Assembly (NCBI GenBank): GCA_937929945.1
Contig: CALFUK010000027.1
Span: forward strand, 1 to 64,000
DNA length: 64,000 bases
Reading direction: 5' to 3'
Source: an uncultured Saprospiraceae bacterium
GTDB lineage: Bacteria; Bacteroidota; Bacteroidia; Chitinophagales; Saprospiraceae
This document shows, in pieces, positions 1 through 64,000 of the stretch (within the stretch, counting starts at the first letter, position 1; the number at the start of each line of letters is the position of its first letter). A program made the position numbers and the translations under genes. The notes under the pieces are model-generated. The model was not told the DNA's origin. It ran no database searches and was given only the letters and a program-made list of their open reading frames with translations.

Positions 1-128
1 TTATTATGCTGCTAAAATATCTTCTTTCGCGAAGAAATGAGCTGATAGTGAGTTCTAAGTCGATTTATTTGTCACTTTTCGCTTCATTCTCAGTCAAATA
101 TTGGTGTGGCAAATAATTTAATAAATAC

Positions 129-162
129 TTGTTGCTCAATCGTCCAATTGTTTATACCTTTG
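129..162 (+). promoter_or_regulatory. Promoter of the rpsL-rpsG-fusA operon
   Basis: TTGTTG at 129-134 is followed after 20 bp by TACCTTTG at 155-162, matching the Bacteroidota -33/-7 pattern (TTG, about 20 bp, TAnnTTTG). Transcription should start near 168-170, giving a leader of about 40 nt before rpsL. The 128 bp upstream are AT-rich with no convincing gene. Confidence 0.75.
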
Positions 163-210
163 CAGCTCTTTTTAAGAAAGCATTGAATATTCACATTATA
201 AATAGCATAT

Positions 211-585
211 ATGCCGACTATAAACCAGCTGGTCAGAAAAGGCAGGAAACAGATCATTCAGAAGAGTAAGTCAAGAGCTCTCGAATCATGCCCTCAGAAA
301 AGAGGCGTTTGTACTAGAGTATACACGACGACTCCTAAGAAGCCTAACTCTGCCCTAAGAAAAGTAGCAAAAGTAAGATTGACCAATGGTATAGAGGTAA
401 TCGCTTATATACCTGGTGAAGGTCATAACCTTCAGGAACACTCTATCGTACTCATCAGAGGCGGAAGGGTGAAAGATTTACCTGGTGTAAGATACACCAT
501 CGTCAGAGGAGCTCTCGATACTGCTGGAGTCAATGACAGATTACAATCAAGATCAAAATACGGTACGAAGCGACCTAAGAAATAA
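211..585 (+). CDS. rpsL: Ribosomal protein S12
   Basis: This is the small-subunit protein S12, which lines the decoding centre and helps monitor codon-anticodon pairing. The 124-residue product has the usual length and the conserved PNSALRK and VKDLPG segments. Lys43 and Lys88, the positions whose substitution gives streptomycin resistance in E. coli, are both lysine, so the sequence looks like the wild-type, sensitive form. It is the first gene of a three-gene operon with rpsG (21-nt gap) and fusA, the classical str order without tuf. Confidence 0.98.
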
Positions 586-606
586 GCGACCCAAGAAATC
601 TTTATC

Positions 607-1074
607 ATGAGGAAAAGAAAACCCAAAAAGAGGATCATCCAGCCAGATCCAGTATTCCAAGACACGCTGGTCACTCAGTTTATCAATAACTTGATGCTCA
701 GAGGTAAGAAAAATACAGCCTTTCAGATCTTCTATGACGCTATGGACATAGTGAAGGAGAAGACTGGTGAGGACCCTCACGTCGTATGGAAAGCTGCAGT
801 CGATACTGTCATGCCTCAGGTGGAGGTAAGAAGTAAGCGTATTGGGGGTGCTACATTCCAGATACCTGTAGAGCTAAGAGGAGAGCGTAAGATGTCAGTG
901 GGTATGAAGTGGCTTATCAAATATGCCAGAGCCAGAAGTGGTAAGGGGATGGCAGAAAAGCTATCAGCTGAAATCATCGCTGCAAGTAAAGGTGAAGGAG
1001 CCGCAGTGAAGAAAAAAGAGGATACGCACAGAATGGCAGAGTCTAACAGGGCATTTGCACATTTCAGAGCATAA
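607..1074 (+). CDS. rpsG: Ribosomal protein S7
   Basis: S7 is a primary 16S rRNA-binding protein that starts assembly of the 30S head and contacts tRNA in the E site. The 155-residue product starts MRKRKPKKR and carries the typical helical core with GGATFQIPVE and the basic C-terminal region KEDTHRMAESNRAFAHFR. The length matches the bacterial family. It lies 21 nt after rpsL and 25 nt before fusA, so it is part of the same transcript. Confidence 0.98.
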   Translation: MRKRKPKKRIIQPDPVFQDTLVTQFINNLMLRGKKNTAFQIFYDAMDIVKEKTGEDPHVVWKAAVDTVMPQVEVRSKRIGGATFQIPVELRGERKMSVGMKWLIKYARARSGKGMAEKLSAEIIAASKGEGAAVKKKEDTHRMAESNRAFAHFRA

Positions 1075-1099
1075 TCATTCAATTTAGAATAATAATATA

Positions 1100-3235
1100 A
1101 TGTCAAAGGATCTAAAGTTTACCAGAAATATTGGTATTGCTGCACACATTGATGCAGGTAAGACAACCACAACAGAGCGTGTATTATACTATACCGGTAT
1201 GAGTCATAAGATCGGAGAGGTGCATGATGGTGCCGCTACGATGGATTGGATGGAGCAAGAACAAGAAAGAGGAATCACGATTACCTCTGCTGCTACCAAG
1301 ACAAACTGGAATTGGAAGGGGCAGGATTATCCGATGAATATCATCGATACTCCTGGTCACGTGGATTTCACTGTGGAGGTGAATCGTTCATTAAGAGTCC
1401 TTGATGGACTGGTCTTCTTATTCTGCGCTGTAAGTGGAGTAGAGCCACAGTCTGAGACTAACTGGAGACTGGCAGATAATTATAATGTACCAAGAATCGG
1501 TTTTGTCAATAAAATGGATAGATCAGGTGCCGACTTTCTTAACGTGGTAAAAGACGTGAAAGAAAAGTTAGGTAGTGAGGCCATTCCATTGCAGATTCCG
1601 ATTGGAGCAGAAGAAACATTTAAAGGCGTCGTGGATCTCATTACTGGCAAAGCGATCGTTTGGAATGATGAGGACATGGGAATGACTTTCAAAGAAATTC
1701 CGATTCCAGAAGACCTTGTCGATACAGTAGCTGAGTGGAGAGAGAAGCTTTTAGAAGCTGTAGCCGAGTATGATGACTCATTGATGGAGAAATACTTCGA
1801 AGATCCTAACTCAATCACCGAGGACGAAATGCGAGCTGCAGTGAGAGATGCAGTCTTGGATCTTAAGTTCGTACCTATGATGTGTGGATCTGCATTTAAA
1901 AATAAAGGAGTTCAGGCGGTGCTTGACGCGGTGTGTGCTTACTGCCCATCACCTTTAGATGTCGGGTCAGTCACAGGTACAAACCCTGATACAGAAAAAG
2001 AAGTAGAAAGAGCACCATCTACCGATGAGCCTTTCTCAGCGCTTGCATTTAAGATAGCAACCGATCCATATGTGGGTCGATTAGCCTTTTTCAGAGTCTA
2101 CTCTGGTAAGTTAGAAGCTGGTTCTTACATCCTAAATAACAGAACAGGCAAAAAGGAGCGTATCTCCAGATTATATCAGATGCACTCTAACAAGCAAAAT
2201 CCAATCGACGTCGTCGAGGCCGGTGATATTGCGGCTGGTGTCGGATTCAAAGACATCAGAACAGGTGACACGCTATCTGCAGAAAGTGCGCCTATCCAGT
2301 TTGAATCTATGGTCTTCCCTGATCCCGTGATCGGTGTAGCTGTAGAGCCAAAGTCTCAGAAGGACATGGATAAGTTGGGTATGGGATTAGCTAAGCTGGC
2401 TGAAGAAGATCCGACATTCAAAGTCAGATATGATGAGGACACCAATCAGACAATTATCTCTGGTATGGGTGAGCTTCACTTAGAAATCATCGTCGATCGA
2501 TTAAGAAGAGAGTTTGGTGTAGAGTGTAATCAGGGTGCACCTCAAGTAAGTTACAAAGAGGCACTCACGACGACAGTAGATCACACAGAGAGATTGAAGA
2601 AGCAGTCAGGTGGTTCAGGACTTTTTGCTCAGATGCAGTTCGAGTTAGGACCTGCTGATGCAGAATTCTTAGAGACGGATGACTATAAGTCAGGTAAGAC
2701 GAAGCTTCAATTCGAAAATAGCATCCATGGAGGATCAATTCCTAAGGAATTCTTCCCATCCATCGTGAAGGGCTTCAAAGCTATGATGGATAATGGTATC
2801 CTCGCTGGGTATAACATTGACAGTATGAAAGTCAGACTGTATGACGGATCGACTCACGCAGTGGATTCTAAGCCAATCGCCTTTGAGCTTTGTGCTAAGG
2901 AAGGCTTCAGAGCTGCAGCTAAAGGATGTGCCCCAGTATTATTGGAGCCTATCATGAAGTTAGAGGTCGTGAGCCCAGAAGAGTTCACAGGATCAGTCAT
3001 TGGTGATCTGAACAGACGTAGAGGGCTACCTAAAGGCCAAGAGCCGAGATCGGGTGGTGCTGTGTCTATTTCAGCTGATGTACCATTGTCTGAGATGTTT
3101 GGATATGTGACAGATCTACGGACGATTACTTCAGGTCGCGCGAGTAGCACCATGGAGTTTTCACACTACGCTGCTGCGCCTAAAGGCATCGCAGAAGAAG
3201 TGATCGCTAAATCAAAAGGAGAAGTCGCAGTGTAA
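1100..3235 (+). CDS. fusA: Translation elongation factor G
   Basis: EF-G is the GTPase that drives translocation of tRNA and mRNA through the ribosome. The 711-residue protein shows all GTP-binding motifs in the first 150 residues ([12 protein letters not shown], the switch-[10 protein letters not shown] and NKMD), followed by the domain II beta-barrel and the C-terminal domains III-V (GMGELHLEI; the [11 protein letters not shown] segment of domain V). The length is normal for a bacterial EF-G. It is the last gene of the rpsL operon and is followed 25 nt later by an intrinsic terminator. Confidence 0.98.
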
Positions 3236-3260
3236 GCTGATCGATTATCCGATGTAAAAT

Positions 3261-3298
3261 AAAAGAGGCAATCTTGTAAAAGGTTGTCTCTTTTTTTT
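3261..3298 (+). terminator. Rho-independent terminator after fusA
   Basis: The arm at 3261-3273 (AAAAGAGGCAATC) pairs with 3282-3294 (GGTTGTCTCTTTT) to make a 13-bp stem with two G-T wobbles and an 8-nt loop, running into eight T residues. It closes the rpsL-rpsG-fusA transcript, so the S10 operon downstream needs its own promoter. Confidence 0.9.
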
Positions 3299-3356
3299 GT
3301 TGATTTTATTGGTAAGCGAAATTTGATACGCTAGTATAGACAGGACACATTTTGAT

Positions 3357-3368
3357 TTTAGATCTAAA
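3357..3368. promoter_or_regulatory. 12-bp perfect palindrome upstream of the secreted-protein gene
   Basis: TTTAGATCTAAA is a perfect dyad lying 29 bp before the start at 3398. A TTTG at 3322-3325 and, 21 bp later, a degenerate -7 box (ACATTTTG, 3347-3354) lie just upstream, so the palindrome would sit at the expected transcription start, where a repressor could bind. The promoter match is weak and the operator role is inference. Confidence 0.35.
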
Positions 3369-3397
3369 TGTCTCTTCTTTATTAATATTTTTAGAAC

Positions 3398-4324
3398 ATG
3401 GTTTACATCCAATATTCAATATTGCTGCTGTTTATTTTTTGCTTCGGTGATATCCATTCTCAAATAAATAGTCAGGACTCCTCTGTACAAGTCATCAGCT
3501 ACTGGAATGTAGGGGATCGTTACGAATACTCTGCTACATTACAAAAGCTAAAATATACTGATATTGATACCTCATCAAATGAGACGATGACTTATGATAT
3601 TGAAGTTACCGTGTTAGATTCCACCGCGAATTCTTATACCGTAAGATGGTTTTATAAAAATTTTAAAACTGATTCTACAAACCCATTGATACAGAAAGTG
3701 GCCTCTCTTGCAGATGACATTTCTGTGGATATTAAGATGAATGAATTAGGTACTATCGATTCTATTGAGAATTGGAAAGAGGTCAAGGACTATATATATT
3801 CAGCAGCTGATGCCTTAAACTCTGATATAGAAATCCTGCCGGGACTGGGTCCGGTCATAGCACAGATGAAGACCATGTATTCCACGAAAGAATCAATCGA
3901 AGCTATTGCAATTCAAGATGTACAACAATTACAAACCTTTCATGGAGCAAAATATATGCTTAACGACACAGTTAGCGGTCACATGTACACTTCGAACCTT
4001 TATGATAATAGTAATCCATTTAATACATATGTAGCAGTTGTCTTGGAGGACCTTGACACCTTACATAATGAATATACGCTTAGATCATTTCAAGAAGTGG
4101 ACTCTGAACAATTGACTGAATCTACTTTTAGTTACTTAAAAGCCACGGCGGAAAAATTAGGCCATAAATTCACCTTACCAGAAGCAGAATTCATACTAAA
4201 GAATATGACGGAAACTGTTTCAAGAATTCATGATACGGGCTGGGTCTTAGAGAGTGTACTTTGGAAAGAGGTCTACGCTGACGGAGTAACAAATATGGAA
4301 ATCAGAACCATCCTCTTGAATTGA
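3398..4324 (+). CDS. Secreted protein of unknown function
   Basis: I do not recognise the family of this 308-residue protein. It begins with a hydrophobic signal peptide (residues about 5-20, with IHSQ as a likely cleavage region) and continues as a soluble, polar, probably beta-rich domain (WNVGDRYEYSATL, YDIEVTVLDS) with a helical C-terminal half. There is no lipobox cysteine and no T9SS tail, so a periplasmic location is most likely. It is transcribed alone, between the fusA terminator and a convergent crotonase gene, and interrupts the str-S10 linkage. Confidence 0.8.
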   Translation: MVYIQYSILLLFIFCFGDIHSQINSQDSSVQVISYWNVGDRYEYSATLQKLKYTDIDTSSNETMTYDIEVTVLDSTANSYTVRWFYKNFKTDSTNPLIQKVASLADDISVDIKMNELGTIDSIENWKEVKDYIYSAADALNSDIEILPGLGPVIAQMKTMYSTKESIEAIAIQDVQQLQTFHGAKYMLNDTVSGHMYTSNLYDNSNPFNTYVAVVLEDLDTLHNEYTLRSFQEVDSEQLTESTFSYLKATAEKLGHKFTLPEAEFILKNMTETVSRIHDTGWVLESVLWKEVYADGVTNMEIRTILLN

Positions 4325-4362
4325 ACTTAATCAAAGGCGACTCAATAATGTACCATTCACCA

Positions 4363-5124
4363 TTAACTTTTCTTCCTCATCTGATTCAATTTCTCCATCA
4401 TCCCACTAAAATCAAGGACATCATTGTGAGCGTGGCTGGTTTTGTACTCGTAATCTAAGGCTTCTTCCAGGCCCTTATTGACTCCAGCATCGATCAGTGA
4501 CTTCATGCCGGCTACAGCAGTGGCATTATTCGCAGCTATCTCTGAGGCTAACTTTACGGCTTCTGGCAGTAGCTGATCAGCGGGAAAGACCCGATTCACT
4601 AAGCCCCAGTCTAATGCGGTCTGAGCATCGATCTTGCGACCACTCAGAGACATCTCTTTCGCTCGGCCGATGCCGATCAGACGGGGGAGGCGCTGAGACA
4701 TGCCCCATGTCGGCATGATGCCCACTTTACAGTGCGTGTCAGCCAGTACGGCATGCTCTGAGGCATAAAGGACATCACAGCTCAAAGCTAATTCTAAACC
4801 ACCAGTGAAGGTGAAGCCATTTATCGCGCCAATCATCGGTTTTTTTCTTGATTTGAAAATCTCGATGATGGCTGAGTCATCTTCCAGTGCGGCAGCATTA
4901 GTGGTCAGCTCTTTCAGGTCCACACCGGCGGTAAAGGCCTTACCGCTTCCTGTAAGCACGGTAGCCTTCACAGACACATCTTCTTCTGCTCTTTTGATAC
5001 AGCTGATCAGCTGATCGATTAGGGCTTTAGACAGGGCATTATACGCTTTCGGTCGATTTAAGGTGATGATGGCTACGCCGTCTTGTTGTTGATATAGCAC
5101 TAAGGTGTCTGCAGTGGTTTCCAT
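4363..5124 (-). CDS. Enoyl-CoA hydratase/isomerase (crotonase) family protein
   Basis: This is a 253-residue crotonase-fold enzyme acting on an acyl-CoA thioester. The two oxyanion-hole regions are visible (GSGKAFTAGVDLKEL and GFTFTGGLELALSCD). The glutamate in GGLELA corresponds to Glu144 of rat crotonase. The second catalytic position (Glu164 there) falls in DTHCKVGIMPTWG and appears to be histidine, so classical water addition is uncertain; it may be an isomerase, a hydrolase or another crotonase. It is convergent with the upstream secreted-protein gene and has no pathway neighbours here. Confidence 0.88.
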   Translation of the reverse strand: METTADTLVLYQQQDGVAIITLNRPKAYNALSKALIDQLISCIKRAEEDVSVKATVLTGSGKAFTAGVDLKELTTNAAALEDDSAIIEIFKSRKKPMIGAINGFTFTGGLELALSCDVLYASEHAVLADTHCKVGIMPTWGMSQRLPRLIGIGRAKEMSLSGRKIDAQTALDWGLVNRVFPADQLLPEAVKLASEIAANNATAVAGMKSLIDAGVNKGLEEALDYEYKTSHAHNDVLDFSGMMEKLNQMRKKS

Positions 5125-5523
5125 AGGTGGCGAATTGATTCGATTTATTTGCCCTAATATAGGTAATACATGTTCTCTTAGATTACATTTGAACTAATTA
5201 ACTCAGTCTGCTCAATCCTTGCTGAGCCAAGATGTTTGGCTTAGGGATGACAATGGTCTTTTACTCGATCCTTATTATGTTTTGTGAAATCTAAAGAAAT
5301 TGAATTTGGGCGCGTTATTGATGCTTACTTATTTTCACAGAAAAGGAGCCAAGTCAGCTTAAAAAATGTCAGATTGAGGTCTATGTTTACGCCGGAAGTA
5401 AGGCGCTGCGGAACTTATTGCAGATATTTTAAACTTTCTGCATCAAAAGTTTCACATGTTGTCTTATTTATATGTACCTTTGCGCCTCTTTTGAGAGAAA
5501 GAGTTTTTATATTAAAATAGAGT
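5125..5523. other. 399-bp non-coding interval before rpsJ
   Basis: The interval separates the start of the minus-strand crotonase gene from rpsJ. The only feature I can support is the S10-operon promoter near its right end. A 78-codon plus-strand reading frame (5284-5520) runs through that promoter, has no recognisable motifs, and is not called as a gene. Confidence 0.6.
5450..5482 (+). promoter_or_regulatory. Promoter of the S10-spc-alpha ribosomal operon
   Basis: TACCTTTG at 5475-5482, followed by CGCCTC, is a perfect TAnnTTTG -7 element and is nearly identical to the rpsL promoter (TACCTTTGC). The -33 box is weaker (TTTC at 5450-5453, 21 bp upstream). The start would fall near 5488, giving a leader of about 35 nt before rpsJ. 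Confidence 0.65.
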
Positions 5524-5832
5524 ATGAATCAAAAAATCAGGATTAAGCTTCGTTCATATGACCACAACTTAGTGGACAAATCAACGGAGAAGATCGTAAA
5601 GACAGTTCGCAATAGTGGTGCTGTCATAACTGGTCCGATTCCGCTGCCAACTGAAAAAGAGGTATTCACCGTATTGCGTTCCCCGCACGTGAATAAAAAA
5701 TCTCGAGAACAGTTCCAGCTTCGGACCCACAAGAGGCTTATTGAGATTTACACGCCTACTCAGAAGACAGTCGATGCACTGTCAAAGCTTGAATTACCAA
5801 GTGGAGTAGACATCCAAGTAAAGCTTACTTAG
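5524..5832 (+). CDS. rpsJ: Ribosomal protein S10
   Basis: S10 sits in the 30S head; its homologue in E. coli also acts in antitermination as NusE. The 102-residue product shows the canonical [14 protein letters not shown] start, the TGPIPLPT loop and the [20 protein letters not shown] signature. The length is standard. It is the first gene of a run of 30 genes (rpsJ to rplQ) on one strand; the 68-nt gap to rplC is one of the few larger gaps in the run. Confidence 0.98.
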
Positions 5833-5900
5833 TTTTAGTCAATATTGTTTTTACCGTTGAGCGAGGATTTACCTCTTGGCTCAGTCATAATATATTGTAA

Positions 5901-6524
5901 ATGAACGGATTAATTGGTAAAAAGATAGGAATGACCAGCATATTTGATGAAGCTGGTAATAATGTAGCATGCACCGTCATTGATGCATCTCCTAACGTAG
6001 TAACCCAGGTCAAATCAGAAGATGAGGATGGCTACAGCTCAGTACAATTAGCATATGGCGACAAAAAGGAGAAGAATACCTCCAACGCCATGGTCGGTCA
6101 CTTTAAGAAAGCTAACACCACGCCTAAAAGAAAGGTAGTAGAGTTTAGAGATTTTAATGCGATCGAAAAAGCTATGGGAGAGCTTATCACCATCCAAGAA
6201 TTATTTGAAGAAGGCGATTTTGTAGACGTATCAGGTACCACGAAGGGTAAAGGATTCCAGGGTGTAGTGAAAAGATATAATTTTAAAGGTGTCAATGATG
6301 CGACCCACGGTCAGCACAATAGACAACGTGCTCCTGGATCGATTGGTGCTGCATCAACTCCTTCTAAAGTCGTGAAAGGCATGAGAATGGCTGGGCGTAC
6401 TGGTGGAAAGACGATCACAAAAAAGAACTTAGAAGTACTCAAAATATTTCCTGATAAAAATCTTTTGTTGGTTAAAGGTGCTGTACCTGGTCACAAAGGT
6501 TCATTCGTGGTAATTCAAAAATAG
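5901..6524 (+). CDS. rplC: Ribosomal protein L3
   Basis: L3 is an early-assembling 50S protein that reaches toward the peptidyl-transferase centre. The 207-residue product begins [12 protein letters not shown], and carries the [14 protein letters not shown] motif and the extended loop [15 protein letters not shown], whose glutamine is the usual PrmB methylation site. The length is normal. It is separated by only 5 nt from rplD, indicating tight co-transcription. Confidence 0.98.
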
Positions 6525-6529
6525 GATCT

Positions 6530-7156
6530 ATGAAAGCTGACGTATATAATATAGAGGGACAGAAGACGGGTAAGTCGATAGAGCTACCCGATGCAGTGTT
6601 CGGCGTAGAGCCTAATGAGCATGCTGTCTACCTTGCTGTGAAGCAGTACAATGCGCATCAAAGACAAGGAACGCACAAAGCGAAGGAAAGAGGGGAGATC
6701 ACTGGATCTACAAGAAAGATTAAAAAGCAAAAGGGAACAGGTACGGCAAGAGCTGGATCCATCAAGAATCCTTTATTTAAAGGTGGAGGTCGTGTCTTTG
6801 GTCCAAGACCAAGAACATACAGCATCAAGCTGAATAAGAAGGTCAAGAGCATCGCCAAGGCATCAGCCTTAGCAGCTAAAATGAATGCAGGTAATGTGGT
6901 GGTCATAGAAGACTTCACATTCGAAGCACCAAAGACCAGCACATACCACACGATGCTAAAAAGCTTTGAATCTGATAATGTCAAGACATTATTAGTGACA
7001 GGTGAGCACGATAAAAACTTATACTTATCAGGCCGTAACTGTAAGAAGTCCGAAGTGGCTCCTGCATCTGATCTGAATGTATACCAGATACTGAATGCAC
7101 AGAAGCTTCTGATATCTGAGAGCGCTATTGCTAAGATTAACGAAATGTATAGCTAA
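6530..7156 (+). CDS. rplD: Ribosomal protein L4
   Basis: L4 binds 23S rRNA and lines the peptide exit tunnel; in Enterobacteria it represses the S10 operon, which cannot be inferred here. The 208-residue product has the basic tunnel loop (KQKGTGTARAGSIKNPLFKGGG) and the following FGPRPRTYS motif. The C-terminal half is the usual Rossmann-like fold. The stop lies 10 nt before rplW. Confidence 0.98.
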   Translation: MKADVYNIEGQKTGKSIELPDAVFGVEPNEHAVYLAVKQYNAHQRQGTHKAKERGEITGSTRKIKKQKGTGTARAGSIKNPLFKGGGRVFGPRPRTYSIKLNKKVKSIAKASALAAKMNAGNVVVIEDFTFEAPKTSTYHTMLKSFESDNVKTLLVTGEHDKNLYLSGRNCKKSEVAPASDLNVYQILNAQKLLISESAIAKINEMYS

Positions 7157-7166
7157 ACTTAATCTA

Positions 7167-7463
7167 ATGGCTAAAGAGATATTAATCAAACCCATCATCA
7201 CAGAAAAATCTGAGAATCTCTCAGAGAAGAGTGGTCAATATACCTTCAAGGTAGCTAAGAAAGCGAATAAGATCGAAATCAGAAAAGCGATCGAGAAGAT
7301 GTATAATGTGTCTGTCGATTCTGTGAATACGGCGATTATGCCAGCTAAGAGCAGATCGAGAAATACAAAGAGTGGTGTGATCAAAGGCAGCAAGTCTGCT
7401 TATAAGAAAGCTATTGTCAAACTAACAGCAGGAGAGGAAATTGACTTCTTCGGTGATATATAA
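7167..7463 (+). CDS. rplW: Ribosomal protein L23
   Basis: L23 forms part of the exit-tunnel rim and is the docking point for trigger factor and SRP. I use the ATG at 7167 ([15 protein letters not shown]), giving 98 residues, because it matches the family start; an in-frame ATG at 7128 would overlap rplD and add 13 unrelated residues. The conserved [16 protein letters not shown] and [14 protein letters not shown] segments are present. It lies 11 nt before rplB. Confidence 0.97.
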
Positions 7464-7474
7464 AGCATAGTAAG

Positions 7475-8308
7475 ATGCCAGTAAAGAAGTATAAACCAAT
7501 AACGCCAGGGACGAGGTTCAGACAAGGGAATGACTATTCTGCTTTATCAGGAGATAGACCAGAAAAGTCATTACTAACTAAGATGACCAAGACCGGTGGT
7601 CGTAACCACGCTGGTAAAATGACTAACCGTCACATTGGTGGTGGTCACAAGAAGAGATATAGAGTCATAGACTTCAAGAGAGAGAAAGAGGGTACAGCGA
7701 CAGTAGCCAGTATCCAGTATGATCCTAACAGGACTGCTTTCATCGCACTATTAGAATATGGTGATGGTGAGAAGTCGTATATCATAGCGCCTGACAAATT
7801 AGTCGTAGGTGATACGATCAAGTCAGGTAGAGGCGTGAGTCCAGACCTAGGTAACTGTATGTTTTTGGATGAGATACCATTGGGTTCTGCAATACATGCG
7901 ATAGAGATGGCTCCTGGTAAGGGTGCAGCTATTGCAAGAAGTGCAGGAACATATGCGACACTCATGGGCAAAGAGGGCAAGTATGCCATCATTAAAATGC
8001 CTTCAGGTGAGACGAGAAAAATATTGATGAGCTGTAGAGCAGTCATCGGTACCACGTCTAACTCTGATCATCAGCTGCAGGTACTCGGAAAAGCGGGAAG
8101 AAAGAGATGGCTGGGTAGAAGACCGAGAGTCAGGGGTGTAGCGATGAACCCTGTGGATCACCCGATGGGTGGTGGTGAAGGACGTGCATCAGGGGGTCAT
8201 CCTCGGTCACGTACTGGTATCATGGCTAAGGGTCAGAAGACCAGAAACAATAAAAAGTATTCAAGTCAACTCATCATCTCTAAAAGGAAGAAGAGGAATA
8301 AAAAATAA
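7475..8308 (+). CDS. rplB: Ribosomal protein L2
   Basis: L2 is one of the most conserved 50S proteins and is needed for subunit association and peptidyl-transferase activity. The 277-residue product shows [15 protein letters not shown] near the N-terminus and the conserved C-terminal motif [17 protein letters not shown], which includes the histidine next to the catalytic centre (His229 in E. coli). The length is standard. It is followed after 11 nt by rpsS. Confidence 0.98.
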
Positions 8309-8319
8309 TTTTAGGTAGA

Positions 8320-8586
8320 ATGGCAAGATCACTAAAAAAAGGTCCTTACGTATATCACAAATTGATAGACAAGCTTACCAAAGCTAAGGAGTCAAATAAG
8401 AAAACGGTTATCAAGACTTGGTCAAGATCATCGATGATTATTCCAGGTATGGTAGGTGAGACGATAGCTGTACACAATGGTAAAACATTTGTACCCGTAT
8501 TCGTCACAGAGAACATGGTAGGTCACAAGTTGGGAGAGTTTTCACCGACGAGGCAGTTCAAAGGTCATTCAGGAAACAGAAAGTAA
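8320..8586 (+). CDS. rpsS: Ribosomal protein S19
   Basis: S19 pairs with S13 in the 30S head and contacts the A-site tRNA and the B1 bridges. The 88-residue product has the typical start [11 protein letters not shown], the central [22 protein letters not shown] and the [11 protein letters not shown] signature. Its length is usual for the family. It lies between rplB and rplV in the standard S10 order, with 24 nt before rplV. Confidence 0.98.
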
Positions 8587-8610
8587 GTATTTTAAAAAAT
8601 CTGCAATCAG

Positions 8611-9012
8611 ATGGAAGCAAAATCACGACTAAAAAATATTCCGATGTCAGCGCGTAAGATGCGTATGGTAGTGGATACGATCAGAGGGAAAGATATTAAT
8701 CAAGCTCTCAACATACTCAAGTTCACTAAGCGAGAAGCAGGTGAGTGGTGTGAGAAGGCATTGCTTTCAGCCATTGCTAACTGGGAGCAGAAGGCTAATT
8801 TGACTTTGAGTGCGGATGATTATGGATTAGTCGTCAAGTCAGCATTCTCTGATGATGGAGCTATGGTCAAAAGAATTAGACCTGCACCACATGGTAGAGC
8901 GCATAGAATCAGAAAGCGTACAAATCATCTGACCATTGTGGTGGAGAACAGTACAGTTATTGATAACGAAGATCAGTTCAACGGGGATACCGGTAGTTCT
9001 GAAGAAGAATAA
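8611..9012 (+). CDS. rplV: Ribosomal protein L22
   Basis: L22 spans the 50S subunit and its beta-hairpin lines the exit tunnel. The 133-residue protein has the conserved SARKMRMVVDTIRGK start and the hairpin region KRIRPAPHGRAHRIRKRTNH. It is about 20 residues longer than E. coli L22 because of an acidic C-terminal tail (NEDQFNGDTGSSEEE), which is likely surface exposed and of unknown function. It lies 22 nt before rpsC. Confidence 0.97.
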   Translation: MEAKSRLKNIPMSARKMRMVVDTIRGKDINQALNILKFTKREAGEWCEKALLSAIANWEQKANLTLSADDYGLVVKSAFSDDGAMVKRIRPAPHGRAHRIRKRTNHLTIVVENSTVIDNEDQFNGDTGSSEEE

Positions 9013-9034
9013 AAAAGTTAATAAACTCTAATTA

Positions 9035-9778
9035 ATGGGTCAGAAAACGAATCCAATAGGTAATAGATTAGGAATCATCCGCGGATGGGACTCTAACTGG
9101 TTTGGTGGTAAGGACTTTGGTGAGAAAGTAGTCGAAGACGAAAACATCAGAAGATACCTCAAAGCCAGGGTCAACAAAGGTGGAGTAGCCCGAATCATTA
9201 TCGAAAGAACACTGAAGAGAATCACTGTGACGATACATACATCACGTCCTGGTATCATCATTGGTAAAGGTGGGTCAGAGGTAGATCGTATTAGAGAAGA
9301 GCTGAAAAAGCTAACGGGGAAAGATGTACAAATCAATATCATTGAAATAAGAAAGCCGGAACTTGATGCAGCTATCGTAGGAGAATCCATCGCTAAGCAG
9401 CTCGAGGGCAGAATGAACTATAGAAGGGCTACTAAGATGTCGATTCAGTCCACTATGAGAGCAGGTGCTGAAGGTATCAAGGTGAGAATCAGTGGAAGAT
9501 TGAATGGTGCTGAGATGGCAAGAAGTGAGGAGTTTAAAGATGGACGAACACCATTGCATACATTCAGGGCAGACATTGACTATGCTCTCAGCGAAGCACA
9601 GACAGTATACGGTAAGATCGGCATTAAAGTATGGATCTGTAAGGGTGAAGTACTTGGTAAGAGAGACTTATCACCGAATGTCGGGGTAGATAAAGGCAAG
9701 CGTGGAGGTGGAAGACAAGGTGGTGGCCGTCAGGGCGGAAGAGATAGCAGAGACAGGGGCGGAAGAAGAAACAGATAA
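9035..9778 (+). CDS. rpsC: Ribosomal protein S3
   Basis: S3 lies at the mRNA entry channel and takes part in unwinding structured mRNA. The 247-residue product carries the KH domain motif ([20 protein letters not shown]) and the conserved C-terminal domain ([27 protein letters not shown]). The last 27 or so residues are an RGG-rich basic tail ([20 protein letters not shown]), probably disordered and RNA-binding. It is followed by a 48-nt gap to rplP. Confidence 0.98.
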
Positions 9779-9826
9779 AAAGCTTACCTTTGCCAAACTT
9801 TTTAAAAAAGTAAAAGAAATAAATAA

Positions 9827-10252
9827 ATGTTACAACCTAAACGGACCAAATACAGAAAAGCGCAGAAAGGCAGAAATAGAGGTCTTGCGCACAGAGGAGG
9901 TACCATAGCATTTGGGTCATTTGGTCTCAAAGCTCAACAGGGTGGTCGACTCACTAACAGACAGATCGAGGCGGCGAGGATTGCGATGACGAGGTATATG
10001 AAAAGGGAAGGTAAAGTGTGGATTAGAATATTCCCAGACAAACCAATCACAGCTAAGCCTCAAGAGGTAAGGATGGGTAAAGGTAAGGGAGCTCTGGACC
10101 ACTACGTAGCAGTCATTCGCCCAGGAAGAATCCTATTTGAAATGGATGGTGTATCGATGGAAGTAGCGAAAGAAGCATTAAGACTTGCAGCACAGAAATT
10201 ACCAATTTTGACAAAAACAGTGGTACGTAGAGACTACGACGCAAAAGGCTAA
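9827..10252 (+). CDS. rplP: Ribosomal protein L16
   Basis: L16 contacts the A-site tRNA elbow and completes the 50S peptidyl-transferase region. The 141-residue product begins [16 protein letters not shown], contains the central [21 protein letters not shown] helix region and PEVR-like loop ([13 protein letters not shown]) and has standard length. The start follows an A-rich stretch (AAATAAATAAATG). It is separated by 3 nt from rpmC. Confidence 0.98.
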
Positions 10253-10255
10253 TCA

Positions 10256-10516
10256 ATGGCAACTAAGAAGTTTTTAGAATTACAGGAGTTTTCAGCTGAA
10301 GAGCTTGCTAATGAGATCAAAGAGACTCAGGCTCAATTGCAAAAATTAAAATTTGATCACGCGATCAAAGGTTTGGACAATCCTCTGGTACTCAGAGATA
10401 TCAGAAGAGATTATGCTCGTCTGAAGTCTGAACATAGAAGAAGAGAGGTAGCAGCTATGGATGCTGAGGCACTCGCTAATAGATCTAAAATTAGAACGCG
10501 TAGAAAGAGATCATAA
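10256..10516 (+). CDS. rpmC: Ribosomal protein L29
   Basis: L29 is a small helical hairpin at the tunnel exit next to L23. The first 65 or so residues are canonical (LQEFSAEELANEIKETQAQLQKLKFDHA and LRDIRRDYARLKSEHRRRE). At 86 residues it is about 20 longer than E. coli L29, owing to a basic C-terminal tail ending SKIRTRRKRS. It is packed tightly between rplP and rpsQ (3-nt gaps on both sides). Confidence 0.96.
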   Translation: MATKKFLELQEFSAEELANEIKETQAQLQKLKFDHAIKGLDNPLVLRDIRRDYARLKSEHRRREVAAMDAEALANRSKIRTRRKRS

Positions 10517-10519
10517 GTT

Positions 10520-10783
10520 ATGGAAGAAACTAAAGTATCAAGCAAAAAGCAGAGAATCGGTGTAGTCTCCAGTAACAAAATGGAGAAGTCAATCACTGTT
10601 CTGATAGAAAGACGGATCAAGCACCCGATATATGGGAAGTTCGTCAAGAAGTCGAAGAAGTTCATGGCCCATGATGAGGCTAATGATGCCAATATTGGTG
10701 ATACAGTAAAAATAGAAGAGTCAAGACCCTTAAGTAAGCGGAAGAAGTGGACGTTGGTAGAGGTCATTGAAAGAGCTAAATAA
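10520..10783 (+). CDS. rpsQ: Ribosomal protein S17
   Basis: S17 is an OB-fold primary 16S rRNA-binding protein needed for 30S body assembly. The 87-residue product has the conserved [20 protein letters not shown] strand pair, the [20 protein letters not shown] loop and the closing [18 protein letters not shown] motif. The length is standard. It lies 22 nt before rplN, the first gene of the classical spc block. Confidence 0.97.
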
Positions 10784-10805
10784 ATACATCTAACGAAAAT
10801 TTATT

Positions 10806-11171
10806 ATGATTCAAGCTGAAAGTAGACTAAAGGTAGCCGATAATAGTGGAGCAAAAGAGGTTCTATGTATTAAGGTACTGGGTGGGTCTAAGAGAAGATA
10901 CGCATCCATCGGGGACAAGATCATTGTCACTGTAAAAGATGCTGCTCCAGGTGGAGTGAAAAAAGGAACTGTATCTCCAGCAGTAGTCGTACGGACGCGC
11001 AAGGAGATCAGACGAAAAGATGGATCATATATCAGGTTTGATGATAACGCAGTGGTGTTATTGACACCTAATGACGAGCCAAGAGGAACAAGGATCTTCG
11101 GTCCTGTGGCAAGAGAATTAAGGGATCGTGATTACATGAGAATTATATCATTGGCTCCAGAAGTACTTTAA
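10806..11171 (+). CDS. rplN: Ribosomal protein L14
   Basis: L14 forms inter-subunit bridge B8 and is the binding site of the silencing factor RsfS. The 121-residue product starts [19 protein letters not shown] and contains the signature [18 protein letters not shown] and [13 protein letters not shown]. Its length is usual. It lies 9 nt before rplX. Confidence 0.98.
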
Positions 11172-11180
11172 TATATTACT

Positions 11181-11513
11181 ATGAGTAAGAAAAGATTTTC
11201 ACCAAAGCTCCATATCAAAAAAGGAGATCAAGTAATGGTCATCGCAGGCGATTACAAAGGGACAAAAGGTGCCGTGCAAGAGATTATTGCTGATAAAAAC
11301 AGAGCAATCGTAGAGGGAGTGAATCTAAGGAAGAAGCACACGAAGCCGACTCAAGATAATCCAGGCGGGATCAATGAGATCAATGCGCCTATCCATATCT
11401 CTAACTTGAAGGTAATAGACCCTAAGTCAGGGGAGCCAACAAGGGTAGGGAGAAAAGCTGATGCAAATAATAAGTCAGTCAGATATTCAAAAAAATCAGG
11501 AGAATTAATTTAA
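11181..11513 (+). CDS. rplX: Ribosomal protein L24
   Basis: L24 is one of the two assembly-initiator proteins of the 50S subunit. The 110-residue product carries the KOW motif ([22 protein letters not shown]) and the basic [20 protein letters not shown] segment. The length is slightly above the E. coli protein and normal for the phylum. Only one base separates its stop from the rplE start, suggesting translational coupling. Confidence 0.97.
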
Positions 11514-11514
11514 G

Positions 11515-12072
11515 ATGAGTTATCAGCCAAGACTTAAGACGCAATATATGACAGAGGTGGTACCCAAGCTGCAGGAGCAGTTTGCGTATAAGTCACCTAT
11601 GCAAGTACCTAAGTTGACCAAAATCTGTATCAATCAAGGTGTAGGTGGTGCGACTCAGGATAAAAAATTAGTGGAAGCAGCACTGAATGAGATGACAGCC
11701 ATAGCTGGTCAGAAGTGTGTCCCTACCAAAGCCAAGAAATCAGTCTCTAACTTCAAGTTGAGAGAGGGGATGACCATTGGTACTAAGGTCACACTTAGAA
11801 GTGCGCGGATGTGGGAATTCTTAGATAGACTGATCGCTGTGGCATTACCACGGGTGAGGGATTTCAGAGGCATCAGTGATAAAGCATTCGACGGTAGAGG
11901 TAACTATTCTCTGGGCATCGAAGAGCAGATTATCTTCCCTGAGATCGATATAGACAAGGTGAATAAAATCACTGGTATGGATATTAGTTTCGTGACGACT
12001 GCAAACACAGATGCCGAGGCATTGGAGTTACTGAAGTTGTTAGGGATGCCATTCAAAAACCAAAGAAATTAA
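11515..12072 (+). CDS. rplE: Ribosomal protein L5
   Basis: L5 binds 5S rRNA and forms bridge B1b to the 30S head. The 185-residue product shows the [20 protein letters not shown] segment, the [21 protein letters not shown] core and the C-terminal [17 protein letters not shown] signature. The length is standard. It is followed after 7 nt by rpsN. Confidence 0.98.
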
Positions 12073-12079
12073 TCTAAAT

Positions 12080-12349
12080 ATGGCTAAGAAATCCGTCATA
12101 GCAAGAGAAGCTAAAAGGCAAAAATTAGTAGCAAAGTACGCTGAGCTACGTAAAAAATTGAAGGAAGAAGGTAACTGGGATGAATTGGATAAACTTCCAA
12201 AGAATTCTTCACCCGTCAGACTTCATAATAGATGTAAACTTACAGGAAGGCCTAAAGGCTACATGAGAAAATTTGGAATCAATAGAGTCACTTTTAGAAA
12301 GATGGCTTTAGAAGGCAAAATTCCTGGAATCACAAAAGCAAGCTGGTAA
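12080..12349 (+). CDS. rpsN: Ribosomal protein S14, zinc-free long form
   Basis: S14 is a 30S head protein. At 89 residues it is the long (C-minus) type: there is an inserted helical segment ([20 protein letters not shown]) and the region that holds two CXXC pairs in Zn-binding S14 has a single cysteine ([21 protein letters not shown]). It should therefore fold without zinc. One base separates it from rpsH. Confidence 0.97.
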
Positions 12350-12350
12350 C

Positions 12351-12758
12351 ATGGCAGGAGTAACAGATCCAATCGCAGATTATCTGACAAGAATCAGAAA
12401 TTCGCAGCAAGCAGGACATAGAGTCGTAGAGATACCTGGTTCTAATATGAAGAAGAAGATCACTGAGATTTTATATGATCAGGGTTTCATTCATAAGTAC
12501 AAGTTCGATGATGACGCTGGGCACCAAGGGGTGATAAGCATCGCATTGAAGTACGATAAAACCACCAAAGAGCCTGTGATCAAGAAATTAGGTAGAGTCA
12601 GTAAGCCTGGCCTACGAAAGTATAGCTCTGTCAGTGAGCTACCTCGGGTCATCAATGGTCTTGGGATAGCGATCGTCTCTACCAGTAAAGGGTTGATGAC
12701 GGGTAAAGAAGCAAAAGCGAATAATATAGGCGGAGAAGTCATCTGCTACGTTTATTAA
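12351..12758 (+). CDS. rpsH: Ribosomal protein S8
   Basis: S8 is a primary 16S rRNA-binding protein of the central domain; in E. coli it represses the spc operon. The 135-residue product starts [22 protein letters not shown] and ends with the conserved [20 protein letters not shown] signature. The length matches the family. It is followed after 18 nt by rplF. An S8-like operator in the mRNA could not be judged by eye. Confidence 0.97.
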
Positions 12759-12776
12759 TATATAGAAAATCACATT

Positions 12777-13328
12777 ATGTCACGAATAGGTAATGCACCA
12801 ATATCAGTTCCCTCAGGAGTATCAGTGGATATCTCTAAAGGGAATATGGTCACTGTGAAAGGACCCAAAGGTGAGTTGAAGCAGCAAGTAGATCCAGATA
12901 TGATCATCTCTATGGAGGATGGGATCATATCAGTGAAGCGTCCGACTGAACAAAAAAGGCATAAAGCATTCCACGGTCTTTATAGATCACTCCTATCCAA
13001 TATGGTACATGGGGTCTCTGAGGGATACGTAAAGGAATTAGAGCTTGTAGGTGTAGGTTACAGAGTGAATAATACGGGACAACTTCTGGAGTTGACTGTA
13101 GGTTACTCTCACCCAATCATGTTTGCTATACCAGACGAAGTTAAGCTGGAGACCAAAATGGAGAAAGGATCTAATCCTGCTATCATTTTATCCAGTCATG
13201 ACAATCAGTTACTGGGACAAATAGCATCTAAGATCAGAGCATTTAGAAAGCCAGAGCCTTACAAAGGAAAAGGTATCAAGTACAAAGGTGAAGTCATAAG
13301 AAGAAAAGCTGGTAAGACAGCTGGATAA
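12777..13328 (+). CDS. rplF: Ribosomal protein L6
   Basis: L6 lies near the factor-binding site of the 50S subunit. The 183-residue product starts MSRIGNAPISVPSGV, contains the internal duplication typical of L6 (two related domains of about 80 residues) and ends with the signature PEPYKGKGIKYKGEVIRRKAGKT. Length is standard. It is 15 nt before rplR. Confidence 0.98.
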   Translation: MSRIGNAPISVPSGVSVDISKGNMVTVKGPKGELKQQVDPDMIISMEDGIISVKRPTEQKRHKAFHGLYRSLLSNMVHGVSEGYVKELELVGVGYRVNNTGQLLELTVGYSHPIMFAIPDEVKLETKMEKGSNPAIILSSHDNQLLGQIASKIRAFRKPEPYKGKGIKYKGEVIRRKAGKTAG

Positions 13329-13343
13329 AAAGATTATATTATC

Positions 13344-13694
13344 ATGGTTAACAAAAGAGCCAGAAGGCAAAAAATCAGATACAGAATCAGGAAGAGACTC
13401 AGAGGCGATGCCTCTACTCCGAGATTGTCTGTATTCAGAAGTAATACTTCTATATACTGTCAGGTCATTGATGATATTAATGGTCAAACTATCGTATCGG
13501 CTTCCAGTAAAGAGGACGGAATAGAAAAGGCTGGCTCTAGAATAGAGCAAGCGAAGAAGGTAGGTGCACTGATCGCTGACCGAGCTAAGTCTAAAGACAT
13601 TAGTACTGTCTTATTCGATAGAGCTGGGTACTTGTATCATGGTCGTATTAAATCATTAGCTGATGGTGCCAGAGAAGGTGGCCTCAATTTCTAA
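13344..13694 (+). CDS. rplR: Ribosomal protein L18
   Basis: L18 attaches 5S rRNA to the large subunit together with L5. The 116-residue product has the arginine-rich N-terminus (RARRQKIRYRIRKRLRG), the LSVFRSNTSIYCQVIDD strand region and the closing FDRAGYLYHGRIKSLADGARE motif. The length is standard. It is followed after 9 nt by rpsE. Confidence 0.97.
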   Translation: MVNKRARRQKIRYRIRKRLRGDASTPRLSVFRSNTSIYCQVIDDINGQTIVSASSKEDGIEKAGSRIEQAKKVGALIADRAKSKDISTVLFDRAGYLYHGRIKSLADGAREGGLNF

Positions 13695-13703
13695 AAAGAC
13701 ATT

Positions 13704-14237
13704 ATGGCAAACAATAGAGATAATAACAAAGGAAAGCAGCGTATTAAGCCAGCAGATCAGGAACTCAAAGACAAACTGGTTAGTTTAAATCGTGTGGCTA
13801 AAGTGACTAAAGGTGGTCGTACGTTTAGTTTCTCTGCGCTGGTCGTCGTCGGTGATGGCAAAGGAACGGTAGGTCACGGCTTAGGTAAAGCCAGAGATGT
13901 GCAGGAGTCTATTGCTAAAGCGATTGATGATGCTAAAAAATCTTTGATACGTTTTCCGATCGTGAAGGGTACAATTCCCCATGAGCAGAAAGGAAAGTAT
14001 GGTGCGGGTAAAATATTCATGAAGCCAGCAGCTGACGGTACAGGAGTGATAGCAGGAGGAGCGATGAGAGCTGTATTGGAGATAGCAGGTGTGCAAAATG
14101 TATTAGGAAAATCTCAGGGTTCTTCTAATCCGCATAACGTAATAAAAGCAACGGTGGATGCACTGTCTAAATTAAGGAGCCCAGAACAAGTGGCTAAGAC
14201 AAGAGGCATCTCCCTGAATAAATTATTTGAAGGATAG
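13704..14237 (+). CDS. rpsE: Ribosomal protein S5
   Basis: S5 forms part of the mRNA entry site and influences decoding accuracy. The 177-residue product has an N-terminal basic extension ([17 protein letters not shown]), then the double-stranded-RNA-binding-like domain ([22 protein letters not shown]) and the C-terminal domain with [21 protein letters not shown]. The length is normal. It is 15 nt before rpmD. Confidence 0.98.
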
Positions 14238-14252
14238 GAAATTTGAAAGACC

Positions 14253-14432
14253 ATGTCTAAAGTAAAGTTAACACAAGTAAGAAGCCTGATCGGAAGACCA
14301 CAAAAGCAGAAGGATACTGTGAAGGCGCTCGGTCTAAGGAGAATGCACCATTCTGTTGTAAAGGAGACATCTCCAATTGTGATGGGCATGATCAATAAAG
14401 TAAGCCATCTAATTACTATCGAAGAAGTTTAA
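14253..14432 (+). CDS. rpmD: Ribosomal protein L30
   Basis: This 59-residue protein is read from ATG at 14253 to TAA at 14430-14432. It begins MSKVKLTQVRSLIGRPQKQK and contains LGLRRMHHSVV, the usual L30 pattern in which a short ferredoxin-like fold binds 23S rRNA domain II. It fills the gap between rpsE (15 nt) and rplO (11 nt), the expected position in the spc order. It is present in bacteria that keep L30, which some lineages have lost. Confidence 0.96.
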   Translation: MSKVKLTQVRSLIGRPQKQKDTVKALGLRRMHHSVVKETSPIVMGMINKVSHLITIEEV

Positions 14433-14443
14433 TTTTTAGCAAA

Positions 14444-14890
14444 ATGGAGTTACATAATTTAAAACCCGCTGAAGGTGCAGTCAAGAATGGCAAGCGAATA
14501 GCAAGGGGTCAAGGTTCTGGTCGTGGTGGTACTTCTACGAGAGGTCATAAGGGAGCTAAGTCCCGTTCTGGATGGAGTAAGAAGAGAAACTTTGAGGGTG
14601 GCCAGATGCCACTGCAGATGAGACTCCCGAAGAGAGGTTTCAAAAATCCTAATAGAGTCCCATTTACGCCTATCAACTTAGGTAGAATATCAGAGATTGT
14701 CGACAAGTATGGCGTCACTGATCTATCATTAGAGAAGTTAGTGGAGCTGGGAATCGTTAAGAAGACTGACAAAGTAAAAATATTAGCGACAGGTGAACTA
14801 TCATCTTCCATCACAGTGCAAGCACATGCATGTTCTGAGACTGCTAAGGCAGCGATTGAAGCTAAAGGTGGTACTATCAATATAATATAA
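14444..14890 (+). CDS. rplO: Ribosomal protein L15
   Basis: L15 is a late-assembly 50S protein with a long disordered basic N-terminus. The 148-residue product begins MELHNLKPAEGAVKNGKRIARG, has the glycine/arginine-rich GQGSGRGGTSTRGHKGAKSR stretch and the conserved FEGGQMPLQMRLPKRGF motif, then a globular C-terminal domain. Length is standard. It is 7 nt before secY, the usual spc arrangement. Confidence 0.97.
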   Translation: MELHNLKPAEGAVKNGKRIARGQGSGRGGTSTRGHKGAKSRSGWSKKRNFEGGQMPLQMRLPKRGFKNPNRVPFTPINLGRISEIVDKYGVTDLSLEKLVELGIVKKTDKVKILATGELSSSITVQAHACSETAKAAIEAKGGTINII

Positions 14891-14897
14891 GAGCTTA

Positions 14898-16259
14898 ATG
14901 AAAAAATTCATAGACACTCTACAGAATATCTGGAAAATTAAGGAATTAAGAGAGAGAATATTATTCACTCTCTTTATACTTATGGTATATCGATTCGGTT
15001 CATTCGTGGTTCTTCCAGGTGTTAATGCAAGCGCACTGGATGTTGGAACAAACGCTTCCGATATCTTAGGATTGATTAATGCCTTTACGGGTGGTGCATT
15101 TGGTAATGCGGCAGTCTTCGCGTTAGGGATCATGCCTTATATTACAGCGTCTATTATCATTCAGTTGCTGGGTTTTGCAGTGCCTTATTTTCAAAAATTG
15201 CAACAGAAAGAAGGTGAGTCAGGTCGTAAGAAGATCACTCAGTTGACCAGACTTCTGACCGTCGCGATCACCTTGGTTCAAGGGGCTACATATCTGACAA
15301 TGATCAGATCTACCCCTGGCGCAGTAGATCCAAGTGTACCTTCATCAGTATTCTTTTTTAGTAACATCATTATACTTTCCAGTGGGACAATCTTAGCTAT
15401 GTGGTTAGGTGAGAAGATCACAGATAAGGGTATTGGTAATGGTATTTCGCTATTGATCATGATTGGCATCATTGCCACACTACCGACGGTATTTACGGCA
15501 GAATTGGTTAGTGCTTTCAATAATAATATATTCTTCTTCCTCATAGAGATGATCTTATTCTTTGCGATCGTGCTGGTGACAGTACTCATAGTGCAAGGTG
15601 TTAGAAGGATTCCTATCCAGTTCGCTAAGCGTATGGTTGGTCGAACTTCTGGTAATATTCCTGCTACTGGAGTAAGAGATTACATTCCATTGAAAGTGAA
15701 TGCCTCAGGTGTCATGCCGATTATCTTTGCTCAGGCAATCATGTTTCTACCTATGACCATAGCAAGGTTTGCTGCAGGTGATGATGTAGCTAACTCAAGT
15801 GCTTTACTGAGTTCTCTTAATGACTGGAAGTCGATACCGTACAATATTCTACTGTTTGTCTTGGTAGTTATATTCACTTATGTATATACCGCATTGCTTG
15901 TGAATCCACAGCAGTACGCTGAGTATCTGAAAAGACAGAATTCGTTTATACCAGGCATTAAGCCAGGATTGGCTACACAAGATTTTATTGATTCATTGAC
16001 GACCAGGATCACACTGCCTGGTTCTGTTTTCTTAGGATTGATTACTATATTTCCTGCTATTGTCGCAGGTGTATTGGGAGTAAATGATGGTTTCGCTATA
16101 TTTTTTGGCGGGACTTCACTACTCATCTTAGTAGCAGTTGTCTTGGATACGCTACAGCAAATAGAAAGTTATTTACTCATGCGCAAGTACGATGGTCTTG
16201 TTAAGTCTGGCTCTTTGAAGGGCAGGAGTAACATGCAGACGATCGGAGCCGGCATGTAA
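14898..16259 (+). CDS. secY: Protein translocase subunit SecY
   Basis: SecY is the channel-forming subunit of the Sec translocon in the inner membrane. The 453-residue product has ten predicted membrane segments, the plug region after TM1 (FVVLPGVNASAL) and the cytoplasmic loop carrying basic residues that bind ribosomes and SecA (RRIPIQFAKRMVGR and LKRQNSFIPGIKPG). The length is typical for Bacteroidota. It is the only membrane-protein gene in the ribosomal run and is followed after 13 nt by map. Confidence 0.98.
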   Translation: MKKFIDTLQNIWKIKELRERILFTLFILMVYRFGSFVVLPGVNASALDVGTNASDILGLINAFTGGAFGNAAVFALGIMPYITASIIIQLLGFAVPYFQKLQQKEGESGRKKITQLTRLLTVAITLVQGATYLTMIRSTPGAVDPSVPSSVFFFSNIIILSSGTILAMWLGEKITDKGIGNGISLLIMIGIIATLPTVFTAELVSAFNNNIFFFLIEMILFFAIVLVTVLIVQGVRRIPIQFAKRMVGRTSGNIPATGVRDYIPLKVNASGVMPIIFAQAIMFLPMTIARFAAGDDVANSSALLSSLNDWKSIPYNILLFVLVVIFTYVYTALLVNPQQYAEYLKRQNSFIPGIKPGLATQDFIDSLTTRITLPGSVFLGLITIFPAIVAGVLGVNDGFAIFFGGTSLLILVAVVLDTLQQIESYLLMRKYDGLVKSGSLKGRSNMQTIGAGM

Positions 16260-16272
16260 TGGCTTTCCCCCA

Positions 16273-17082
16273 ATGATTTTTTATAAGACAGAAGAGGAGA
16301 TAGAGTTGATCCGTGAGAACTGTCTCATGGTATGTGATACACTCGCATTAGTAGCGAGTGAGTTAAGACCAGGGATCACTGGTAAAGACTTAGATGCGAA
16401 AGCAGAGGAATTCATCAGGGATAACCAAGCGGTTCCAGGCTTTAAAGGCTATCGAGACTTTCCAGCTACACTTTGCATCTCGAAAAATGATGAAGTCGTA
16501 CATGGTATTCCAGATGACTATGAGTTTGGACACGGTGACATCATTTCAATTGACTGTGGAGTGTATAAAAATGAGTTCTTTGGGGACGCTGCCTATACCT
16601 TTGTCGTGGGTGATGTAGATGAAGAGGTCATGAAGTTATTAGTGGTGACAGACGAGTCACTATATAAGGGTATTGAAAATGCGAAGGTAGGTAACCGATT
16701 AGGTGATATATCTTATGCAGTACAATACCACTGCGAAAGAGAGAATGGATATGGAGTGGTCAGAGAGCTAGTCGGTCATGGCTTGGGAAAAAACCTTCAC
16801 GAATCACCGGAAGTACCTAATTATGGTAAGCGGGGTAGAGGTACTAAGCTGAAGGAGGGATTAGTCATAGCGATAGAGCCTATGGTTAATCTCGGAACAA
16901 AGGATGTCAAGCAATCGAGGGATGGGTGGACCATCAAAACGAAAGACGGAAAGCCGTCAGCTCACTACGAGCATACCATCGCGATTACTTCAGAGGGAGC
17001 CGACATTTTGTCGAATCATGAGCCAATCAAAGAGGCAATAAAAAATAATAAAGAATTAAGGAATATTTCGTTAAAAAATTAG
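16273..17082 (+). CDS. map: Methionine aminopeptidase, type I
   Basis: This metalloenzyme removes the N-terminal methionine from nascent proteins. The 269-residue product carries the five dinuclear metal ligands of the family: two aspartates ([19 protein letters not shown]), the histidine of [13 protein letters not shown], and glutamates in IAIEPMV and YEHTIAIT. It lacks the N-terminal SH3 or zinc-finger extension of eukaryotic forms, so it is type Ia. It sits between secY and infA, a common spc-operon position. Confidence 0.97.
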
Positions 17083-17104
17083 ATATTTGCACTCCAATTT
17101 TCGT

Positions 17105-17323
17105 ATGGCTAAACAAGAGTTAATAAAACAAGACGGCACGATAGAAGAAGCACTCTCAAATGCGATGTTCAGAGTTAAGTTAGAAAATAACCATCTGATC
17201 ACAGCTACCATATCGGGTAAAATGAGAATGCACTACATCAGGATCCTTCCGGGAGATAAAGTAGCAGTAGAAATGTCGCCTTATGACTTGTCAAGAGGCC
17301 GTATAACATATAGATATAAATAA
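17105..17323 (+). CDS. infA: Translation initiation factor IF-1
   Basis: IF-1 occupies the A site of the 30S subunit during initiation. I use the ATG at 17105 ([17 protein letters not shown]), giving the standard 72 residues; an upstream in-frame ATG at 17087 would add six residues not found in the family. The OB-fold signature ([40 protein letters not shown]) is complete. A 94-nt gap with a hairpin separates it from rpmJ. Confidence 0.97.
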
Positions 17324-17343
17324 AATATGAAACGTCTGTAGCA

Positions 17344-17385
17344 CTGAAAATTAAGGCATCTAAGTGGATGATTTTTAATCTTCAG
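17344..17385 (+). promoter_or_regulatory. Candidate regulatory hairpin between infA and rpmJ
   Basis: 17344-17348 (CTGAA) pairs with 17381-17385 (TTCAG), 17350-17354 (ATTAA) with 17375-17379 (TTAAT), and 17357-17360 (CATC) with 17367-17370 (GATG), leaving a 6-nt loop. This 14-bp interrupted stem fills much of the largest gap inside the spc-alpha block. There is no T-tract, so it is not a terminator. A regulatory site for the alpha-operon genes (as S4 uses in E. coli) or an RNase processing site is inference. Confidence 0.4.
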
Positions 17386-17417
17386 TTCAAAGACTTTTCG
17401 AGTTAGAATATAAGCAT

Positions 17418-17534
17418 ATGAAAGTAAGAGCATCAGTTAAAAAGAGATCTGCAGATTGTAAGATCATCAGACGTAAGGGGAGACTCTACGTCATCAATAA
17501 GAAGAATCCAAAATTTAAGCAAAGACAAGGATAA
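17418..17534 (+). CDS. rpmJ: Ribosomal protein L36, zinc-free variant
   Basis: This 38-residue protein runs from ATG at 17418 to TAA at 17532-17534. It reads [20 protein letters not shown], then [18 protein letters not shown], unmistakably L36. Of the four zinc ligands of the classical form (three Cys and one His) only one Cys remains; the others are Ser, Asn and Phe, so it cannot form the zinc ribbon. Such variants are usual in Bacteroidota. It is 2 nt before rpsM. Confidence 0.97.
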
Positions 17535-17536
17535 TT

Positions 17537-17914
17537 ATGGCACGTATATCTGGAGTAGATCTTCCAAGGAAAAAAAGAGGTGTGATATCACTGACCTATA
17601 TCTATGGTATTGGGCCCAGCAAAGCACATGAGATTCTGAATCGAGTCGGACTTGATGACAGCACTATTGTAGAAGATTGGTCTGATGACCATATCAAAGA
17701 AATCACAAGACTGCTACAGGATGTATATAAAGTAGAAGGTGAGCTTAGGTCTGAGATTCAGATGAACATCAAGCGATTGATGGATATCGGATCATACCGA
17801 GGTATCCGACACAGAAAAGGTCTTCCTACCAGAGGACAGCGTACTAAGACTAACTCTCGTACCAGAAAAGGAAAGAGAAAGACAGTCGCTAATAAGAAGA
17901 AAGCCACTAAATAA
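17537..17914 (+). CDS. rpsM: Ribosomal protein S13
   Basis: S13 lies at the top of the 30S head and contacts P-site tRNA and L5. The 125-residue product has the start [20 protein letters not shown], the helix-two-turn-helix with [12 protein letters not shown] and the basic tail [20 protein letters not shown]. The length is standard for the phylum. It is followed after 21 nt by rpsK. Confidence 0.98.
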
Positions 17915-17935
17915 CCAGTAAATAATCTTTGCACA

Positions 17936-18316
17936 ATGGCGAAAGTTAATAAGAAAAGAAAAGTCAAAGTCGAACCAGAAGGTCTGGCTTATATCAAAGC
18001 AAGCTTCAATAACATCATCATCACACTGACTAATAAACAAGGCCAGGTGATATCATGGGCATCTGCTGGTAAAGCAGGGTTTAGAGGTTCTAAAAAGAAC
18101 ACACCATTCGCTGCTCAAAAAGCAGCCAGTGATGCAGGTCAAGTGGCTTATGATGCTGGTCTTAGAAATGTAGAAGTATATGTCAAAGGGCCTGGATCAG
18201 GTAGAGAAGCTGCGATTAGAGCAATTGATTCTACTGGTATCAAAGTGACAAAAATCAAGGACGTAACTCCAATACCTCACAATGGGTGCAGACCACCTAA
18301 GAAGAGAAGAGTTTAA
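17936..18316 (+). CDS. rpsK: Ribosomal protein S11
   Basis: S11 is a platform protein of the 30S subunit near the E-site codon. The 126-residue product has the conserved [20 protein letters not shown] start region, the [20 protein letters not shown] core and the C-terminal [11 protein letters not shown], including the asparagine-glycine pair that can form isoaspartate in E. coli. It is 23 nt before rpsD. Confidence 0.98.
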
Positions 18317-18339
18317 TTAATATATAACAAAGCTATATA

Positions 18340-18951
18340 ATGGCAAGATATACCGGACCTAAAACTAAAAAGGCTAGATCATTTGGTGAAGCTATCTTTG
18401 GAGCTGACAAAGCTTTCGATAGAAGAAAATATGGTCCAGGACAGCACGGTCCTTCAAGAAGAAGGAAACAAAAGTCTGACTATGCATTTCAGCTTCAAGA
18501 GAAGCAGAAAGCTAAATATACCTATGGCGTATTAGAGCGTCAGTTTCGAAACTTATTCGAGAAGGCCAGCAGTAAGAAGGGTGTGACCGGTGAGGTCCTT
18601 CTGCAGTTCTTAGAGGCTAGACTGGATAACACTGTATACAGAATGGGTATATCTCCGACAAGAAGAGGAGCAAGACAACTTGTATCTCATAAGCACATCT
18701 TAGTCAATGGTGTCGTCACTAATGTGGCATCTTACCAGCTTAGACCTGGAGATGTTGTAACTGTGAGAGGTAAATCTCAAAATCTGGAAGTCATAGCTGA
18801 CTCTATCGCAAGCAAGAGCGACGTGAGAAACTTTGGCTGGTTAGAGTTTAATCCTGATAAGAAGGAAGGTATCTTTCTAGAATATCCAGAAAGAGAGAAA
18901 ATACCAGAAAAGATTAATGAGCAGCTTATCGTAGAATTATATTCTAAGTAA
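18340..18951 (+). CDS. rpsD: Ribosomal protein S4
   Basis: S4 initiates 30S body assembly; in several bacteria it also represses the alpha operon. The 203-residue product has the N-terminal region [20 protein letters not shown], lacking the four-cysteine zinc motif of Zn-type S4. It also has the S4 RNA-binding domain ([29 protein letters not shown]) and a C-terminal segment ending [10 protein letters not shown]. The order rpsM-rpsK-rpsD-rpoA is the classical alpha operon. Confidence 0.98.
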
Positions 18952-19004
18952 GTCAGCACATCAAAAACTATTTTTTCAAATCATCTTCATCATAAGCTAA
19001 GTAT

Positions 19005-20003
19005 ATGAGTATTCTTAATTTTCAAAAGCCAGATAAAATCATTCTCCAGAAAGCAGATGATTTTGAAGGTCAATTTGAATTTAAACCTCTTGAACCAGGT
19101 TTTGGTCAAACGATTGGAAATTCTCTTAGAAGAGTTCTACTGTCTTCACTTGAAGGTTATGCGATTTCAGCTGTACGTATAGCTGGTGTAGATCATGAGT
19201 TTTCTACAATCAAGGGAGTCGTTCAGGATGTAGTCGATATCATCCTAAACTTAAAGCAAGTCAGAATAAAGAGAAATGTCGAAGATGAGACTTCAATAGA
19301 AGAGAAAATATATTTGACTATCACAGGTAAAGATGCATTTCTTGCTGGAGATATAGAGTCAAGCACCAATGTATTTCAAGTAACTAATCCAGACTTAGTG
19401 ATCTGTAACATGGAGCCGTTCGTCAATATCGAGATGGAGCTCACTATCACTAAGGGAAGGGGGTATGTGCCTGCAGAAGAGAACATGCCTAAGGACGCAG
19501 CAATAGGGGTGATACCTGTAGATGCGATCTATACACCAATCAAAAAAGTAGCCTACTCTATAGAGAATACTCGTGTCGGTCAGAGAACAGATTACGAGAA
19601 GTTGACCATAGATCTAAAGACAGATGGTACCATTCACCCAGAGGAGGCTGTGAAAGAGGCGTCGAGAATTTTGATCCAGCACTTGATGTTGATCACAGAC
19701 GAGAATATCACATTCAATGATGCTGCTACAGCTGAAGAGAACATCGTCGATGAGCACATTCTGCACATGAGAAAATTATTGAAGACGTCACTCGAAGATT
19801 TAGACTTATCTGTGAGAGCATATAATTGTCTCAAAGCAGCAAAGATCAATTCTCTCGGAGAGATGGTGAAGTACGATACTCATGAGCTATTGAAATTCAG
19901 AAACTTTGGTAAGAAGTCTTTAGTAGAAATTGAAGAACTATTACAAAATAAAGGGTTGACTTTCGGGATGGATCTGAGTAAGTACAAACTGGAAGAAGCT
20001 TAA
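19005..20003 (+). CDS. rpoA: RNA polymerase alpha subunit
   Basis: Alpha dimerises to nucleate RNA polymerase assembly and binds activators and UP elements with its C-terminal domain. The 332-residue product has the N-terminal dimerisation domain ([20 protein letters not shown], residues about 20-45) and a separate C-terminal domain from about residue 250 ([36 protein letters not shown]). Both domains are full length. It lies 53 nt after rpsD and 79 nt before rplQ. Confidence 0.98.
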
Positions 20004-20082
20004 CTAACAATATTATAAACTGCGCTTACAGTTCCACTGATGATTCAGCTGTTGATAGTGGCGCGATGATAACATAAAAATT

Positions 20083-20580
20083 ATGAGACACGGGAAGAAA
20101 TTCAACCATTTAGGACGGAAGAAGGGGCACAGAAGAGCCACATTGGCTAACATGGCTATATCTTTGATTGAGTACAAAAGAATCAATACGACATTAGCTA
20201 AGGCGAAAGCCCTTCGTGTTTATTTGGAGCCTTTAGTGACTAAGTCTAAGAATAATTCCACGCATTCCAGAAGAGTGGTGTTTGGATATTTACAAAATAA
20301 AGAAGCGATCAAGGAGCTTTTTGATGAGATCGGCGTAAAAGTAGCGGATCGCCCAGGAGGTTACCTGAGGATCGTAAAGACTGGGTTCAGAAAGGGAGAT
20401 GCCGCAGAAATGGCGATGATAGAATTTGTGGATTATAATGAAGTATACAGTAGCTCAAGTGCTTCTAAAGGCGGCAAGAAAACCAGAAGAAGAAGAGGAG
20501 GTAAGGGCGCAGCTACCACAAAAGCAACAGAAGCCACGGCAGCGTTAGCGGCGGCAGTCACTGCTGATGAAGAGGAGTAA
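20083..20580 (+). CDS. rplQ: Ribosomal protein L17
   Basis: L17 lies near the tunnel exit of the 50S subunit. The first 120 or so residues are canonical ([51 protein letters not shown]). At 165 residues it is longer than E. coli L17 because of a C-terminal tail, first Lys/Arg/Gly-rich ([13 protein letters not shown]) and then Ala/Thr-rich with an acidic end (TADEEE). It is the last gene of the ribosomal run and is followed by a terminator. Confidence 0.97.
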
Positions 20581-20606
20581 GTCCCTCAGAAAGACATAAT
20601 GTTGCA

Positions 20607-20641
20607 AAGCCCTTTCCGGATTACCCAGAAAGGGCTTTTTT
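20607..20641 (+). terminator. Rho-independent terminator after rplQ
   Basis: AAGCCCTTTC at 20607-20616 pairs perfectly with GAAAGGGCTT at 20628-20637 (10 bp, 11-nt loop), and the descending arm leads directly into a T-run. This ends the rpsJ-rplQ transcription unit 27 nt after the rplQ stop. Confidence 0.93.
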
Positions 20642-20693
20642 AATTTTGCAGAAAGAGAAATCATATCTACATTTTACGTATAAGTAATATTTC

Positions 20694-20701
20694 TATATTT
20701 G
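20694..20701 (+). promoter_or_regulatory. Promoter -7 element for the carA leader
   Basis: TATATTTG is a perfect TAnnTTTG box. No good TTG lies 19-23 bp upstream; a T-run (TTTT, 20672-20675) is at 18 bp. Transcription would begin near 20708, about 220 nt before the carA start codon, so the structured segment that follows would be transcribed. Confidence 0.55.
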
Positions 20702-20707
20702 CGAATA

Positions 20708-20905
20708 ATTTTGTCAGCTTGAAACTATCTACAATATTGATATAAAGCCGAAGCCGCTGATGGGTTCTGCATAAAGTGATCGAATCATTGGTAGGGTGTC
20801 AATTTGAAGCCTCCCACTGATTCGAAGACCCTGTGCAGGACATTTGATCGGATAAAGTAAATGGAGAATTTCCAGATCGAGCAAAGTAGATAGCTGATCG
20901 TCTTT
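20708..20905 (+). ncRNA. Candidate structured leader of carA or free small RNA
   Basis: The segment can fold into one long closed rod. A basal stem joins 20725-20732 (CTATCTAC) to 20886-20893 (GTAGATAG), extended by 20714-20717 (TCAG) with 20894-20897 (CTGA) across a 7-nt bulge. A middle 9-bp stem joins 20764-20772 to 20833-20841. The apical hairpin 20780-20825 has 14 bp (8 perfect pairs, TCGAATCA with TGATTCGA, then two 3-bp blocks each preceded by a T-C mismatch). Large internal loops (31 and 44 nt) lie between the basal and middle stems. The roughly 190-nt rod with a central bubble is reminiscent of 6S RNA, but I cannot match it to any family. The alternative is a regulatory 5' leader controlling carA. 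Confidence 0.45.
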
Positions 20906-20925
20906 TCATCTTAAAATGTTATCAT

Positions 20926-22038
20926 ATGATAGAGAGCACTCATAAAAAATGTATTCTAGTCTTAGCTGATGGTCTCTCCTTCGAGGGTAAAGCTGCTGGA
21001 GCTACTGGCACAGCCACAGGAGAAATATGTTTTAATACTGGTATGACAGGCTATCAAGAAGTCTTCACTGATCCTTCTTACTATGGTCAGCTGCTGGTGA
21101 CGACTAACGCCCATATTGGAAATTATGGGATCAAAGACACAGAGATCGAATCTGAAAAAATTCAAATCTCGGGTTTGATCTGCAAGAATTTTACCAATCA
21201 GTATTCGAGACAGCAAGCTACCGAGACCATAGATGATTATTTTAAGCGGAATAATATGGTAGTCATTCATGGCATAGACACTCGAGCCTTAGTCAGACAT
21301 ATCAGATCAAGAGGCGCTATGAACGCGATCATATCTTCAGAAGAACTAGATGTCGAAAAGTTAAAATCCCAGCTCAAGGATGTACCCAGTATGGATGGGT
21401 TAGAGTTAGCATCCGTGGTATCCACAGAGGAGAGCTATTATTTTGGAGAGGAAAGCGCTGAGCGTAAGGTAGCCGTATTGGATTTCGGTACGAAGAAGAA
21501 TATACTACGATGTTTCTCCGATCGAGGTTGCTATCTAAAAGTTTTTCCAGCGAAGACACCCTTTGAGACCATTAAGGCATGGAATCCTGATGGCTATTTT
21601 CTTTCTAATGGCCCGGGTGATCCAGCGAGTATGGACTATGCGGTCAAGACAGCTAAAGAAATCCTACATGAAGAGAAGCCTGTGTTTGGTATCTGCTTAG
21701 GTCATCAGATATTGGCATTGTCGGTTGATATTCCGACTTATAAAATGCACCACGGTCATCGAGGGATCAATCAGCCAGTTAAGAATTTGGTGACTGGGAA
21801 GTCAGAGATTACCAGCCAGAACCATGGTTTCGGTGTTAGTCCAGATGCAATACGAGAGAATGCTGACCGGGTAGAGATCACCCACATGAATCTAAATGAT
21901 GATACCATAGAAGGTATCAAAATCAAAGACAAACCTGCCTTCTCAGTACAATACCACCCTGAAGCGGCCCCTGGTCCACATGATGCCAGATATCTATTTG
22001 ATAACTTTATTGAACTTATTGACAAAAACAAAAACTAA
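20926..22038 (+). CDS. carA: Carbamoyl-phosphate synthase small (glutaminase) subunit
   Basis: This subunit hydrolyses glutamine and passes ammonia to the large subunit (CarB, not in the window) for carbamoyl phosphate synthesis, feeding arginine and pyrimidine biosynthesis. The 370-residue product has the N-terminal CPSase domain (GYQEVFTDPSYYGQLLV) and a C-terminal class I glutamine amidotransferase domain with the nucleophile Cys in FGICLGHQIL and the His-Glu pair in VQYHPEAAPGPHD. It is preceded by a long structured leader and followed after 6 nt by eno. Confidence 0.97.
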   Translation: MIESTHKKCILVLADGLSFEGKAAGATGTATGEICFNTGMTGYQEVFTDPSYYGQLLVTTNAHIGNYGIKDTEIESEKIQISGLICKNFTNQYSRQQATETIDDYFKRNNMVVIHGIDTRALVRHIRSRGAMNAIISSEELDVEKLKSQLKDVPSMDGLELASVVSTEESYYFGEESAERKVAVLDFGTKKNILRCFSDRGCYLKVFPAKTPFETIKAWNPDGYFLSNGPGDPASMDYAVKTAKEILHEEKPVFGICLGHQILALSVDIPTYKMHHGHRGINQPVKNLVTGKSEITSQNHGFGVSPDAIRENADRVEITHMNLNDDTIEGIKIKDKPAFSVQYHPEAAPGPHDARYLFDNFIELIDKNKN

Positions 22039-23328
<1,290 letters not shown>

Positions 23329-23340
23329 TATCCATAGCAG

Positions 23341-23377
23341 ACGAGCCGTGATGTAGTTATCATGGCTCGTTTTATTT
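23341..23377 (+). terminator. Rho-independent terminator after eno
   Basis: ACGAGCCGTGAT at 23341-23352 pairs with ATCATGGCTCGT at 23359-23370 (12 bp with one G-T wobble, 6-nt loop), followed by TTTATTT. It ends the carA-eno transcript. Confidence 0.88.
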
Positions 23378-23435
23378 AGGAGCATTTTTGCTCAAGGATC
23401 AGCTATAGCTGCAAGGGCTGCTTTGGACTAAATAA

Positions 23436-23467
23436 TTGGATCAAGCTGGAGATATTCATTATATTTG
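23436..23467 (+). promoter_or_regulatory. Promoter of the DivIC/FtsB-like gene and sucD
   Basis: TTG at 23436-23438 and TATATTTG at 23460-23467, spaced 21 bp, match the Bacteroidota consensus fully. The start near 23474 falls just before the ATG at 23481, which supports that codon and rules out the in-frame ATG at 23436, since it lies inside the promoter. Confidence 0.75.
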
Positions 23468-23480
23468 TAAAAAATGTAAT

Positions 23481-23792
23481 ATGTTTTCTAAAGAAAAAAT
23501 TAGGTCCGTTTGGAAAGCACAGTTAATCAAGTTCTGCCTGAATAAGTACATGCTGACTTTTCTGATCTTTTTAGCCTATTTGACCTTTTTCGATAAGTAT
23601 AATCTGATAAATCAGTTAAAGTTGAGCCGTTCATTAGCCGTTTTAGAGCTGGAAAAAGAGGATTATCAGGAGCAATTGGAAAAAGCACTGCTGGATCAAG
23701 AGCTTTTGGAAAAAGATATTGAAAGATTCGCTAGAGAACAATACTATATCCACAAAGAAAATGAGGATATTTACATCATAGAAAGAGAATAG
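23481..23792 (+). CDS. Septum formation initiator (DivIC/FtsB-like) protein
   Basis: This small bitopic protein is predicted to act in the divisome, as FtsB/DivIC does with FtsL and FtsQ/DivIB. From ATG 23481 it has 103 residues: a short basic cytoplasmic N-terminus ([14 protein letters not shown]), one membrane helix (about residues 24-40, [14 protein letters not shown]), a coiled coil rich in Leu, Glu and Lys, and the closing [16 protein letters not shown] pattern typical of the family. It lies next to sucD with a 1-nt gap. Confidence 0.85.
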
Positions 23793-23793
23793 A

Positions 23794-24663
23794 ATGAGTG
23801 TATTAGTAAATAAGGATTCGAAGATAATAGTACAAGGTTTCACTGGTAAAGAGGGATCATTTCATTCAGGTCAGATGATCGAGTATGGCACACCCATCGT
23901 CGGTGGTGTGACTCCTGGTAAAGGAGGACAGACTCATCTGGATAAGCCTGTGTACAATACCGTATCAGAAGCTGTGGATAAAGCAGGCGCTGACACGAGT
24001 ATCATCTTTGTTCCACCTAAGTTCGCAGCTGATGCCATTATGGAGGCTGCTGATGCGGGGATATCTGTTATCATATGTATCACGGAGGGTATACCCGTCC
24101 AAGATATGGTGAAGGTATATGCCTTTTTAAAGGACCGTGATGTAAGGCTCATTGGACCTAACTGTCCAGGCATTATTACTCCAGGTGAGGCCAAGTGTGG
24201 TATCATGCCAGGGTTCATTCATAATCCAGGTCGCATTGGCATCGTATCTCGTTCTGGGACGCTGACATATGAGGCAGTTGATCAGGTGACTAAGGCTGGT
24301 CTGGGCCAATCTACTTGCATTGGTATTGGAGGTGACCCTATCGTTGGGACATCGACAAAGGAGGCTGTAGAGTTATTGATGAATGATCCAGATACTGATG
24401 GCATCGTCATGATAGGCGAGATAGGAGGTGGTATGGAGGCAGAAGCAGCACACTACATCAAGGAGCACGGTACGAAGCCTGTCGTAGGCTTTATCGCAGG
24501 TAAGACGGCTCCTAAAGGTAGAACCATGGGACATGCTGGAGCGATCATTGGTGGGGAGCACGATACAGCAGAGGCTAAAATGAAAATTATGGCAGAATGC
24601 GGTATCCATGTCGTCGAATCACCAGCTGATATCGGTGTCACAATGAAAAAAGCGCTTGCTTAG
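23794..24663 (+). CDS. sucD: Succinate-CoA ligase (ADP-forming) alpha subunit
   Basis: SucD and SucC catalyse substrate-level phosphorylation in the TCA cycle; sucC is not in the window. The 289-residue product has the CoA-binding Rossmann domain ([20 protein letters not shown]) and the ligase domain, with the phosphorylated histidine in [11 protein letters not shown] and the [10 protein letters not shown] motif. Length is standard. Its start follows the upstream stop by 1 nt, so translation is probably coupled. Confidence 0.97.
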
Positions 24664-24676
24664 GCGTTATTTTTTT
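24646..24676 (+). terminator. Probable intrinsic terminator at the end of sucD
   Basis: AAAAAAGCGC (24646-24655) can pair with GCGTTATTTT (24664-24673): five pairs, one A-A mismatch, four A-T pairs, with an 8-nt loop, ending in T7 (24670-24676). The ascending arm overlaps the last sucD codons. Confidence 0.5.
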
Positions 24677-24807
24677 CTGTTTTGCACCTACAATATAGTT
24701 ACAGGAGCCTGTATACAATGTGGTTCGGACACTACAAATCGTCATTATAGTGGAGTTTAGTTTTAGATTTACTCTATCTTTATCCACGAATTGTATACCC
24801 GCGTCAG

Positions 24808-27800
24808 ATGAAATTAATAATTAAGTCTCTATTACTTATTCTATTCCCTGTTTTATCATATTCTCAGCTCTTTATCAATGAAGTGATGAGTGATAATGAT
24901 ACCTCACACGTCGATAACTTTAATCAGTATGAGGATTGGGTAGAGATCTATAATAGATCTAATGCACCCATTGACTTAGCTGGCTACTATTTATCTGATA
25001 ATCCCGCCGAACCCCTTAAATGGGAAGTCCCAGCGTCTAATCCATCACTTACGACTGTGCCAGCTAATGGGTTTGCTATATTTTGGTTTGATGATGATGA
25101 GAGCCAAGGTGCCAATCATACTAACTTTAAGCTAAGTGATAATGGAGAGTGGCTTGGTATCATGTCCTATAATGGGATTAATGTTAGTATTGTCGATTCG
25201 CTTACTGTACCAGCTGTCAAAGGTGATTATAGTTATGGTAGGGCATCCAATAATAATAATAATCTTGTCACCTTTTCAGTGTCCAGTTTCAATGCTAATA
25301 ATGCGAGGGGGACTAAGAAGGTAGAGGATGTCGTCTTTTCTAAATCAGGCGGCAAGTATGCCTCTGCTACCACAGTCACGCTCAGCTGTCCCACACCGAA
25401 TGCTCAAATCAGATATACACTCGATGGCTCAGAGCCTCAGAGTAATTCGCCACTGTATACAGGACCCATATCTGTCACCGGAGTAAGTACCATCAGAGCT
25501 AGTGGATTCCGACTCGGCTGGGAAAAGAGTGAGCCTGCCTCCGAGACGTATCTAGTAGGTATCAATCATGCGCTTCCTGTCATAACTATTAATACTGATC
25601 CTGATAACCTATGGGATGACCAAATTGGTATCTATGTGACGGGGACTAATGGCCTCGTGGCGAACTGCGGTTCTGTACCGCATAATTACAACCAGCCCTG
25701 GGAGAGACGAGCCAATGTGCAATTCTATGAAGCTGACGGAACCTTTGGATTCAATATCGATGCTGGTATATCGATAGCAGGGGGATGTTCTAGGAAAAAT
25801 GCACAGAAAGGTCTCAATATCGAAACGAAGCGGCAATACGGATCAAAGAATATCCCTTACCAGGTATTTCCGAATCGAGATCAACACGAATTTCGCAGAC
25901 TCAAGCTACGATCGGGGGGGAATGACTGGAATAGAAGCTCGATCCGAGATGCAGTCACTCAAAAATTCGTAGAAGACAAAATAGACTTAGATGTGCAAGG
26001 CAGCCGTAATGTCGTCTTGTATCTTAATGACGAATACTGGGGCATCATGAGAATCAGGGATACTTATAGCCAGCATTATATTAATTTTCAGCATGAGAAA
26101 GTAGACAAAGATTCGATTAATTTGTTCGAGTGTTACTTGACTTATCCTATTGATATTGATGACCTACAAGTCTCTGAGGGATCGGGACAAGATTTTGTTG
26201 ACCTCCTTAACTTTATGGATGCCAACGATCTATCTGTAACTAATAATTATAACTATGTCAGCTCTAAAATAGAGGTAAGTGAATTTATAAATTATCATAT
26301 CATTCAGACTTTCGCAGCTAATACTGACTGGCCCAGGAATAACTATGAAGTATGGAATGAGAGTGGAGGTAAAAAGTATCGATGGCTCCTCTTCGACACC
26401 GACTTTGGATTAGGTAGACAGCAAAATAACGATCCAAATAGTAGGACGACGAATCCTCCTAATTTCGATGCCTTACATTTTGCTACTCAAGATCAAGTGA
26501 CAGGCTGGCCTAATGATCCAGCGTCTACCATGATGTTAAGAAAGCTTTTAGCCAACACAGAATTTAAAAATGAATTCATTCAGCGATACGCGACACAGCT
26601 CAATATATTATTCGATCCCAGCCGAACGACTGCTATTGTGGATAGCTTCAGAAATGAGTTAGCACCCGATATGCAGGATCATCTTGAAAAGTTCAATCTT
26701 CGATCTAAATTAGTGAACAATTGGCATGAACAAGTGGATCTTCTGAATGACTGGCTAACACTAAGACATCCATTCGTATATACAAATATCAGGGATCATT
26801 TTGGCTTGTCAGGCACCTATAATCTGACGGTGAATGTTAATGCTTCTACGAAGGGTCGCGTCATGCTCAATGAAAATGAATTTCTTGCACCGATTAATTA
26901 TACAGGCAAGTATTTTGATAATGTACCTATGGTGCTGACCGCAGTTGCTGATCCAGGATACCGATTTTCACACTGGCAAGAAACGGGCGTGACGGATGCG
27001 AGAGTGACAGTGAATTATTCCACTAATAAGACACTGACTCCCGTCTTTGTATCTGCCTCAGATTTGGTGATTAATGAATTACACTACAATCCATTAGGCA
27101 ATAGTGAGTCAGCTGAGTTCTTAGAAATCTATAATCCTGATAGTAGTCCGAAGCAGATAGGGACATATACGTTTACCAGAGGTCTTTGTTTTGACTTTCC
27201 AGCTAATACCACCATAGGACCAGGTGAATATATCATCTTAGCTAAGGATGCATCAGTATACGCTGGTAATGGCTATCAAGTATTCGAGTGGGACCAGTCT
27301 AGCCTCGACAATGGGGGCGAATTTCTCCAACTCGAAAACGGAGCAGGTCAGATCATAGACAGCTTACGATATAATGACAAGTCACCATGGGTGGCTACTG
27401 CCGATAATGGATTCTATAGTTTGGGACTGATATCACCAACACTGGATAATGCCCTGCCTGAGTCGTGGGATGTTCAGTCAAGGTTCATTACACCAGGTGC
27501 ACTGAATGAGTTTCAGACTAATAATACAGAACATGATTTTTCGGGCATTGCGATTAATGAAATTCATTACTTGCCTTATGACAGCATCATCAGTCCAGGA
27601 GACAGTATAGGTGGTAAGAATTTCGAATTTGTAGAAATTAAAAACATAACCAATGCGCCGATAGATATGACAGGCATGGCCTTTGCCAAGGGGATTACGT
27701 ATAGCTTCCCTGATGGCACGATCCTACCTGCAAATGGCTTTATTGTTTTAGCTGAAGATTCGCTGCGATTTATTGATCGATATGGAATGCCACCTTCGGG

Positions 27801-29187
27801 GGAGTATTCTGGTAAGTTGGATAATGGGGGAGAAGAATTGTGGCTCGTAGATAGTACTGCTACACTACTTGATGTCGTGGATTATAAGGTCAGCTATCCT
27901 TGGCCTGTACTTCCCAGTAATCGACAGTATAGCTTGGGCTGCATTGACTGTTCTGTGGACAATGATTCCCAGGTGAATTGGTTTAGACAGAGTATTCCCG
28001 TCACACCCTTTGCAGAGAATGTTTTTGATCCTAATGTCATACCGTCATATGATGGCTTAGTGATAAATGAGTTTCATTTTAATCCAGTACAGGGTAGCAG
28101 TTTGGAATATATAGAGATCAAGAATATTTCGACTAACTTAATGTTCTTGACTGATGTCTCATTTACTCAAGGGGTTAATTATACCTTTCCAGATCAATTC
28201 CCTTTTGCTCCTGGGGCACATATAGTGATTGCTAAGGATTCAATAGCTTTTTTTAATCACTTTGGCTTTTCTCCAGCCGGTGAATATTCTGGGACACTCT
28301 CTAACACTGGTGAGATTATTAGAGTCGAGGACCTATTCGGGAATACCATAGATCTGGTCAATTATAGTGCCTCCTTCCCTTGGAATCCTACGCCAGCAAA
28401 TGGACAATTCAGTGCTGCATTGATTGATCCCAACTATGATAATGATAGCCCAGCCAATTGGTCTCAGCAAAATGTGCAATATACACCCGGTGCTCAAAAC
28501 ACCTTTGGTGCCATTAATCGAGTGACGGATATCATCATTAATGAGATTCATTATGATCCCATCGGAGGCGGTATACATGAATTTATTGAGTTAAAAAATA
28601 ATGGTCCAGGCATTACATTCTTACCAGACGTGAAGTTGAGTGGAGGAATATCCTATTCATTCGCTGATACAGACTTGATCTTGTCGGGTGGATTTATTGT
28701 CTTAGCTAGAAATGCTGCAGGCTTCCAAGCAAAGTATGGTTTCGCTCCTCATGGCCAATATTCAGGAGCACTTTCTAATGATGGAGAGGTTGTGAAAATC
28801 ACGGACCTGTATAATACGACAGTAGATCAAGTAAATTATGGGATAAGCTCTCCATGGGATTCTACGCCTTCACAGGGTGATTATAGCTTGGCTCTGCTGG
28901 ATGGTAATATGGATAATGCTAATCCTGCCAGTTGGACGACTCAGGATGTATTCGTGACTCCGCGAGCTGAAAATAGTTTTCCTCTGTGTAAAGATTTTAT
29001 CATAGAGTCTAACATGCCAGCGATACCTGCTGGACTGAAGCAAGCCAATATTAATATCACTAGTAATGGTCATGTAGACGCAGCCAATCAAGTGATATTC
29101 AGAGCAGGAGATAATATTCTACTCAATCCAGAATTTGAAGTCTTGCCAGGTGCTCAGTTTGAAGCTGTCATAGGTCCTTGTAACTAA
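24808..29187 (+). CDS. Secreted CotH-kinase / lamin-tail-domain protein
   Basis: This 1459-residue exported protein has a signal peptide (MKLIIKSLLLILFPVLSYSQ). A first lamin-tail domain (LTD) follows (residues about 20-150, LFINEVMSDND), then a chitobiase-type beta domain (about 180-250, ITYTLDG-like IRYTLDGSEPQ). Next is a CotH kinase domain (about 255-560) with the metal-binding LLFDTDFGLGRQ motif (Asp530 and Asp532), then a bacterial repeat-like segment. Four more LTDs start near residues 752, 913, 1083 and 1241, each opening with an INE-(L/I/F)-H motif. The last 65 residues form a module with a VIFRAGDNILLNPEFEVLPG pattern, common at the ends of secreted Bacteroidota proteins, rather than a standard T9SS tail. 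CotH proteins of spore formers are protein kinases; activity and substrate here are inference. Confidence 0.88.
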   Translation: MKLIIKSLLLILFPVLSYSQLFINEVMSDNDTSHVDNFNQYEDWVEIYNRSNAPIDLAGYYLSDNPAEPLKWEVPASNPSLTTVPANGFAIFWFDDDESQGANHTNFKLSDNGEWLGIMSYNGINVSIVDSLTVPAVKGDYSYGRASNNNNNLVTFSVSSFNANNARGTKKVEDVVFSKSGGKYASATTVTLSCPTPNAQIRYTLDGSEPQSNSPLYTGPISVTGVSTIRASGFRLGWEKSEPASETYLVGINHALPVITINTDPDNLWDDQIGIYVTGTNGLVANCGSVPHNYNQPWERRANVQFYEADGTFGFNIDAGISIAGGCSRKNAQKGLNIETKRQYGSKNIPYQVFPNRDQHEFRRLKLRSGGNDWNRSSIRDAVTQKFVEDKIDLDVQGSRNVVLYLNDEYWGIMRIRDTYSQHYINFQHEKVDKDSINLFECYLTYPIDIDDLQVSEGSGQDFVDLLNFMDANDLSVTNNYNYVSSKIEVSEFINYHIIQTFAANTDWPRNNYEVWNESGGKKYRWLLFDTDFGLGRQQNNDPNSRTTNPPNFDALHFATQDQVTGWPNDPASTMMLRKLLANTEFKNEFIQRYATQLNILFDPSRTTAIVDSFRNELAPDMQDHLEKFNLRSKLVNNWHEQVDLLNDWLTLRHPFVYTNIRDHFGLSGTYNLTVNVNASTKGRVMLNENEFLAPINYTGKYFDNVPMVLTAVADPGYRFSHWQETGVTDARVTVNYSTNKTLTPVFVSASDLVINELHYNPLGNSESAEFLEIYNPDSSPKQIGTYTFTRGLCFDFPANTTIGPGEYIILAKDASVYAGNGYQVFEWDQSSLDNGGEFLQLENGAGQIIDSLRYNDKSPWVATADNGFYSLGLISPTLDNALPESWDVQSRFITPGALNEFQTNNTEHDFSGIAINEIHYLPYDSIISPGDSIGGKNFEFVEIKNITNAPIDMTGMAFAKGITYSFPDGTILPANGFIVLAEDSLRFIDRYGMPPSGEYSGKLDNGGEELWLVDSTATLLDVVDYKVSYPWPVLPSNRQYSLGCIDCSVDNDSQVNWFRQSIPVTPFAENVFDPNVIPSYDGLVINEFHFNPVQGSSLEYIEIKNISTNLMFLTDVSFTQGVNYTFPDQFPFAPGAHIVIAKDSIAFFNHFGFSPAGEYSGTLSNTGEIIRVEDLFGNTIDLVNYSASFPWNPTPANGQFSAALIDPNYDNDSPANWSQQNVQYTPGAQNTFGAINRVTDIIINEIHYDPIGGGIHEFIELKNNGPGITFLPDVKLSGGISYSFADTDLILSGGFIVLARNAAGFQAKYGFAPHGQYSGALSNDGEVVKITDLYNTTVDQVNYGISSPWDSTPSQGDYSLALLDGNMDNANPASWTTQDVFVTPRAENSFPLCKDFIIESNMPAIPAGLKQANINITSNGHVDAANQVIFRAGDNILLNPEFEVLPGAQFEAVIGPCN

Positions 29188-29446
29188 GCGTATAAGGGTT
29201 GCTTTAATCAAATATGCAAGTCTATTCCTTGACTGTATAAAGTATTGATATTCAATTGTTTGGAAGAATCAGTTGTCTATCCTACATCACTGTGTAAAGT
29301 GCTTAACCATCAGATTGATAAGCCTCTTGTTATAGGCTGTGCTACTTGGCTTAGCATGTAGGGTTTAGCTACGCACATAAATTTGGATCATCCTGAGTAG
29401 GACTCACCGCGCGATACCATAATCTATTTATTGGATTTTTTTTCTG
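29188..29446. other. Convergent intergenic region without a clear feature
   Basis: These 259 bp separate the ends of the CotH-like gene and the minus-strand barrel gene. I found no reading frame worth calling and no strong hairpin followed by a T-run in either direction. Confidence 0.5.
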
Positions 29447-30025
29447 TCAGAAGTTATAGCTGAATGTCAGCCAATATTCTCCAAAGTCATTCGCACCGAA
29501 TTCTCTGACTTCTTCGTTCAGATTGAACAGTAGCATGATGCCATAAGTCCATGGACCATAGCCGCTTTCATAGCCACCTCCGAGCATAGGATAAGTGAAT
29601 GTTTCCCGATCAGGATTCAAATTCGAGAATGCTCCGTCACTGTCATAGCTGGTAAAGTTATATTCGCCCTGGAGGAATACTGACTGAATGACTTTGACTC
29701 GCGCGAATAGGCCAGCTCCATAGCTGAATAGACTGATATCTGGTGCAGCGGGCACAGATATGGTGTTGTAGAAGAACTTCGTGGATACACCTGCAGATAG
29801 TGGGCCAGCGAATTTGTAGGCTGCAGAACCCTTTGCAGAGAAGGAAAATCCTCCATTGCCAAAGCCAAAATTTCCTAAATATGCTCCATACCAGAGTTTT
29901 TCGTTGACAGGCACTTGGGTTTTTTCAGGTGCTCGATTACGAGTTCTGGTCCTGGTCCGCTGTGCATTTACACTTTCCGCTAAAAAAAACAGGAGAAAAC
30001 TAAGGAGTATGGCTTGCTTGATCAT
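29447..30025 (-). CDS. Outer-membrane beta-barrel protein
   Basis: This small predicted outer-membrane protein has 192 residues from the ATG at 30025 (MIKQAILLSFLLFFLAESVNAQ), which places a classical signal peptide at the N-terminus. The GTG/ATG-type extension starting at 30058 adds 11 residues and is less likely. After cleavage comes an unusual Arg-Thr repeat (RTRTRTRNR), then alternating polar/hydrophobic strands (GGFSFSAKGSAAYKF, VFLQGEYNF, WTYGIMLLFNL) ending in YWLTFSYNF. The terminal phenylalanine is the usual signal for barrel insertion. I cannot assign a specific family. Confidence 0.75.
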   Translation of the reverse strand: MIKQAILLSFLLFFLAESVNAQRTRTRTRNRAPEKTQVPVNEKLWYGAYLGNFGFGNGGFSFSAKGSAAYKFAGPLSAGVSTKFFYNTISVPAAPDISLFSYGAGLFARVKVIQSVFLQGEYNFTSYDSDGAFSNLNPDRETFTYPMLGGGYESGYGPWTYGIMLLFNLNEEVREFGANDFGEYWLTFSYNF

Positions 30026-30147
30026 CTTATTTATAGTTAACACGTAAATGATACGCAATCTAAGGAGTGTAGGTCAATAATACGATAACATTAGTACTTT
30101 TGTTGTGGTGAAGACTTCAATAGTATGGTTTACAAGCTTAAATTCGA

Positions 30148-30155
30148 TAAATTTG
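30148..30155 (+). promoter_or_regulatory. Promoter -7 element of the PKD-protease gene
   Basis: TAAATTTG is a perfect TAnnTTTG box, with a weak TTT (30129-30131) as the only upstream -33 candidate. A second TAnnTTTG (TACTTTTG, 30095-30102) lies further upstream. The start near 30162 gives a leader of about 27 nt before the TTG start codon at 30189. Confidence 0.5.
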
Positions 30156-30188
30156 CGCAGAACTAATTAAAAATCAGTTAGTTATCAC

Positions 30189-33100
30189 TTGAAGAGAATT
30201 TTAAATATATCAATCATAGCGGCCTTTTTAGCCACTTTTGTCTGCCAAATGGGTCTCTCTCAGAGCTCTGCACTTGGCGGTATCAGTAGCTATGAAGTGC
30301 TCAAGATATCTCATCTATTCTCGGGTAAAAAGTCTCTCGATCTACACACATCCATCGATTTGGGGGATTATGGCCAATATTTTTTAGAATTATCAGAAAC
30401 TGATTTACTGGCCGCTGATTATCAAACTTATACTGCATCAGGCGAATATGTGGGGCATGACGAATCTCTGCCAATCAAAACATATATCGGCCATGTATCA
30501 GGCCAGCCAGCATCTGTTGTAGCTATTACGTTGGGTGATGAATTCATTCATGGCTTTATTCGGACGGACAAGTCAGAGATCAATATTGAGCCAATGCGCT
30601 ATTACCACCCTGAGGCTGCAGAAGATGAAGTCATGGTCTATCTCACTTCTTCTCAAAAGAAGAAAAAAGCGGTTTCATGTGCTCTGACGGGTGAGTTAGA
30701 ACAAAAATTTAACAACGCTGTAGAAGTAGCAGGAGTATCTAAAAAGGATGCAGAGACCTGCATCGAAATAGATATGGCTATAGCTTCCGATTATTCTATG
30801 GTCGAATTTTATGGCAGTGTGCAGGCGGTTGAATATCACGCCATTGCGATACTTAATGCAGTCCAAACCAATTATGACACAGAATTTGAGACAGAGATAA
30901 AGTTTAATCTGGTACAGCAGTATGTATCTGACTGCAGCAGCTGTGATCCGTGGACTAAGTCGAGCGACACGGAGACCTTGCTGAATAGCTTCAGGTCATG
31001 GTCTAGAGATTTTTGGAATACCGAAGTGGATCAATCATCGCTCTGGTCGAAGAGAGATTTTTCACTCAAAGGCAATGATGCAGCGAATGGATTAGCTTGG
31101 GTCAATACCATTTGTACTAATTTTTCCAGTCTGATCGTAGAGGATAATGATACAGGGGAAAGAAAGCGAGTCCTATTTGCTCATGAGCTTGGACATAACT
31201 TTGGCGCCCAGCATGATCCAGCTGGAAGTGAGTACGTCATGTCCTCACCTTTAGTAGAAACGAATCAATGGTCTCCCACATCCTTATCTACGATTAATGG
31301 CAATTATCCAAGATTTAGATGTCTGGCAGAATGCGAACCATCTGCTACGCTCATCGCTAAGTTCAGACATGAATTTATAGGCACATGTGTGCCTCTCAAT
31401 GTTCAGTATATTAACGAAAGTGAAGGTGACATCGATAGTGTCATGTGGACATTTGCTGGTGGTACACCTACATTCTCCAGGGATACGAATCCGATGGTGC
31501 AATATACTGCTGGAGGTAATTACGGGGTCACATTAGAAGTCTTTGGAAGTGGCAAGTCCGATATCGTCGAATTCAGAGATTTGATCGTTGTGAGCGCAGC
31601 ACCTGATGCGACATTCGTTTCAGATATACAAGAAAATAATACCGTCGTACTGCGTGTACTGCGTCCCTTAGATGATGCAGAGTATAGCTGGGACCTTGGA
31701 GATGGTACAGTACTTACTGGTCCCGAAGTCACCCATAGATATGATGGGCCTCAGAATCAGAGAGTCAGCCTTACAGCGACCAATACCTGTGGTGTGGAGC
31801 AGTCATCTTCAGAGCTCAATCTGCAAGCGCTGGTGCTACCGATCGCTAATTTTTCCAGCGAAATGAGGACTGGCTGTACCGATGAAGAAATTCAGTTTTT
31901 TAATCTTTCAGAGGCAGCTGATAGTGTTGTTTGGTTTTTTGAGGGCGGTAGTCCATTTAGTACGAGTGATCAGAATCCATCAGTTAGTTATACGGATGCC
32001 GGTATTTATGCTGTCGGTCTCATAGCGATCAATGCTGAAGGCAGCGACTCCATAGCTGTGTCAGGATACATAGCAGTTGATGCAGCTGCCCAGTCTGGCT
32101 TCGAATATACGATTGAGGATAAGGTCGTGAGTTTCACTGATCAGTCAGCCTCAGCACGGCGCGTCAGGTGGGCTTTTGGAGATGGTACAGAGAGCGAGGA
32201 AGAGAATCCAAAACATACTTATAGCGCGCCAGGTATTTATTCTGTCACGCTTATTGCTGACAATCTATGCACATCAGACACCACAGTCCAGCGCCTCACA
32301 ATAGAAGCAGAGTTGCCTAGAGCCAGCTTTGTCAGTTCTGACCAATCGATTTGCCCTGGTGAAACGATCAACTTTGAAGATCGCTCGGATGACGCAGAGG
32401 ATTATCTGTGGGAGTTTGAAGGAGGTACCCCTTCCACCAGTAGCGATCCGAATCCTGAGATCAGATATAATACTCCAGGGGACTACTCCGTAAAACTTAC
32501 GGTCATGAATCAAGATGGACAGCACGATGTGCTTCTTCAAGATCTGATCCAAGTAAAAGCTTTCCCTGAGGCTAATTATAGTTTTATCTCTTCGGGCAAG
32601 ACAGTGAGTTTTATTAACTCCAGTGATAACGCTACTAGTTATAGTTGGGATTTTGGTGACGGGCAGTCGAGTGATATCAGCTTCGCAAGGCATACTTATA
32701 CTGCAGGAGGGACCTATACGGTGAGCCTCACAGCCTCCAATGATTGTGGATCAGATGTAGAAACCAAACAAGTCACTATCGAAAAGTCAACTCCAATCGC
32801 AGCTTTCACGCCATCGAGACGCTCACTTTGTGCTGGCTCCGTAGTGAGCTATATCAATACGTCATCCGATGCCACATCGTATCGGTGGATATTTGAAGGC
32901 GGGATACCATCGACAAGCACGATCCTGAGCCCTTCTGTGATATATACATCGCCAGGAATTTATGATGTGATGCTGGTCGTCAGTAATGATGAAGGAATGG
33001 ACACGCTTTCATATGCTAACTTTATAGAGATCACATCTGCTCCGATCGTGGATGTCACTCTTGCAGCTGAAGAAGCCAGTCTAATCATAGAAAATAATAC

Positions 33101-34829
33101 TCAATTAGCCACCAGCCACTTCTGGGACTTCGGAGATGGTAGCAGTACTTCAGAAGAGGTACCATCACATAACTATGCGATGGATGGAAGCTATACGATC
33201 AGCTACACTGCAACTAATGATTGCGGAAGCAGGCAGTATACTGAATCTATCGAAGTACAGATTCCATCTAATGGAGTGGATGTTCCTCAAACTGTGACAT
33301 CTGATTTTGAGGTATTGAATCCTCAGATTTGTGTGGGAGATTTTATGGATTTGCGTGATCTGTCGACTCAAGTCGATTCCAGTTATTGGAGCATAAAGCT
33401 GACCGATGAATTATCATATCGAGAGTATGATCTTGACTCGGTCATAGATGTACCAGGTATATATGATCTCAGGCTGACCGTCGTCAGAGGAGAAGATATA
33501 CAGCGTGTGACCAAAGAGTCAGCAGTAGAAGTGTCTGATGCTGTGGTCGCTGATTTTACTGCAGTCAGGGTGGGGGGCACTAATACCATTGAATTCAAAA
33601 ATGTAAGCACTGGCGGGGCCTCGTATCTATGGCGCTTCGGTGATCAGCTCGCTTCGACGACGGAGAACCCCAGGCATAATTATGCCAGCGCAGACGAGTT
33701 CGTTGTAACCCTCATCGTCAATGGTCCATGTGGTAATGCCAGCATAGCGAAAATAGTGGATCTCACGGAGATGATTTCACCCCAAGCTATATTCAGCGTG
33801 AGCTCATTGCAGATATGTGAAGGTGAGAGCATCCGGTTCAGGAGTCGATCCGAGGGAGCCGCTACTCACCTGTGGAGTTTTGATGGCGGTGACGTCACCA
33901 GTTCGACTCGGCCTGATAATGAGATTACTTACAGCAGTCCTGGTGAATATACGGTAAGCTATGAGGTGTCTAACATCAATGGAAAAGACAAAAGGACACT
34001 CACGAATTTGATTAAAGTACTTCCTAAGCCTGAATTTGATTTTAATTATACACTCTCAGAACTGACAGCTGAATTTGATTTTATTGGTGATGATGAACAG
34101 TCAGAAGTGATATGGGACTTTGGTGATGGTGAGTCATCTACGGAGCTAAGTCCTCAGCATAGCTATGCAGAAGCAGGAGACTACATCGTCACCCTGAGCG
34201 TCAACGCCTCCTGTGGCTTGACATCAGTATCAAAGATGGTCACCATCATCAGCGATGCTATCCAGCCGACAGCAAGATTTAAGATCAGCAGCCTAAGTAC
34301 AGCTGAAGGAGGAAGCATCAGATTTGAGTCAATTTCTTTAGATGCGGAGAGTGTGCGCTGGAGCTTCGAAGGTGGAGATCCTGCCTCCTCTACTGAGCAG
34401 ATCGTCAGAGTGACCTATGAGAATGCTGGCAAATACGATGTGAGTCTGACAGCGATCAATGAATATGGAGAACATACTGTAAATCTTAAGGACTTTGTCA
34501 CTGTCCAGCTGAATGCTTTGGTCAGTGCAGAGACTAGATCCGATATCATTGTCGATCATCAAGATCACCAATTGACTGCTGATGTGGCCATCTATCCTAA
34601 TCCATTCCTCGACTATGTGACGCTTACTGTCGAAACCAATAAAGCGGTCACTCTAAGCATCGACATATACAGTCTGACAGGACAACGAGTCTATTCTCTA
34701 CCAGCATACGACAAAGCTGCAGGAAGAGAGGCGGTCTTCTTAGACCTCACTGAACTCTCACCAGGCACATACCTGACTCATATTATCGAAGGAGATAATA
34801 CAATCATACAAACGATTGTCAAGCACTAA
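30189..34829 (+). CDS. Secreted reprolysin-like metalloprotease with 13 PKD-type domains and T9SS tail
   Basis: This is a 1546-residue exported zinc protease. The start is TTG at 30189: a stop lies in frame 21 nt upstream and no ATG precedes the signal peptide (MKRILNISIIAAFLATFVCQ). A propeptide-like region is followed by a metzincin domain with HELGHNFGAQHD (residues 332-343) and a Met-turn (YVMSS). Thirteen PKD-type domains of about 80 residues then follow, alternating between a form with an F/FEGG-x-P core and a form with a WDFGDG core ending N-x-CG. The end is a type A T9SS sorting domain (YPNPFLDYVTLTVE ... SLTGQRVYS). The protein is expected to be secreted across the outer membrane by T9SS and anchored or released. 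Confidence 0.9.
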   Translation: MKRILNISIIAAFLATFVCQMGLSQSSALGGISSYEVLKISHLFSGKKSLDLHTSIDLGDYGQYFLELSETDLLAADYQTYTASGEYVGHDESLPIKTYIGHVSGQPASVVAITLGDEFIHGFIRTDKSEINIEPMRYYHPEAAEDEVMVYLTSSQKKKKAVSCALTGELEQKFNNAVEVAGVSKKDAETCIEIDMAIASDYSMVEFYGSVQAVEYHAIAILNAVQTNYDTEFETEIKFNLVQQYVSDCSSCDPWTKSSDTETLLNSFRSWSRDFWNTEVDQSSLWSKRDFSLKGNDAANGLAWVNTICTNFSSLIVEDNDTGERKRVLFAHELGHNFGAQHDPAGSEYVMSSPLVETNQWSPTSLSTINGNYPRFRCLAECEPSATLIAKFRHEFIGTCVPLNVQYINESEGDIDSVMWTFAGGTPTFSRDTNPMVQYTAGGNYGVTLEVFGSGKSDIVEFRDLIVVSAAPDATFVSDIQENNTVVLRVLRPLDDAEYSWDLGDGTVLTGPEVTHRYDGPQNQRVSLTATNTCGVEQSSSELNLQALVLPIANFSSEMRTGCTDEEIQFFNLSEAADSVVWFFEGGSPFSTSDQNPSVSYTDAGIYAVGLIAINAEGSDSIAVSGYIAVDAAAQSGFEYTIEDKVVSFTDQSASARRVRWAFGDGTESEEENPKHTYSAPGIYSVTLIADNLCTSDTTVQRLTIEAELPRASFVSSDQSICPGETINFEDRSDDAEDYLWEFEGGTPSTSSDPNPEIRYNTPGDYSVKLTVMNQDGQHDVLLQDLIQVKAFPEANYSFISSGKTVSFINSSDNATSYSWDFGDGQSSDISFARHTYTAGGTYTVSLTASNDCGSDVETKQVTIEKSTPIAAFTPSRRSLCAGSVVSYINTSSDATSYRWIFEGGIPSTSTILSPSVIYTSPGIYDVMLVVSNDEGMDTLSYANFIEITSAPIVDVTLAAEEASLIIENNTQLATSHFWDFGDGSSTSEEVPSHNYAMDGSYTISYTATNDCGSRQYTESIEVQIPSNGVDVPQTVTSDFEVLNPQICVGDFMDLRDLSTQVDSSYWSIKLTDELSYREYDLDSVIDVPGIYDLRLTVVRGEDIQRVTKESAVEVSDAVVADFTAVRVGGTNTIEFKNVSTGGASYLWRFGDQLASTTENPRHNYASADEFVVTLIVNGPCGNASIAKIVDLTEMISPQAIFSVSSLQICEGESIRFRSRSEGAATHLWSFDGGDVTSSTRPDNEITYSSPGEYTVSYEVSNINGKDKRTLTNLIKVLPKPEFDFNYTLSELTAEFDFIGDDEQSEVIWDFGDGESSTELSPQHSYAEAGDYIVTLSVNASCGLTSVSKMVTIISDAIQPTARFKISSLSTAEGGSIRFESISLDAESVRWSFEGGDPASSTEQIVRVTYENAGKYDVSLTAINEYGEHTVNLKDFVTVQLNALVSAETRSDIIVDHQDHQLTADVAIYPNPFLDYVTLTVETNKAVTLSIDIYSLTGQRVYSLPAYDKAAGREAVFLDLTELSPGTYLTHIIEGDNTIIQTIVKH

Positions 34830-34833
34830 AGCG

Positions 34834-34860
34834 TTAGACTTAGGTCTAAAGTCTTTTCTT
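34834..34860 (+). terminator. Possible weak terminator between the protease and adhesin genes
   Basis: TTAGAC (34834-34839) pairs with GTCTAA (34844-34849) around a TTAG loop, followed by AGTCTTTTCTT. The 6-bp AT-rich stem and broken T-run make it weak, so read-through to the next gene at 34893 is plausible. Confidence 0.3.
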
Positions 34861-34892
34861 AAAGCACTAAAGACATCAGAGTGTAATGCAGT

Positions 34893-37800
34893 ATGTCCAG
34901 ATTTAAGTACCCATATATTATCCTACTCGCCTTACTGCAGGTATGCACTATAAGCCACGCTTTTGCTCAGGCCTGCACCTCTACTGATACGCTCCTTATC
35001 ATTGATAATGATAAAGCTAATGTCAATTTTACGGTGGCTGGTGTCGTGAATGATAACCTCGGTTCGTCTACTCAATGTGTCAAATCCGTCAACCTGAGAT
35101 TTAACCATGGTGACATAGGAGATCTAAGAGTAAGTCTCATTAGTCCTGATGGCCAGTCAGTACAGCTCATAGGTCCCGTAGGTAGTGCTGCCAATACCCA
35201 ATTAGTCAATTGGGATGTCACATTTGTTCCTTGCATCGAGACCGCTATGCCTGATCCAGATATTGTAGATGACGTCTGGGCTAATGATGCTAACTGGAGA
35301 ACCTTAGAGAATTATACGGGGTCGTATTATCCCTTTGGCGGCTGCTTGGAAGCATTTGATGCTGGTCCTGTCAATGGGATTTGGACAGTAGAGATCGCAG
35401 ACGAAATCGCATTTGATGCAGGCCAGATAGAATTTATTGGGATCGAGTTTTGTGATGAGGCAGGTATCGGCTGCGAAGCATGTATGGCTTCAGCTGGACA
35501 GTTTAAGAACAGCTTAGACACCACCATATGTGTATTTGATAATAATCTTCTGCTTGATTTTCTGGACATCGAAGGGGCTACTGATCCTGCGGATCCTAAT
35601 TATAGATATGAGTTCGTCATTGCGGATGAATTTAATCGAGAGATATTTGATGTCACTGCGGCACCTGATGTAAGGGCATTTGGAGCGGCTGATTTTGAGA
35701 TTTGTGGACTGTCATATGACGCCAGTTTCGAATCCGAGATCAGGCAGATGGCATCACAAGGAGACTTGGACGACTTTAAGAGATTTATTGATCAGGTGCC
35801 ATCCAGCATTTGTGCAGATATCACGAGCCAATGCATCAGGGTGAAGACGCTTAATATCATAGATACTCTGTTTCTGGATACCATCATTTGCTCGGGTAGT
35901 CTATTCGAGTTTATGGGGGAGGCGTCCTTTGAAGAAGAGCTATTATTGGTTCCATTTGGCCGTGCTACCTGCGATTCTATAGCTAAAATTAATATCGAGG
36001 TCATCGAGATGGAGGCTGTCATCAGCGCTACTGCATCAAGTCTGAACTGTGACATTGATACCATCTTTCTCGGCGGAGGTCAGTCGGTGGTCACACCAGA
36101 TTTTGAGCGTGTCTGGTCTGGTCCGCCAGGGGCTTTTATTGGTTCTCCCTCAGGACCTCAGATCCAGGTCTTTGAGCCTGGAGAGTATCAGCTCATCGTC
36201 TTTAATGCAGCAGGCTGTGCCGACACAGCGACTGTCACGATCCTGACTGACAAGGACGAGCTGCTGATAGATGACATCATGGCTTCTGGGCAGCTCACTT
36301 GCGCCGAGCCACAGGTCTCCCTTCAGCTCATCATAGACGAGGTGCCTGAGCGAGTGGAATGGGCTGGACCACAGGGATATACTTCTGAAGATTTGGTGCC
36401 GACTGTGGCAGTCGAAGGTATGTATACAGCTACCGTATTCGGAGTTAATGGATGCCCAGCGACTGACTCTGTCTTGGTCGAAAGGGACTCTAGTGTCACT
36501 CGCTTTAATTTTAATATAGACACACTCAGCTGTATGATATCAGAAGTAGATATTATATTTATTGATACTATGTTACCAACTGATCCTCTATGGATTAGCC
36601 CCAGCGGAATCGAGTATACTGAATTATCACCGACCGTAAATGAAGCTGGCATTTACAGCTTTGTCGCCTCATCTATCACTGGCTGTCGGGATACCCAGCG
36701 CTATGAGGTGGTTCTTTTCTCCGAGACTTATGGACTTGACTTTATGGAGGTTAGCCTCAGTTGTGAATTTGATTCTGCGTCGCTGCAAGTGATCACTGAG
36801 AATGACATCACTAGATATCAGTGGAGTGGTCCAGGTGAATTTTTATCCTTAGAAGAATCACCCGTGATATCAGATCCAGGGCTCTATACTGTCAGGACCA
36901 TTGATGTCAATAATTGCCCAGGTTTAGACTCTTTAGAAGTATTGGCTGATACAGTTGCGCCGATGATCGCCATAATCGGTAATAATCTTCAGTGCATGGA
37001 CTCTGTGACTACGCTTAACTTGATCATTGATGAATTAGATGCTGCCTTTGAATGGTCTGGACCATCATCGTTTTCTTCTTTGGAGAGTTCGGTAATTGTA
37101 GGAGATATAGGCGCATACGTAGTCGAAGCTGTGGGTAGTAATGGTTGTACGAGGCGTGACACCTTTGATCTGATACGTGAGCCACCATTCGAGGTGAACA
37201 TTGAGGATAACGAGTTTGCTTGTGATTTTTCTCCGATTACCATCGATGCGTCAGCTCCACCAGACGCACAGCTTGTCATCTGGGAAGGACCCAATGGTTT
37301 TATTTCCAATGCCCTAAATCCGATGATTGTGGATACAGGACTGTATACCATCTCGGTGATCGGCAGTGATGACTGTGAGGTGAGAGATAGTGTATACATT
37401 GGCATCCCAGAGTCTACTATTGAGATATCTAATGTGAACGATACCGTCTTTACTTGCGAAATAATTGATATCACACTGAATCCGACAATATCCTCAGGCG
37501 TATCAGACGTCGTATGGATCACACCTTCTTTTAATAGGCTATTAGAACTGACACCAAATGTGACGGAGGCAGGCACATATCTTCTGGAAGTAAGAGATGA
37601 TCAAGGCTGTATATCAGATACGAGTCTGGTTATAGGCTTAGATACGATGAGTCCAGTTATCAATACTTCAGTCGTAGGCGCATTCGTGTGCGATCGGGAG
37701 GAGGTGACCATAGATGGCTCGGCATCCGCTTCAGGTTCCGATATTTTGTATCTGTGGACCACCGTTGATGGCGAGATCATTGGCGCTACGAATGAGAATA

Positions 37801-38675
37801 CGATCGATGTAGCGACTCCAGGATCATATAATCTGAATGTCGTGAATCTCAATAATCTATGTACTAATATTAGAACAGTAGAGATCAATGAGCAGGTCAA
37901 TGAATTTACAGCTGCGGAGGTAGAAATACAAGAAGAATCCTGTCTTGATGCCAATGATGGAGCCATTATGATTCTATCCACTGATGGGGCGGCTGAGGGG
38001 CCGCTGCAGCTGAGTCTCGACAATATGTTGTTTTCGGAAGCTGATGTAATAGATGGCTTGGCGCCTGGTTCCTATACCGTATTTATCAAGGATCGCAATG
38101 GATGTCTCTTGGAGCGTGATTTTACAATAGATCAAGCCAGTGAAACCTCAATCTCATTGGGCGATGATCGGATGGAGTTTCAGGGAGAGCCATTCAGTGT
38201 AACTCTGGATACCGCGGGTCTGAGTGCTGCTAATCTCATTTGGCTCGTAGATGGTGCTGAGTTTGCTTCGGGTACTGACAGCATCAATGTCAGTGCTCAG
38301 CGCGATGTGACAGTCAGTATAGAGCTTATTACCGATCGTGGATGTGTGGTGACTGACGCCATCATGGTAGACATAGAAGAGCGCAGATCCTTAATTTATG
38401 CCCCTAATGTATTCATGCCAGGTGCGGGTGATAATGGCATATTTCGCATATTTCCCAATCGTGCGACCAGTCAGATCAGCGAGTTTATTGTGTTTGATCG
38501 ATGGGGAAATCAGGTCCATCGTGAGTCAGGTATCGACCCCTCAGAACCATACGGATGGGATGGCACATTCAATGGACAAACTGCAGAAGTAGGCGTGTAC
38601 GGCTACAAGGCAACCGTCATATTAGCAAATGGCAGACAGAGAGAGTTATCAGGGGGATTTACCTTAGTCAGATAG
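34893..38675 (+). CDS. Large surface adhesin-like protein with type B T9SS tail
   Basis: This 1260-residue exported protein has a signal peptide (YPYIILLALLQVCTISHAFAQ) and a proprotein-convertase P-domain-like module (about residues 30-190; HGDIGDLRVSLISPDGQSV, NGIWTVEIAD). After a linker come eight tandem Ig-like repeats of about 75-90 residues (about 380-1005), each with one Cys near its start (L-x-C) and one in a GC or NLC near its end. A SprB-like repeat follows (SCLDANDGAIMILS; LAPGSYTVFIKDRNGC). The last 95 residues are a gliding-motility C-terminal domain (YAPNVFMPGAGDNGIFRIFP; FDRWGNQVH; GWDGTFNGQ). Such domains direct T9SS export. A role in adhesion or gliding is inference. Confidence 0.88.
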   Translation: MSRFKYPYIILLALLQVCTISHAFAQACTSTDTLLIIDNDKANVNFTVAGVVNDNLGSSTQCVKSVNLRFNHGDIGDLRVSLISPDGQSVQLIGPVGSAANTQLVNWDVTFVPCIETAMPDPDIVDDVWANDANWRTLENYTGSYYPFGGCLEAFDAGPVNGIWTVEIADEIAFDAGQIEFIGIEFCDEAGIGCEACMASAGQFKNSLDTTICVFDNNLLLDFLDIEGATDPADPNYRYEFVIADEFNREIFDVTAAPDVRAFGAADFEICGLSYDASFESEIRQMASQGDLDDFKRFIDQVPSSICADITSQCIRVKTLNIIDTLFLDTIICSGSLFEFMGEASFEEELLLVPFGRATCDSIAKINIEVIEMEAVISATASSLNCDIDTIFLGGGQSVVTPDFERVWSGPPGAFIGSPSGPQIQVFEPGEYQLIVFNAAGCADTATVTILTDKDELLIDDIMASGQLTCAEPQVSLQLIIDEVPERVEWAGPQGYTSEDLVPTVAVEGMYTATVFGVNGCPATDSVLVERDSSVTRFNFNIDTLSCMISEVDIIFIDTMLPTDPLWISPSGIEYTELSPTVNEAGIYSFVASSITGCRDTQRYEVVLFSETYGLDFMEVSLSCEFDSASLQVITENDITRYQWSGPGEFLSLEESPVISDPGLYTVRTIDVNNCPGLDSLEVLADTVAPMIAIIGNNLQCMDSVTTLNLIIDELDAAFEWSGPSSFSSLESSVIVGDIGAYVVEAVGSNGCTRRDTFDLIREPPFEVNIEDNEFACDFSPITIDASAPPDAQLVIWEGPNGFISNALNPMIVDTGLYTISVIGSDDCEVRDSVYIGIPESTIEISNVNDTVFTCEIIDITLNPTISSGVSDVVWITPSFNRLLELTPNVTEAGTYLLEVRDDQGCISDTSLVIGLDTMSPVINTSVVGAFVCDREEVTIDGSASASGSDILYLWTTVDGEIIGATNENTIDVATPGSYNLNVVNLNNLCTNIRTVEINEQVNEFTAAEVEIQEESCLDANDGAIMILSTDGAAEGPLQLSLDNMLFSEADVIDGLAPGSYTVFIKDRNGCLLERDFTIDQASETSISLGDDRMEFQGEPFSVTLDTAGLSAANLIWLVDGAEFASGTDSINVSAQRDVTVSIELITDRGCVVTDAIMVDIEERRSLIYAPNVFMPGAGDNGIFRIFPNRATSQISEFIVFDRWGNQVHRESGIDPSEPYGWDGTFNGQTAEVGVYGYKATVILANGRQRELSGGFTLVR

Positions 38676-38841
38676 ACCAGATTTATTGTGTGACCCGGAA
38701 TATATTTACGTATTAGTTAATTAGCATATTTTAATCATAATTCTCTGGAAATCATTCGTTTTAGCTTGATCAAATAACTACTTTTACTTTTAATTCTGAA
38801 GGATAGTAGAATAATTCAAAGAATCTATATTTTGATTATTC

Positions 38842-41800
38842 ATGAGTAAAGGGTACAGGTTATTCATTTGTTGGTGTGTTTGTGCAGTTTTATTAGTCCC
38901 TGCGTCGATTTTTTCTCAGTCCTTCTGGGATGACTCGGAGACCGTGTGCGATCCCTCTTCAGAGTTAGTCCGTTCTTCCGTTCTTCCTCCATTCGAGACC
39001 AAAGACACTTCTGAATATGACGAACTGGCATTGGAGACTTATAAGGCTGAGATAGACCCTATTTTTGATCCTCTTATCGCCTTTTGTGGAGGCACCTCAT
39101 TTAACGTCCAGAATCCTGTCTTTTATAAGCTGACTGCTACAGCACCAGTAGGTCTCATTTCTATGGATATTCTATCCTGCGAGGGTGGAGGTTCATTCAC
39201 GGGCCTGCAGATATCACTGCTGGGTGGAGATAGGGATGACATACAAGTGCTGCATTGCGATTCAGACCCCATACGAAAAAGAGATTATCGCATCCAAGTG
39301 ACTACATTAATTCCTGGCGAAGAGTACTACCTGATTTTGGATGGATATTCATCTTCTACATGTAAATACAGATTTAGAAATCTAATTGGCTTCGGGACTT
39401 ATGCTTTTAAGGATATCGATGGAGTCATGATCAATGGAGTGGACATAGAAGGAGATGACAGCGACTTCTGCAAGTCTGCAGATTTGGACATGACGGTGAT
39501 GAGTGATAATGAGGGCTTCCGACAGGCTGAATGGCAAATCGAAAATGCGACCACAGGAGAGATCGTCCTCGATACCATATCCTATTCGAATCAATTTCTT
39601 TATACCTTAAATGTGGAAGGAGACTACACGCTCAAGGTAGATTTAGTCAATGAATGCTCGCGTGCACCAGCTGCTTATCAAGCTTCATTTACCATCCAAT
39701 CAGGCGATGATGAAGTCTTAGATCCTTTTGAGTTCTGCTTAGAAGATTTTCCCGATATTTTTCATCCAGACCCTCGCTTTACAGAGCCGATCATGGATCT
39801 TAATGCGACTCAGCTGGAAATAGAAGTCAGTACAGGAGGATGTGCCAGTAAAGTTATTGCTCCATTGGCGCCTATCTCTCCCTCGACACCTACGATCATT
39901 GAAAAAGAATTTTGTGGATCAGGACCTCATAGCTTTCAAGGGATCACATTTACAGAGAATTATTCAGGTCGAGCCAGAATTGAAAATGGTGCTTCTACAG
40001 GCTGTGATTCGCTACTGATCTATGAGCTCACGGTCATTGACGCCTCAGGAGACTTAGAATCCTCACCATGTGGCACCATCAATTTTGTAGGAAGTATATC
40101 GAGAAGCTCTAATTCCAGCGTAGAGTATCAATGGACTGATGCCTCTGGTGCTGCAGTCTCTGATGCTGACGGAGATGATACTGTCCTTACCATAGAATCC
40201 TCGGGAGAATATAGCTTGACCATCATCGTCACAGGTGAAGAAGGCAGCTGTTCATTCGATATTGCTACCGCACAAGGGACATCTACTGATTATTCTATTG
40301 CTCTAAATTGCGAGAGTGTTTCTACCTCAGAAGTCGAACTCTCATGGACGGCAGTAGACCAAGTTTTAAATTATACCTTACTGGCGGATGGAGCGATCGT
40401 CGATGTATTATCATCAAGCTTCACATCATATACCTATGCAGGAGTCAATCCTGGACAAGAAGTAAAATTTGAATTGATAGCTGATCTACCTGGAGGCTGC
40501 TCAGTCACTGGTGTCAGCACCTGTGGTGCAGTCTCATGCGCTGATCTTAATGCTGTGACTATCTCTATACTAGAGTCATCTCAGACAGTCTGCTTAGAGC
40601 CGACTACAGCACCTATCAGCTTTACAAGCTCTATAGTGGGTAGTGTGTCTGACCCTATGGTGAGTTGGGAGAGCACTGGCACCATAAGTGCAGATGGTGC
40701 GTTTGATCCTGTCGCATCTGGTGCTGGCAGCTTCACGATTCAGGCCGTACTTCAAGATGGAGCATGCGAATACAGATCAGAAGTGGTCACCGTCAACGTG
40801 ACATCTTTCGATGCAGGTATCTTATTTACTATCGCTGAGCGTACCTGTGACAACATGCCGCTCACGCTGTCATACGACGGGCCGATCGCTGATCCCGAAG
40901 ATTACACGATTACCGCAGAGGGCAATCCCGAAATAACGGGTCAACTACCAGGAGACTTAGAGATCAACTGGCTAGCCGAAGGAGAATATCAGCTAAATAT
41001 TGTCATAGACAATGGTCAATGCAGACTGGAGTCAGACATAAAGACAGTGATAGTCGATAAGACCGAGCTGGTAGAAAGCGTCAGAGCTAACGCAAACTCT
41101 GCCTCAGTTACATTTAATTGGAGTGAGGTATCCTGCGCCAATAGCTATTCACTTTATGCTGATGGAGAATACGTAGAATCGACTGCTTCTTCCTCTTATG
41201 TCTATGTATTCGAAGAAGGACAAAATATAATCGAATTCAGTGTGGGCATTGATGATAGTAGCTGTAGCTGTACAGATATAAGTCCGATGACCATAGGCTC
41301 CAGACAGCTGTGCCCTATCATTAGGATCGATATAGAGCCTATAGGACCACTTTGCCTTAATGAGCAAAGTAATCTCGACCCCATTCAGATCATAGCCGAT
41401 ATACAAGGCATTGAGAGGGGAGGAGAGTCATTTTGGACGGGTACTGGTGTCAATGACAATGGTACATTCTTTCCCAATTTGGCGGGCGTAGGCAGCCATA
41501 CGATACAGCTGGAGTACATCGAGGCGGGTTGTCCTTTTACAGAACAGATCACCATAGAGATAACGGATAAACTGGAAGTGGACTTTAGCATCATCGACAC
41601 AGAGTGTGCGACAGAAATGCCGACACTCGAAGTAACTAACATTGGTAACTACATGGTATTCGTAGGTGATGACCAGGTCACAGAGTCTGGTTACGAATTG
41701 CCTTCCGGTACCTATCTTATCGAATTCGCTGATGATAATGGCTGCATGACTCAGACTGAGGTCACCATAGAGCCAGCTGTTACTTTAGATTTGCAAATTC

Positions 41801-42336
41801 AGGGTGAGACAGAAGTGAAAGAAGGATTTAATGTCGAGTATGTCCTCGACAATGGTCAAGATGCACTTGAATTTAGCGAGGTGATATGGAGCTACAATGG
41901 CAATCGAATCTGTGACAATGATTGTAGTGAATCTGTGTCTTTTACCTCATCTGTGAGTGGAGAATTATGTGCTGATGTCACCTTAGCTATGGACGGATGC
42001 CAATACCAACAGTGCTTAGATATCACAGTCCTGCAGGACTTAAAAGTGTATATCCCTAATTCTTTTATGGTGAATGCTCTGCCACCGAATGACAAGTTTA
42101 AGATCAATCTCAATAACCCTAATGCCAGCATTTCGACGATAGCTATATTCGACCGTCTGGGCAATGAAGTCTATACAGAAGGTAATATATCAATGCTCAG
42201 CGAATATATAGGTTGGGACGGGACCAATCAAAATAATGACGAGCTCCTCTCAGGTGTCTATGTATTCGTCGTAAAAATCATTGATGAGGATGGTAAGGAA
42301 TTCGTCCGTTCTGGGGATGTGACCCTTCTACGATAA
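38842..42336 (+). CDS. Second large surface protein with type B T9SS tail
   Basis: This 1164-residue exported protein has a signal peptide (LFICWCVCAVLLVPASIFSQ) and an N-terminal domain of about 190 residues with cysteines (FCGGTSFNVQNPVFYKLTA). This resembles domains found in adhesin-like Bacteroidota proteins (GEEYYLILDGYSSS). The middle has two fibronectin III-like modules (VELSWTAVDQVLNYTLLADG; VTFNWSEVSCANSYSLYADG). Each is followed by a module of the pattern W-x-(S/G)-TG-x-(I/V), G-x-F-x-P, AG-x-G-(S/x), ending in a cysteine. The last 95 residues are a type B T9SS sorting domain (YIPNSFMVNALPPNDKFKI; FDRLGNEVY; GWDGTNQNN). Its tail matches the previous gene's, so the two probably share the export route. 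It converges with cmk, 2 nt away. Confidence 0.87.
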   Translation: MSKGYRLFICWCVCAVLLVPASIFSQSFWDDSETVCDPSSELVRSSVLPPFETKDTSEYDELALETYKAEIDPIFDPLIAFCGGTSFNVQNPVFYKLTATAPVGLISMDILSCEGGGSFTGLQISLLGGDRDDIQVLHCDSDPIRKRDYRIQVTTLIPGEEYYLILDGYSSSTCKYRFRNLIGFGTYAFKDIDGVMINGVDIEGDDSDFCKSADLDMTVMSDNEGFRQAEWQIENATTGEIVLDTISYSNQFLYTLNVEGDYTLKVDLVNECSRAPAAYQASFTIQSGDDEVLDPFEFCLEDFPDIFHPDPRFTEPIMDLNATQLEIEVSTGGCASKVIAPLAPISPSTPTIIEKEFCGSGPHSFQGITFTENYSGRARIENGASTGCDSLLIYELTVIDASGDLESSPCGTINFVGSISRSSNSSVEYQWTDASGAAVSDADGDDTVLTIESSGEYSLTIIVTGEEGSCSFDIATAQGTSTDYSIALNCESVSTSEVELSWTAVDQVLNYTLLADGAIVDVLSSSFTSYTYAGVNPGQEVKFELIADLPGGCSVTGVSTCGAVSCADLNAVTISILESSQTVCLEPTTAPISFTSSIVGSVSDPMVSWESTGTISADGAFDPVASGAGSFTIQAVLQDGACEYRSEVVTVNVTSFDAGILFTIAERTCDNMPLTLSYDGPIADPEDYTITAEGNPEITGQLPGDLEINWLAEGEYQLNIVIDNGQCRLESDIKTVIVDKTELVESVRANANSASVTFNWSEVSCANSYSLYADGEYVESTASSSYVYVFEEGQNIIEFSVGIDDSSCSCTDISPMTIGSRQLCPIIRIDIEPIGPLCLNEQSNLDPIQIIADIQGIERGGESFWTGTGVNDNGTFFPNLAGVGSHTIQLEYIEAGCPFTEQITIEITDKLEVDFSIIDTECATEMPTLEVTNIGNYMVFVGDDQVTESGYELPSGTYLIEFADDNGCMTQTEVTIEPAVTLDLQIQGETEVKEGFNVEYVLDNGQDALEFSEVIWSYNGNRICDNDCSESVSFTSSVSGELCADVTLAMDGCQYQQCLDITVLQDLKVYIPNSFMVNALPPNDKFKINLNNPNASISTIAIFDRLGNEVYTEGNISMLSEYIGWDGTNQNNDELLSGVYVFVVKIIDEDGKEFVRSGDVTLLR

Positions 42337-42338
42337 TT

Positions 42339-43022
42339 TTAATTTTTTACTTCTTTGACTAAGCTGAGAGCCTTCTCTAATTGGTCCTGGCGACTCAGAT
42401 AAGTGGTATCGATAATGATAGCGTCATCTGCTCTTTTCAGGGGCGCTACTTCTCTCGATGAGTCGATGTGATCTCGCTTCAGAAGGTTAGCCTTTACCTC
42501 TTCGATGGTGTAGGATACGCCCTTTTCCTCCATTTCTAAGAGCCTGCGTCTGGATCGTTCTTCTATATCTGCGATGATGAATAGTTTCAGCTCGGCCTGA
42601 GGGAATATGACTGTGCCTATATCACGGCCGTCCATAACGATGCCCTTCTGCTCTCCAAAACTTTGCTGCAATGCCTTGAGATGAGCTCTGACGGAGCTGA
42701 TCTTGGCGACTTCACTGACCTTAGCGGCTACGTCTGGATTTTTAATTCTGTCCGTGACATCCTCACCATTTAGGATTGTCTTAGTCGTGTGACCCTCTAC
42801 CTTGAGTTTTATATCGGCAGATGTAGTAGCAGCCATGACGCTGTGGATATCCGCCACATTTATATTGTGCTGGATGCAGTGCAGGGTGATAGCTCTGTAT
42901 AGAGCTCCGGTATCAATATGCGTATAATGTAAAGCTGCTGATAGGTCCTTAGCCAGGGTGGACTTCCCACATCCAGAAAATCCATCGATCGCGATGATGA
43001 TTTTCTTACTGGATATGGTCAT
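42339..43022 (-). CDS. cmk: Cytidylate kinase
   Basis: Cmk phosphorylates CMP and dCMP with ATP, a step of pyrimidine nucleotide recycling. From the ATG at 43022 it has 227 residues; a GTG at 43037 would add five residues (MSEKH) and cannot be excluded. The P-loop GFSGCGKST, the YTHIDTGALYRAITLH nucleotide-binding segment, MDGRDIGTVIFPQAELKLFI and the lid region (SRRRLLEMEEKG, RDHIDSSREVAPLKRADDA) are complete. It lies 32 nt after the DUF2795 gene and probably shares its transcript. Confidence 0.95.
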   Translation of the reverse strand: MTISSKKIIIAIDGFSGCGKSTLAKDLSAALHYTHIDTGALYRAITLHCIQHNINVADIHSVMAATTSADIKLKVEGHTTKTILNGEDVTDRIKNPDVAAKVSEVAKISSVRAHLKALQQSFGEQKGIVMDGRDIGTVIFPQAELKLFIIADIEERSRRRLLEMEEKGVSYTIEEVKANLLKRDHIDSSREVAPLKRADDAIIIDTTYLSRQDQLEKALSLVKEVKN

Positions 43023-43054
43023 ATGCTTCTCCGACACCTGGCAATCCCAGCTAG

Positions 43055-43276
43055 TTAATATTCGTCCTCATTAAATAGAAAGTCGTCTTTTCGGGGATAG
43101 TCTGGCCATATGTCTTCCATATTTTCATATATCTCACCTTCGTCTTCTATCTGTTGTAGATTCTCCAATACTTCAAGAGGTGCTCCAGATCGGATGGCGT
43201 AATCAATTAATTCATCTCTGGTAGCAGGCCATGGTGCGTCTTCAAGATGATGTGCTAGTTCTAATGTCCAATACAT
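43055..43276 (-). CDS. DUF2795 family protein
   Basis: This 73-residue acidic protein is recognisable as the short conserved Bacteroidota DUF2795-type protein: MYWTLELAHHLEDAPWPATR, then ELIDYAIRSGAPLEVLENLQ, and an acidic end with IWPDYPRKDDFLFNEDEY. There are no catalytic motifs, signal peptide or membrane segments; it is predicted to be cytoplasmic and helical. Its function is unknown. It has its own strong promoter and is followed by cmk. Confidence 0.9.
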   Translation of the reverse strand: MYWTLELAHHLEDAPWPATRDELIDYAIRSGAPLEVLENLQQIEDEGEIYENMEDIWPDYPRKDDFLFNEDEY

Positions 43277-43561
43277 GTAAAAAATTAGTTTTTAATATTC
43301 ATTATCTCCAATGCCTAATACCTCTTATCTAGTTCCACTATGGCCCTAAATTTCGTGCAAAACTATAAAAATTTATTTCACATCCAAATATTGGCTATAG
43401 AAAAGACAAATAGTGATAATGCTTATATGTTACGCCTTATCAATGAATAAATTAGCTTAAATCATGTTTCGTTTCTCTAAAGTGATCCATGCATCAAGCT
43501 TTAGAAAAAAGAACCAATGATACGAACCGCCTTCTGAGAGCAGTAGACATGCTAGTTTAGC
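43277..43561. other. Intergenic region between queA and DUF2795
   Basis: The interval carries the DUF2795 promoter near its left end. Further right, TCTAAAG (43477 region) and CTTTAGA form a dyad with an inner TGAT/ATCA pair. It has no T-run in the direction of queA transcription, so it is not a clear terminator. No gene is seen. Confidence 0.4.
43358..43388 (-). promoter_or_regulatory. Promoter of the DUF2795-cmk unit
   Basis: Read on the minus strand, TTTG (43388-43385) and TAGTTTTG (43365-43358) are spaced by 19 bp, matching the Bacteroidota consensus. The start near 43352 gives a leader of about 75 nt. Confidence 0.7.
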
Positions 43562-44626
43562 TTAGAGTATCATCATCGCGTCTCCGTAGCTGAAGAACTT
43601 ATACTTTTCTTTGACTGCTTCTTCATAGGCAGACATGATCAATTCCATACCGCCGAAGGCTGACACCATAATCATCAGGCTTGATTTCGGTAAATGGAAA
43701 TTAGTGATCATTGAGTTAGCAATACTAAAATCGTATTGTGGAAAGATAAATTTATTCGTCCAGCCTTCAGCTCGCTTGAGCAGTGACTCAGCTGATACAG
43801 CAGACTCGATGGATCTCATTGAGGTCGTACCAATGGCACAGACTCTTTTGCGCGCTTTGATGCCAGCATTGACCACCGCAGCACCCTGATCGTCTATCTT
43901 AAAGTATTCTGCATCCATCTTATGCTTAGATAGATCCTCTACGTCAATACTTCTAAACGTACCAAGACCGATGTGGAGCGTGATATTAGCGAAGTTGATT
44001 CCTTTTATCTCTAGTCTCTTAAGTAGCTCTTTGCTAAAATGCAGACCTGCTGTGGGAGCAGCTACAGCGCCGGTATTCTTGGCATAGACTGTCTGGTAGC
44101 GCTCCTTGTCTAATGCCTCTACTTCTCTTTCAATGTACTTAGGCAGTGGCGTATTACCGAGCTGTTCTAATATATTTCTGAACTCTTCTTCTGTACCTTC
44201 ATGAAAGAATCTGATAGTCCTTCCTCTGCTGGTGGTATTATCGACCACTTCTGCGATTAAGATATCATTACCTTCTTTGTCACTGAAGTATAATTTATTA
44301 CCCACTCTGATCTTTCGTGCAGGATCGACCAAGACATCCCAGAGTCTGCTCTCGTTATTGAGTTCTCTCAGTAAGAAGACTTCGATATTAGCTTCTGTTT
44401 TCTCTTTTTTACCATACAGTCGAGCTGGAAACACTCGAGTATCGTTCATGATCATGACATCGCCATCATCAAAATATTCCAAGACATCTTTGAATATTTT
44501 GTGTTCTATTTTTCCAGTGTCTCTGTGTACTACCATGAGCCTTGCTTCATCTCTCTGTTTCGATGGATATTTAGCAATTAGCTTTTCAGGTAATTCAAAA
44601 TTGAACATTGATAATTTAGTCTTCAT
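43562..44626 (-). CDS. queA: S-adenosylmethionine:tRNA ribosyltransferase-isomerase
   Basis: QueA transfers the ribosyl moiety of SAM to preQ1-modified tRNA to make epoxyqueuosine in the wobble position of GUN anticodons. The 354-residue product begins [28 protein letters not shown] and shows [45 protein letters not shown]-like [15 protein letters not shown] and [17 protein letters not shown], all family signatures. Length is standard. It appears to be transcribed alone. Confidence 0.97.
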
Positions 44627-44740
44627 ATATTTAGATTTCAGTGCAAAATGCCAATGAGCAAATAACTATTAGATATCCTTCACTTAGGACTCATAGCGAT
44701 GTGCATCATAGACGCTTCATATGTGTGATTTTAGAACGTG

Positions 44741-44748
44741 CAAAAATA
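44741..44748 (-). promoter_or_regulatory. Possible queA promoter -7 element
   Basis: On the minus strand TATTTTTG (44748-44741) fits TAnnTTTG and is followed by CAC. No TTG is visible at the expected distance. The leader would be about 110 nt. Confidence 0.4.
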
Positions 44749-44783
44749 GCTTTTTGAGCGGAATATGTCAGCCTTTATAGCAC

Positions 44784-44835
44784 TAAGCTGTTATATTATG
44801 ATGAGCTTTCACCATTATGGTCTTATAACGGCTTA
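44784..44835. repeat. Imperfect 52-bp dyad (hairpin or operator)
   Basis: TAAGCTGTTATA (44784-44795) pairs with TATAACGGCTTA (44824-44835), 12 bp with one G-T. Inside, ATGATG (44798-44803) pairs with CATTAT (44813-44818). No T-run follows on either strand, so a protein-binding site or RNA structure in the divergent promoter region is more likely than a terminator. Confidence 0.45.
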
Positions 44836-44870
44836 TTATCTCTAAAAGTTCGATGATTAAACATGCTTAA

Positions 44871-44902
44871 TTGAAGCATAGAGGCATACAATAACGTATT
44901 TT
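44871..44902 (+). promoter_or_regulatory. Candidate promoter of the ABC permease gene
   Basis: TTG (44871-44873) and TATTTTG (44896-44902) are separated by 22 bp. The -7 box is one base shorter than the consensus. If used, transcription would start at about the GTG start codon at 44909, making a leaderless mRNA. Confidence 0.35.
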
Positions 44903-44908
44903 GAGCCA

Positions 44909-46171
44909 GTGAAATTATTCTTCAGGACCATCATAGAGAGTTTTAGACTCGCCTTTCAACAGCTGAGATCGAGTAAGTTGAGATCCTTTTTGTCGCTTTT
45001 AGGGATCACGATTGGCATATTCTGTATTATATCGGTGCAGGCGGCGGTAGACTCATTAGAAGGTTCCATCCTGGATCTATTTGGAGGCATCAGCAAGGAG
45101 ATTCTCATGGTCGATGTCTTTCCTTGGGATGAGGATCCAGGCCAAAATTTTTGGAAGTACTACCAGCGACCCTCGCCCTCTGAAAATGATTATAAAGAAT
45201 TGAGTGATCGATTGCAGCTAGCAGATGCGGTCGCTTATCTTATCGGTATAGAGGGTAAGACTTTAAAGAATGGAGCTAACAGTTTAGAAGGTTCCTCTAT
45301 TCTGGGGACAACCTATGATTTTCCTGAGATACAGGATATGGAGATCGCTAAGGGCAGATACTTCTCTAAGAATGAATATGATACAGGCGCTTCTAAGGTG
45401 ATCATCGGTGCTGAGGTCGCTAAAGAGTTGTTCCCTAAGCAAGAAGCCCTAGGTAAGGAGCTGAAAATGCTGGGGCACAAATTTCAAATCATCGGAATTC
45501 TAAAAGAAGAGGGTGAGAATCCATTCAATGTACAGCAGTTAGACGTGGTGACTTGGATGGGTTATAATACGGCTAAGCGATTCGTTAACACGAAGGGGAA
45601 GAACAGATTTGAGGCTGGCAGAATCATCTACGTAAAACCTAAGCCAGGGGTCAGTCTAGCTGCGATGAAAGACGAACTCACGGGAGAGCTCAGAGCTATC
45701 CGTCGACTCAGGCCGATGGAAGATGATAATTTTTCGATCAACACCATTTCACAATTCACGAATATTGTAGAAGGATTTTTTGGGAATGTCAGTATCGGAG
45801 GATACTTCATCGGTGGATTTGCGATCATAGTAGGGCTCATCAGTGTAGCCAATATCATGTTTGTATCAGTGAAGGAAAGAACGAACATCATCGGTATCAA
45901 AAAGGCACTGGGTGCTAAACGGGCTGTGATCTTGTCAGAGTTTTTGATCGAGGCCGTGTTTCTGTGTCTACTAGGCGGGCTGTTAGGCATTTTGATGGTC
46001 TATCTGGTAGCTAAGGGCATATCCGCAGTGATACCCTTTACCATTAGCCTCTCAGCGATGAATATCATCATCGGCTTAGGCTCTTCGGTCATCATAGGTA
46101 TACTGGCAGGTATGCTGCCCGCATTACAAGCTTCTGGACTGGACCCAGTAGAGGCGATGAGAAGTAAGTGA
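44909..46171 (+). CDS. MacB/FtsX-type ABC transporter permease
   Basis: This 420-residue inner-membrane permease uses a GTG start. It has one membrane helix near the N-terminus (about residues 25-45, SLLGITIGIFCIISVQAAV), a periplasmic MacB-like domain of about 230 residues, and three C-terminal helices (FIGGFAIIVGLISVANIMFV; FLIEAVFLCLLGGLLGILMV; IIIGLGSSVIIGILAGMLPA). The ERTNIIGIKKALGAKR and PALQASGLDPVEAMRSK segments are hallmarks of the family. No ATPase gene lies nearby, so its partner is encoded elsewhere. Such systems move lipoproteins, peptides or antibiotics, or transmit mechanical signals; the substrate cannot be read here. Confidence 0.92.
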   Translation: MKLFFRTIIESFRLAFQQLRSSKLRSFLSLLGITIGIFCIISVQAAVDSLEGSILDLFGGISKEILMVDVFPWDEDPGQNFWKYYQRPSPSENDYKELSDRLQLADAVAYLIGIEGKTLKNGANSLEGSSILGTTYDFPEIQDMEIAKGRYFSKNEYDTGASKVIIGAEVAKELFPKQEALGKELKMLGHKFQIIGILKEEGENPFNVQQLDVVTWMGYNTAKRFVNTKGKNRFEAGRIIYVKPKPGVSLAAMKDELTGELRAIRRLRPMEDDNFSINTISQFTNIVEGFFGNVSIGGYFIGGFAIIVGLISVANIMFVSVKERTNIIGIKKALGAKRAVILSEFLIEAVFLCLLGGLLGILMVYLVAKGISAVIPFTISLSAMNIIIGLGSSVIIGILAGMLPALQASGLDPVEAMRSK

Positions 46172-46283
46172 TATACTGATCCGACTATTTTGTCAAGATA
46201 AGGTAGATGAACTTCTACGCTGAAAGTGCTGGGTTCATCACTTAGCCTGTTTTCTCGAATTGTCATCATTTTTTTGTTGCCTT

Positions 46284-47225
46284 TTACATTCCCTTATGCA
46301 GCAGGGCTGGTCGCTGAGTGATCTCATGATAGCAGACTCTATTTTTATCGAAGTAGTGCAGCACCATACTCTGGCGAGTACGACTGCTGTCTCGCTGTGG
46401 CTCACCGCCATGGATAAGGTTAGCATGCCATATCAGTAAGTCACCTCGCTTGGCGGTGAAGACTTGTTTTTTCATGCCTTGAGCCTCGATTTTGGAGCTG
46501 ATCATTTTTTCGTACTCAGCGTAGGTCTGATGACCTATGAGAAATCGATTACCCTCGTTGTCATAGTCTTGATTCAGATAGTAGGGTAGGGTGTGACTTT
46601 TAGGATAGTAATGGAGCGGGCCATTATCCTCATCTATATCTTCTAGCGCCATCCAAACGCCTAAAAGTCCTCCCAAGGGGAATGTAGTCATGTGAATGCT
46701 ATCAGAATGAGATTTTTGCTGGCTCCCTCGTAAGAAGTTGATGCTGGAAAACAAGGTAGCATCACCCTGAATAAGCGCATCTAATAACAGCTTTAAGCTT
46801 GAATCTGCCCAAATGCCATGTAGATAGGATGACTGTCGGATGGCAAACATCAGCTTATTCCCGTAGGTAAACTTGAGCTGCCCTGAGCTGCGGAGACTGT
46901 CGATGGTCGCATTAATTTTGTTTACGTTATGCTGGTCTAAGTAGTTACGGATAATGCAGTAGCCATTCTTTTCGAAATTGAGGATGCTGGTCTGAGTGTC
47001 TCCATGGGCATTTCTGAAAAGATCAATGGTCGATAGTTTTTCAGAGTCAAGCGTTGATCCCATCAAAATTGACTCTGGATCAATTCCTGAGAAGTCCGCA
47101 CTGGAAATAGAAGAATAGTATTTTTTGCGAAGGCCCAGCTCTCGGTATAACGGGATATTATGACTGAGCTGCTTCTTGTGAAAGAGATTATACAGGGTGT
47201 AGGCAAGTTTGATTCTTCGTATCAT
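46284..47225 (-). CDS. Phytanoyl-CoA dioxygenase (PhyH) family protein
   Basis: This 313-residue protein has the double-stranded beta-helix fold of Fe(II)/2-oxoglutarate dioxygenases. The metal-binding HxD (SHSDSIHM) and distal His (HANLIHGG) are visible, with the intervening GVWMALEDIDEDNGPLHYYPKSH segment and a following Arg (SRTRQSMVLHYF) placed to bind 2-oxoglutarate. The first 60 or so residues are family-specific and probably helical. The substrate is unknown; PhyH members act on acyl-CoA, halogenation-like or natural-product substrates. It lies between a permease gene and rplT, with no pathway partner. Confidence 0.88.
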   Translation of the reverse strand: MIRRIKLAYTLYNLFHKKQLSHNIPLYRELGLRKKYYSSISSADFSGIDPESILMGSTLDSEKLSTIDLFRNAHGDTQTSILNFEKNGYCIIRNYLDQHNVNKINATIDSLRSSGQLKFTYGNKLMFAIRQSSYLHGIWADSSLKLLLDALIQGDATLFSSINFLRGSQQKSHSDSIHMTTFPLGGLLGVWMALEDIDEDNGPLHYYPKSHTLPYYLNQDYDNEGNRFLIGHQTYAEYEKMISSKIEAQGMKKQVFTAKRGDLLIWHANLIHGGEPQRDSSRTRQSMVLHYFDKNRVCYHEITQRPALLHKGM

Positions 47226-47312
47226 TAGATCAGTCTATTGCAAGAATTGATGTCCCTAAGATAAGAAGAAACGGCTCTATACAGCAGAGAGCACTGCGTC
47301 AAAATGGGGCAT

Positions 47313-47342
47313 AAAAAAAAGGCCCACAAAATGATGTGAGCC
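47313..47342 (-). terminator. Rho-independent terminator after rplT
   Basis: On the minus strand GGCTCACA (47342-47335) pairs with TGTGGGCC (47328-47321), 8 bp with one T-G, followed by eight T residues (complement of 47320-47313). It ends the rpmI-rplT transcript. Confidence 0.9.
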
Positions 47343-47369
47343 TTCGTCTTTTCATGTACACTTACTTCT

Positions 47370-47714
47370 TTAGACAGCCTGATCGACCACAGCCTTGAAA
47401 GCTTCTGGATGATTACATGCTAAGTCAGCAAGGGCTTTTCGATTCAGCTGGATGTCTTTTTTCATCAATCCATTGATCAACTTTGAGTAGCTGACACCGT
47501 GCTCTCTGGCTCCAGCATTGATCCTGGCGATCCACAGCTTTCTGAACTCTCTCTTCTTCGCCTTTCTATCTCTGTATGCATAGACACCTGCTTTCTCCAC
47601 TGCATTCTTGGCGACTGTGTATACTTTACTACGAGCTCCGAAGTAGCCTTTAGCTTCTTTTAATATCTTTTTTCTTCGTTGTCTGGATGCTACAGCATTT
47701 ACTGAACGTGGCAT
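47370..47714 (-). CDS. rplT: Ribosomal protein L20
   Basis: L20 is an early 50S assembly protein that, in several bacteria, represses its own operon. The 114-residue product starts [19 protein letters not shown] and carries the family signatures [40 protein letters not shown] and [18 protein letters not shown]. Length is standard. It is preceded after 14 nt by rpmI. Confidence 0.98.
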
Positions 47715-47728
47715 GGCTTATATCTTTT

Positions 47729-47929
47729 TTATGATTTGATACATAGAAGGCTCAGTATTCTGTTAGTATCAGCCTTTGATACTGTAGTAGAACCTCTTAA
47801 TTTTAATTTCGCTTTCTTCGACTTATTTCTCATCATGTGAGACGTATTCGCTTGAAATCTTTTGATTTTACCAGAGCCAGTAAGCTTGAATCTCTTCTTT
47901 GCACTGGAATTGGTCTTCATCTTTGGCAT
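47729..47929 (-). CDS. rpmI: Ribosomal protein L35
   Basis: L35 is a small basic 50S protein. I use the ATG at 47929 ([20 protein letters not shown]), giving 66 residues, since it matches the family; an in-frame start at 47974 would run into the promoter. The protein ends with the [18 protein letters not shown] region. infC, which precedes rpmI in many bacteria, is not present; instead a promoter lies directly upstream. Confidence 0.97.
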
Positions 47930-47954
47930 AGTACCTGTTTTTTGAAATGGAATG

Positions 47955-47985
47955 CAAAAGTAAGTAAAAAGCATATGTTACACAA
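47955..47985 (-). promoter_or_regulatory. Promoter of rpmI-rplT
   Basis: On the minus strand TTG (47985-47983) and TACTTTTG (47962-47955) are spaced 20 bp, a full consensus match. The start near 47949 leaves only about 20 nt before the rpmI ATG, too short for the large L20-binding leader known in E. coli or Bacillus. Confidence 0.75.
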
Positions 47986-48086
47986 CGGATCGGTAGATTT
48001 TTACTAAGTCATTGACACTCTGTGACTTATCGTCTAAAAAGGTCATTTTTGAAGCTATTTTAGGGTGATTGAGGTCATTAATATCT

Positions 48087-48116
48087 CTGATCGACCCTTG
48101 ATTTAGCGTACTTTTG
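48087..48116 (+). promoter_or_regulatory. Promoter of the FAD-dependent dehydrogenase gene
   Basis: TACTTTTG (48109-48116) is a perfect -7 element. The -33 position holds CTG (48087-48089), one mismatch from TTG, 19 bp away. The start near 48122 is about 15 nt before the TTG start codon at 48137. Confidence 0.5.
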
Positions 48117-48136
48117 TAACCTAAAGCTACACAGAC

Positions 48137-49714
48137 TTGGGTAAGAATCAGAATGAAAGCATCGAAATCAGTGTCAGTCCTGCAGACCTGTACAATGAAG
48201 AATTGATCCTGAGTAAGGCAGCGTCAAAACTTAAGGTTTCAGCTTCAGACATACAAGAGGTCAAAATCATCAGGAGATCTGTAGATGCCAGACCACGTAG
48301 GCCAGTCTATCGATTAAGAGTGAAGGCTATAATGGACCGTGAGGAGCAAGATTCTGCCCCGGGCTTCATGCCGCAGATCGTAAATTCTGAGAGAAAGGTG
48401 CTGATTATCGGAGCTGGGCCAGCGGGATATTTTGCAGCCTTAGAGTGCATCCAACAAGGGCTCACACCCATGATCATTGAGAGAGGTAAAGATGTCCAAG
48501 CCAGAAGAAGGGATCTCAGAGCCATCCAGCAGTTTGGTGAGGTCAATCCTGATTCTAACTATTGCTTTGGTGAGGGAGGCGCAGGGACCTACTCTGATGG
48601 AAAGCTGTACACCCGCTCGCACAAGCGAGGTAACATAGAGCGTATCCTGCGTATTCTGGTAGAGCATGGGGCACATCAAGACATCCTGATCGATGCGCAT
48701 CCACACATAGGCTCTAATAAGCTGCCGGCTATTATCCGGCAGATTAGAGAAAACATTATCGCCTGTGGAGGCCAGGTCTTGTTCCAGCATCGTGTCGTGG
48801 ACTTCGTCATGGAGGCTAAGCGCTGTATGGGCGCTATGGTCTCGATCGAGGGTGGCGCACCTGTCGATATCATAGCTGATGCTGTCATCTTGGCTACAGG
48901 GCACTCCGCAAGGGATATTTTTGAGCTATGCATCAAGCATGACATTAGTTTGGAGGCGAAGGATTTTGCCCTGGGTGTCAGGATAGAACACCCACAAGCA
49001 CTGATCGATCAGATACAATATAATCAGCGTAAGCGAGAGGAGAATTTGCCCGCATCCAGCTACAGCTTGGCTTGTCAAGTGAGTGGGGTAGGTGTATTCT
49101 CATTCTGTATGTGTCCTGGAGGTCTGATCGTACCGGCTGCCACTTCGCCAGGAGAGATGGTCGTCAATGGCATGTCCCTCTCAAAGCGGGACTCACCCTA
49201 CGCGAATGCGGGTACGGTAGTGGAAATATCTCAAGCTTATCTGGCAGAAGAAGGATTTACCGGCGTCTTGGCAGGGGTAGATTATCAGAGATCCATAGAG
49301 CAAGCGATCTTCGAAGCTGGTGATGGCTCTCAGCGAGCTCCAGCTCAGAGGTTGACAGACTTTGTCAGCCATCAGCTGTCTGGTGATGATATGAGCAGCT
49401 CTTATATTCCTGGAGTATATGCGGCACCTATGCATGAGCTACTACCGGACTACATTAGCCAAAAACTAAGAGAAGCGATCTTGGCGTTTGAATCAAAGAT
49501 GAAGGGATACTTGACTGAGGAAGCTGTCATCGTCGGATTAGAGAGTCGGACGAGCTCACCCATCCGAATACCGAGAGATAAGGATAGTCTGATGAGCCCT
49601 GGGATACAGAGACTTTTCCCTTGTGGTGAGGGCGCGGGATATGCTGGAGGGATCTTATCAGCAGCCATGGATGGCATCAATGTGGCTCGAAAAGTCTCAA
49701 AACACTTGGCATGA
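48137..49714 (+). CDS. FAD-dependent dehydrogenase (COG2509-like)
   Basis: This 525-residue cytoplasmic flavoprotein starts at TTG 48137, supported by the promoter just upstream and no in-frame ATG near it. An N-terminal domain of about 90 residues precedes the dinucleotide-binding motif VLIIGAGPAGYFAALECIQQ. The NYCFGEGGAGTYSDGKLYTR, VILATGHSARDIFELCIKH and YAGGILSAAMDGINVARKV segments are typical of the conserved but little-characterised COG2509 dehydrogenases. No partner gene identifies a substrate. Length and motif order are intact. Confidence 0.87.
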   Translation: MGKNQNESIEISVSPADLYNEELILSKAASKLKVSASDIQEVKIIRRSVDARPRRPVYRLRVKAIMDREEQDSAPGFMPQIVNSERKVLIIGAGPAGYFAALECIQQGLTPMIIERGKDVQARRRDLRAIQQFGEVNPDSNYCFGEGGAGTYSDGKLYTRSHKRGNIERILRILVEHGAHQDILIDAHPHIGSNKLPAIIRQIRENIIACGGQVLFQHRVVDFVMEAKRCMGAMVSIEGGAPVDIIADAVILATGHSARDIFELCIKHDISLEAKDFALGVRIEHPQALIDQIQYNQRKREENLPASSYSLACQVSGVGVFSFCMCPGGLIVPAATSPGEMVVNGMSLSKRDSPYANAGTVVEISQAYLAEEGFTGVLAGVDYQRSIEQAIFEAGDGSQRAPAQRLTDFVSHQLSGDDMSSSYIPGVYAAPMHELLPDYISQKLREAILAFESKMKGYLTEEAVIVGLESRTSSPIRIPRDKDSLMSPGIQRLFPCGEGAGYAGGILSAAMDGINVARKVSKHLA

Positions 49715-49821
49715 TATTCAGCGTTTTACAATATTCTTTGGTTACTTCGCGGCCTGTTCTCTATGGATACTTGGGTCTGTGTTATACCATCATATCGAAA
49801 TAGAGGAATAAATTTTTAAAA

Positions 49822-50244
49822 ATGAAGGATTTAGCGGATTTGATCGGACGAGTCTTTATTTCATTGATTTTTTTCTTTGAAGTATATGATACCATTGGTT
49901 TCTGGCAGAACACGAAGGATACCATGACGTCCTACGGAATCACATGGAATCAGGATTTACTCATTTTAGCGATGCTGGTCTTTTTGATCTTTGGTAGTCT
50001 AATGGTCCTGATCGGCTACTACGCGAATATCGGAGCCTTTTTTCTGCTGCTTTATTTGGTTCCTTTCACTCTGATCGTCTTCTCTTTTTGGAATGATCCC
50101 ATCGAGTACAGACGCGTCAATTCTCTACAATTCATGCGAAATATGGCTATATGCGGTGGTCTTTTGCTGCTGATCGCCAATAGTGGCGCAGGGAAGTACA
50201 GCATCAAAAGAATGCTACACGTCTTACGCGTTCCAGCATCTTAA
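49822..50244 (+). CDS. DoxX-like inner membrane protein
   Basis: This 140-residue membrane protein has four predicted helices (about residues 8-24, 45-68, 70-90 and 105-125) and the glycine-rich pattern of the DoxX/SURF4-like family (LADLIGRVFISLIFFFEVYD; LIFGSLMVLIGYYANIGAFF). The family includes subunits of quinone oxidases and membrane-redox partners, but most bacterial members are uncharacterised. It follows the dehydrogenase by 107 nt on the same strand, which hints at but does not prove a functional link. Confidence 0.78.
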   Translation: MKDLADLIGRVFISLIFFFEVYDTIGFWQNTKDTMTSYGITWNQDLLILAMLVFLIFGSLMVLIGYYANIGAFFLLLYLVPFTLIVFSFWNDPIEYRRVNSLQFMRNMAICGGLLLLIANSGAGKYSIKRMLHVLRVPAS

Positions 50245-50359
50245 TGTTCATGTGCGTGGGCTATAGGCTCATGTAACGATGGAATAGCGATAGACTCGCA
50301 AGCAACTTACGATTCGCATCTATAATAGAAATTAAGTCAGTAACTACTTCTGACTTACT

Positions 50360-51199
50360 CTAATTATTCCCAGTGTCATTGAGTAGTTCACCACAGTATT
50401 TGCAGAAGGTAGCATCGACATCGTGGCCTTCTTCTGAGCAGAAGCGGCAGGCCTGAGTAGAGTTGTCTTTGAGTTCATCTTTAGTCAGTTCTGAGCTGAC
50501 GATGCCTGTAGGTACAGCGATGATGGCATAGCCGCAGATCATGATGAGTGCGGCGAAGAATTGGCCAAGCTCAGTACGCGGATGTATGTCTCCATAGCCT
50601 ACAGTCGTCATGGTTACAATAGCCCAGTACACACTTCTCGGGATGCTATCGAATCCGCTCTCGGGATTACCACCTTCTATGAGGTAGATGACTGAGCCCA
50701 TGATGCTCACGAAGATGAGCAGAAAGGTCAGGAATATCAGAATTTTTGGCCTTGAGGCGCGTAGGGCCGCTAAGAGCACATGACCATGATTCAGAAAGCT
50801 AAGCATCTTGAATATTCTGAATATCCTCAGTAAGCGCAGAGCTCTGATGACCATCAGCGACTGTGCCCCTCCAAAAATGAGGCTCAGATAACTGGGCAGT
50901 ATAGCTAAGAGGTCGATGATGCCAAAGAAGCTGGTGATGTATTTCTTAGGCTTGTAGACACAATAAATACGCAGGAAATACTCGATGGTGAAGAATATGG
51001 TAAAGATCCACTCAATGTTATGGATGACATACCTCAGATTTTCATCTAAAGAAGGGACTGTCTCCATCATTACTGATACGACACTGGCGATAATCATAAA
51101 CAGGAGGATGATGTCAAAGAGTTTGCCCTCTTTAGTATCAGCCTCAAAAATGACTTCGTGAAACCTTTCTTTTAATAGATTTCGATTCTTAACATCCAT
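50360..51199 (-). CDS. Voltage-gated potassium channel with C-terminal zinc ribbon
   Basis: This 279-residue inner-membrane protein has six membrane segments. S4 carries regularly spaced arginines (MVIRALRLLRIFRIFKM), as in voltage sensors, and the pore loop has the K+ selectivity filter TVGYGD (residues 199-204, in TMTTVGYGDIHPR). After S6 (YAIIAVPTGIVSSEL) is a cytoplasmic tail ending in a CXXC-X11-CXXC zinc ribbon (Cys251, 254, 266 and 269). The ribbon could be a metal-dependent regulatory or assembly domain. The gene is transcribed with, or near, the 2TM gene upstream. Confidence 0.93.
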   Translation of the reverse strand: MDVKNRNLLKERFHEVIFEADTKEGKLFDIILLFMIIASVVSVMMETVPSLDENLRYVIHNIEWIFTIFFTIEYFLRIYCVYKPKKYITSFFGIIDLLAILPSYLSLIFGGAQSLMVIRALRLLRIFRIFKMLSFLNHGHVLLAALRASRPKILIFLTFLLIFVSIMGSVIYLIEGGNPESGFDSIPRSVYWAIVTMTTVGYGDIHPRTELGQFFAALIMICGYAIIAVPTGIVSSELTKDELKDNSTQACRFCSEEGHDVDATFCKYCGELLNDTGNN

Positions 51200-51319
51200 G
51201 TCTGGGAGTGTAATGTAGAATACGGTGCAAATATTACACCATAGACTTGAAAATACGAAGCTTTAACGTACGATATTTTTATAATAGCTTAAAGTTGTCT
51301 GGTAAGAAGCTGATATTAA

Positions 51320-51637
51320 TTAGACGAATTCTTCTTTTGAGGAGAATTCTTCCTGGGCATAGGCACCCTCTCGACTTTTGATTTTGGTGATTTCTTTCTC
51401 GATCTCTCTCTGCTCCCAGTCATCTCCGTAAGTGAATGAAAAGACTTTAATGGCATGAAAAGCAATAGCCACACCCCATCCTAAGATGGGAAATATAGCC
51501 CAAAAGAAATCTGCAGTAAATAGATTCAGCAAAATGAAAAACACACTCATGACCAGCCAACTCATGAAATGGGTATAAAACTTTCTCTTTTGTCTGACTC
51601 TTTTACGAGCCATTCTATATATATCAGCGTCAGCCAT
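51320..51637 (-). CDS. 2TM domain protein
   Basis: This 105-residue protein has two closely spaced membrane helices (about residues 25-42 and 45-64: WLVMSVFFILLNLFTADFFW and AIFPILGWGVAIAFHAIKVF). Basic and acidic cytoplasmic flanks lie on either side, including MARKRVRQKRKFYTHFMSW and DDWEQREIEKEITKI. This is the pattern of the Pfam 2TM domain, often found in Bacteroidota, some linked to LytTR regulators. Here it stands alone. The function is unknown. Confidence 0.85.
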   Translation of the reverse strand: MADADIYRMARKRVRQKRKFYTHFMSWLVMSVFFILLNLFTADFFWAIFPILGWGVAIAFHAIKVFSFTYGDDWEQREIEKEITKIKSREGAYAQEEFSSKEEFV

Positions 51638-51729
51638 AGTGTATAGTTAAAAAGAATAAACAAAGACTAGAAAATAGATAGCCTAATCATTCTAACAAAG
51701 GGATCAACAGAATAAATCCATAGACTAAA

Positions 51730-52494
51730 CTATCTTATGAATAATAACTCATGATCAGTAGATCCTTCTGCTGAATAATGGTATTCTTCAAGGTCAAAAT
51801 GCTTTAATTGCTCAGGCTTCGTAAGCTTATTCTGCACCATGTACCTAGCCATCAGTCCTCTCGCCCGCTTCGCGTGAAAGGAGATAAACTTCAGCTCTTC
51901 GCCTTTATATTCCTTGAAAGTGACATTGATGATGTCAGCATCGAGCTGATCTGTTTTGATTGATTTAAAATATTCGTTAGACGCTAAGTTTATAATGATA
52001 GGCTGCTTATAGCCGCTAAGCTCTTCATTGAGTGATGCCGTGATCTTATCGTTCCAGAATTCATAAAGATTCTTACCTCTGCGGGTACTTAGCTTAGTAC
52101 CCATCTCCAGTCGGTAGGGCTGCATCAGGTCTAATGGCTTCAGAATACCGTAGAGTCCCGACAAGATTCTTACATGTTTATTAGCATACTTGATCTGAGA
52201 CTTAGTCAGACTCTCAGCATCAAAGCCTCGGTATACATCGCCTTTGAAAGCGAAGATGGCTTCTTTTACCGTCTCTGACTGGAAGGTTTCGTCGTAGGAT
52301 TTATAGCGATTCACATTCAGCTCGGCTATCGCATCACTCACCTTCATGAGTGCCTTTATGCTCTTTTTAGACTGTCTTTTGAGCGTCTTAATCAGAGAGG
52401 CGCTTTCTGCCACAAATTGTGGTAGAGAGGTCTCAAACTTACGATCCAAAGGATCATAATCTAATGTCTTAGCGGGGGATAATACAGCGATCAA
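51730..52494 (-). CDS. yaaA: Peroxide stress protein YaaA
   Basis: YaaA-family proteins protect against hydrogen peroxide in E. coli by limiting free intracellular iron and bind DNA. The 254-residue product begins MIAVLSPAKTLDYDP (TTG start at 52494) and has the family segments FKGDVYRGFDAESLTKSQI, LSGLYGILKPLDLMQPYRLE, NLASNEYFKSI and ISFHAKRARGLMARYM. Length is standard. It lies between the DUF1573 terminator and the 2TM gene, on one strand with both. Confidence 0.94.
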   Translation of the reverse strand: MIAVLSPAKTLDYDPLDRKFETSLPQFVAESASLIKTLKRQSKKSIKALMKVSDAIAELNVNRYKSYDETFQSETVKEAIFAFKGDVYRGFDAESLTKSQIKYANKHVRILSGLYGILKPLDLMQPYRLEMGTKLSTRRGKNLYEFWNDKITASLNEELSGYKQPIIINLASNEYFKSIKTDQLDADIINVTFKEYKGEELKFISFHAKRARGLMARYMVQNKLTKPEQLKHFDLEEYHYSAEGSTDHELLFIR

Positions 52495-52556
52495 AGCTTC
52501 TATATTTATGTTAGACTGTAAAACAAAGATTCAGAAATTTGGTTGATTTTCAGCAT

Positions 52557-52590
52557 AAAAAAAAGGCTTTGAGTAATTACCCAAAGCCTT
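52557..52590 (-). terminator. Rho-independent terminator after the DUF1573 gene
   Basis: On the minus strand AAGGCTTTG (52590-52582) pairs with CAAAGCCTT (52571-52563), followed by eight T residues. It ends transcription of the DUF1573 gene and insulates yaaA. Confidence 0.88.
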
Positions 52591-52611
52591 CTATATATCG
52601 CTTAGAAATGA

Positions 52612-53103
52612 TTAGTTATTCACTCCTTTCGTTTTTGTTTTGTCAGTTTTGGTGTTTACATCTTTGAAGATGTTAGCTGGTGCATCTGGGACACTCTGCT
52701 CGGACTCATTGACATGGCCTTGGACCTTGATGACTCTGTTATCGCCACCTTCATTAGTGGTCAGCGTGACAGTCTTCGAGAACTTGCCTAATCTATTAGT
52801 CGCGTATCTGATTTCTATCTGGCTTTCTTCTCCAGGCATGATCGGCTCCTTTGGAAAATCAGGTACCGTACATCCACAGCTTCCTCTTGCAGACTTGATG
52901 ATTAATGGAGACGTACCCGTATTTGTGAATTTTAATACTCTTAGCGGCTCTGAATGCTGCTCAATCGTACCATAATCAACAACTAATGACTCTAAGGACA
53001 TCACTGGACCATCTGCTGGGGCTGCATCTTGATTCTGATCTATCTGACCAACTGCAAGAAAACTCACCAAAGCGAAACACACTGTAAATAGTAAGGATTT
53101 CAT
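52612..53103 (-). CDS. DUF1573 periplasmic protein
   Basis: This 163-residue exported protein has a signal peptide (MKSLLFTVCFALVSFLAVGQ) and a single Ig-like DUF1573 domain. Its core has the family pattern VLKFTNTGTSPLIIKSARGS, CGCTVPDFPKEPIMPGEES and KFSKTVTLTTNEG, including the conserved CGCT. Members are common in Bacteroidota and resemble ASPM/SPD-2/hydin domains. The function is unknown; it lies alone with its own promoter and terminator. Confidence 0.92.
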   Translation of the reverse strand: MKSLLFTVCFALVSFLAVGQIDQNQDAAPADGPVMSLESLVVDYGTIEQHSEPLRVLKFTNTGTSPLIIKSARGSCGCTVPDFPKEPIMPGEESQIEIRYATNRLGKFSKTVTLTTNEGGDNRVIKVQGHVNESEQSVPDAPANIFKDVNTKTDKTKTKGVNN

Positions 53104-53123
53104 TTTAATAATTTTATTTACTA

Positions 53124-53155
53124 CAAAAGTAAGTTAATTAGTGAGTTCCATACAA
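53124..53155 (-). promoter_or_regulatory. Promoter of the DUF1573 gene
   Basis: On the minus strand TTG (53155-53153) and TACTTTTG (53131-53124) are spaced 21 bp, a full consensus match. The start near 53118 gives a leader of about 15 nt. Confidence 0.75.
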
Positions 53156-53196
53156 GTATTCCCACGTAAATACCTCGTTAATGTAGTGTTAATCGC

Positions 53197-53280
53197 CAAT
53201 TAAATATTTATGAAAGCTATAATATGTATTGATTACCGCTCTCATTTCGCTCAGCAAGCTTAACATTAGATATTTAATTG
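53197..53280. repeat. 84-bp interrupted inverted repeat in the divergent promoter region
   Basis: CAATTAAATATTTA (53197-53210) is the inverse complement of TAGATATTTAATTG (53267-53280) with one mismatch. A second pair, AAGCT (53214-53218) and AGCTT (53257-53261), nests inside. It lies between the DUF1573 and E1 promoters. A regulator-binding site acting on both is inference. Confidence 0.55.
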
Positions 53281-53293
53281 ACATCATTATTCT

Positions 53294-53301
53294 TACTTTT
53301 G
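53294..53301 (+). promoter_or_regulatory. Promoter -7 element of the E1 dehydrogenase gene
   Basis: TACTTTTG is a perfect TAnnTTTG box, about 50 nt before the ATG at 53351. The -33 region (TATTTA, around 53271-53276) is poor and overlaps the right arm of the inverted repeat, so binding there would occlude the promoter. Confidence 0.5.
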
Positions 53302-53350
53302 TGCCATCATGTTGTTATAGTACCATTACTCACTTATCTGATTTAGCTGA

Positions 53351-55768
53351 ATGATATTAGAGCACCCTTCGTTTACCGAATTATTGCCATCAGCGACTGA
53401 TGCGCAGACGCGACATCACAATGAGGTTCGTAAAGATTATTGGTTGAGTGTGGTCTCTCGGGAGGTAAGTATCTTAGCCAGAAGAGAGGTTCTGACGGGT
53501 AAGGCAAAGTTTGGTGTGACGGGTGATGGAAAGGAGATGGCGCAGATTGCGATATCACGTGCCTTTCAGAAAGGCGACTACTATGCGCCTTACTACAGAG
53601 GCCAGACATTTATGTTTCATCGAGGACTCTGTAGCATTCAAGACTATTTTGCGCAGCTCTATGCGGATAGTCCGAATGATCCATTTTCAGCAGGCCGCCA
53701 GATGAATAATCACTATGCCACAGCATTCGTAGACCAAGAAGGTAATATGCTGCCGCTCAAAGACTTAGATAATGTCAGTGCCTGCCTCTCCAGTACTGCT
53801 GGGTCTAATGCCAGGGCCCTGGGTTTAGCACTGGCCTCAAAAAAATTCAGAACTACAGAAACGCTGCAATCCTATGAGCAGCTCTCAGATGGAGGGAATG
53901 AAATATGCTTCTCCACCATAGGTGACGCCAGTACATCAGAGGGCGTCTTCTGGGAATCTATGAATGCAGCCTGCGTGATGAAGGTGCCTCTTCTGACCGT
54001 GGTCATGGATGATGGCTACGGCATCTCAGTACCTGTAGAACTCCAAACCACCAAAGGGAGCATCTCAGAAGCTCTGGCTGGATTAGCGCTCGATGAAGAA
54101 GGACAGGGTATGATCATCAGAAAGGTCAAGGGCTGGGACTATGCTGCACTCTGCGCCACGATCGAAGAAGTCAGCCGCATCGTCAGAGAGCGGCACGTGC
54201 CTGCACTGATCCACGTATACGAGCTGACTCAGCCTCAAGGTCACTCTACATCAGGATCACATGAACGGTATAAGTCTAAAGAAAGACTCGCGTGGGAAAA
54301 GGCTTATGACTGCCTCCCCAAGTTTGAAGAGTGGGTGACAGAAAACGACATCATCGACCAAGAAACAATCACCCAATACCGTAAGCTGGCTAAAGAGTAC
54401 GTCAGGGAAGAAAGAGCAAAGGCATGGAAAAAACTGCGAGCGCCCATAGCAGCCAAAAGAAAAGAGGCCATAGAGATCTACGAAAAACTACAGCACACTG
54501 ATCTGTACATTGATACCGTAAGGACGCTTCACCAGGAGGTCATCGACTTTGTGAATCCGCACATGAGCGAGATCGTACAGAATCTACGACGACTCGAAAT
54601 TTTAATTGGGAAATCTAAGTCCTCTTCATACAGCTTAGATGTGACCATAGACCGGACGACGCAAGAAAAATACAAGCAGCTCTATACCAATCTATACAGC
54701 ACTGGGCCAAAGTCAGCCCTGAAGGTCCCCGTGATCGCTCCAGAATACAGCGACACCTCTGAATCATTAGTCGGGTTCAAAATCTTAAACGAATTTTTCA
54801 GGAAGGCCTTTGCAGCTTACCCTAACACTTTTGCCTTCGGTGAAGATGTGGGTATGATCGGTGATGTCAATCAAGGATTCGCAGGTATCCAAAATGAATA
54901 TGGAATAGAAAGAGTCTTCGACTGTGGTATCAGAGAGTGGACCATCATGGGGCAGGCCATAGGCATGGCCATGAGAGGACTCAGGCCGATAGCCGAGATC
55001 CAATACTTGGACTACATCTTCTATGGACTGACTCCACTGGTCGATGATCTGGCGACACTACGCTACAGGACAAATGGCCTGCAGTCAGCTCCTGTCATCA
55101 TCAGGACCAGAGGGCATAGATTAGAAGGCATCTGGCACACTGGCTCCCATCTCGGAGCGATGCTACACTGTCTACGCGGAGTCTACATCCTGACACCTCG
55201 TAATATGGTACAAGCAGCGGGTATGTACCGCACCATGTTAGAATCGGATGATCCTGCCATCATCGTAGAATGCCTAAACGGATATCGAATCAAAGAGACA
55301 CTTCCTGATAACATCGGTGAATACACCGTCCCCTTAGGCGTGCCGGAGGTTATAGAAGCAGGAACAGATCTGACAGTGGTGACCTACGGCTCATGTGTCC
55401 GGGTAGCACAGGAGACCATACAGCTATTGTCACTTCGAGGTGTTACGATCGATCTGATCGATGTGCAGACGCTGATGCCTTTTGACCTGGAGCACAGCAT
55501 CTTAGAGTCCATCAAAAAGACGAACAAAGTGCTCTTCTTGGACGAGGATGTACCTGGTGGCGCTAGCTCTTACATGATGCAGCAGGTCATCGAAGTCCAA
55601 GGTGCTTATGAATATTTAGACGCTAAGCCCATCTGTCTGACTGCAAGAGAACACCGGACACCATACGGTACTGATGGTGATTACTTCTGTAAGCCGAATC
55701 CTGAAATTTTATTCTATACCATAATGGAAATTCTGGAAGAATCTGACCCGTTGCGGTTTAGTGAGTAG
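53351..55768 (+). CDS. Fused alpha/beta E1 component of a 2-oxoacid dehydrogenase
   Basis: This 805-residue protein fuses both E1 subunits of a thiamine-diphosphate 2-oxoacid (pyruvate or branched-chain type) dehydrogenase, which decarboxylates the acid and transfers the acyl group to E2. The alpha part (residues about 30-400) has YYRGQTFMFHRGL and a ThDP motif in which the usual GDG and NN are GDA (GDASTSEGVFW) and DD (VVMDDGYGISVP). The beta part (about 470-805) has FAFGEDVGMIGDVNQGFAG and PIAEIQYLDYIFYGL. Fused E1 enzymes of this sort occur in Bacteroidota. E2 and E3 genes are not in the window. Confidence 0.93.
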   Translation: MILEHPSFTELLPSATDAQTRHHNEVRKDYWLSVVSREVSILARREVLTGKAKFGVTGDGKEMAQIAISRAFQKGDYYAPYYRGQTFMFHRGLCSIQDYFAQLYADSPNDPFSAGRQMNNHYATAFVDQEGNMLPLKDLDNVSACLSSTAGSNARALGLALASKKFRTTETLQSYEQLSDGGNEICFSTIGDASTSEGVFWESMNAACVMKVPLLTVVMDDGYGISVPVELQTTKGSISEALAGLALDEEGQGMIIRKVKGWDYAALCATIEEVSRIVRERHVPALIHVYELTQPQGHSTSGSHERYKSKERLAWEKAYDCLPKFEEWVTENDIIDQETITQYRKLAKEYVREERAKAWKKLRAPIAAKRKEAIEIYEKLQHTDLYIDTVRTLHQEVIDFVNPHMSEIVQNLRRLEILIGKSKSSSYSLDVTIDRTTQEKYKQLYTNLYSTGPKSALKVPVIAPEYSDTSESLVGFKILNEFFRKAFAAYPNTFAFGEDVGMIGDVNQGFAGIQNEYGIERVFDCGIREWTIMGQAIGMAMRGLRPIAEIQYLDYIFYGLTPLVDDLATLRYRTNGLQSAPVIIRTRGHRLEGIWHTGSHLGAMLHCLRGVYILTPRNMVQAAGMYRTMLESDDPAIIVECLNGYRIKETLPDNIGEYTVPLGVPEVIEAGTDLTVVTYGSCVRVAQETIQLLSLRGVTIDLIDVQTLMPFDLEHSILESIKKTNKVLFLDEDVPGGASSYMMQQVIEVQGAYEYLDAKPICLTAREHRTPYGTDGDYFCKPNPEILFYTIMEILEESDPLRFSE

Positions 55769-55888
55769 CATCTACCAACGGTGGATAATCAGCTTATGCG
55801 ATTCAATAGTTCACAGATTCTATAATCACTTCTATATATTAGCGTTTATTTACATAAGTATTAGAAACGCTATAAAATCCATTCATCA

Positions 55889-56629
55889 TTGTCTGATAGC
55901 TTAGTCATCATTCCGACTTATAACGAGATCGAAAACATCCATGAAATCATAGCAGCTGTATTCGCACTGGATCATCCCTTCCATATTCTGATCGTGGATG
56001 ATGGCTCGCCAGACGGCACAGCCATAGCCGTGAAAAAGCTGCAGCAGACACATACCGATGCACTCCATATCTTAGAGAGGACAGAGAAGTCTGGTCTGGG
56101 TACAGCATACATTGCTGGATTCAGATACGCCTTAGCTCATGGATATGAATATGTATTCGAAATGGATGCAGACTTCTCTCACAACCCTAAGTACTTAGAG
56201 GGGATGAGGAAAGAGTGTCATGAAGGCGGTGCAGATGTGTGCATCGGGTCCAGGTATGTAGCTGGTGGCGGAGTGGCCAACTGGGGCCTGGATCGCCTCC
56301 TACTGTCTAAAGGGGCATCATATTACGTGCAGGCAGTCAGCTGGATGCCTGTGAAAGATGCCACAGGTGGATTTAAATGCTATCGGCGACGTGTCTTAGA
56401 AGCGATCGACTTAGATAAAATTCGATTCGTCGGATATGCTTTTCAGATAGAGATGAAGTATGCTGCATGGACACTGGGATTCAAGTTGAAAGAGATACCC
56501 ATCACCTTCGAAGACCGAATCAGGGGCACCTCTAAAATGAATTTATCCATTGTCGGAGAGGCCATCACTGGAGTCTTACAGCTGAAATATAACACCATCC
56601 GATCTAAAAGATATTATGCCAAAGGCTGA
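55889..56629 (+). CDS. Polyprenol-phosphate mannosyltransferase-like glycosyltransferase
   Basis: This 246-residue family 2 glycosyltransferase resembles dolichol/polyprenol phosphate mannose synthase. It has a GT-A fold with VIIPTYNEIENIHEII, the nucleotide-sugar region ILIVDDGSPDGTA, the metal-binding DAD-type motif (FEMDADFSHNP) and the acceptor-site KDATGGFKCYRR segment. There are no C-terminal membrane helices, so it is the soluble form. The start is TTG at 55889, the only plausible one near the MSDSLVIIP beginning. Its end overlaps the next gene by 14 bp. Confidence 0.92.
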   Translation: MSDSLVIIPTYNEIENIHEIIAAVFALDHPFHILIVDDGSPDGTAIAVKKLQQTHTDALHILERTEKSGLGTAYIAGFRYALAHGYEYVFEMDADFSHNPKYLEGMRKECHEGGADVCIGSRYVAGGGVANWGLDRLLLSKGASYYVQAVSWMPVKDATGGFKCYRRRVLEAIDLDKIRFVGYAFQIEMKYAAWTLGFKLKEIPITFEDRIRGTSKMNLSIVGEAITGVLQLKYNTIRSKRYYAKG

Positions 56630-57488
56630 GCTAAGCCGTAGACTCAAGTGGTTTGGCATTGGTACAGCTGTCGTACTGCTCATCCTGGGGATACTTATTC
56701 TTTCAGCTGAGCTAAGGCTGAGTGATGCAGAAGTTCGTGCTGCATTTATGGAGGCGGGTGTCGAATGTGACATATATCACTTACCCTATGAAGATGCATC
56801 GATCAGGTACATCGTGACTGGTCTCAATCTATCTCAGGCTGATGTGGGCATAATATTTATCCATGGAGCACCGGGAGCCAGTGATGGATTTTATCCCTAT
56901 CAGATGGATTCCAGCTTGTTGGCTTCGGCAGCCCTTATTAGTGTAGATCGGCTGGGATATGGCTACAGTGACTACGGTCATCCGCAGACATCTCTGGTAG
57001 CTCAGGCAAATGCCGTACAGGCGGTAATGGATCAGCTTGGTTTGCCCAGGTATATATTAGTAAGTCACTCTTACGGATGTCCAGTGGCGGGAGCTCTCTC
57101 TGCTATCTCTTCCTCACATATCAGTGCGACTATCATGGTATGCCCTGTGATTGATCCTGCTTACGAGAAAATATTCTTCTTTTCCTCATGGCCTTCCCAG
57201 TTTCCTTTGAAATACATTAGTTCAGGAGCCATGTACGCTGCTTCTGTAGAAAAGATGACACATGCAGATGAGCTGAATAAAATAGAGTCACTTTGGACCG
57301 ATGTCGATCTACCGACCATCATCATGCATGGTATGCGGGATTGGATAGCGCCTCCGCAGAATGCAGCATATCTCAATGATAAAGTAGCACCATCATTATT
57401 GACTGTGGATATTGATTCTTCTGCTTCACATTTTATTATTTGGAATCAGATGCCACAAGTGATGGCATACATCCATCAATATTTGTAA
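56616..57488 (+). CDS. Membrane-anchored alpha/beta hydrolase
   Basis: This 290-residue protein has an N-terminal membrane helix (about residues 10-28, WFGIGTAVVLLILGILILSA) and a periplasmic or cytoplasmic alpha/beta hydrolase domain. The nucleophile is the Ser of LVSHSYGCPVAG, the acid is likely the Asp of GMRDWIAP, and the base is the His of SASHFII. The oxyanion region is FIHGAPGASDGF. The start overlaps the end of the glycosyltransferase gene by 14 bp, implying translational coupling. The substrate is unknown. Confidence 0.85.
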   Translation: MPKAELSRRLKWFGIGTAVVLLILGILILSAELRLSDAEVRAAFMEAGVECDIYHLPYEDASIRYIVTGLNLSQADVGIIFIHGAPGASDGFYPYQMDSSLLASAALISVDRLGYGYSDYGHPQTSLVAQANAVQAVMDQLGLPRYILVSHSYGCPVAGALSAISSSHISATIMVCPVIDPAYEKIFFFSSWPSQFPLKYISSGAMYAASVEKMTHADELNKIESLWTDVDLPTIIMHGMRDWIAPPQNAAYLNDKVAPSLLTVDIDSSASHFIIWNQMPQVMAYIHQYL

Positions 57489-57670
57489 TTGATATAGCTG
57501 AAGTATGGAGTTTCGTTTATCATTTATTCAGAAAAAATTGTGATGATTTTTGCTAGCTGACAACATGAGTTACATCACATACGCCTGATTCGTTTTACTT
57601 TTATCCTTACATAGATTTTCAAAAGCAAGTAGATATGATTTTCGATTTAGCAGCATATAGTCCATACCGC

Positions 57671-60637
57671 ATGATAAAGAAATCATACTCGATTTTGATC
57701 ATAATAGTTACAGTCATGTGGATGCCGGCTAAGGGATGGAGTCAGGTCCCGTCTAATCCACTGGGTAATGATGCTTTTGGATTACGCTGGCAGCAGATCA
57801 ATACAGACAGGGTCAAAGTCATCTTCCCAGAAGGCTTGGCTCCAAAGGCTAACCGCATCGTGAATATTATCCATGACCTATGGGACTTAGACTCACCATC
57901 TATCGGTACTAATAAGAAGAAGGTGCCCATTGTGCTGCACCACCAGACTGTGTTAGCAAATGGTTTTGTCACTGTAGCGCCGTTTCGCTCCGAGTTTTTT
58001 ATGCGTCCACCACAGTTTGACTATGCCACAGATTGGGTCGACCACCTGACCATTCATGAATACCAGCACATCAAACAATTTAACAATACCAAAAAGGGAA
58101 TTACGAAAATAGTCAGTCAGGTGCTTGGTGATTGGGCTTGGGGTGGCATGATCGGATTGGCTCTGCCGAGGTGGTACTATGAAGGTGATGCTACCATAGC
58201 CGAGACCGCCTTTAGTCAGTCTGGTAGAGGGAGGCAGCCATTCTTCTCCATGGAATACAAAGCACTTTTCGCTGCTGGGAAGGAATACGGCTATGAGAAG
58301 GCCGCTGCCAGATCACTCAGGGACTTCGTGCCAGACTGGTATAATTTGGGCTATCATATGCTGAGTGAAGGCAGAAAGCAATATGGTCCTGACATTTGGG
58401 CACAGGTCACGGATGATGCTGTGCGCTACAAAGGACTGATCTATCCATTCGCCAGAAGCTTTAAGAAGCGAATTGGAAAATCTCTGAGGCAGCTCTATGA
58501 TGACACCATGGTCAGCATACGCCAAGACTTAAGTAAGAAGTTAAGACAAAAAGCTGGACCCACAGCTGTAGCCGTCAATACTAAAGTTAAAAAAACGGTG
58601 ACGCACTACAGTGGGCCACAGTATCATGAAGCTGGACATGTCATCGTACAGAAAGAAGGCTATGATCAGATCAAGAGTTTTGTATTAATAGACGAACAGG
58701 GGAGAGAGACACGCCTGACCAGACCTGGATTTTTACTAGAGGGTCCGATGTCGACTCTCTCCGCTGAGGGGAATAAAATTGTCTGGGCAGAGCTGGACTG
58801 GGATATCAGAAGGCGCTATAAGCGCTATGCGGACATCATGTCTTATGACATAGCCACTCAGCAGAAGCAAAGGCTGAGCTATCACAGTAGCTACTATTCC
58901 CCAGATCTCTCTGCGGATGGACAGCGCATTGCAGCTGTCCACGTGAATGATGAGCTGCGCTATAGTCTCCACATACTCAGTGTCGCTGATGGCGAGATAC
59001 TAGAGGAAATACCCATGGATGCACAGGTCGGCTACAGCTATCCTCAATGGCAGGATGAGGATCACGTGATACTTTTGGCTAAGCAAAACCAAAGCTTTCA
59101 AATCCAATCTATTGATTTGAAGAGTAAGACCTTAAGCAATATCGGTGAGGCGACACGTGACCAAATCAGTCATCTGGAAGTGGCGGACGGGCAGATTTAT
59201 TTCTCTAAAGCGATCAATGATGTCAATAATATATTTGTCATGGACATAGAGGATGGACTGCTCTATCAGATTACAGATGTAGAGGTGGGAGCTTTTCAGC
59301 CTGCCGTGTCTCGAGATGGTGAGTGGCTCGCCTACAGCGAATTTAGTGCGGAAGGGTATGATGTCAAAAAGATTAAGCTGGACCCTAAAGCCTGGGCTCA
59401 GCGCAAATCCATGAAGAGTCAGTATCAAGGCCTCTACATTAAGGAACTCTTAGCTCAAGAAAAGAATAATTTTCTTCAGCAGGTCAGTACTGATAGTTTT
59501 GAAGTCAGCCGCTTCAACAAGCTTTCAGGTCTGATCAAACCACATAGCCTCTTAGCTAATTTTTATACTGGAGGTGCAGAATTGAATTTACTTTCTGATA
59601 ATGTCTTCAGCACCTTATCAGCGGATGTTTCTGCTGATTATAATTTTAATGAGAATGAATGGCTCTATTCTGCAGGCTTGACTTACGCAGAGTTATTCCC
59701 CGTGCTCAGTCTTCGATACCAAAGAGCGAATCGATCTGCCTTACTCTATAATTATGGAGGGCTGACTGACACTTCATTCGTGCAGACTGCTTACGTCGAG
59801 TCATGGTCAGAGAATGTCATCAGAGGTGGTGTCTTCGTACCCTTGAATTTTTCTCAAGGCAACACCATTTCATCTGTGGGCCTTTCGGGTCGATTCTCAC
59901 ATCACTCCATTACTGTCGACCAAAATTTTACTGATCCAGATCTAAGTTTTCGGGATACCTTGGTGTACAGTGCACCCGACGCGCAGCAGGTTTCATTATT
60001 ATTTGATCAGCCATTGGATAACGTGGGATTTACGTCTTTGGATCTGAGCTTGAGCACTCGAATGACTCGCTTCACCGCCCTTCAGCATCTGAATCCTCGA
60101 TTAGGAATCGCCGGTTTTGCCAGACTTAGACAGGCCTTCACGCCTGAAAATATTGGTGGCAGGTCCATAAACCTTGGAGCTATACTCTACCTGCCAGGTA
60201 TAGGTCCTAATCATTCGCTGTCGTTCGAAGCGGATTACCAAAAAGAAAGACTGCTCGATAGCTATCGTTTTTCGGATGGCTTTAATTATCCGCGTGGGTA
60301 TGACCTCTCCCTGCGTCGTGACCAGTTCCTTAAGTTTGGACTGAACTACGCCTTTCCGATTTGGTATCCCGATGTGGCGGTGTCAGGGCTGGCTTTTCTC
60401 AAGCGAGTGAAAGCTAATTTATTCTACGATCATGGATTGATGACGGTTAGTGAATTTCCCTTTTCGGATAGAACAGATCTGATGCGGTCCGCTGGGATAG
60501 AGTTGGGCTTTGATTGTCGATTTCTTAGATTGTTAGAAGTCGATTTAGGTGTAAGATACAGTTATCTCATGGATGACCGATTTGTGAGAGATGACAGGCA
60601 TCAGTTTGATTTCTTTGTGCTTAGTATCAGACAGTAA
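57671..60637 (+). CDS. Secreted protein with peptidase-MA, beta-propeller and barrel-like domains
   Basis: From ATG 57671 this has 988 residues, beginning with a signal peptide (MIKKSYSILIIIVTVMWMPA, then KGWSQ); an ATG at 57635 adds 12 residues. A gluzincin-like domain follows, with HEYQH (residues 129-133) and a downstream EGDATIAE that could supply the third metal ligand. Residues about 320-620 read as TolB/PD40 beta-propeller repeats (YYSPDLSADGQRIAAVHVND; AFQPAVSRDGEWLAYSEF). The last roughly 350 residues are rich in alternating strands (LSVSADYNFNENEWLYSAGL-like), ending HQFDFFVLSIRQ, compatible with an outer-membrane barrel. A cell-surface protease is the most economical reading. Confidence 0.72.
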   Translation: MIKKSYSILIIIVTVMWMPAKGWSQVPSNPLGNDAFGLRWQQINTDRVKVIFPEGLAPKANRIVNIIHDLWDLDSPSIGTNKKKVPIVLHHQTVLANGFVTVAPFRSEFFMRPPQFDYATDWVDHLTIHEYQHIKQFNNTKKGITKIVSQVLGDWAWGGMIGLALPRWYYEGDATIAETAFSQSGRGRQPFFSMEYKALFAAGKEYGYEKAAARSLRDFVPDWYNLGYHMLSEGRKQYGPDIWAQVTDDAVRYKGLIYPFARSFKKRIGKSLRQLYDDTMVSIRQDLSKKLRQKAGPTAVAVNTKVKKTVTHYSGPQYHEAGHVIVQKEGYDQIKSFVLIDEQGRETRLTRPGFLLEGPMSTLSAEGNKIVWAELDWDIRRRYKRYADIMSYDIATQQKQRLSYHSSYYSPDLSADGQRIAAVHVNDELRYSLHILSVADGEILEEIPMDAQVGYSYPQWQDEDHVILLAKQNQSFQIQSIDLKSKTLSNIGEATRDQISHLEVADGQIYFSKAINDVNNIFVMDIEDGLLYQITDVEVGAFQPAVSRDGEWLAYSEFSAEGYDVKKIKLDPKAWAQRKSMKSQYQGLYIKELLAQEKNNFLQQVSTDSFEVSRFNKLSGLIKPHSLLANFYTGGAELNLLSDNVFSTLSADVSADYNFNENEWLYSAGLTYAELFPVLSLRYQRANRSALLYNYGGLTDTSFVQTAYVESWSENVIRGGVFVPLNFSQGNTISSVGLSGRFSHHSITVDQNFTDPDLSFRDTLVYSAPDAQQVSLLFDQPLDNVGFTSLDLSLSTRMTRFTALQHLNPRLGIAGFARLRQAFTPENIGGRSINLGAILYLPGIGPNHSLSFEADYQKERLLDSYRFSDGFNYPRGYDLSLRRDQFLKFGLNYAFPIWYPDVAVSGLAFLKRVKANLFYDHGLMTVSEFPFSDRTDLMRSAGIELGFDCRFLRLLEVDLGVRYSYLMDDRFVRDDRHQFDFFVLSIRQ

Positions 60638-60674
60638 CTTTGGCTTATGCTTTTAATCATGGGTTAATGTATAT

Positions 60675-61991
60675 TTGGTCAAAATATCTTCCAGTCTGAA
60701 AACCCAACTTAATTATTCTACCGATCAGCTCTTCTATAGGATTATTATCATTGCCGTAGTGGGATGTTTGCTAACGATAGCTGTCCAGCTATTTAATTTG
60801 GAGAGATCAGATATGGTATCTTCGATTGGATTCTTGGTCGTGACGACGAGTTCTTTTCTGGCTTTTAAATTGGGATATAAGAATTTTGCATATCATCTGC
60901 TTGTCTTAGGCGTATGTTTTGACTTTATGTATGTTATTGTAAATTTTGGGTTAACATACTTCTCTCTGCTGCTATTATATCCAGCGGGCATCATATTTTG
61001 CTTCATATTTTTTGAGAATACCCTGATACTTGTCTCTTACCTCCTCTTTTTTATATTTAATGAATTTATCATCATCTACTATTTTAGTGGCGTCCATGAG
61101 TCAGGAGATTTTGCCATTTTACGCACCGAGTATGTCAATACTGTCGCATATAATGTGAGCATCTTTGCCATGTGCTATTTCTTTTTGAACAACTTAAAGC
61201 GCTACAGTCAGAATCTTGATGTTATTAAAAATGACCTGGATATAAAGGAGAAATTTATCGCTGGACAGACTCAAGAACTCAGCAACAAGAACATCCAGAT
61301 GTCCAAGTATATTGAAAGTAACTTGCAGTTGGAGAATTTTGCTCATTTAGCCTCGCACGAATTAAAATCGCCTTTGAGAGGTGTCACTAATTTTGTGGCT
61401 TTATTAGAAAGAAGAGCAGGGCATAAACTGAGTGATAAAGAAATAGAGTACATGGATCTCATCAGTCTGAATACCAAAAAGATGAACTCCCTGATCGAAG
61501 ATCTGACTGAATTAGGAAAGGTGAGCAGTACCGATATTAAGATTGAGAAGGTGCAAATCAGAGAATTGATTAATGATGTGATCGTATCCAAAAAAGTCGA
61601 TATCACTCGACTTAATGCTCAGGTCACCCTAAAGGGAGAGGTCAGTACGATCAATGGTCACCGAGCCTTACTGACTCAGCTGTTTAGTAACCTGATTGCA
61701 AATGCGCTAAAATTCTCTCACGACGATGCAGATCCTGTGATTATAATCGAGTCCTCTGAGGAAGCGGACTACTGGGTATTCCAAGTAAACGATAATGGCA
61801 TTGGCATAGATAAGGAGTTTAGAGAAGACATCTTTAAAATCTATCAAAGGCTTCACTCCGAAGCTGAATACAAAGGCTCAGGTATCGGTTTGTCAATCTG
61901 CAAGAAGATCGTCGAATTGCATCGTGGTACGATATGGGTGGAGGATAGTGATCTGGGCGGGAGTTCGTTTATCGTCCGATTGCCTATTTAG
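60675..61991 (+). CDS. Membrane-bound sensor histidine kinase
   Basis: This 438-residue protein has six membrane helices (residues about 20-180), then a coiled linker. It has a dimerisation/phosphoacceptor domain with the His of FAHLASHELKSPLRG and an ATPase domain with N box (LFSNLIANALKFS), G1 (VNDNGIGI) and G2 (GSGIGLSICKKIVELHRG). There is no periplasmic domain, so it probably senses a membrane or intracellular signal. No response regulator is adjacent. The TTG start at 60675 overlaps a TATATTTG box (60670-60677), so the true start is uncertain. Confidence 0.9.
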   Translation: MVKISSSLKTQLNYSTDQLFYRIIIIAVVGCLLTIAVQLFNLERSDMVSSIGFLVVTTSSFLAFKLGYKNFAYHLLVLGVCFDFMYVIVNFGLTYFSLLLLYPAGIIFCFIFFENTLILVSYLLFFIFNEFIIIYYFSGVHESGDFAILRTEYVNTVAYNVSIFAMCYFFLNNLKRYSQNLDVIKNDLDIKEKFIAGQTQELSNKNIQMSKYIESNLQLENFAHLASHELKSPLRGVTNFVALLERRAGHKLSDKEIEYMDLISLNTKKMNSLIEDLTELGKVSSTDIKIEKVQIRELINDVIVSKKVDITRLNAQVTLKGEVSTINGHRALLTQLFSNLIANALKFSHDDADPVIIIESSEEADYWVFQVNDNGIGIDKEFREDIFKIYQRLHSEAEYKGSGIGLSICKKIVELHRGTIWVEDSDLGGSSFIVRLPI

Positions 61992-62035
61992 TGCTTTGGA
62001 GTACTATCGAGTGCATAGTATAGGCTAAGCATCAT

Positions 62036-63511
62036 CTACTTTTGATTGTGTTTATAAAAATTGAATGCCTTAGTTTTGCCTCGATCTGGATAATGAGCTT
62101 CTAAGATATAGAGACCATCACGCAGAGCGCTTACATCGATCTCCTCAAAGTATTCATCTCTATTTTTGAAGAGCGTCTGGCTATAATGCAAGCGACCCAT
62201 ATGGTCCCAGATGCTTATTATGAGATCAGTCTTCGTTAGTTTATTACGGAGGAACAGTTTCAGTGTTTGGCCTATCACGGGATTGGCAAAGAGGACTTCA
62301 TCTTCAAGCTTAGAATTATCCACATTGACTTGTATGGTGTATAGATTATTGGCCTCTTCTTGTTCGAGGACTTTAAATTCTGGATCTACTTGAGCGGTCA
62401 AATAGTAAGTATTTGTACTTCTGTTGATCGGGAAGTCTATGTCAAAATCCAGTTTTATGGAATTTGAGTTTTGATCTATCGTGATTGTATCCTTTTGGAA
62501 TATGGTGCCTAATTGATCTGGGTTTTCTGACAGCCAGAAGTAAACTTCTATTTCGGATATATTATCTATGGCGACTAAGTCGAGTTGATAACTCAACTCT
62601 AAATTTTCGTCAGATCTGATTGATCTTGATACTTCAGATGACTTAATAATAAAGTCAGGAAAAATACATTCACTTTTGAGGTAGTTATTTTCTCGTTCAT
62701 GATAAAAATTTATTCGAGCTGCTTGTTCAGTTGTAAATCTTTTTAAACATGTAGACGGAGCATAAGACATAATATTTGAAGGGTCTGGACTATATAGATT
62801 TCCATTAGGATCTTGAAATGATCCAGAGTAGCTACAACCCTGAAGGGCGATTCTTCCCAAATTGAAATCTGCCGGTGTGTCGCATAACATATCACCTGCG
62901 GAGAGACAATTTGATCCATCTACTAATTCTATTCCACTAAATGTTTCATGCGTATGAAATAGACCATAGAGGTGTCCAAGTTCATGAGCCAGTACACCTG
63001 CGATAGAAGGAAAAGTGTATGTCATGGTAACGTATCTTTCATTTGGCGTATAAGTCCATGGAAAAAATGCAAATCCCCCGAAACCAGAATCTGCTGAAAT
63101 ATAGTCTTCTACCAAATATATATTAATTGTATTTAGGACATGTTCACTTCTATTTAGGTCACTTGTCTGATCACGTGTGTAAGATTGGTTTCCAGCTATT
63201 ATCCTTGGTGCACCACAAAGATAAAATTCAACTCCAGCATCCTTAAAATATCGATTGACAGTTAGGATGATCTTATCGACTGATGTCTTATTAAGTCCAG
63301 AATTACCAGGAGTCGTTTCTATTATATGTAAGGTGATTGGCACCTGATCCACCTTACTCTTCTTATGATCGGACTGAAAATTTTCTAAGTGTTCTGCAAA
63401 AGCCTCCTCATCAAAATTAGGATCTAAAGATTTTTCAGTGCACTGGCCTGTGAGCGGATTACTTTGAAATAAGAAGAATAATAAGATGAACATCAAAATT
63501 TGAACTCTCAT
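62036..63511 (-). CDS. Secreted pappalysin-like (M43) metalloprotease with T9SS tail
   Basis: This 491-residue exported zinc protease has a signal peptide (VQILMFILLFFLFQSNPLTG) and a catalytic domain with HELGHLYGLFH (residues 176-186), the metzincin zinc site. A Met-turn (SNIMSYAPSTC) and cysteines follow, as in family M43. A beta-sandwich resembling CARDB domains (residues about 290-400) comes next, then a type A T9SS sorting domain (FANPVIGQTLKLFLRN; WDHMGRLHYS; LRDGLYILEAHYPD). It converges with the histidine kinase gene, 44 nt away. Confidence 0.9.
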   Translation of the reverse strand: MRVQILMFILLFFLFQSNPLTGQCTEKSLDPNFDEEAFAEHLENFQSDHKKSKVDQVPITLHIIETTPGNSGLNKTSVDKIILTVNRYFKDAGVEFYLCGAPRIIAGNQSYTRDQTSDLNRSEHVLNTINIYLVEDYISADSGFGGFAFFPWTYTPNERYVTMTYTFPSIAGVLAHELGHLYGLFHTHETFSGIELVDGSNCLSAGDMLCDTPADFNLGRIALQGCSYSGSFQDPNGNLYSPDPSNIMSYAPSTCLKRFTTEQAARINFYHERENNYLKSECIFPDFIIKSSEVSRSIRSDENLELSYQLDLVAIDNISEIEVYFWLSENPDQLGTIFQKDTITIDQNSNSIKLDFDIDFPINRSTNTYYLTAQVDPEFKVLEQEEANNLYTIQVNVDNSKLEDEVLFANPVIGQTLKLFLRNKLTKTDLIISIWDHMGRLHYSQTLFKNRDEYFEEIDVSALRDGLYILEAHYPDRGKTKAFNFYKHNQK

Positions 63512-64000
63512 CTGTATTGATTGCTATTGTAATAGGAGAACGATTATTCTGAGAAGAATATGATGAAACATGTTAGTTTTTCTTAAAAGTAGACTCGATC
63601 TGTCGCGAAAGACTTACTCAAGTCCATTCTTCAAAGCCTTTTATTGGCTTCACATAGACTTCATATCATATGGATGTAATTCGCAAGATCATCAGAATAT
63701 ATCTGATTTCAGGATTTGATTGAGTATGATGTCAAACTAATTGAATGAGCAAATATTTTAAAAATCAGCCAAGTTAGTATAAGTCATTATTTTTTTTAAT
63801 TTTGTATACGGTATACAGAATATAGTATACCGTATACGGTAAATTGACTTGATGTATTGCTCTCTTCAATGTTAGGAAAGTCTAACATGCTCTGCCTTAG
63901 CACAGGCTTAGTATGGAATGATAGCTGACTACTATGATGATATGTAAATAGGCATAATCATTTCTATGATAGAGACTTAGAATTATTTGAAATTATAAAC
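63512..64000. other. Non-coding region at the right edge with regulatory dyads
   Basis: No gene is seen in this 489-bp stretch. It has a 6-bp hairpin at 63545-63560 (TATTCT/AGAATA) upstream of the M43 gene, another dyad at 63691-63707 (ATCAGA/TCTGAT), and the promoter-operator complex at 63774-63888 described separately. The regulated gene probably begins beyond 64000. Confidence 0.5.
63774..63888 (+). promoter_or_regulatory. Promoter with stacked palindromic operators
   Basis: TAATTTTG at 63797-63804 is a perfect -7 element, with TTA (63774-63776) at the -33 position. Immediately downstream, GTATACGGTATAC (63804-63816) and GTATACCGTATAC (63825-63837) form a perfect 13-bp inverted repeat with an 8-nt centre. 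TACCGTATACGGTA (63828-63841) is itself a 14-bp perfect palindrome. A third dyad, ATGTTAG/CTAACAT (63869-63888), follows. Dyads at the transcription start are typical of repressor operators. Confidence 0.65.

Follow-up and report, generated by a model that had tools for sequence, protein, structure and literature searches.

Gene content and promoter of the carA locus

The window analysed here is a stretch of 64,000 nucleotides at the start of contig CALFUK010000027.1, from the draft genome of an uncultured Saprospiraceae bacterium (G000; 5,065,311 bases in 211 contigs, 99.77% complete). Coordinates are those of the window, and features lie on the forward strand unless stated otherwise. The open reading frame at 20083-20580 was identified as rplQ, encoding ribosomal protein L17 (PF01196, E 6.3e-35), and is followed by a terminator-like hairpin and T run read directly from the sequence (20606-20641); a similar hairpin and T run follow rplQ in the two congeners, G001 and G002. 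Downstream are the reading frames of carA, the small chain of carbamoyl-phosphate synthase (20926-22038; PF00988 and PF00117), whose start agrees with that in G002, and, 6 nt beyond it, of eno, enolase (22045-23328; PF00113 and PF03952), which is probably carried on the same transcript. The best matches of carA in named genomes were from Saprospiraceae, the first at 74% identity, in a search from which records very near the window may be absent.

Within the gap between rplQ and carA, we identified a 23-nt promoter block (20679-20701) that recurs in both congeners, unchanged in G001 and with a single difference in G002. It ends in the -7 element TATATTTG (20694-20701), which fits TAnnTTTG, the form in which the -7 consensus of Bacteroidota is given in two published accounts (PMC7366714, PMC9723704), and from which transcription would be predicted to start near 20708. 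Across 20560-20960, promoter-like sites are no commoner than chance would give (2, with 1.6 expected). The window has strict -7 elements 212, 224 and 277 nt before carA; the closest relaxed one, at 119 nt (20799-20806), falls within the hairpin described below. The promoter that the first-pass annotation had placed before carA is confirmed, as one of Bacteroidota type, by the block common to both congeners.

Distance between promoter and carA in related genomes

The start of carA follows the end of the -7 element by 23 nt in G001, by 16 nt in G002 and by 224 nt in the window. We examined 82 carA loci (80 from the named-genome search, together with L003 and L004); rplQ was upstream in 40, and was absent, or the sequence was cut off before it, in 42. 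A strict TAnnTTTG element was present in 24 of the 40 rplQ-carA gaps, the nearest lying 16-87 nt from carA in all 24 and at most 27 nt from it in 20, on carA start codons that were set by script in the relatives and may err by a few codons. Relaxed -7 elements were identified in 39 of the 40 gaps, with none in L036, and the nearest was within 87 nt of carA in 38 of these 39, the exception being L022, at 219 nt. Gap length by itself is not extreme in the window (345 nt, against 367 in L022, 1132 in L038 and 1916 in L023). The L022 gap contains short repeats of the CTGC type, and is by eye unlike the segment found in the window.

The short promoter-to-carA distances in the congeners and other relatives, compared with 212-224 nt here, thus identify an insertion in the carA leader (20713-20904, edges approximate), private among the genomes examined and absent from G001 and G002. 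The most economical reading of these sequences would be that this lineage gained about 190-200 nt. The same distances, together with the promoter block in the congeners, support the original placement of the element in the carA leader behind its promoter.

The insert has a G+C content of 42%, against 32% in the preceding 131 nt. It is single copy in G000 by both BLAST and model search, the other 14 BLAST matches at E<=10 spanning 15-29 nt. No clean target-site duplication was seen by eye at its edges, and the relatives are too diverged to fix the empty site exactly. None of its six reading frames gave a Pfam match at E<=1; six-frame translation yields a 10-codon open frame, MENFQIEQSR (20861-20893), a candidate leader peptide for which the evidence is the existence of the frame. 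Elsewhere in this genome, near the end of a contig, we observed a CCGTAGGTAC...CTCGGTAG motif that recurs in near-identical form, both directly and inverted (L142, about 73-230, in G000:C6), possibly a dispersed repeat.

Predicted structure of the leader

The sole part of the insert with structure clearly beyond chance is a 78-nt imperfect hairpin of 30 pairs (20764-20841; -35.1 kcal/mol), which folded alone has a z of -6.33 and was equalled by none of 200 shuffles. Among 78-nt windows taken at a step of 2 from 500 shuffles of the insert, none matched this energy, the best reaching -31.4. The arm 20764-20795 is 75% complementary to 20810-20841, and the arms are nearly without indels. The middle stem reported previously (20764-20772 with 20833-20841) is present, its 10 pairs having probabilities of 0.95-1.0, as is the apical hairpin (20780-20825), in which the first 8 pairs have probabilities of 0.98-1.0; the latter has 18 pairs in the minimum-energy fold, not the 14 originally counted.

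The hairpin is more stable on the forward strand than on the reverse (-35.1 against -29.7, a difference of 5.4 kcal/mol), a slight hint in favour of a role as RNA, and selection could maintain a hairpin of such stability. The relatives available for judging its decay or constraint are two congeners, with carA sequences 78% and 81% identical. Stable folds are not rare: in a comparison covering 39,730 non-coding bases (as defined by open reading frames of at least 100 aa) out of 362,026, 10 other 78-nt places beat the hairpin in its sampled register (-31.4), reaching down to -38.3, and 2 other places fold better than its best register (-35.1).

The two arms of the basal stem (20725-20732 and 20886-20893) form a perfect inverted repeat, and its inner six pairs have probabilities of 0.92-0.94 when only the leader is folded, about 0.64 once 60 nt of carA are included and 0.84-0.85 with 100 nt. 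The fold of 20720-20898 was matched by none of 200 shuffles (z -4.60), that of 20708-20925 by 1 of 200 (z -2.56), and that of the whole insert by 3 of 500. The strength of the whole-insert fold comes from the hairpin, since the remainder, with the hairpin swapped for a small loop, has a z of -0.50 and was matched by 140 of 500 shuffles. Thus, the basal stem proposed by the first-pass annotation does pair perfectly, but without the hairpin it is no better than chance, and the larger architecture built upon it, in which about 190 nt would close on itself as a rod with a central bubble, is unsupported.

For comparison, we folded 447 windows of 180 nt across the 64 kb (218 intergenic, on both strands, and 229 others), in which the best window on the grid at this locus ranked 13th (z -3.89). 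The strongest fold among the scanned windows (z -6.24 at 63692, reverse strand) lies in an AT-rich non-coding region at 63512-64000, where an inverted repeat, GTATACGGTATAC / GTATACCGTATAC (near 63804-63842), looks from its sequence like a putative operator.

Distribution of the insert in other genomes

We searched for orthologues of the insert, and could not find the element in either of the two congeners with BLAST or with a covariance model. Within the family sample of 398 genomes, BLAST at E<=0.05 returned matches in 50 (own genome included in both counts), the non-self matches spanning 18-45 nt. At 29 matched loci (L103-L131), 25 of the matches lie in stop-to-stop frames of at least 193 codons, the remainder being L105, L113, L115 and L131; no common structure was seen when L105, L115 and L131, with the coding locus L124, were read with their open reading frames and folded. 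A covariance model built from the one sequence recovered, at E<=0.1, its own copy and the hairpin of that copy on the other strand alone, across 398 family and 395 phylum genomes (samples that share genomes); this model is inherently weak (0.59 bits per position) and was run with stricter filters in the large searches, and a much diverged homologue could escape it. Of the 40 loci preceded by rplQ, 37 were searched with the model (leaving out L023, L049 and L058), giving two weak matches, one with E 1.4 and one with E 9.8, both outside the gap to judge by their coordinates.

Plasmid and phage collections each yielded one marginal match, 25 and 32 nt long, both with E 0.7. The short matches seen in L005 and L006 resemble chance hits, and two patterns searched in IMG/VR identified three viral places with surroundings unlike the insert by eye; a search of IMG/VR with rplQ found no relative. 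Covariation in the stems and conserved spacing among related gaps had been suggested as a check on the element: no relative carrying it was found in the genomes searched, and hence none in which compensatory changes or a conserved spacing could be read.

Comparison with known RNA families

The initial judgement that no known riboswitch motif is recognisable here was borne out, the 64-kb window containing no Rfam 15 match at gathering score. A permissive scan of 20580-20960 (E<=10) produced 14 matches below threshold, and none of them is contained entirely within the insert. The top-scoring of these, the PyrG leader, lies on the rplQ terminator (21.6 bits against 65), and that with the lowest E value is Atu_C9, on the reverse strand (E 0.24; 13.1 bits against 40).

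6S RNA has a closing stem and a central bubble that imitate an open promoter, and it binds RNA polymerase and templates product RNAs. The insert is like 6S RNA (RF00013) and 6S-Flavo (RF01685) in its rough length and rod-like outline. Neither family was matched in G000 at E<=10, nor in the stretch itself. The RF00013 model is insensitive in this group, finding nothing in 20 of 20 relatives-set genomes at E<=1, although it did score over its cut-off in 4 of the 14 controls; RF01685 passed its cut-off in none of the 14. Both negatives are weak by themselves.

SRP RNA was likewise rejected as a candidate: the stretch gave no match to it, and the G002 copy (L161 1501-1598, reverse strand) is by eye unlike the insert. 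We additionally observed that small SRP RNA (RF00169) was detected at E<=10 in 18 of 20 relatives-set genomes, 16 of them over cut-off and including both congeners, the misses being G000 and G005, in a search that scored first 150 and then 122 of the 210 first-look candidates. The DNA of the G002 SRP locus with part of its neighbouring gene gave chance-like matches alone in G000. The miss in G000 is probably an assembly gap or a missed candidate, with real loss still conceivable.

Origin and possible roles of the insertion

We consider it probable (roughly 0.6) that the lineage of this species acquired a segment of about 190 bp between the conserved carA promoter and the start codon, and that this segment is an ordinary insertion of fold-back type. 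The core of this insertion would be the 78-nt imperfect inverted repeat, and its arrival would have extended the 5' leader of carA-eno, previously about 10-20 nt, to about 218 nt, adding a stable hairpin, such that the insert would be transcribed within the first 218 nt of the carA-eno message. The nearly indel-free arms, with mismatches facing each other, point to a decayed inverted duplication or a fold-back insertion, perhaps a small mobile one; a mobile origin is something we infer, since there are no other copies and no clean target-site duplication seen by eye.

Fold-back and MITE-like insertions occur in bacterial intergenic regions. The insert resembles these in being short and non-coding, in containing an imperfect inverted repeat and in sitting between a promoter and a gene, but differs in being single copy in its own genome, where the multiple copies by which MITE-like elements are recognised were not found by BLAST or model search. 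Such an insertion may have little or no dedicated regulatory function, with a possible effect on message stability or translation. In a fold of the leader extended by 60 nt of carA, unpaired probabilities are 0.33-0.94 over the eleven bases that precede the start codon, and 0.05-0.42 for the last base of that codon and the bases that follow. Messages in Bacteroidota are described as lacking Shine-Dalgarno sequences, with structure tuning initiation (PMC6847099), and a modest effect of the insert on translation is therefore possible.

The insert might alternatively be a recently gained, lineage-specific cis-regulatory leader of carA-eno, acting as an attenuator, a riboswitch-like RNA or a protein-bound hairpin, which we regard as unlikely. 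Its position between a conserved promoter and carA, the hairpin far beyond chance, and the mostly paired bases from the end of the start codon onwards, which could affect translation, are all consistent with such a role, as is the presence of attenuator-like parts, namely the 10-codon frame and a weak alternative hairpin (20875-20899, -6.1 kcal/mol) followed by TCTTTT. However, the relatives do with a short leader, the genomes searched show no conservation of the element, and the position of enolase close behind carA would make it odd for the unit to be controlled specifically by pyrimidines or arginine. The terminator scan lists no terminator here, which is weak evidence, as the same scan (loop limit 8) also fails to list the evident rplQ hairpin. 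A conserved leader responding to pyrimidines or arginine, along the lines that the first-pass annotation suggested, is not supported: promoter-to-start distances in relatives are short, and the element was not found in them.

Long leaders have precedents in this phylum: 64 structured 5' transcribed regions are catalogued in Flavobacterium psychrophilum and long leaders are noted in Bacteroides thetaiotaomicron (PMC9723704, PMC7366714), in accounts that give median lengths of 24 and 32 nt for the usual 5' UTR. The insert is like those reported in forming a structured leader behind a TAnnTTTG promoter, far above the usual 5' UTR, but differs in not being found in the relatives searched and in being known here from sequence alone. 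A title-level literature search gave no Bacteroidota carA leader among the matches listed. It is distinctly unlikely that the insert is a newly arisen, lineage-specific cis-regulatory RNA, formed recently by insertion behind a conserved promoter and linking both carA, and hence carbamoyl-phosphate synthesis, and enolase to a signal of some kind.

We consider it very unlikely that the promoter at 20694 instead drives a separate small RNA of about 190 nt, with carA expressed by read-through or from another promoter. The promoter is well placed and the hairpin would give such an RNA a stable core, the TCTTTT at 20901-20906 could end the transcript, and the relaxed -7-like element 119 nt before carA could be offered as the other promoter; but that element falls inside the hairpin, the scan of limited sensitivity lists no terminator, and no credible homologue was identified in the genomes searched. 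In both congeners, moreover, no strict element lies closer to carA than the promoter block, indicating that the block is most likely the carA promoter. Finally, the 6S-like identity first entertained is extremely improbable, even as a diverged 6S RNA in a group to which the family models are insensitive, as the insert has no covariance-model match in G000 although RF00013 passes its cut-off in some controls, its closing stem and central bubble are not beyond chance and, a stronger argument than the model negatives, a 6S gene should be common to the congeners, whereas this element was found neither in them nor in the rest of the family sample.

The comparison with relatives settled what folding by itself could not, and the locus offers a caution that a sequence that folds well, in a likely position behind a real promoter, can still be an insertion absent from close relatives. 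As it stands, the finding is of little import, a private hairpin in the carA leader of one species; should it turn out to be regulatory, it would show a leader RNA shortly after its emergence.
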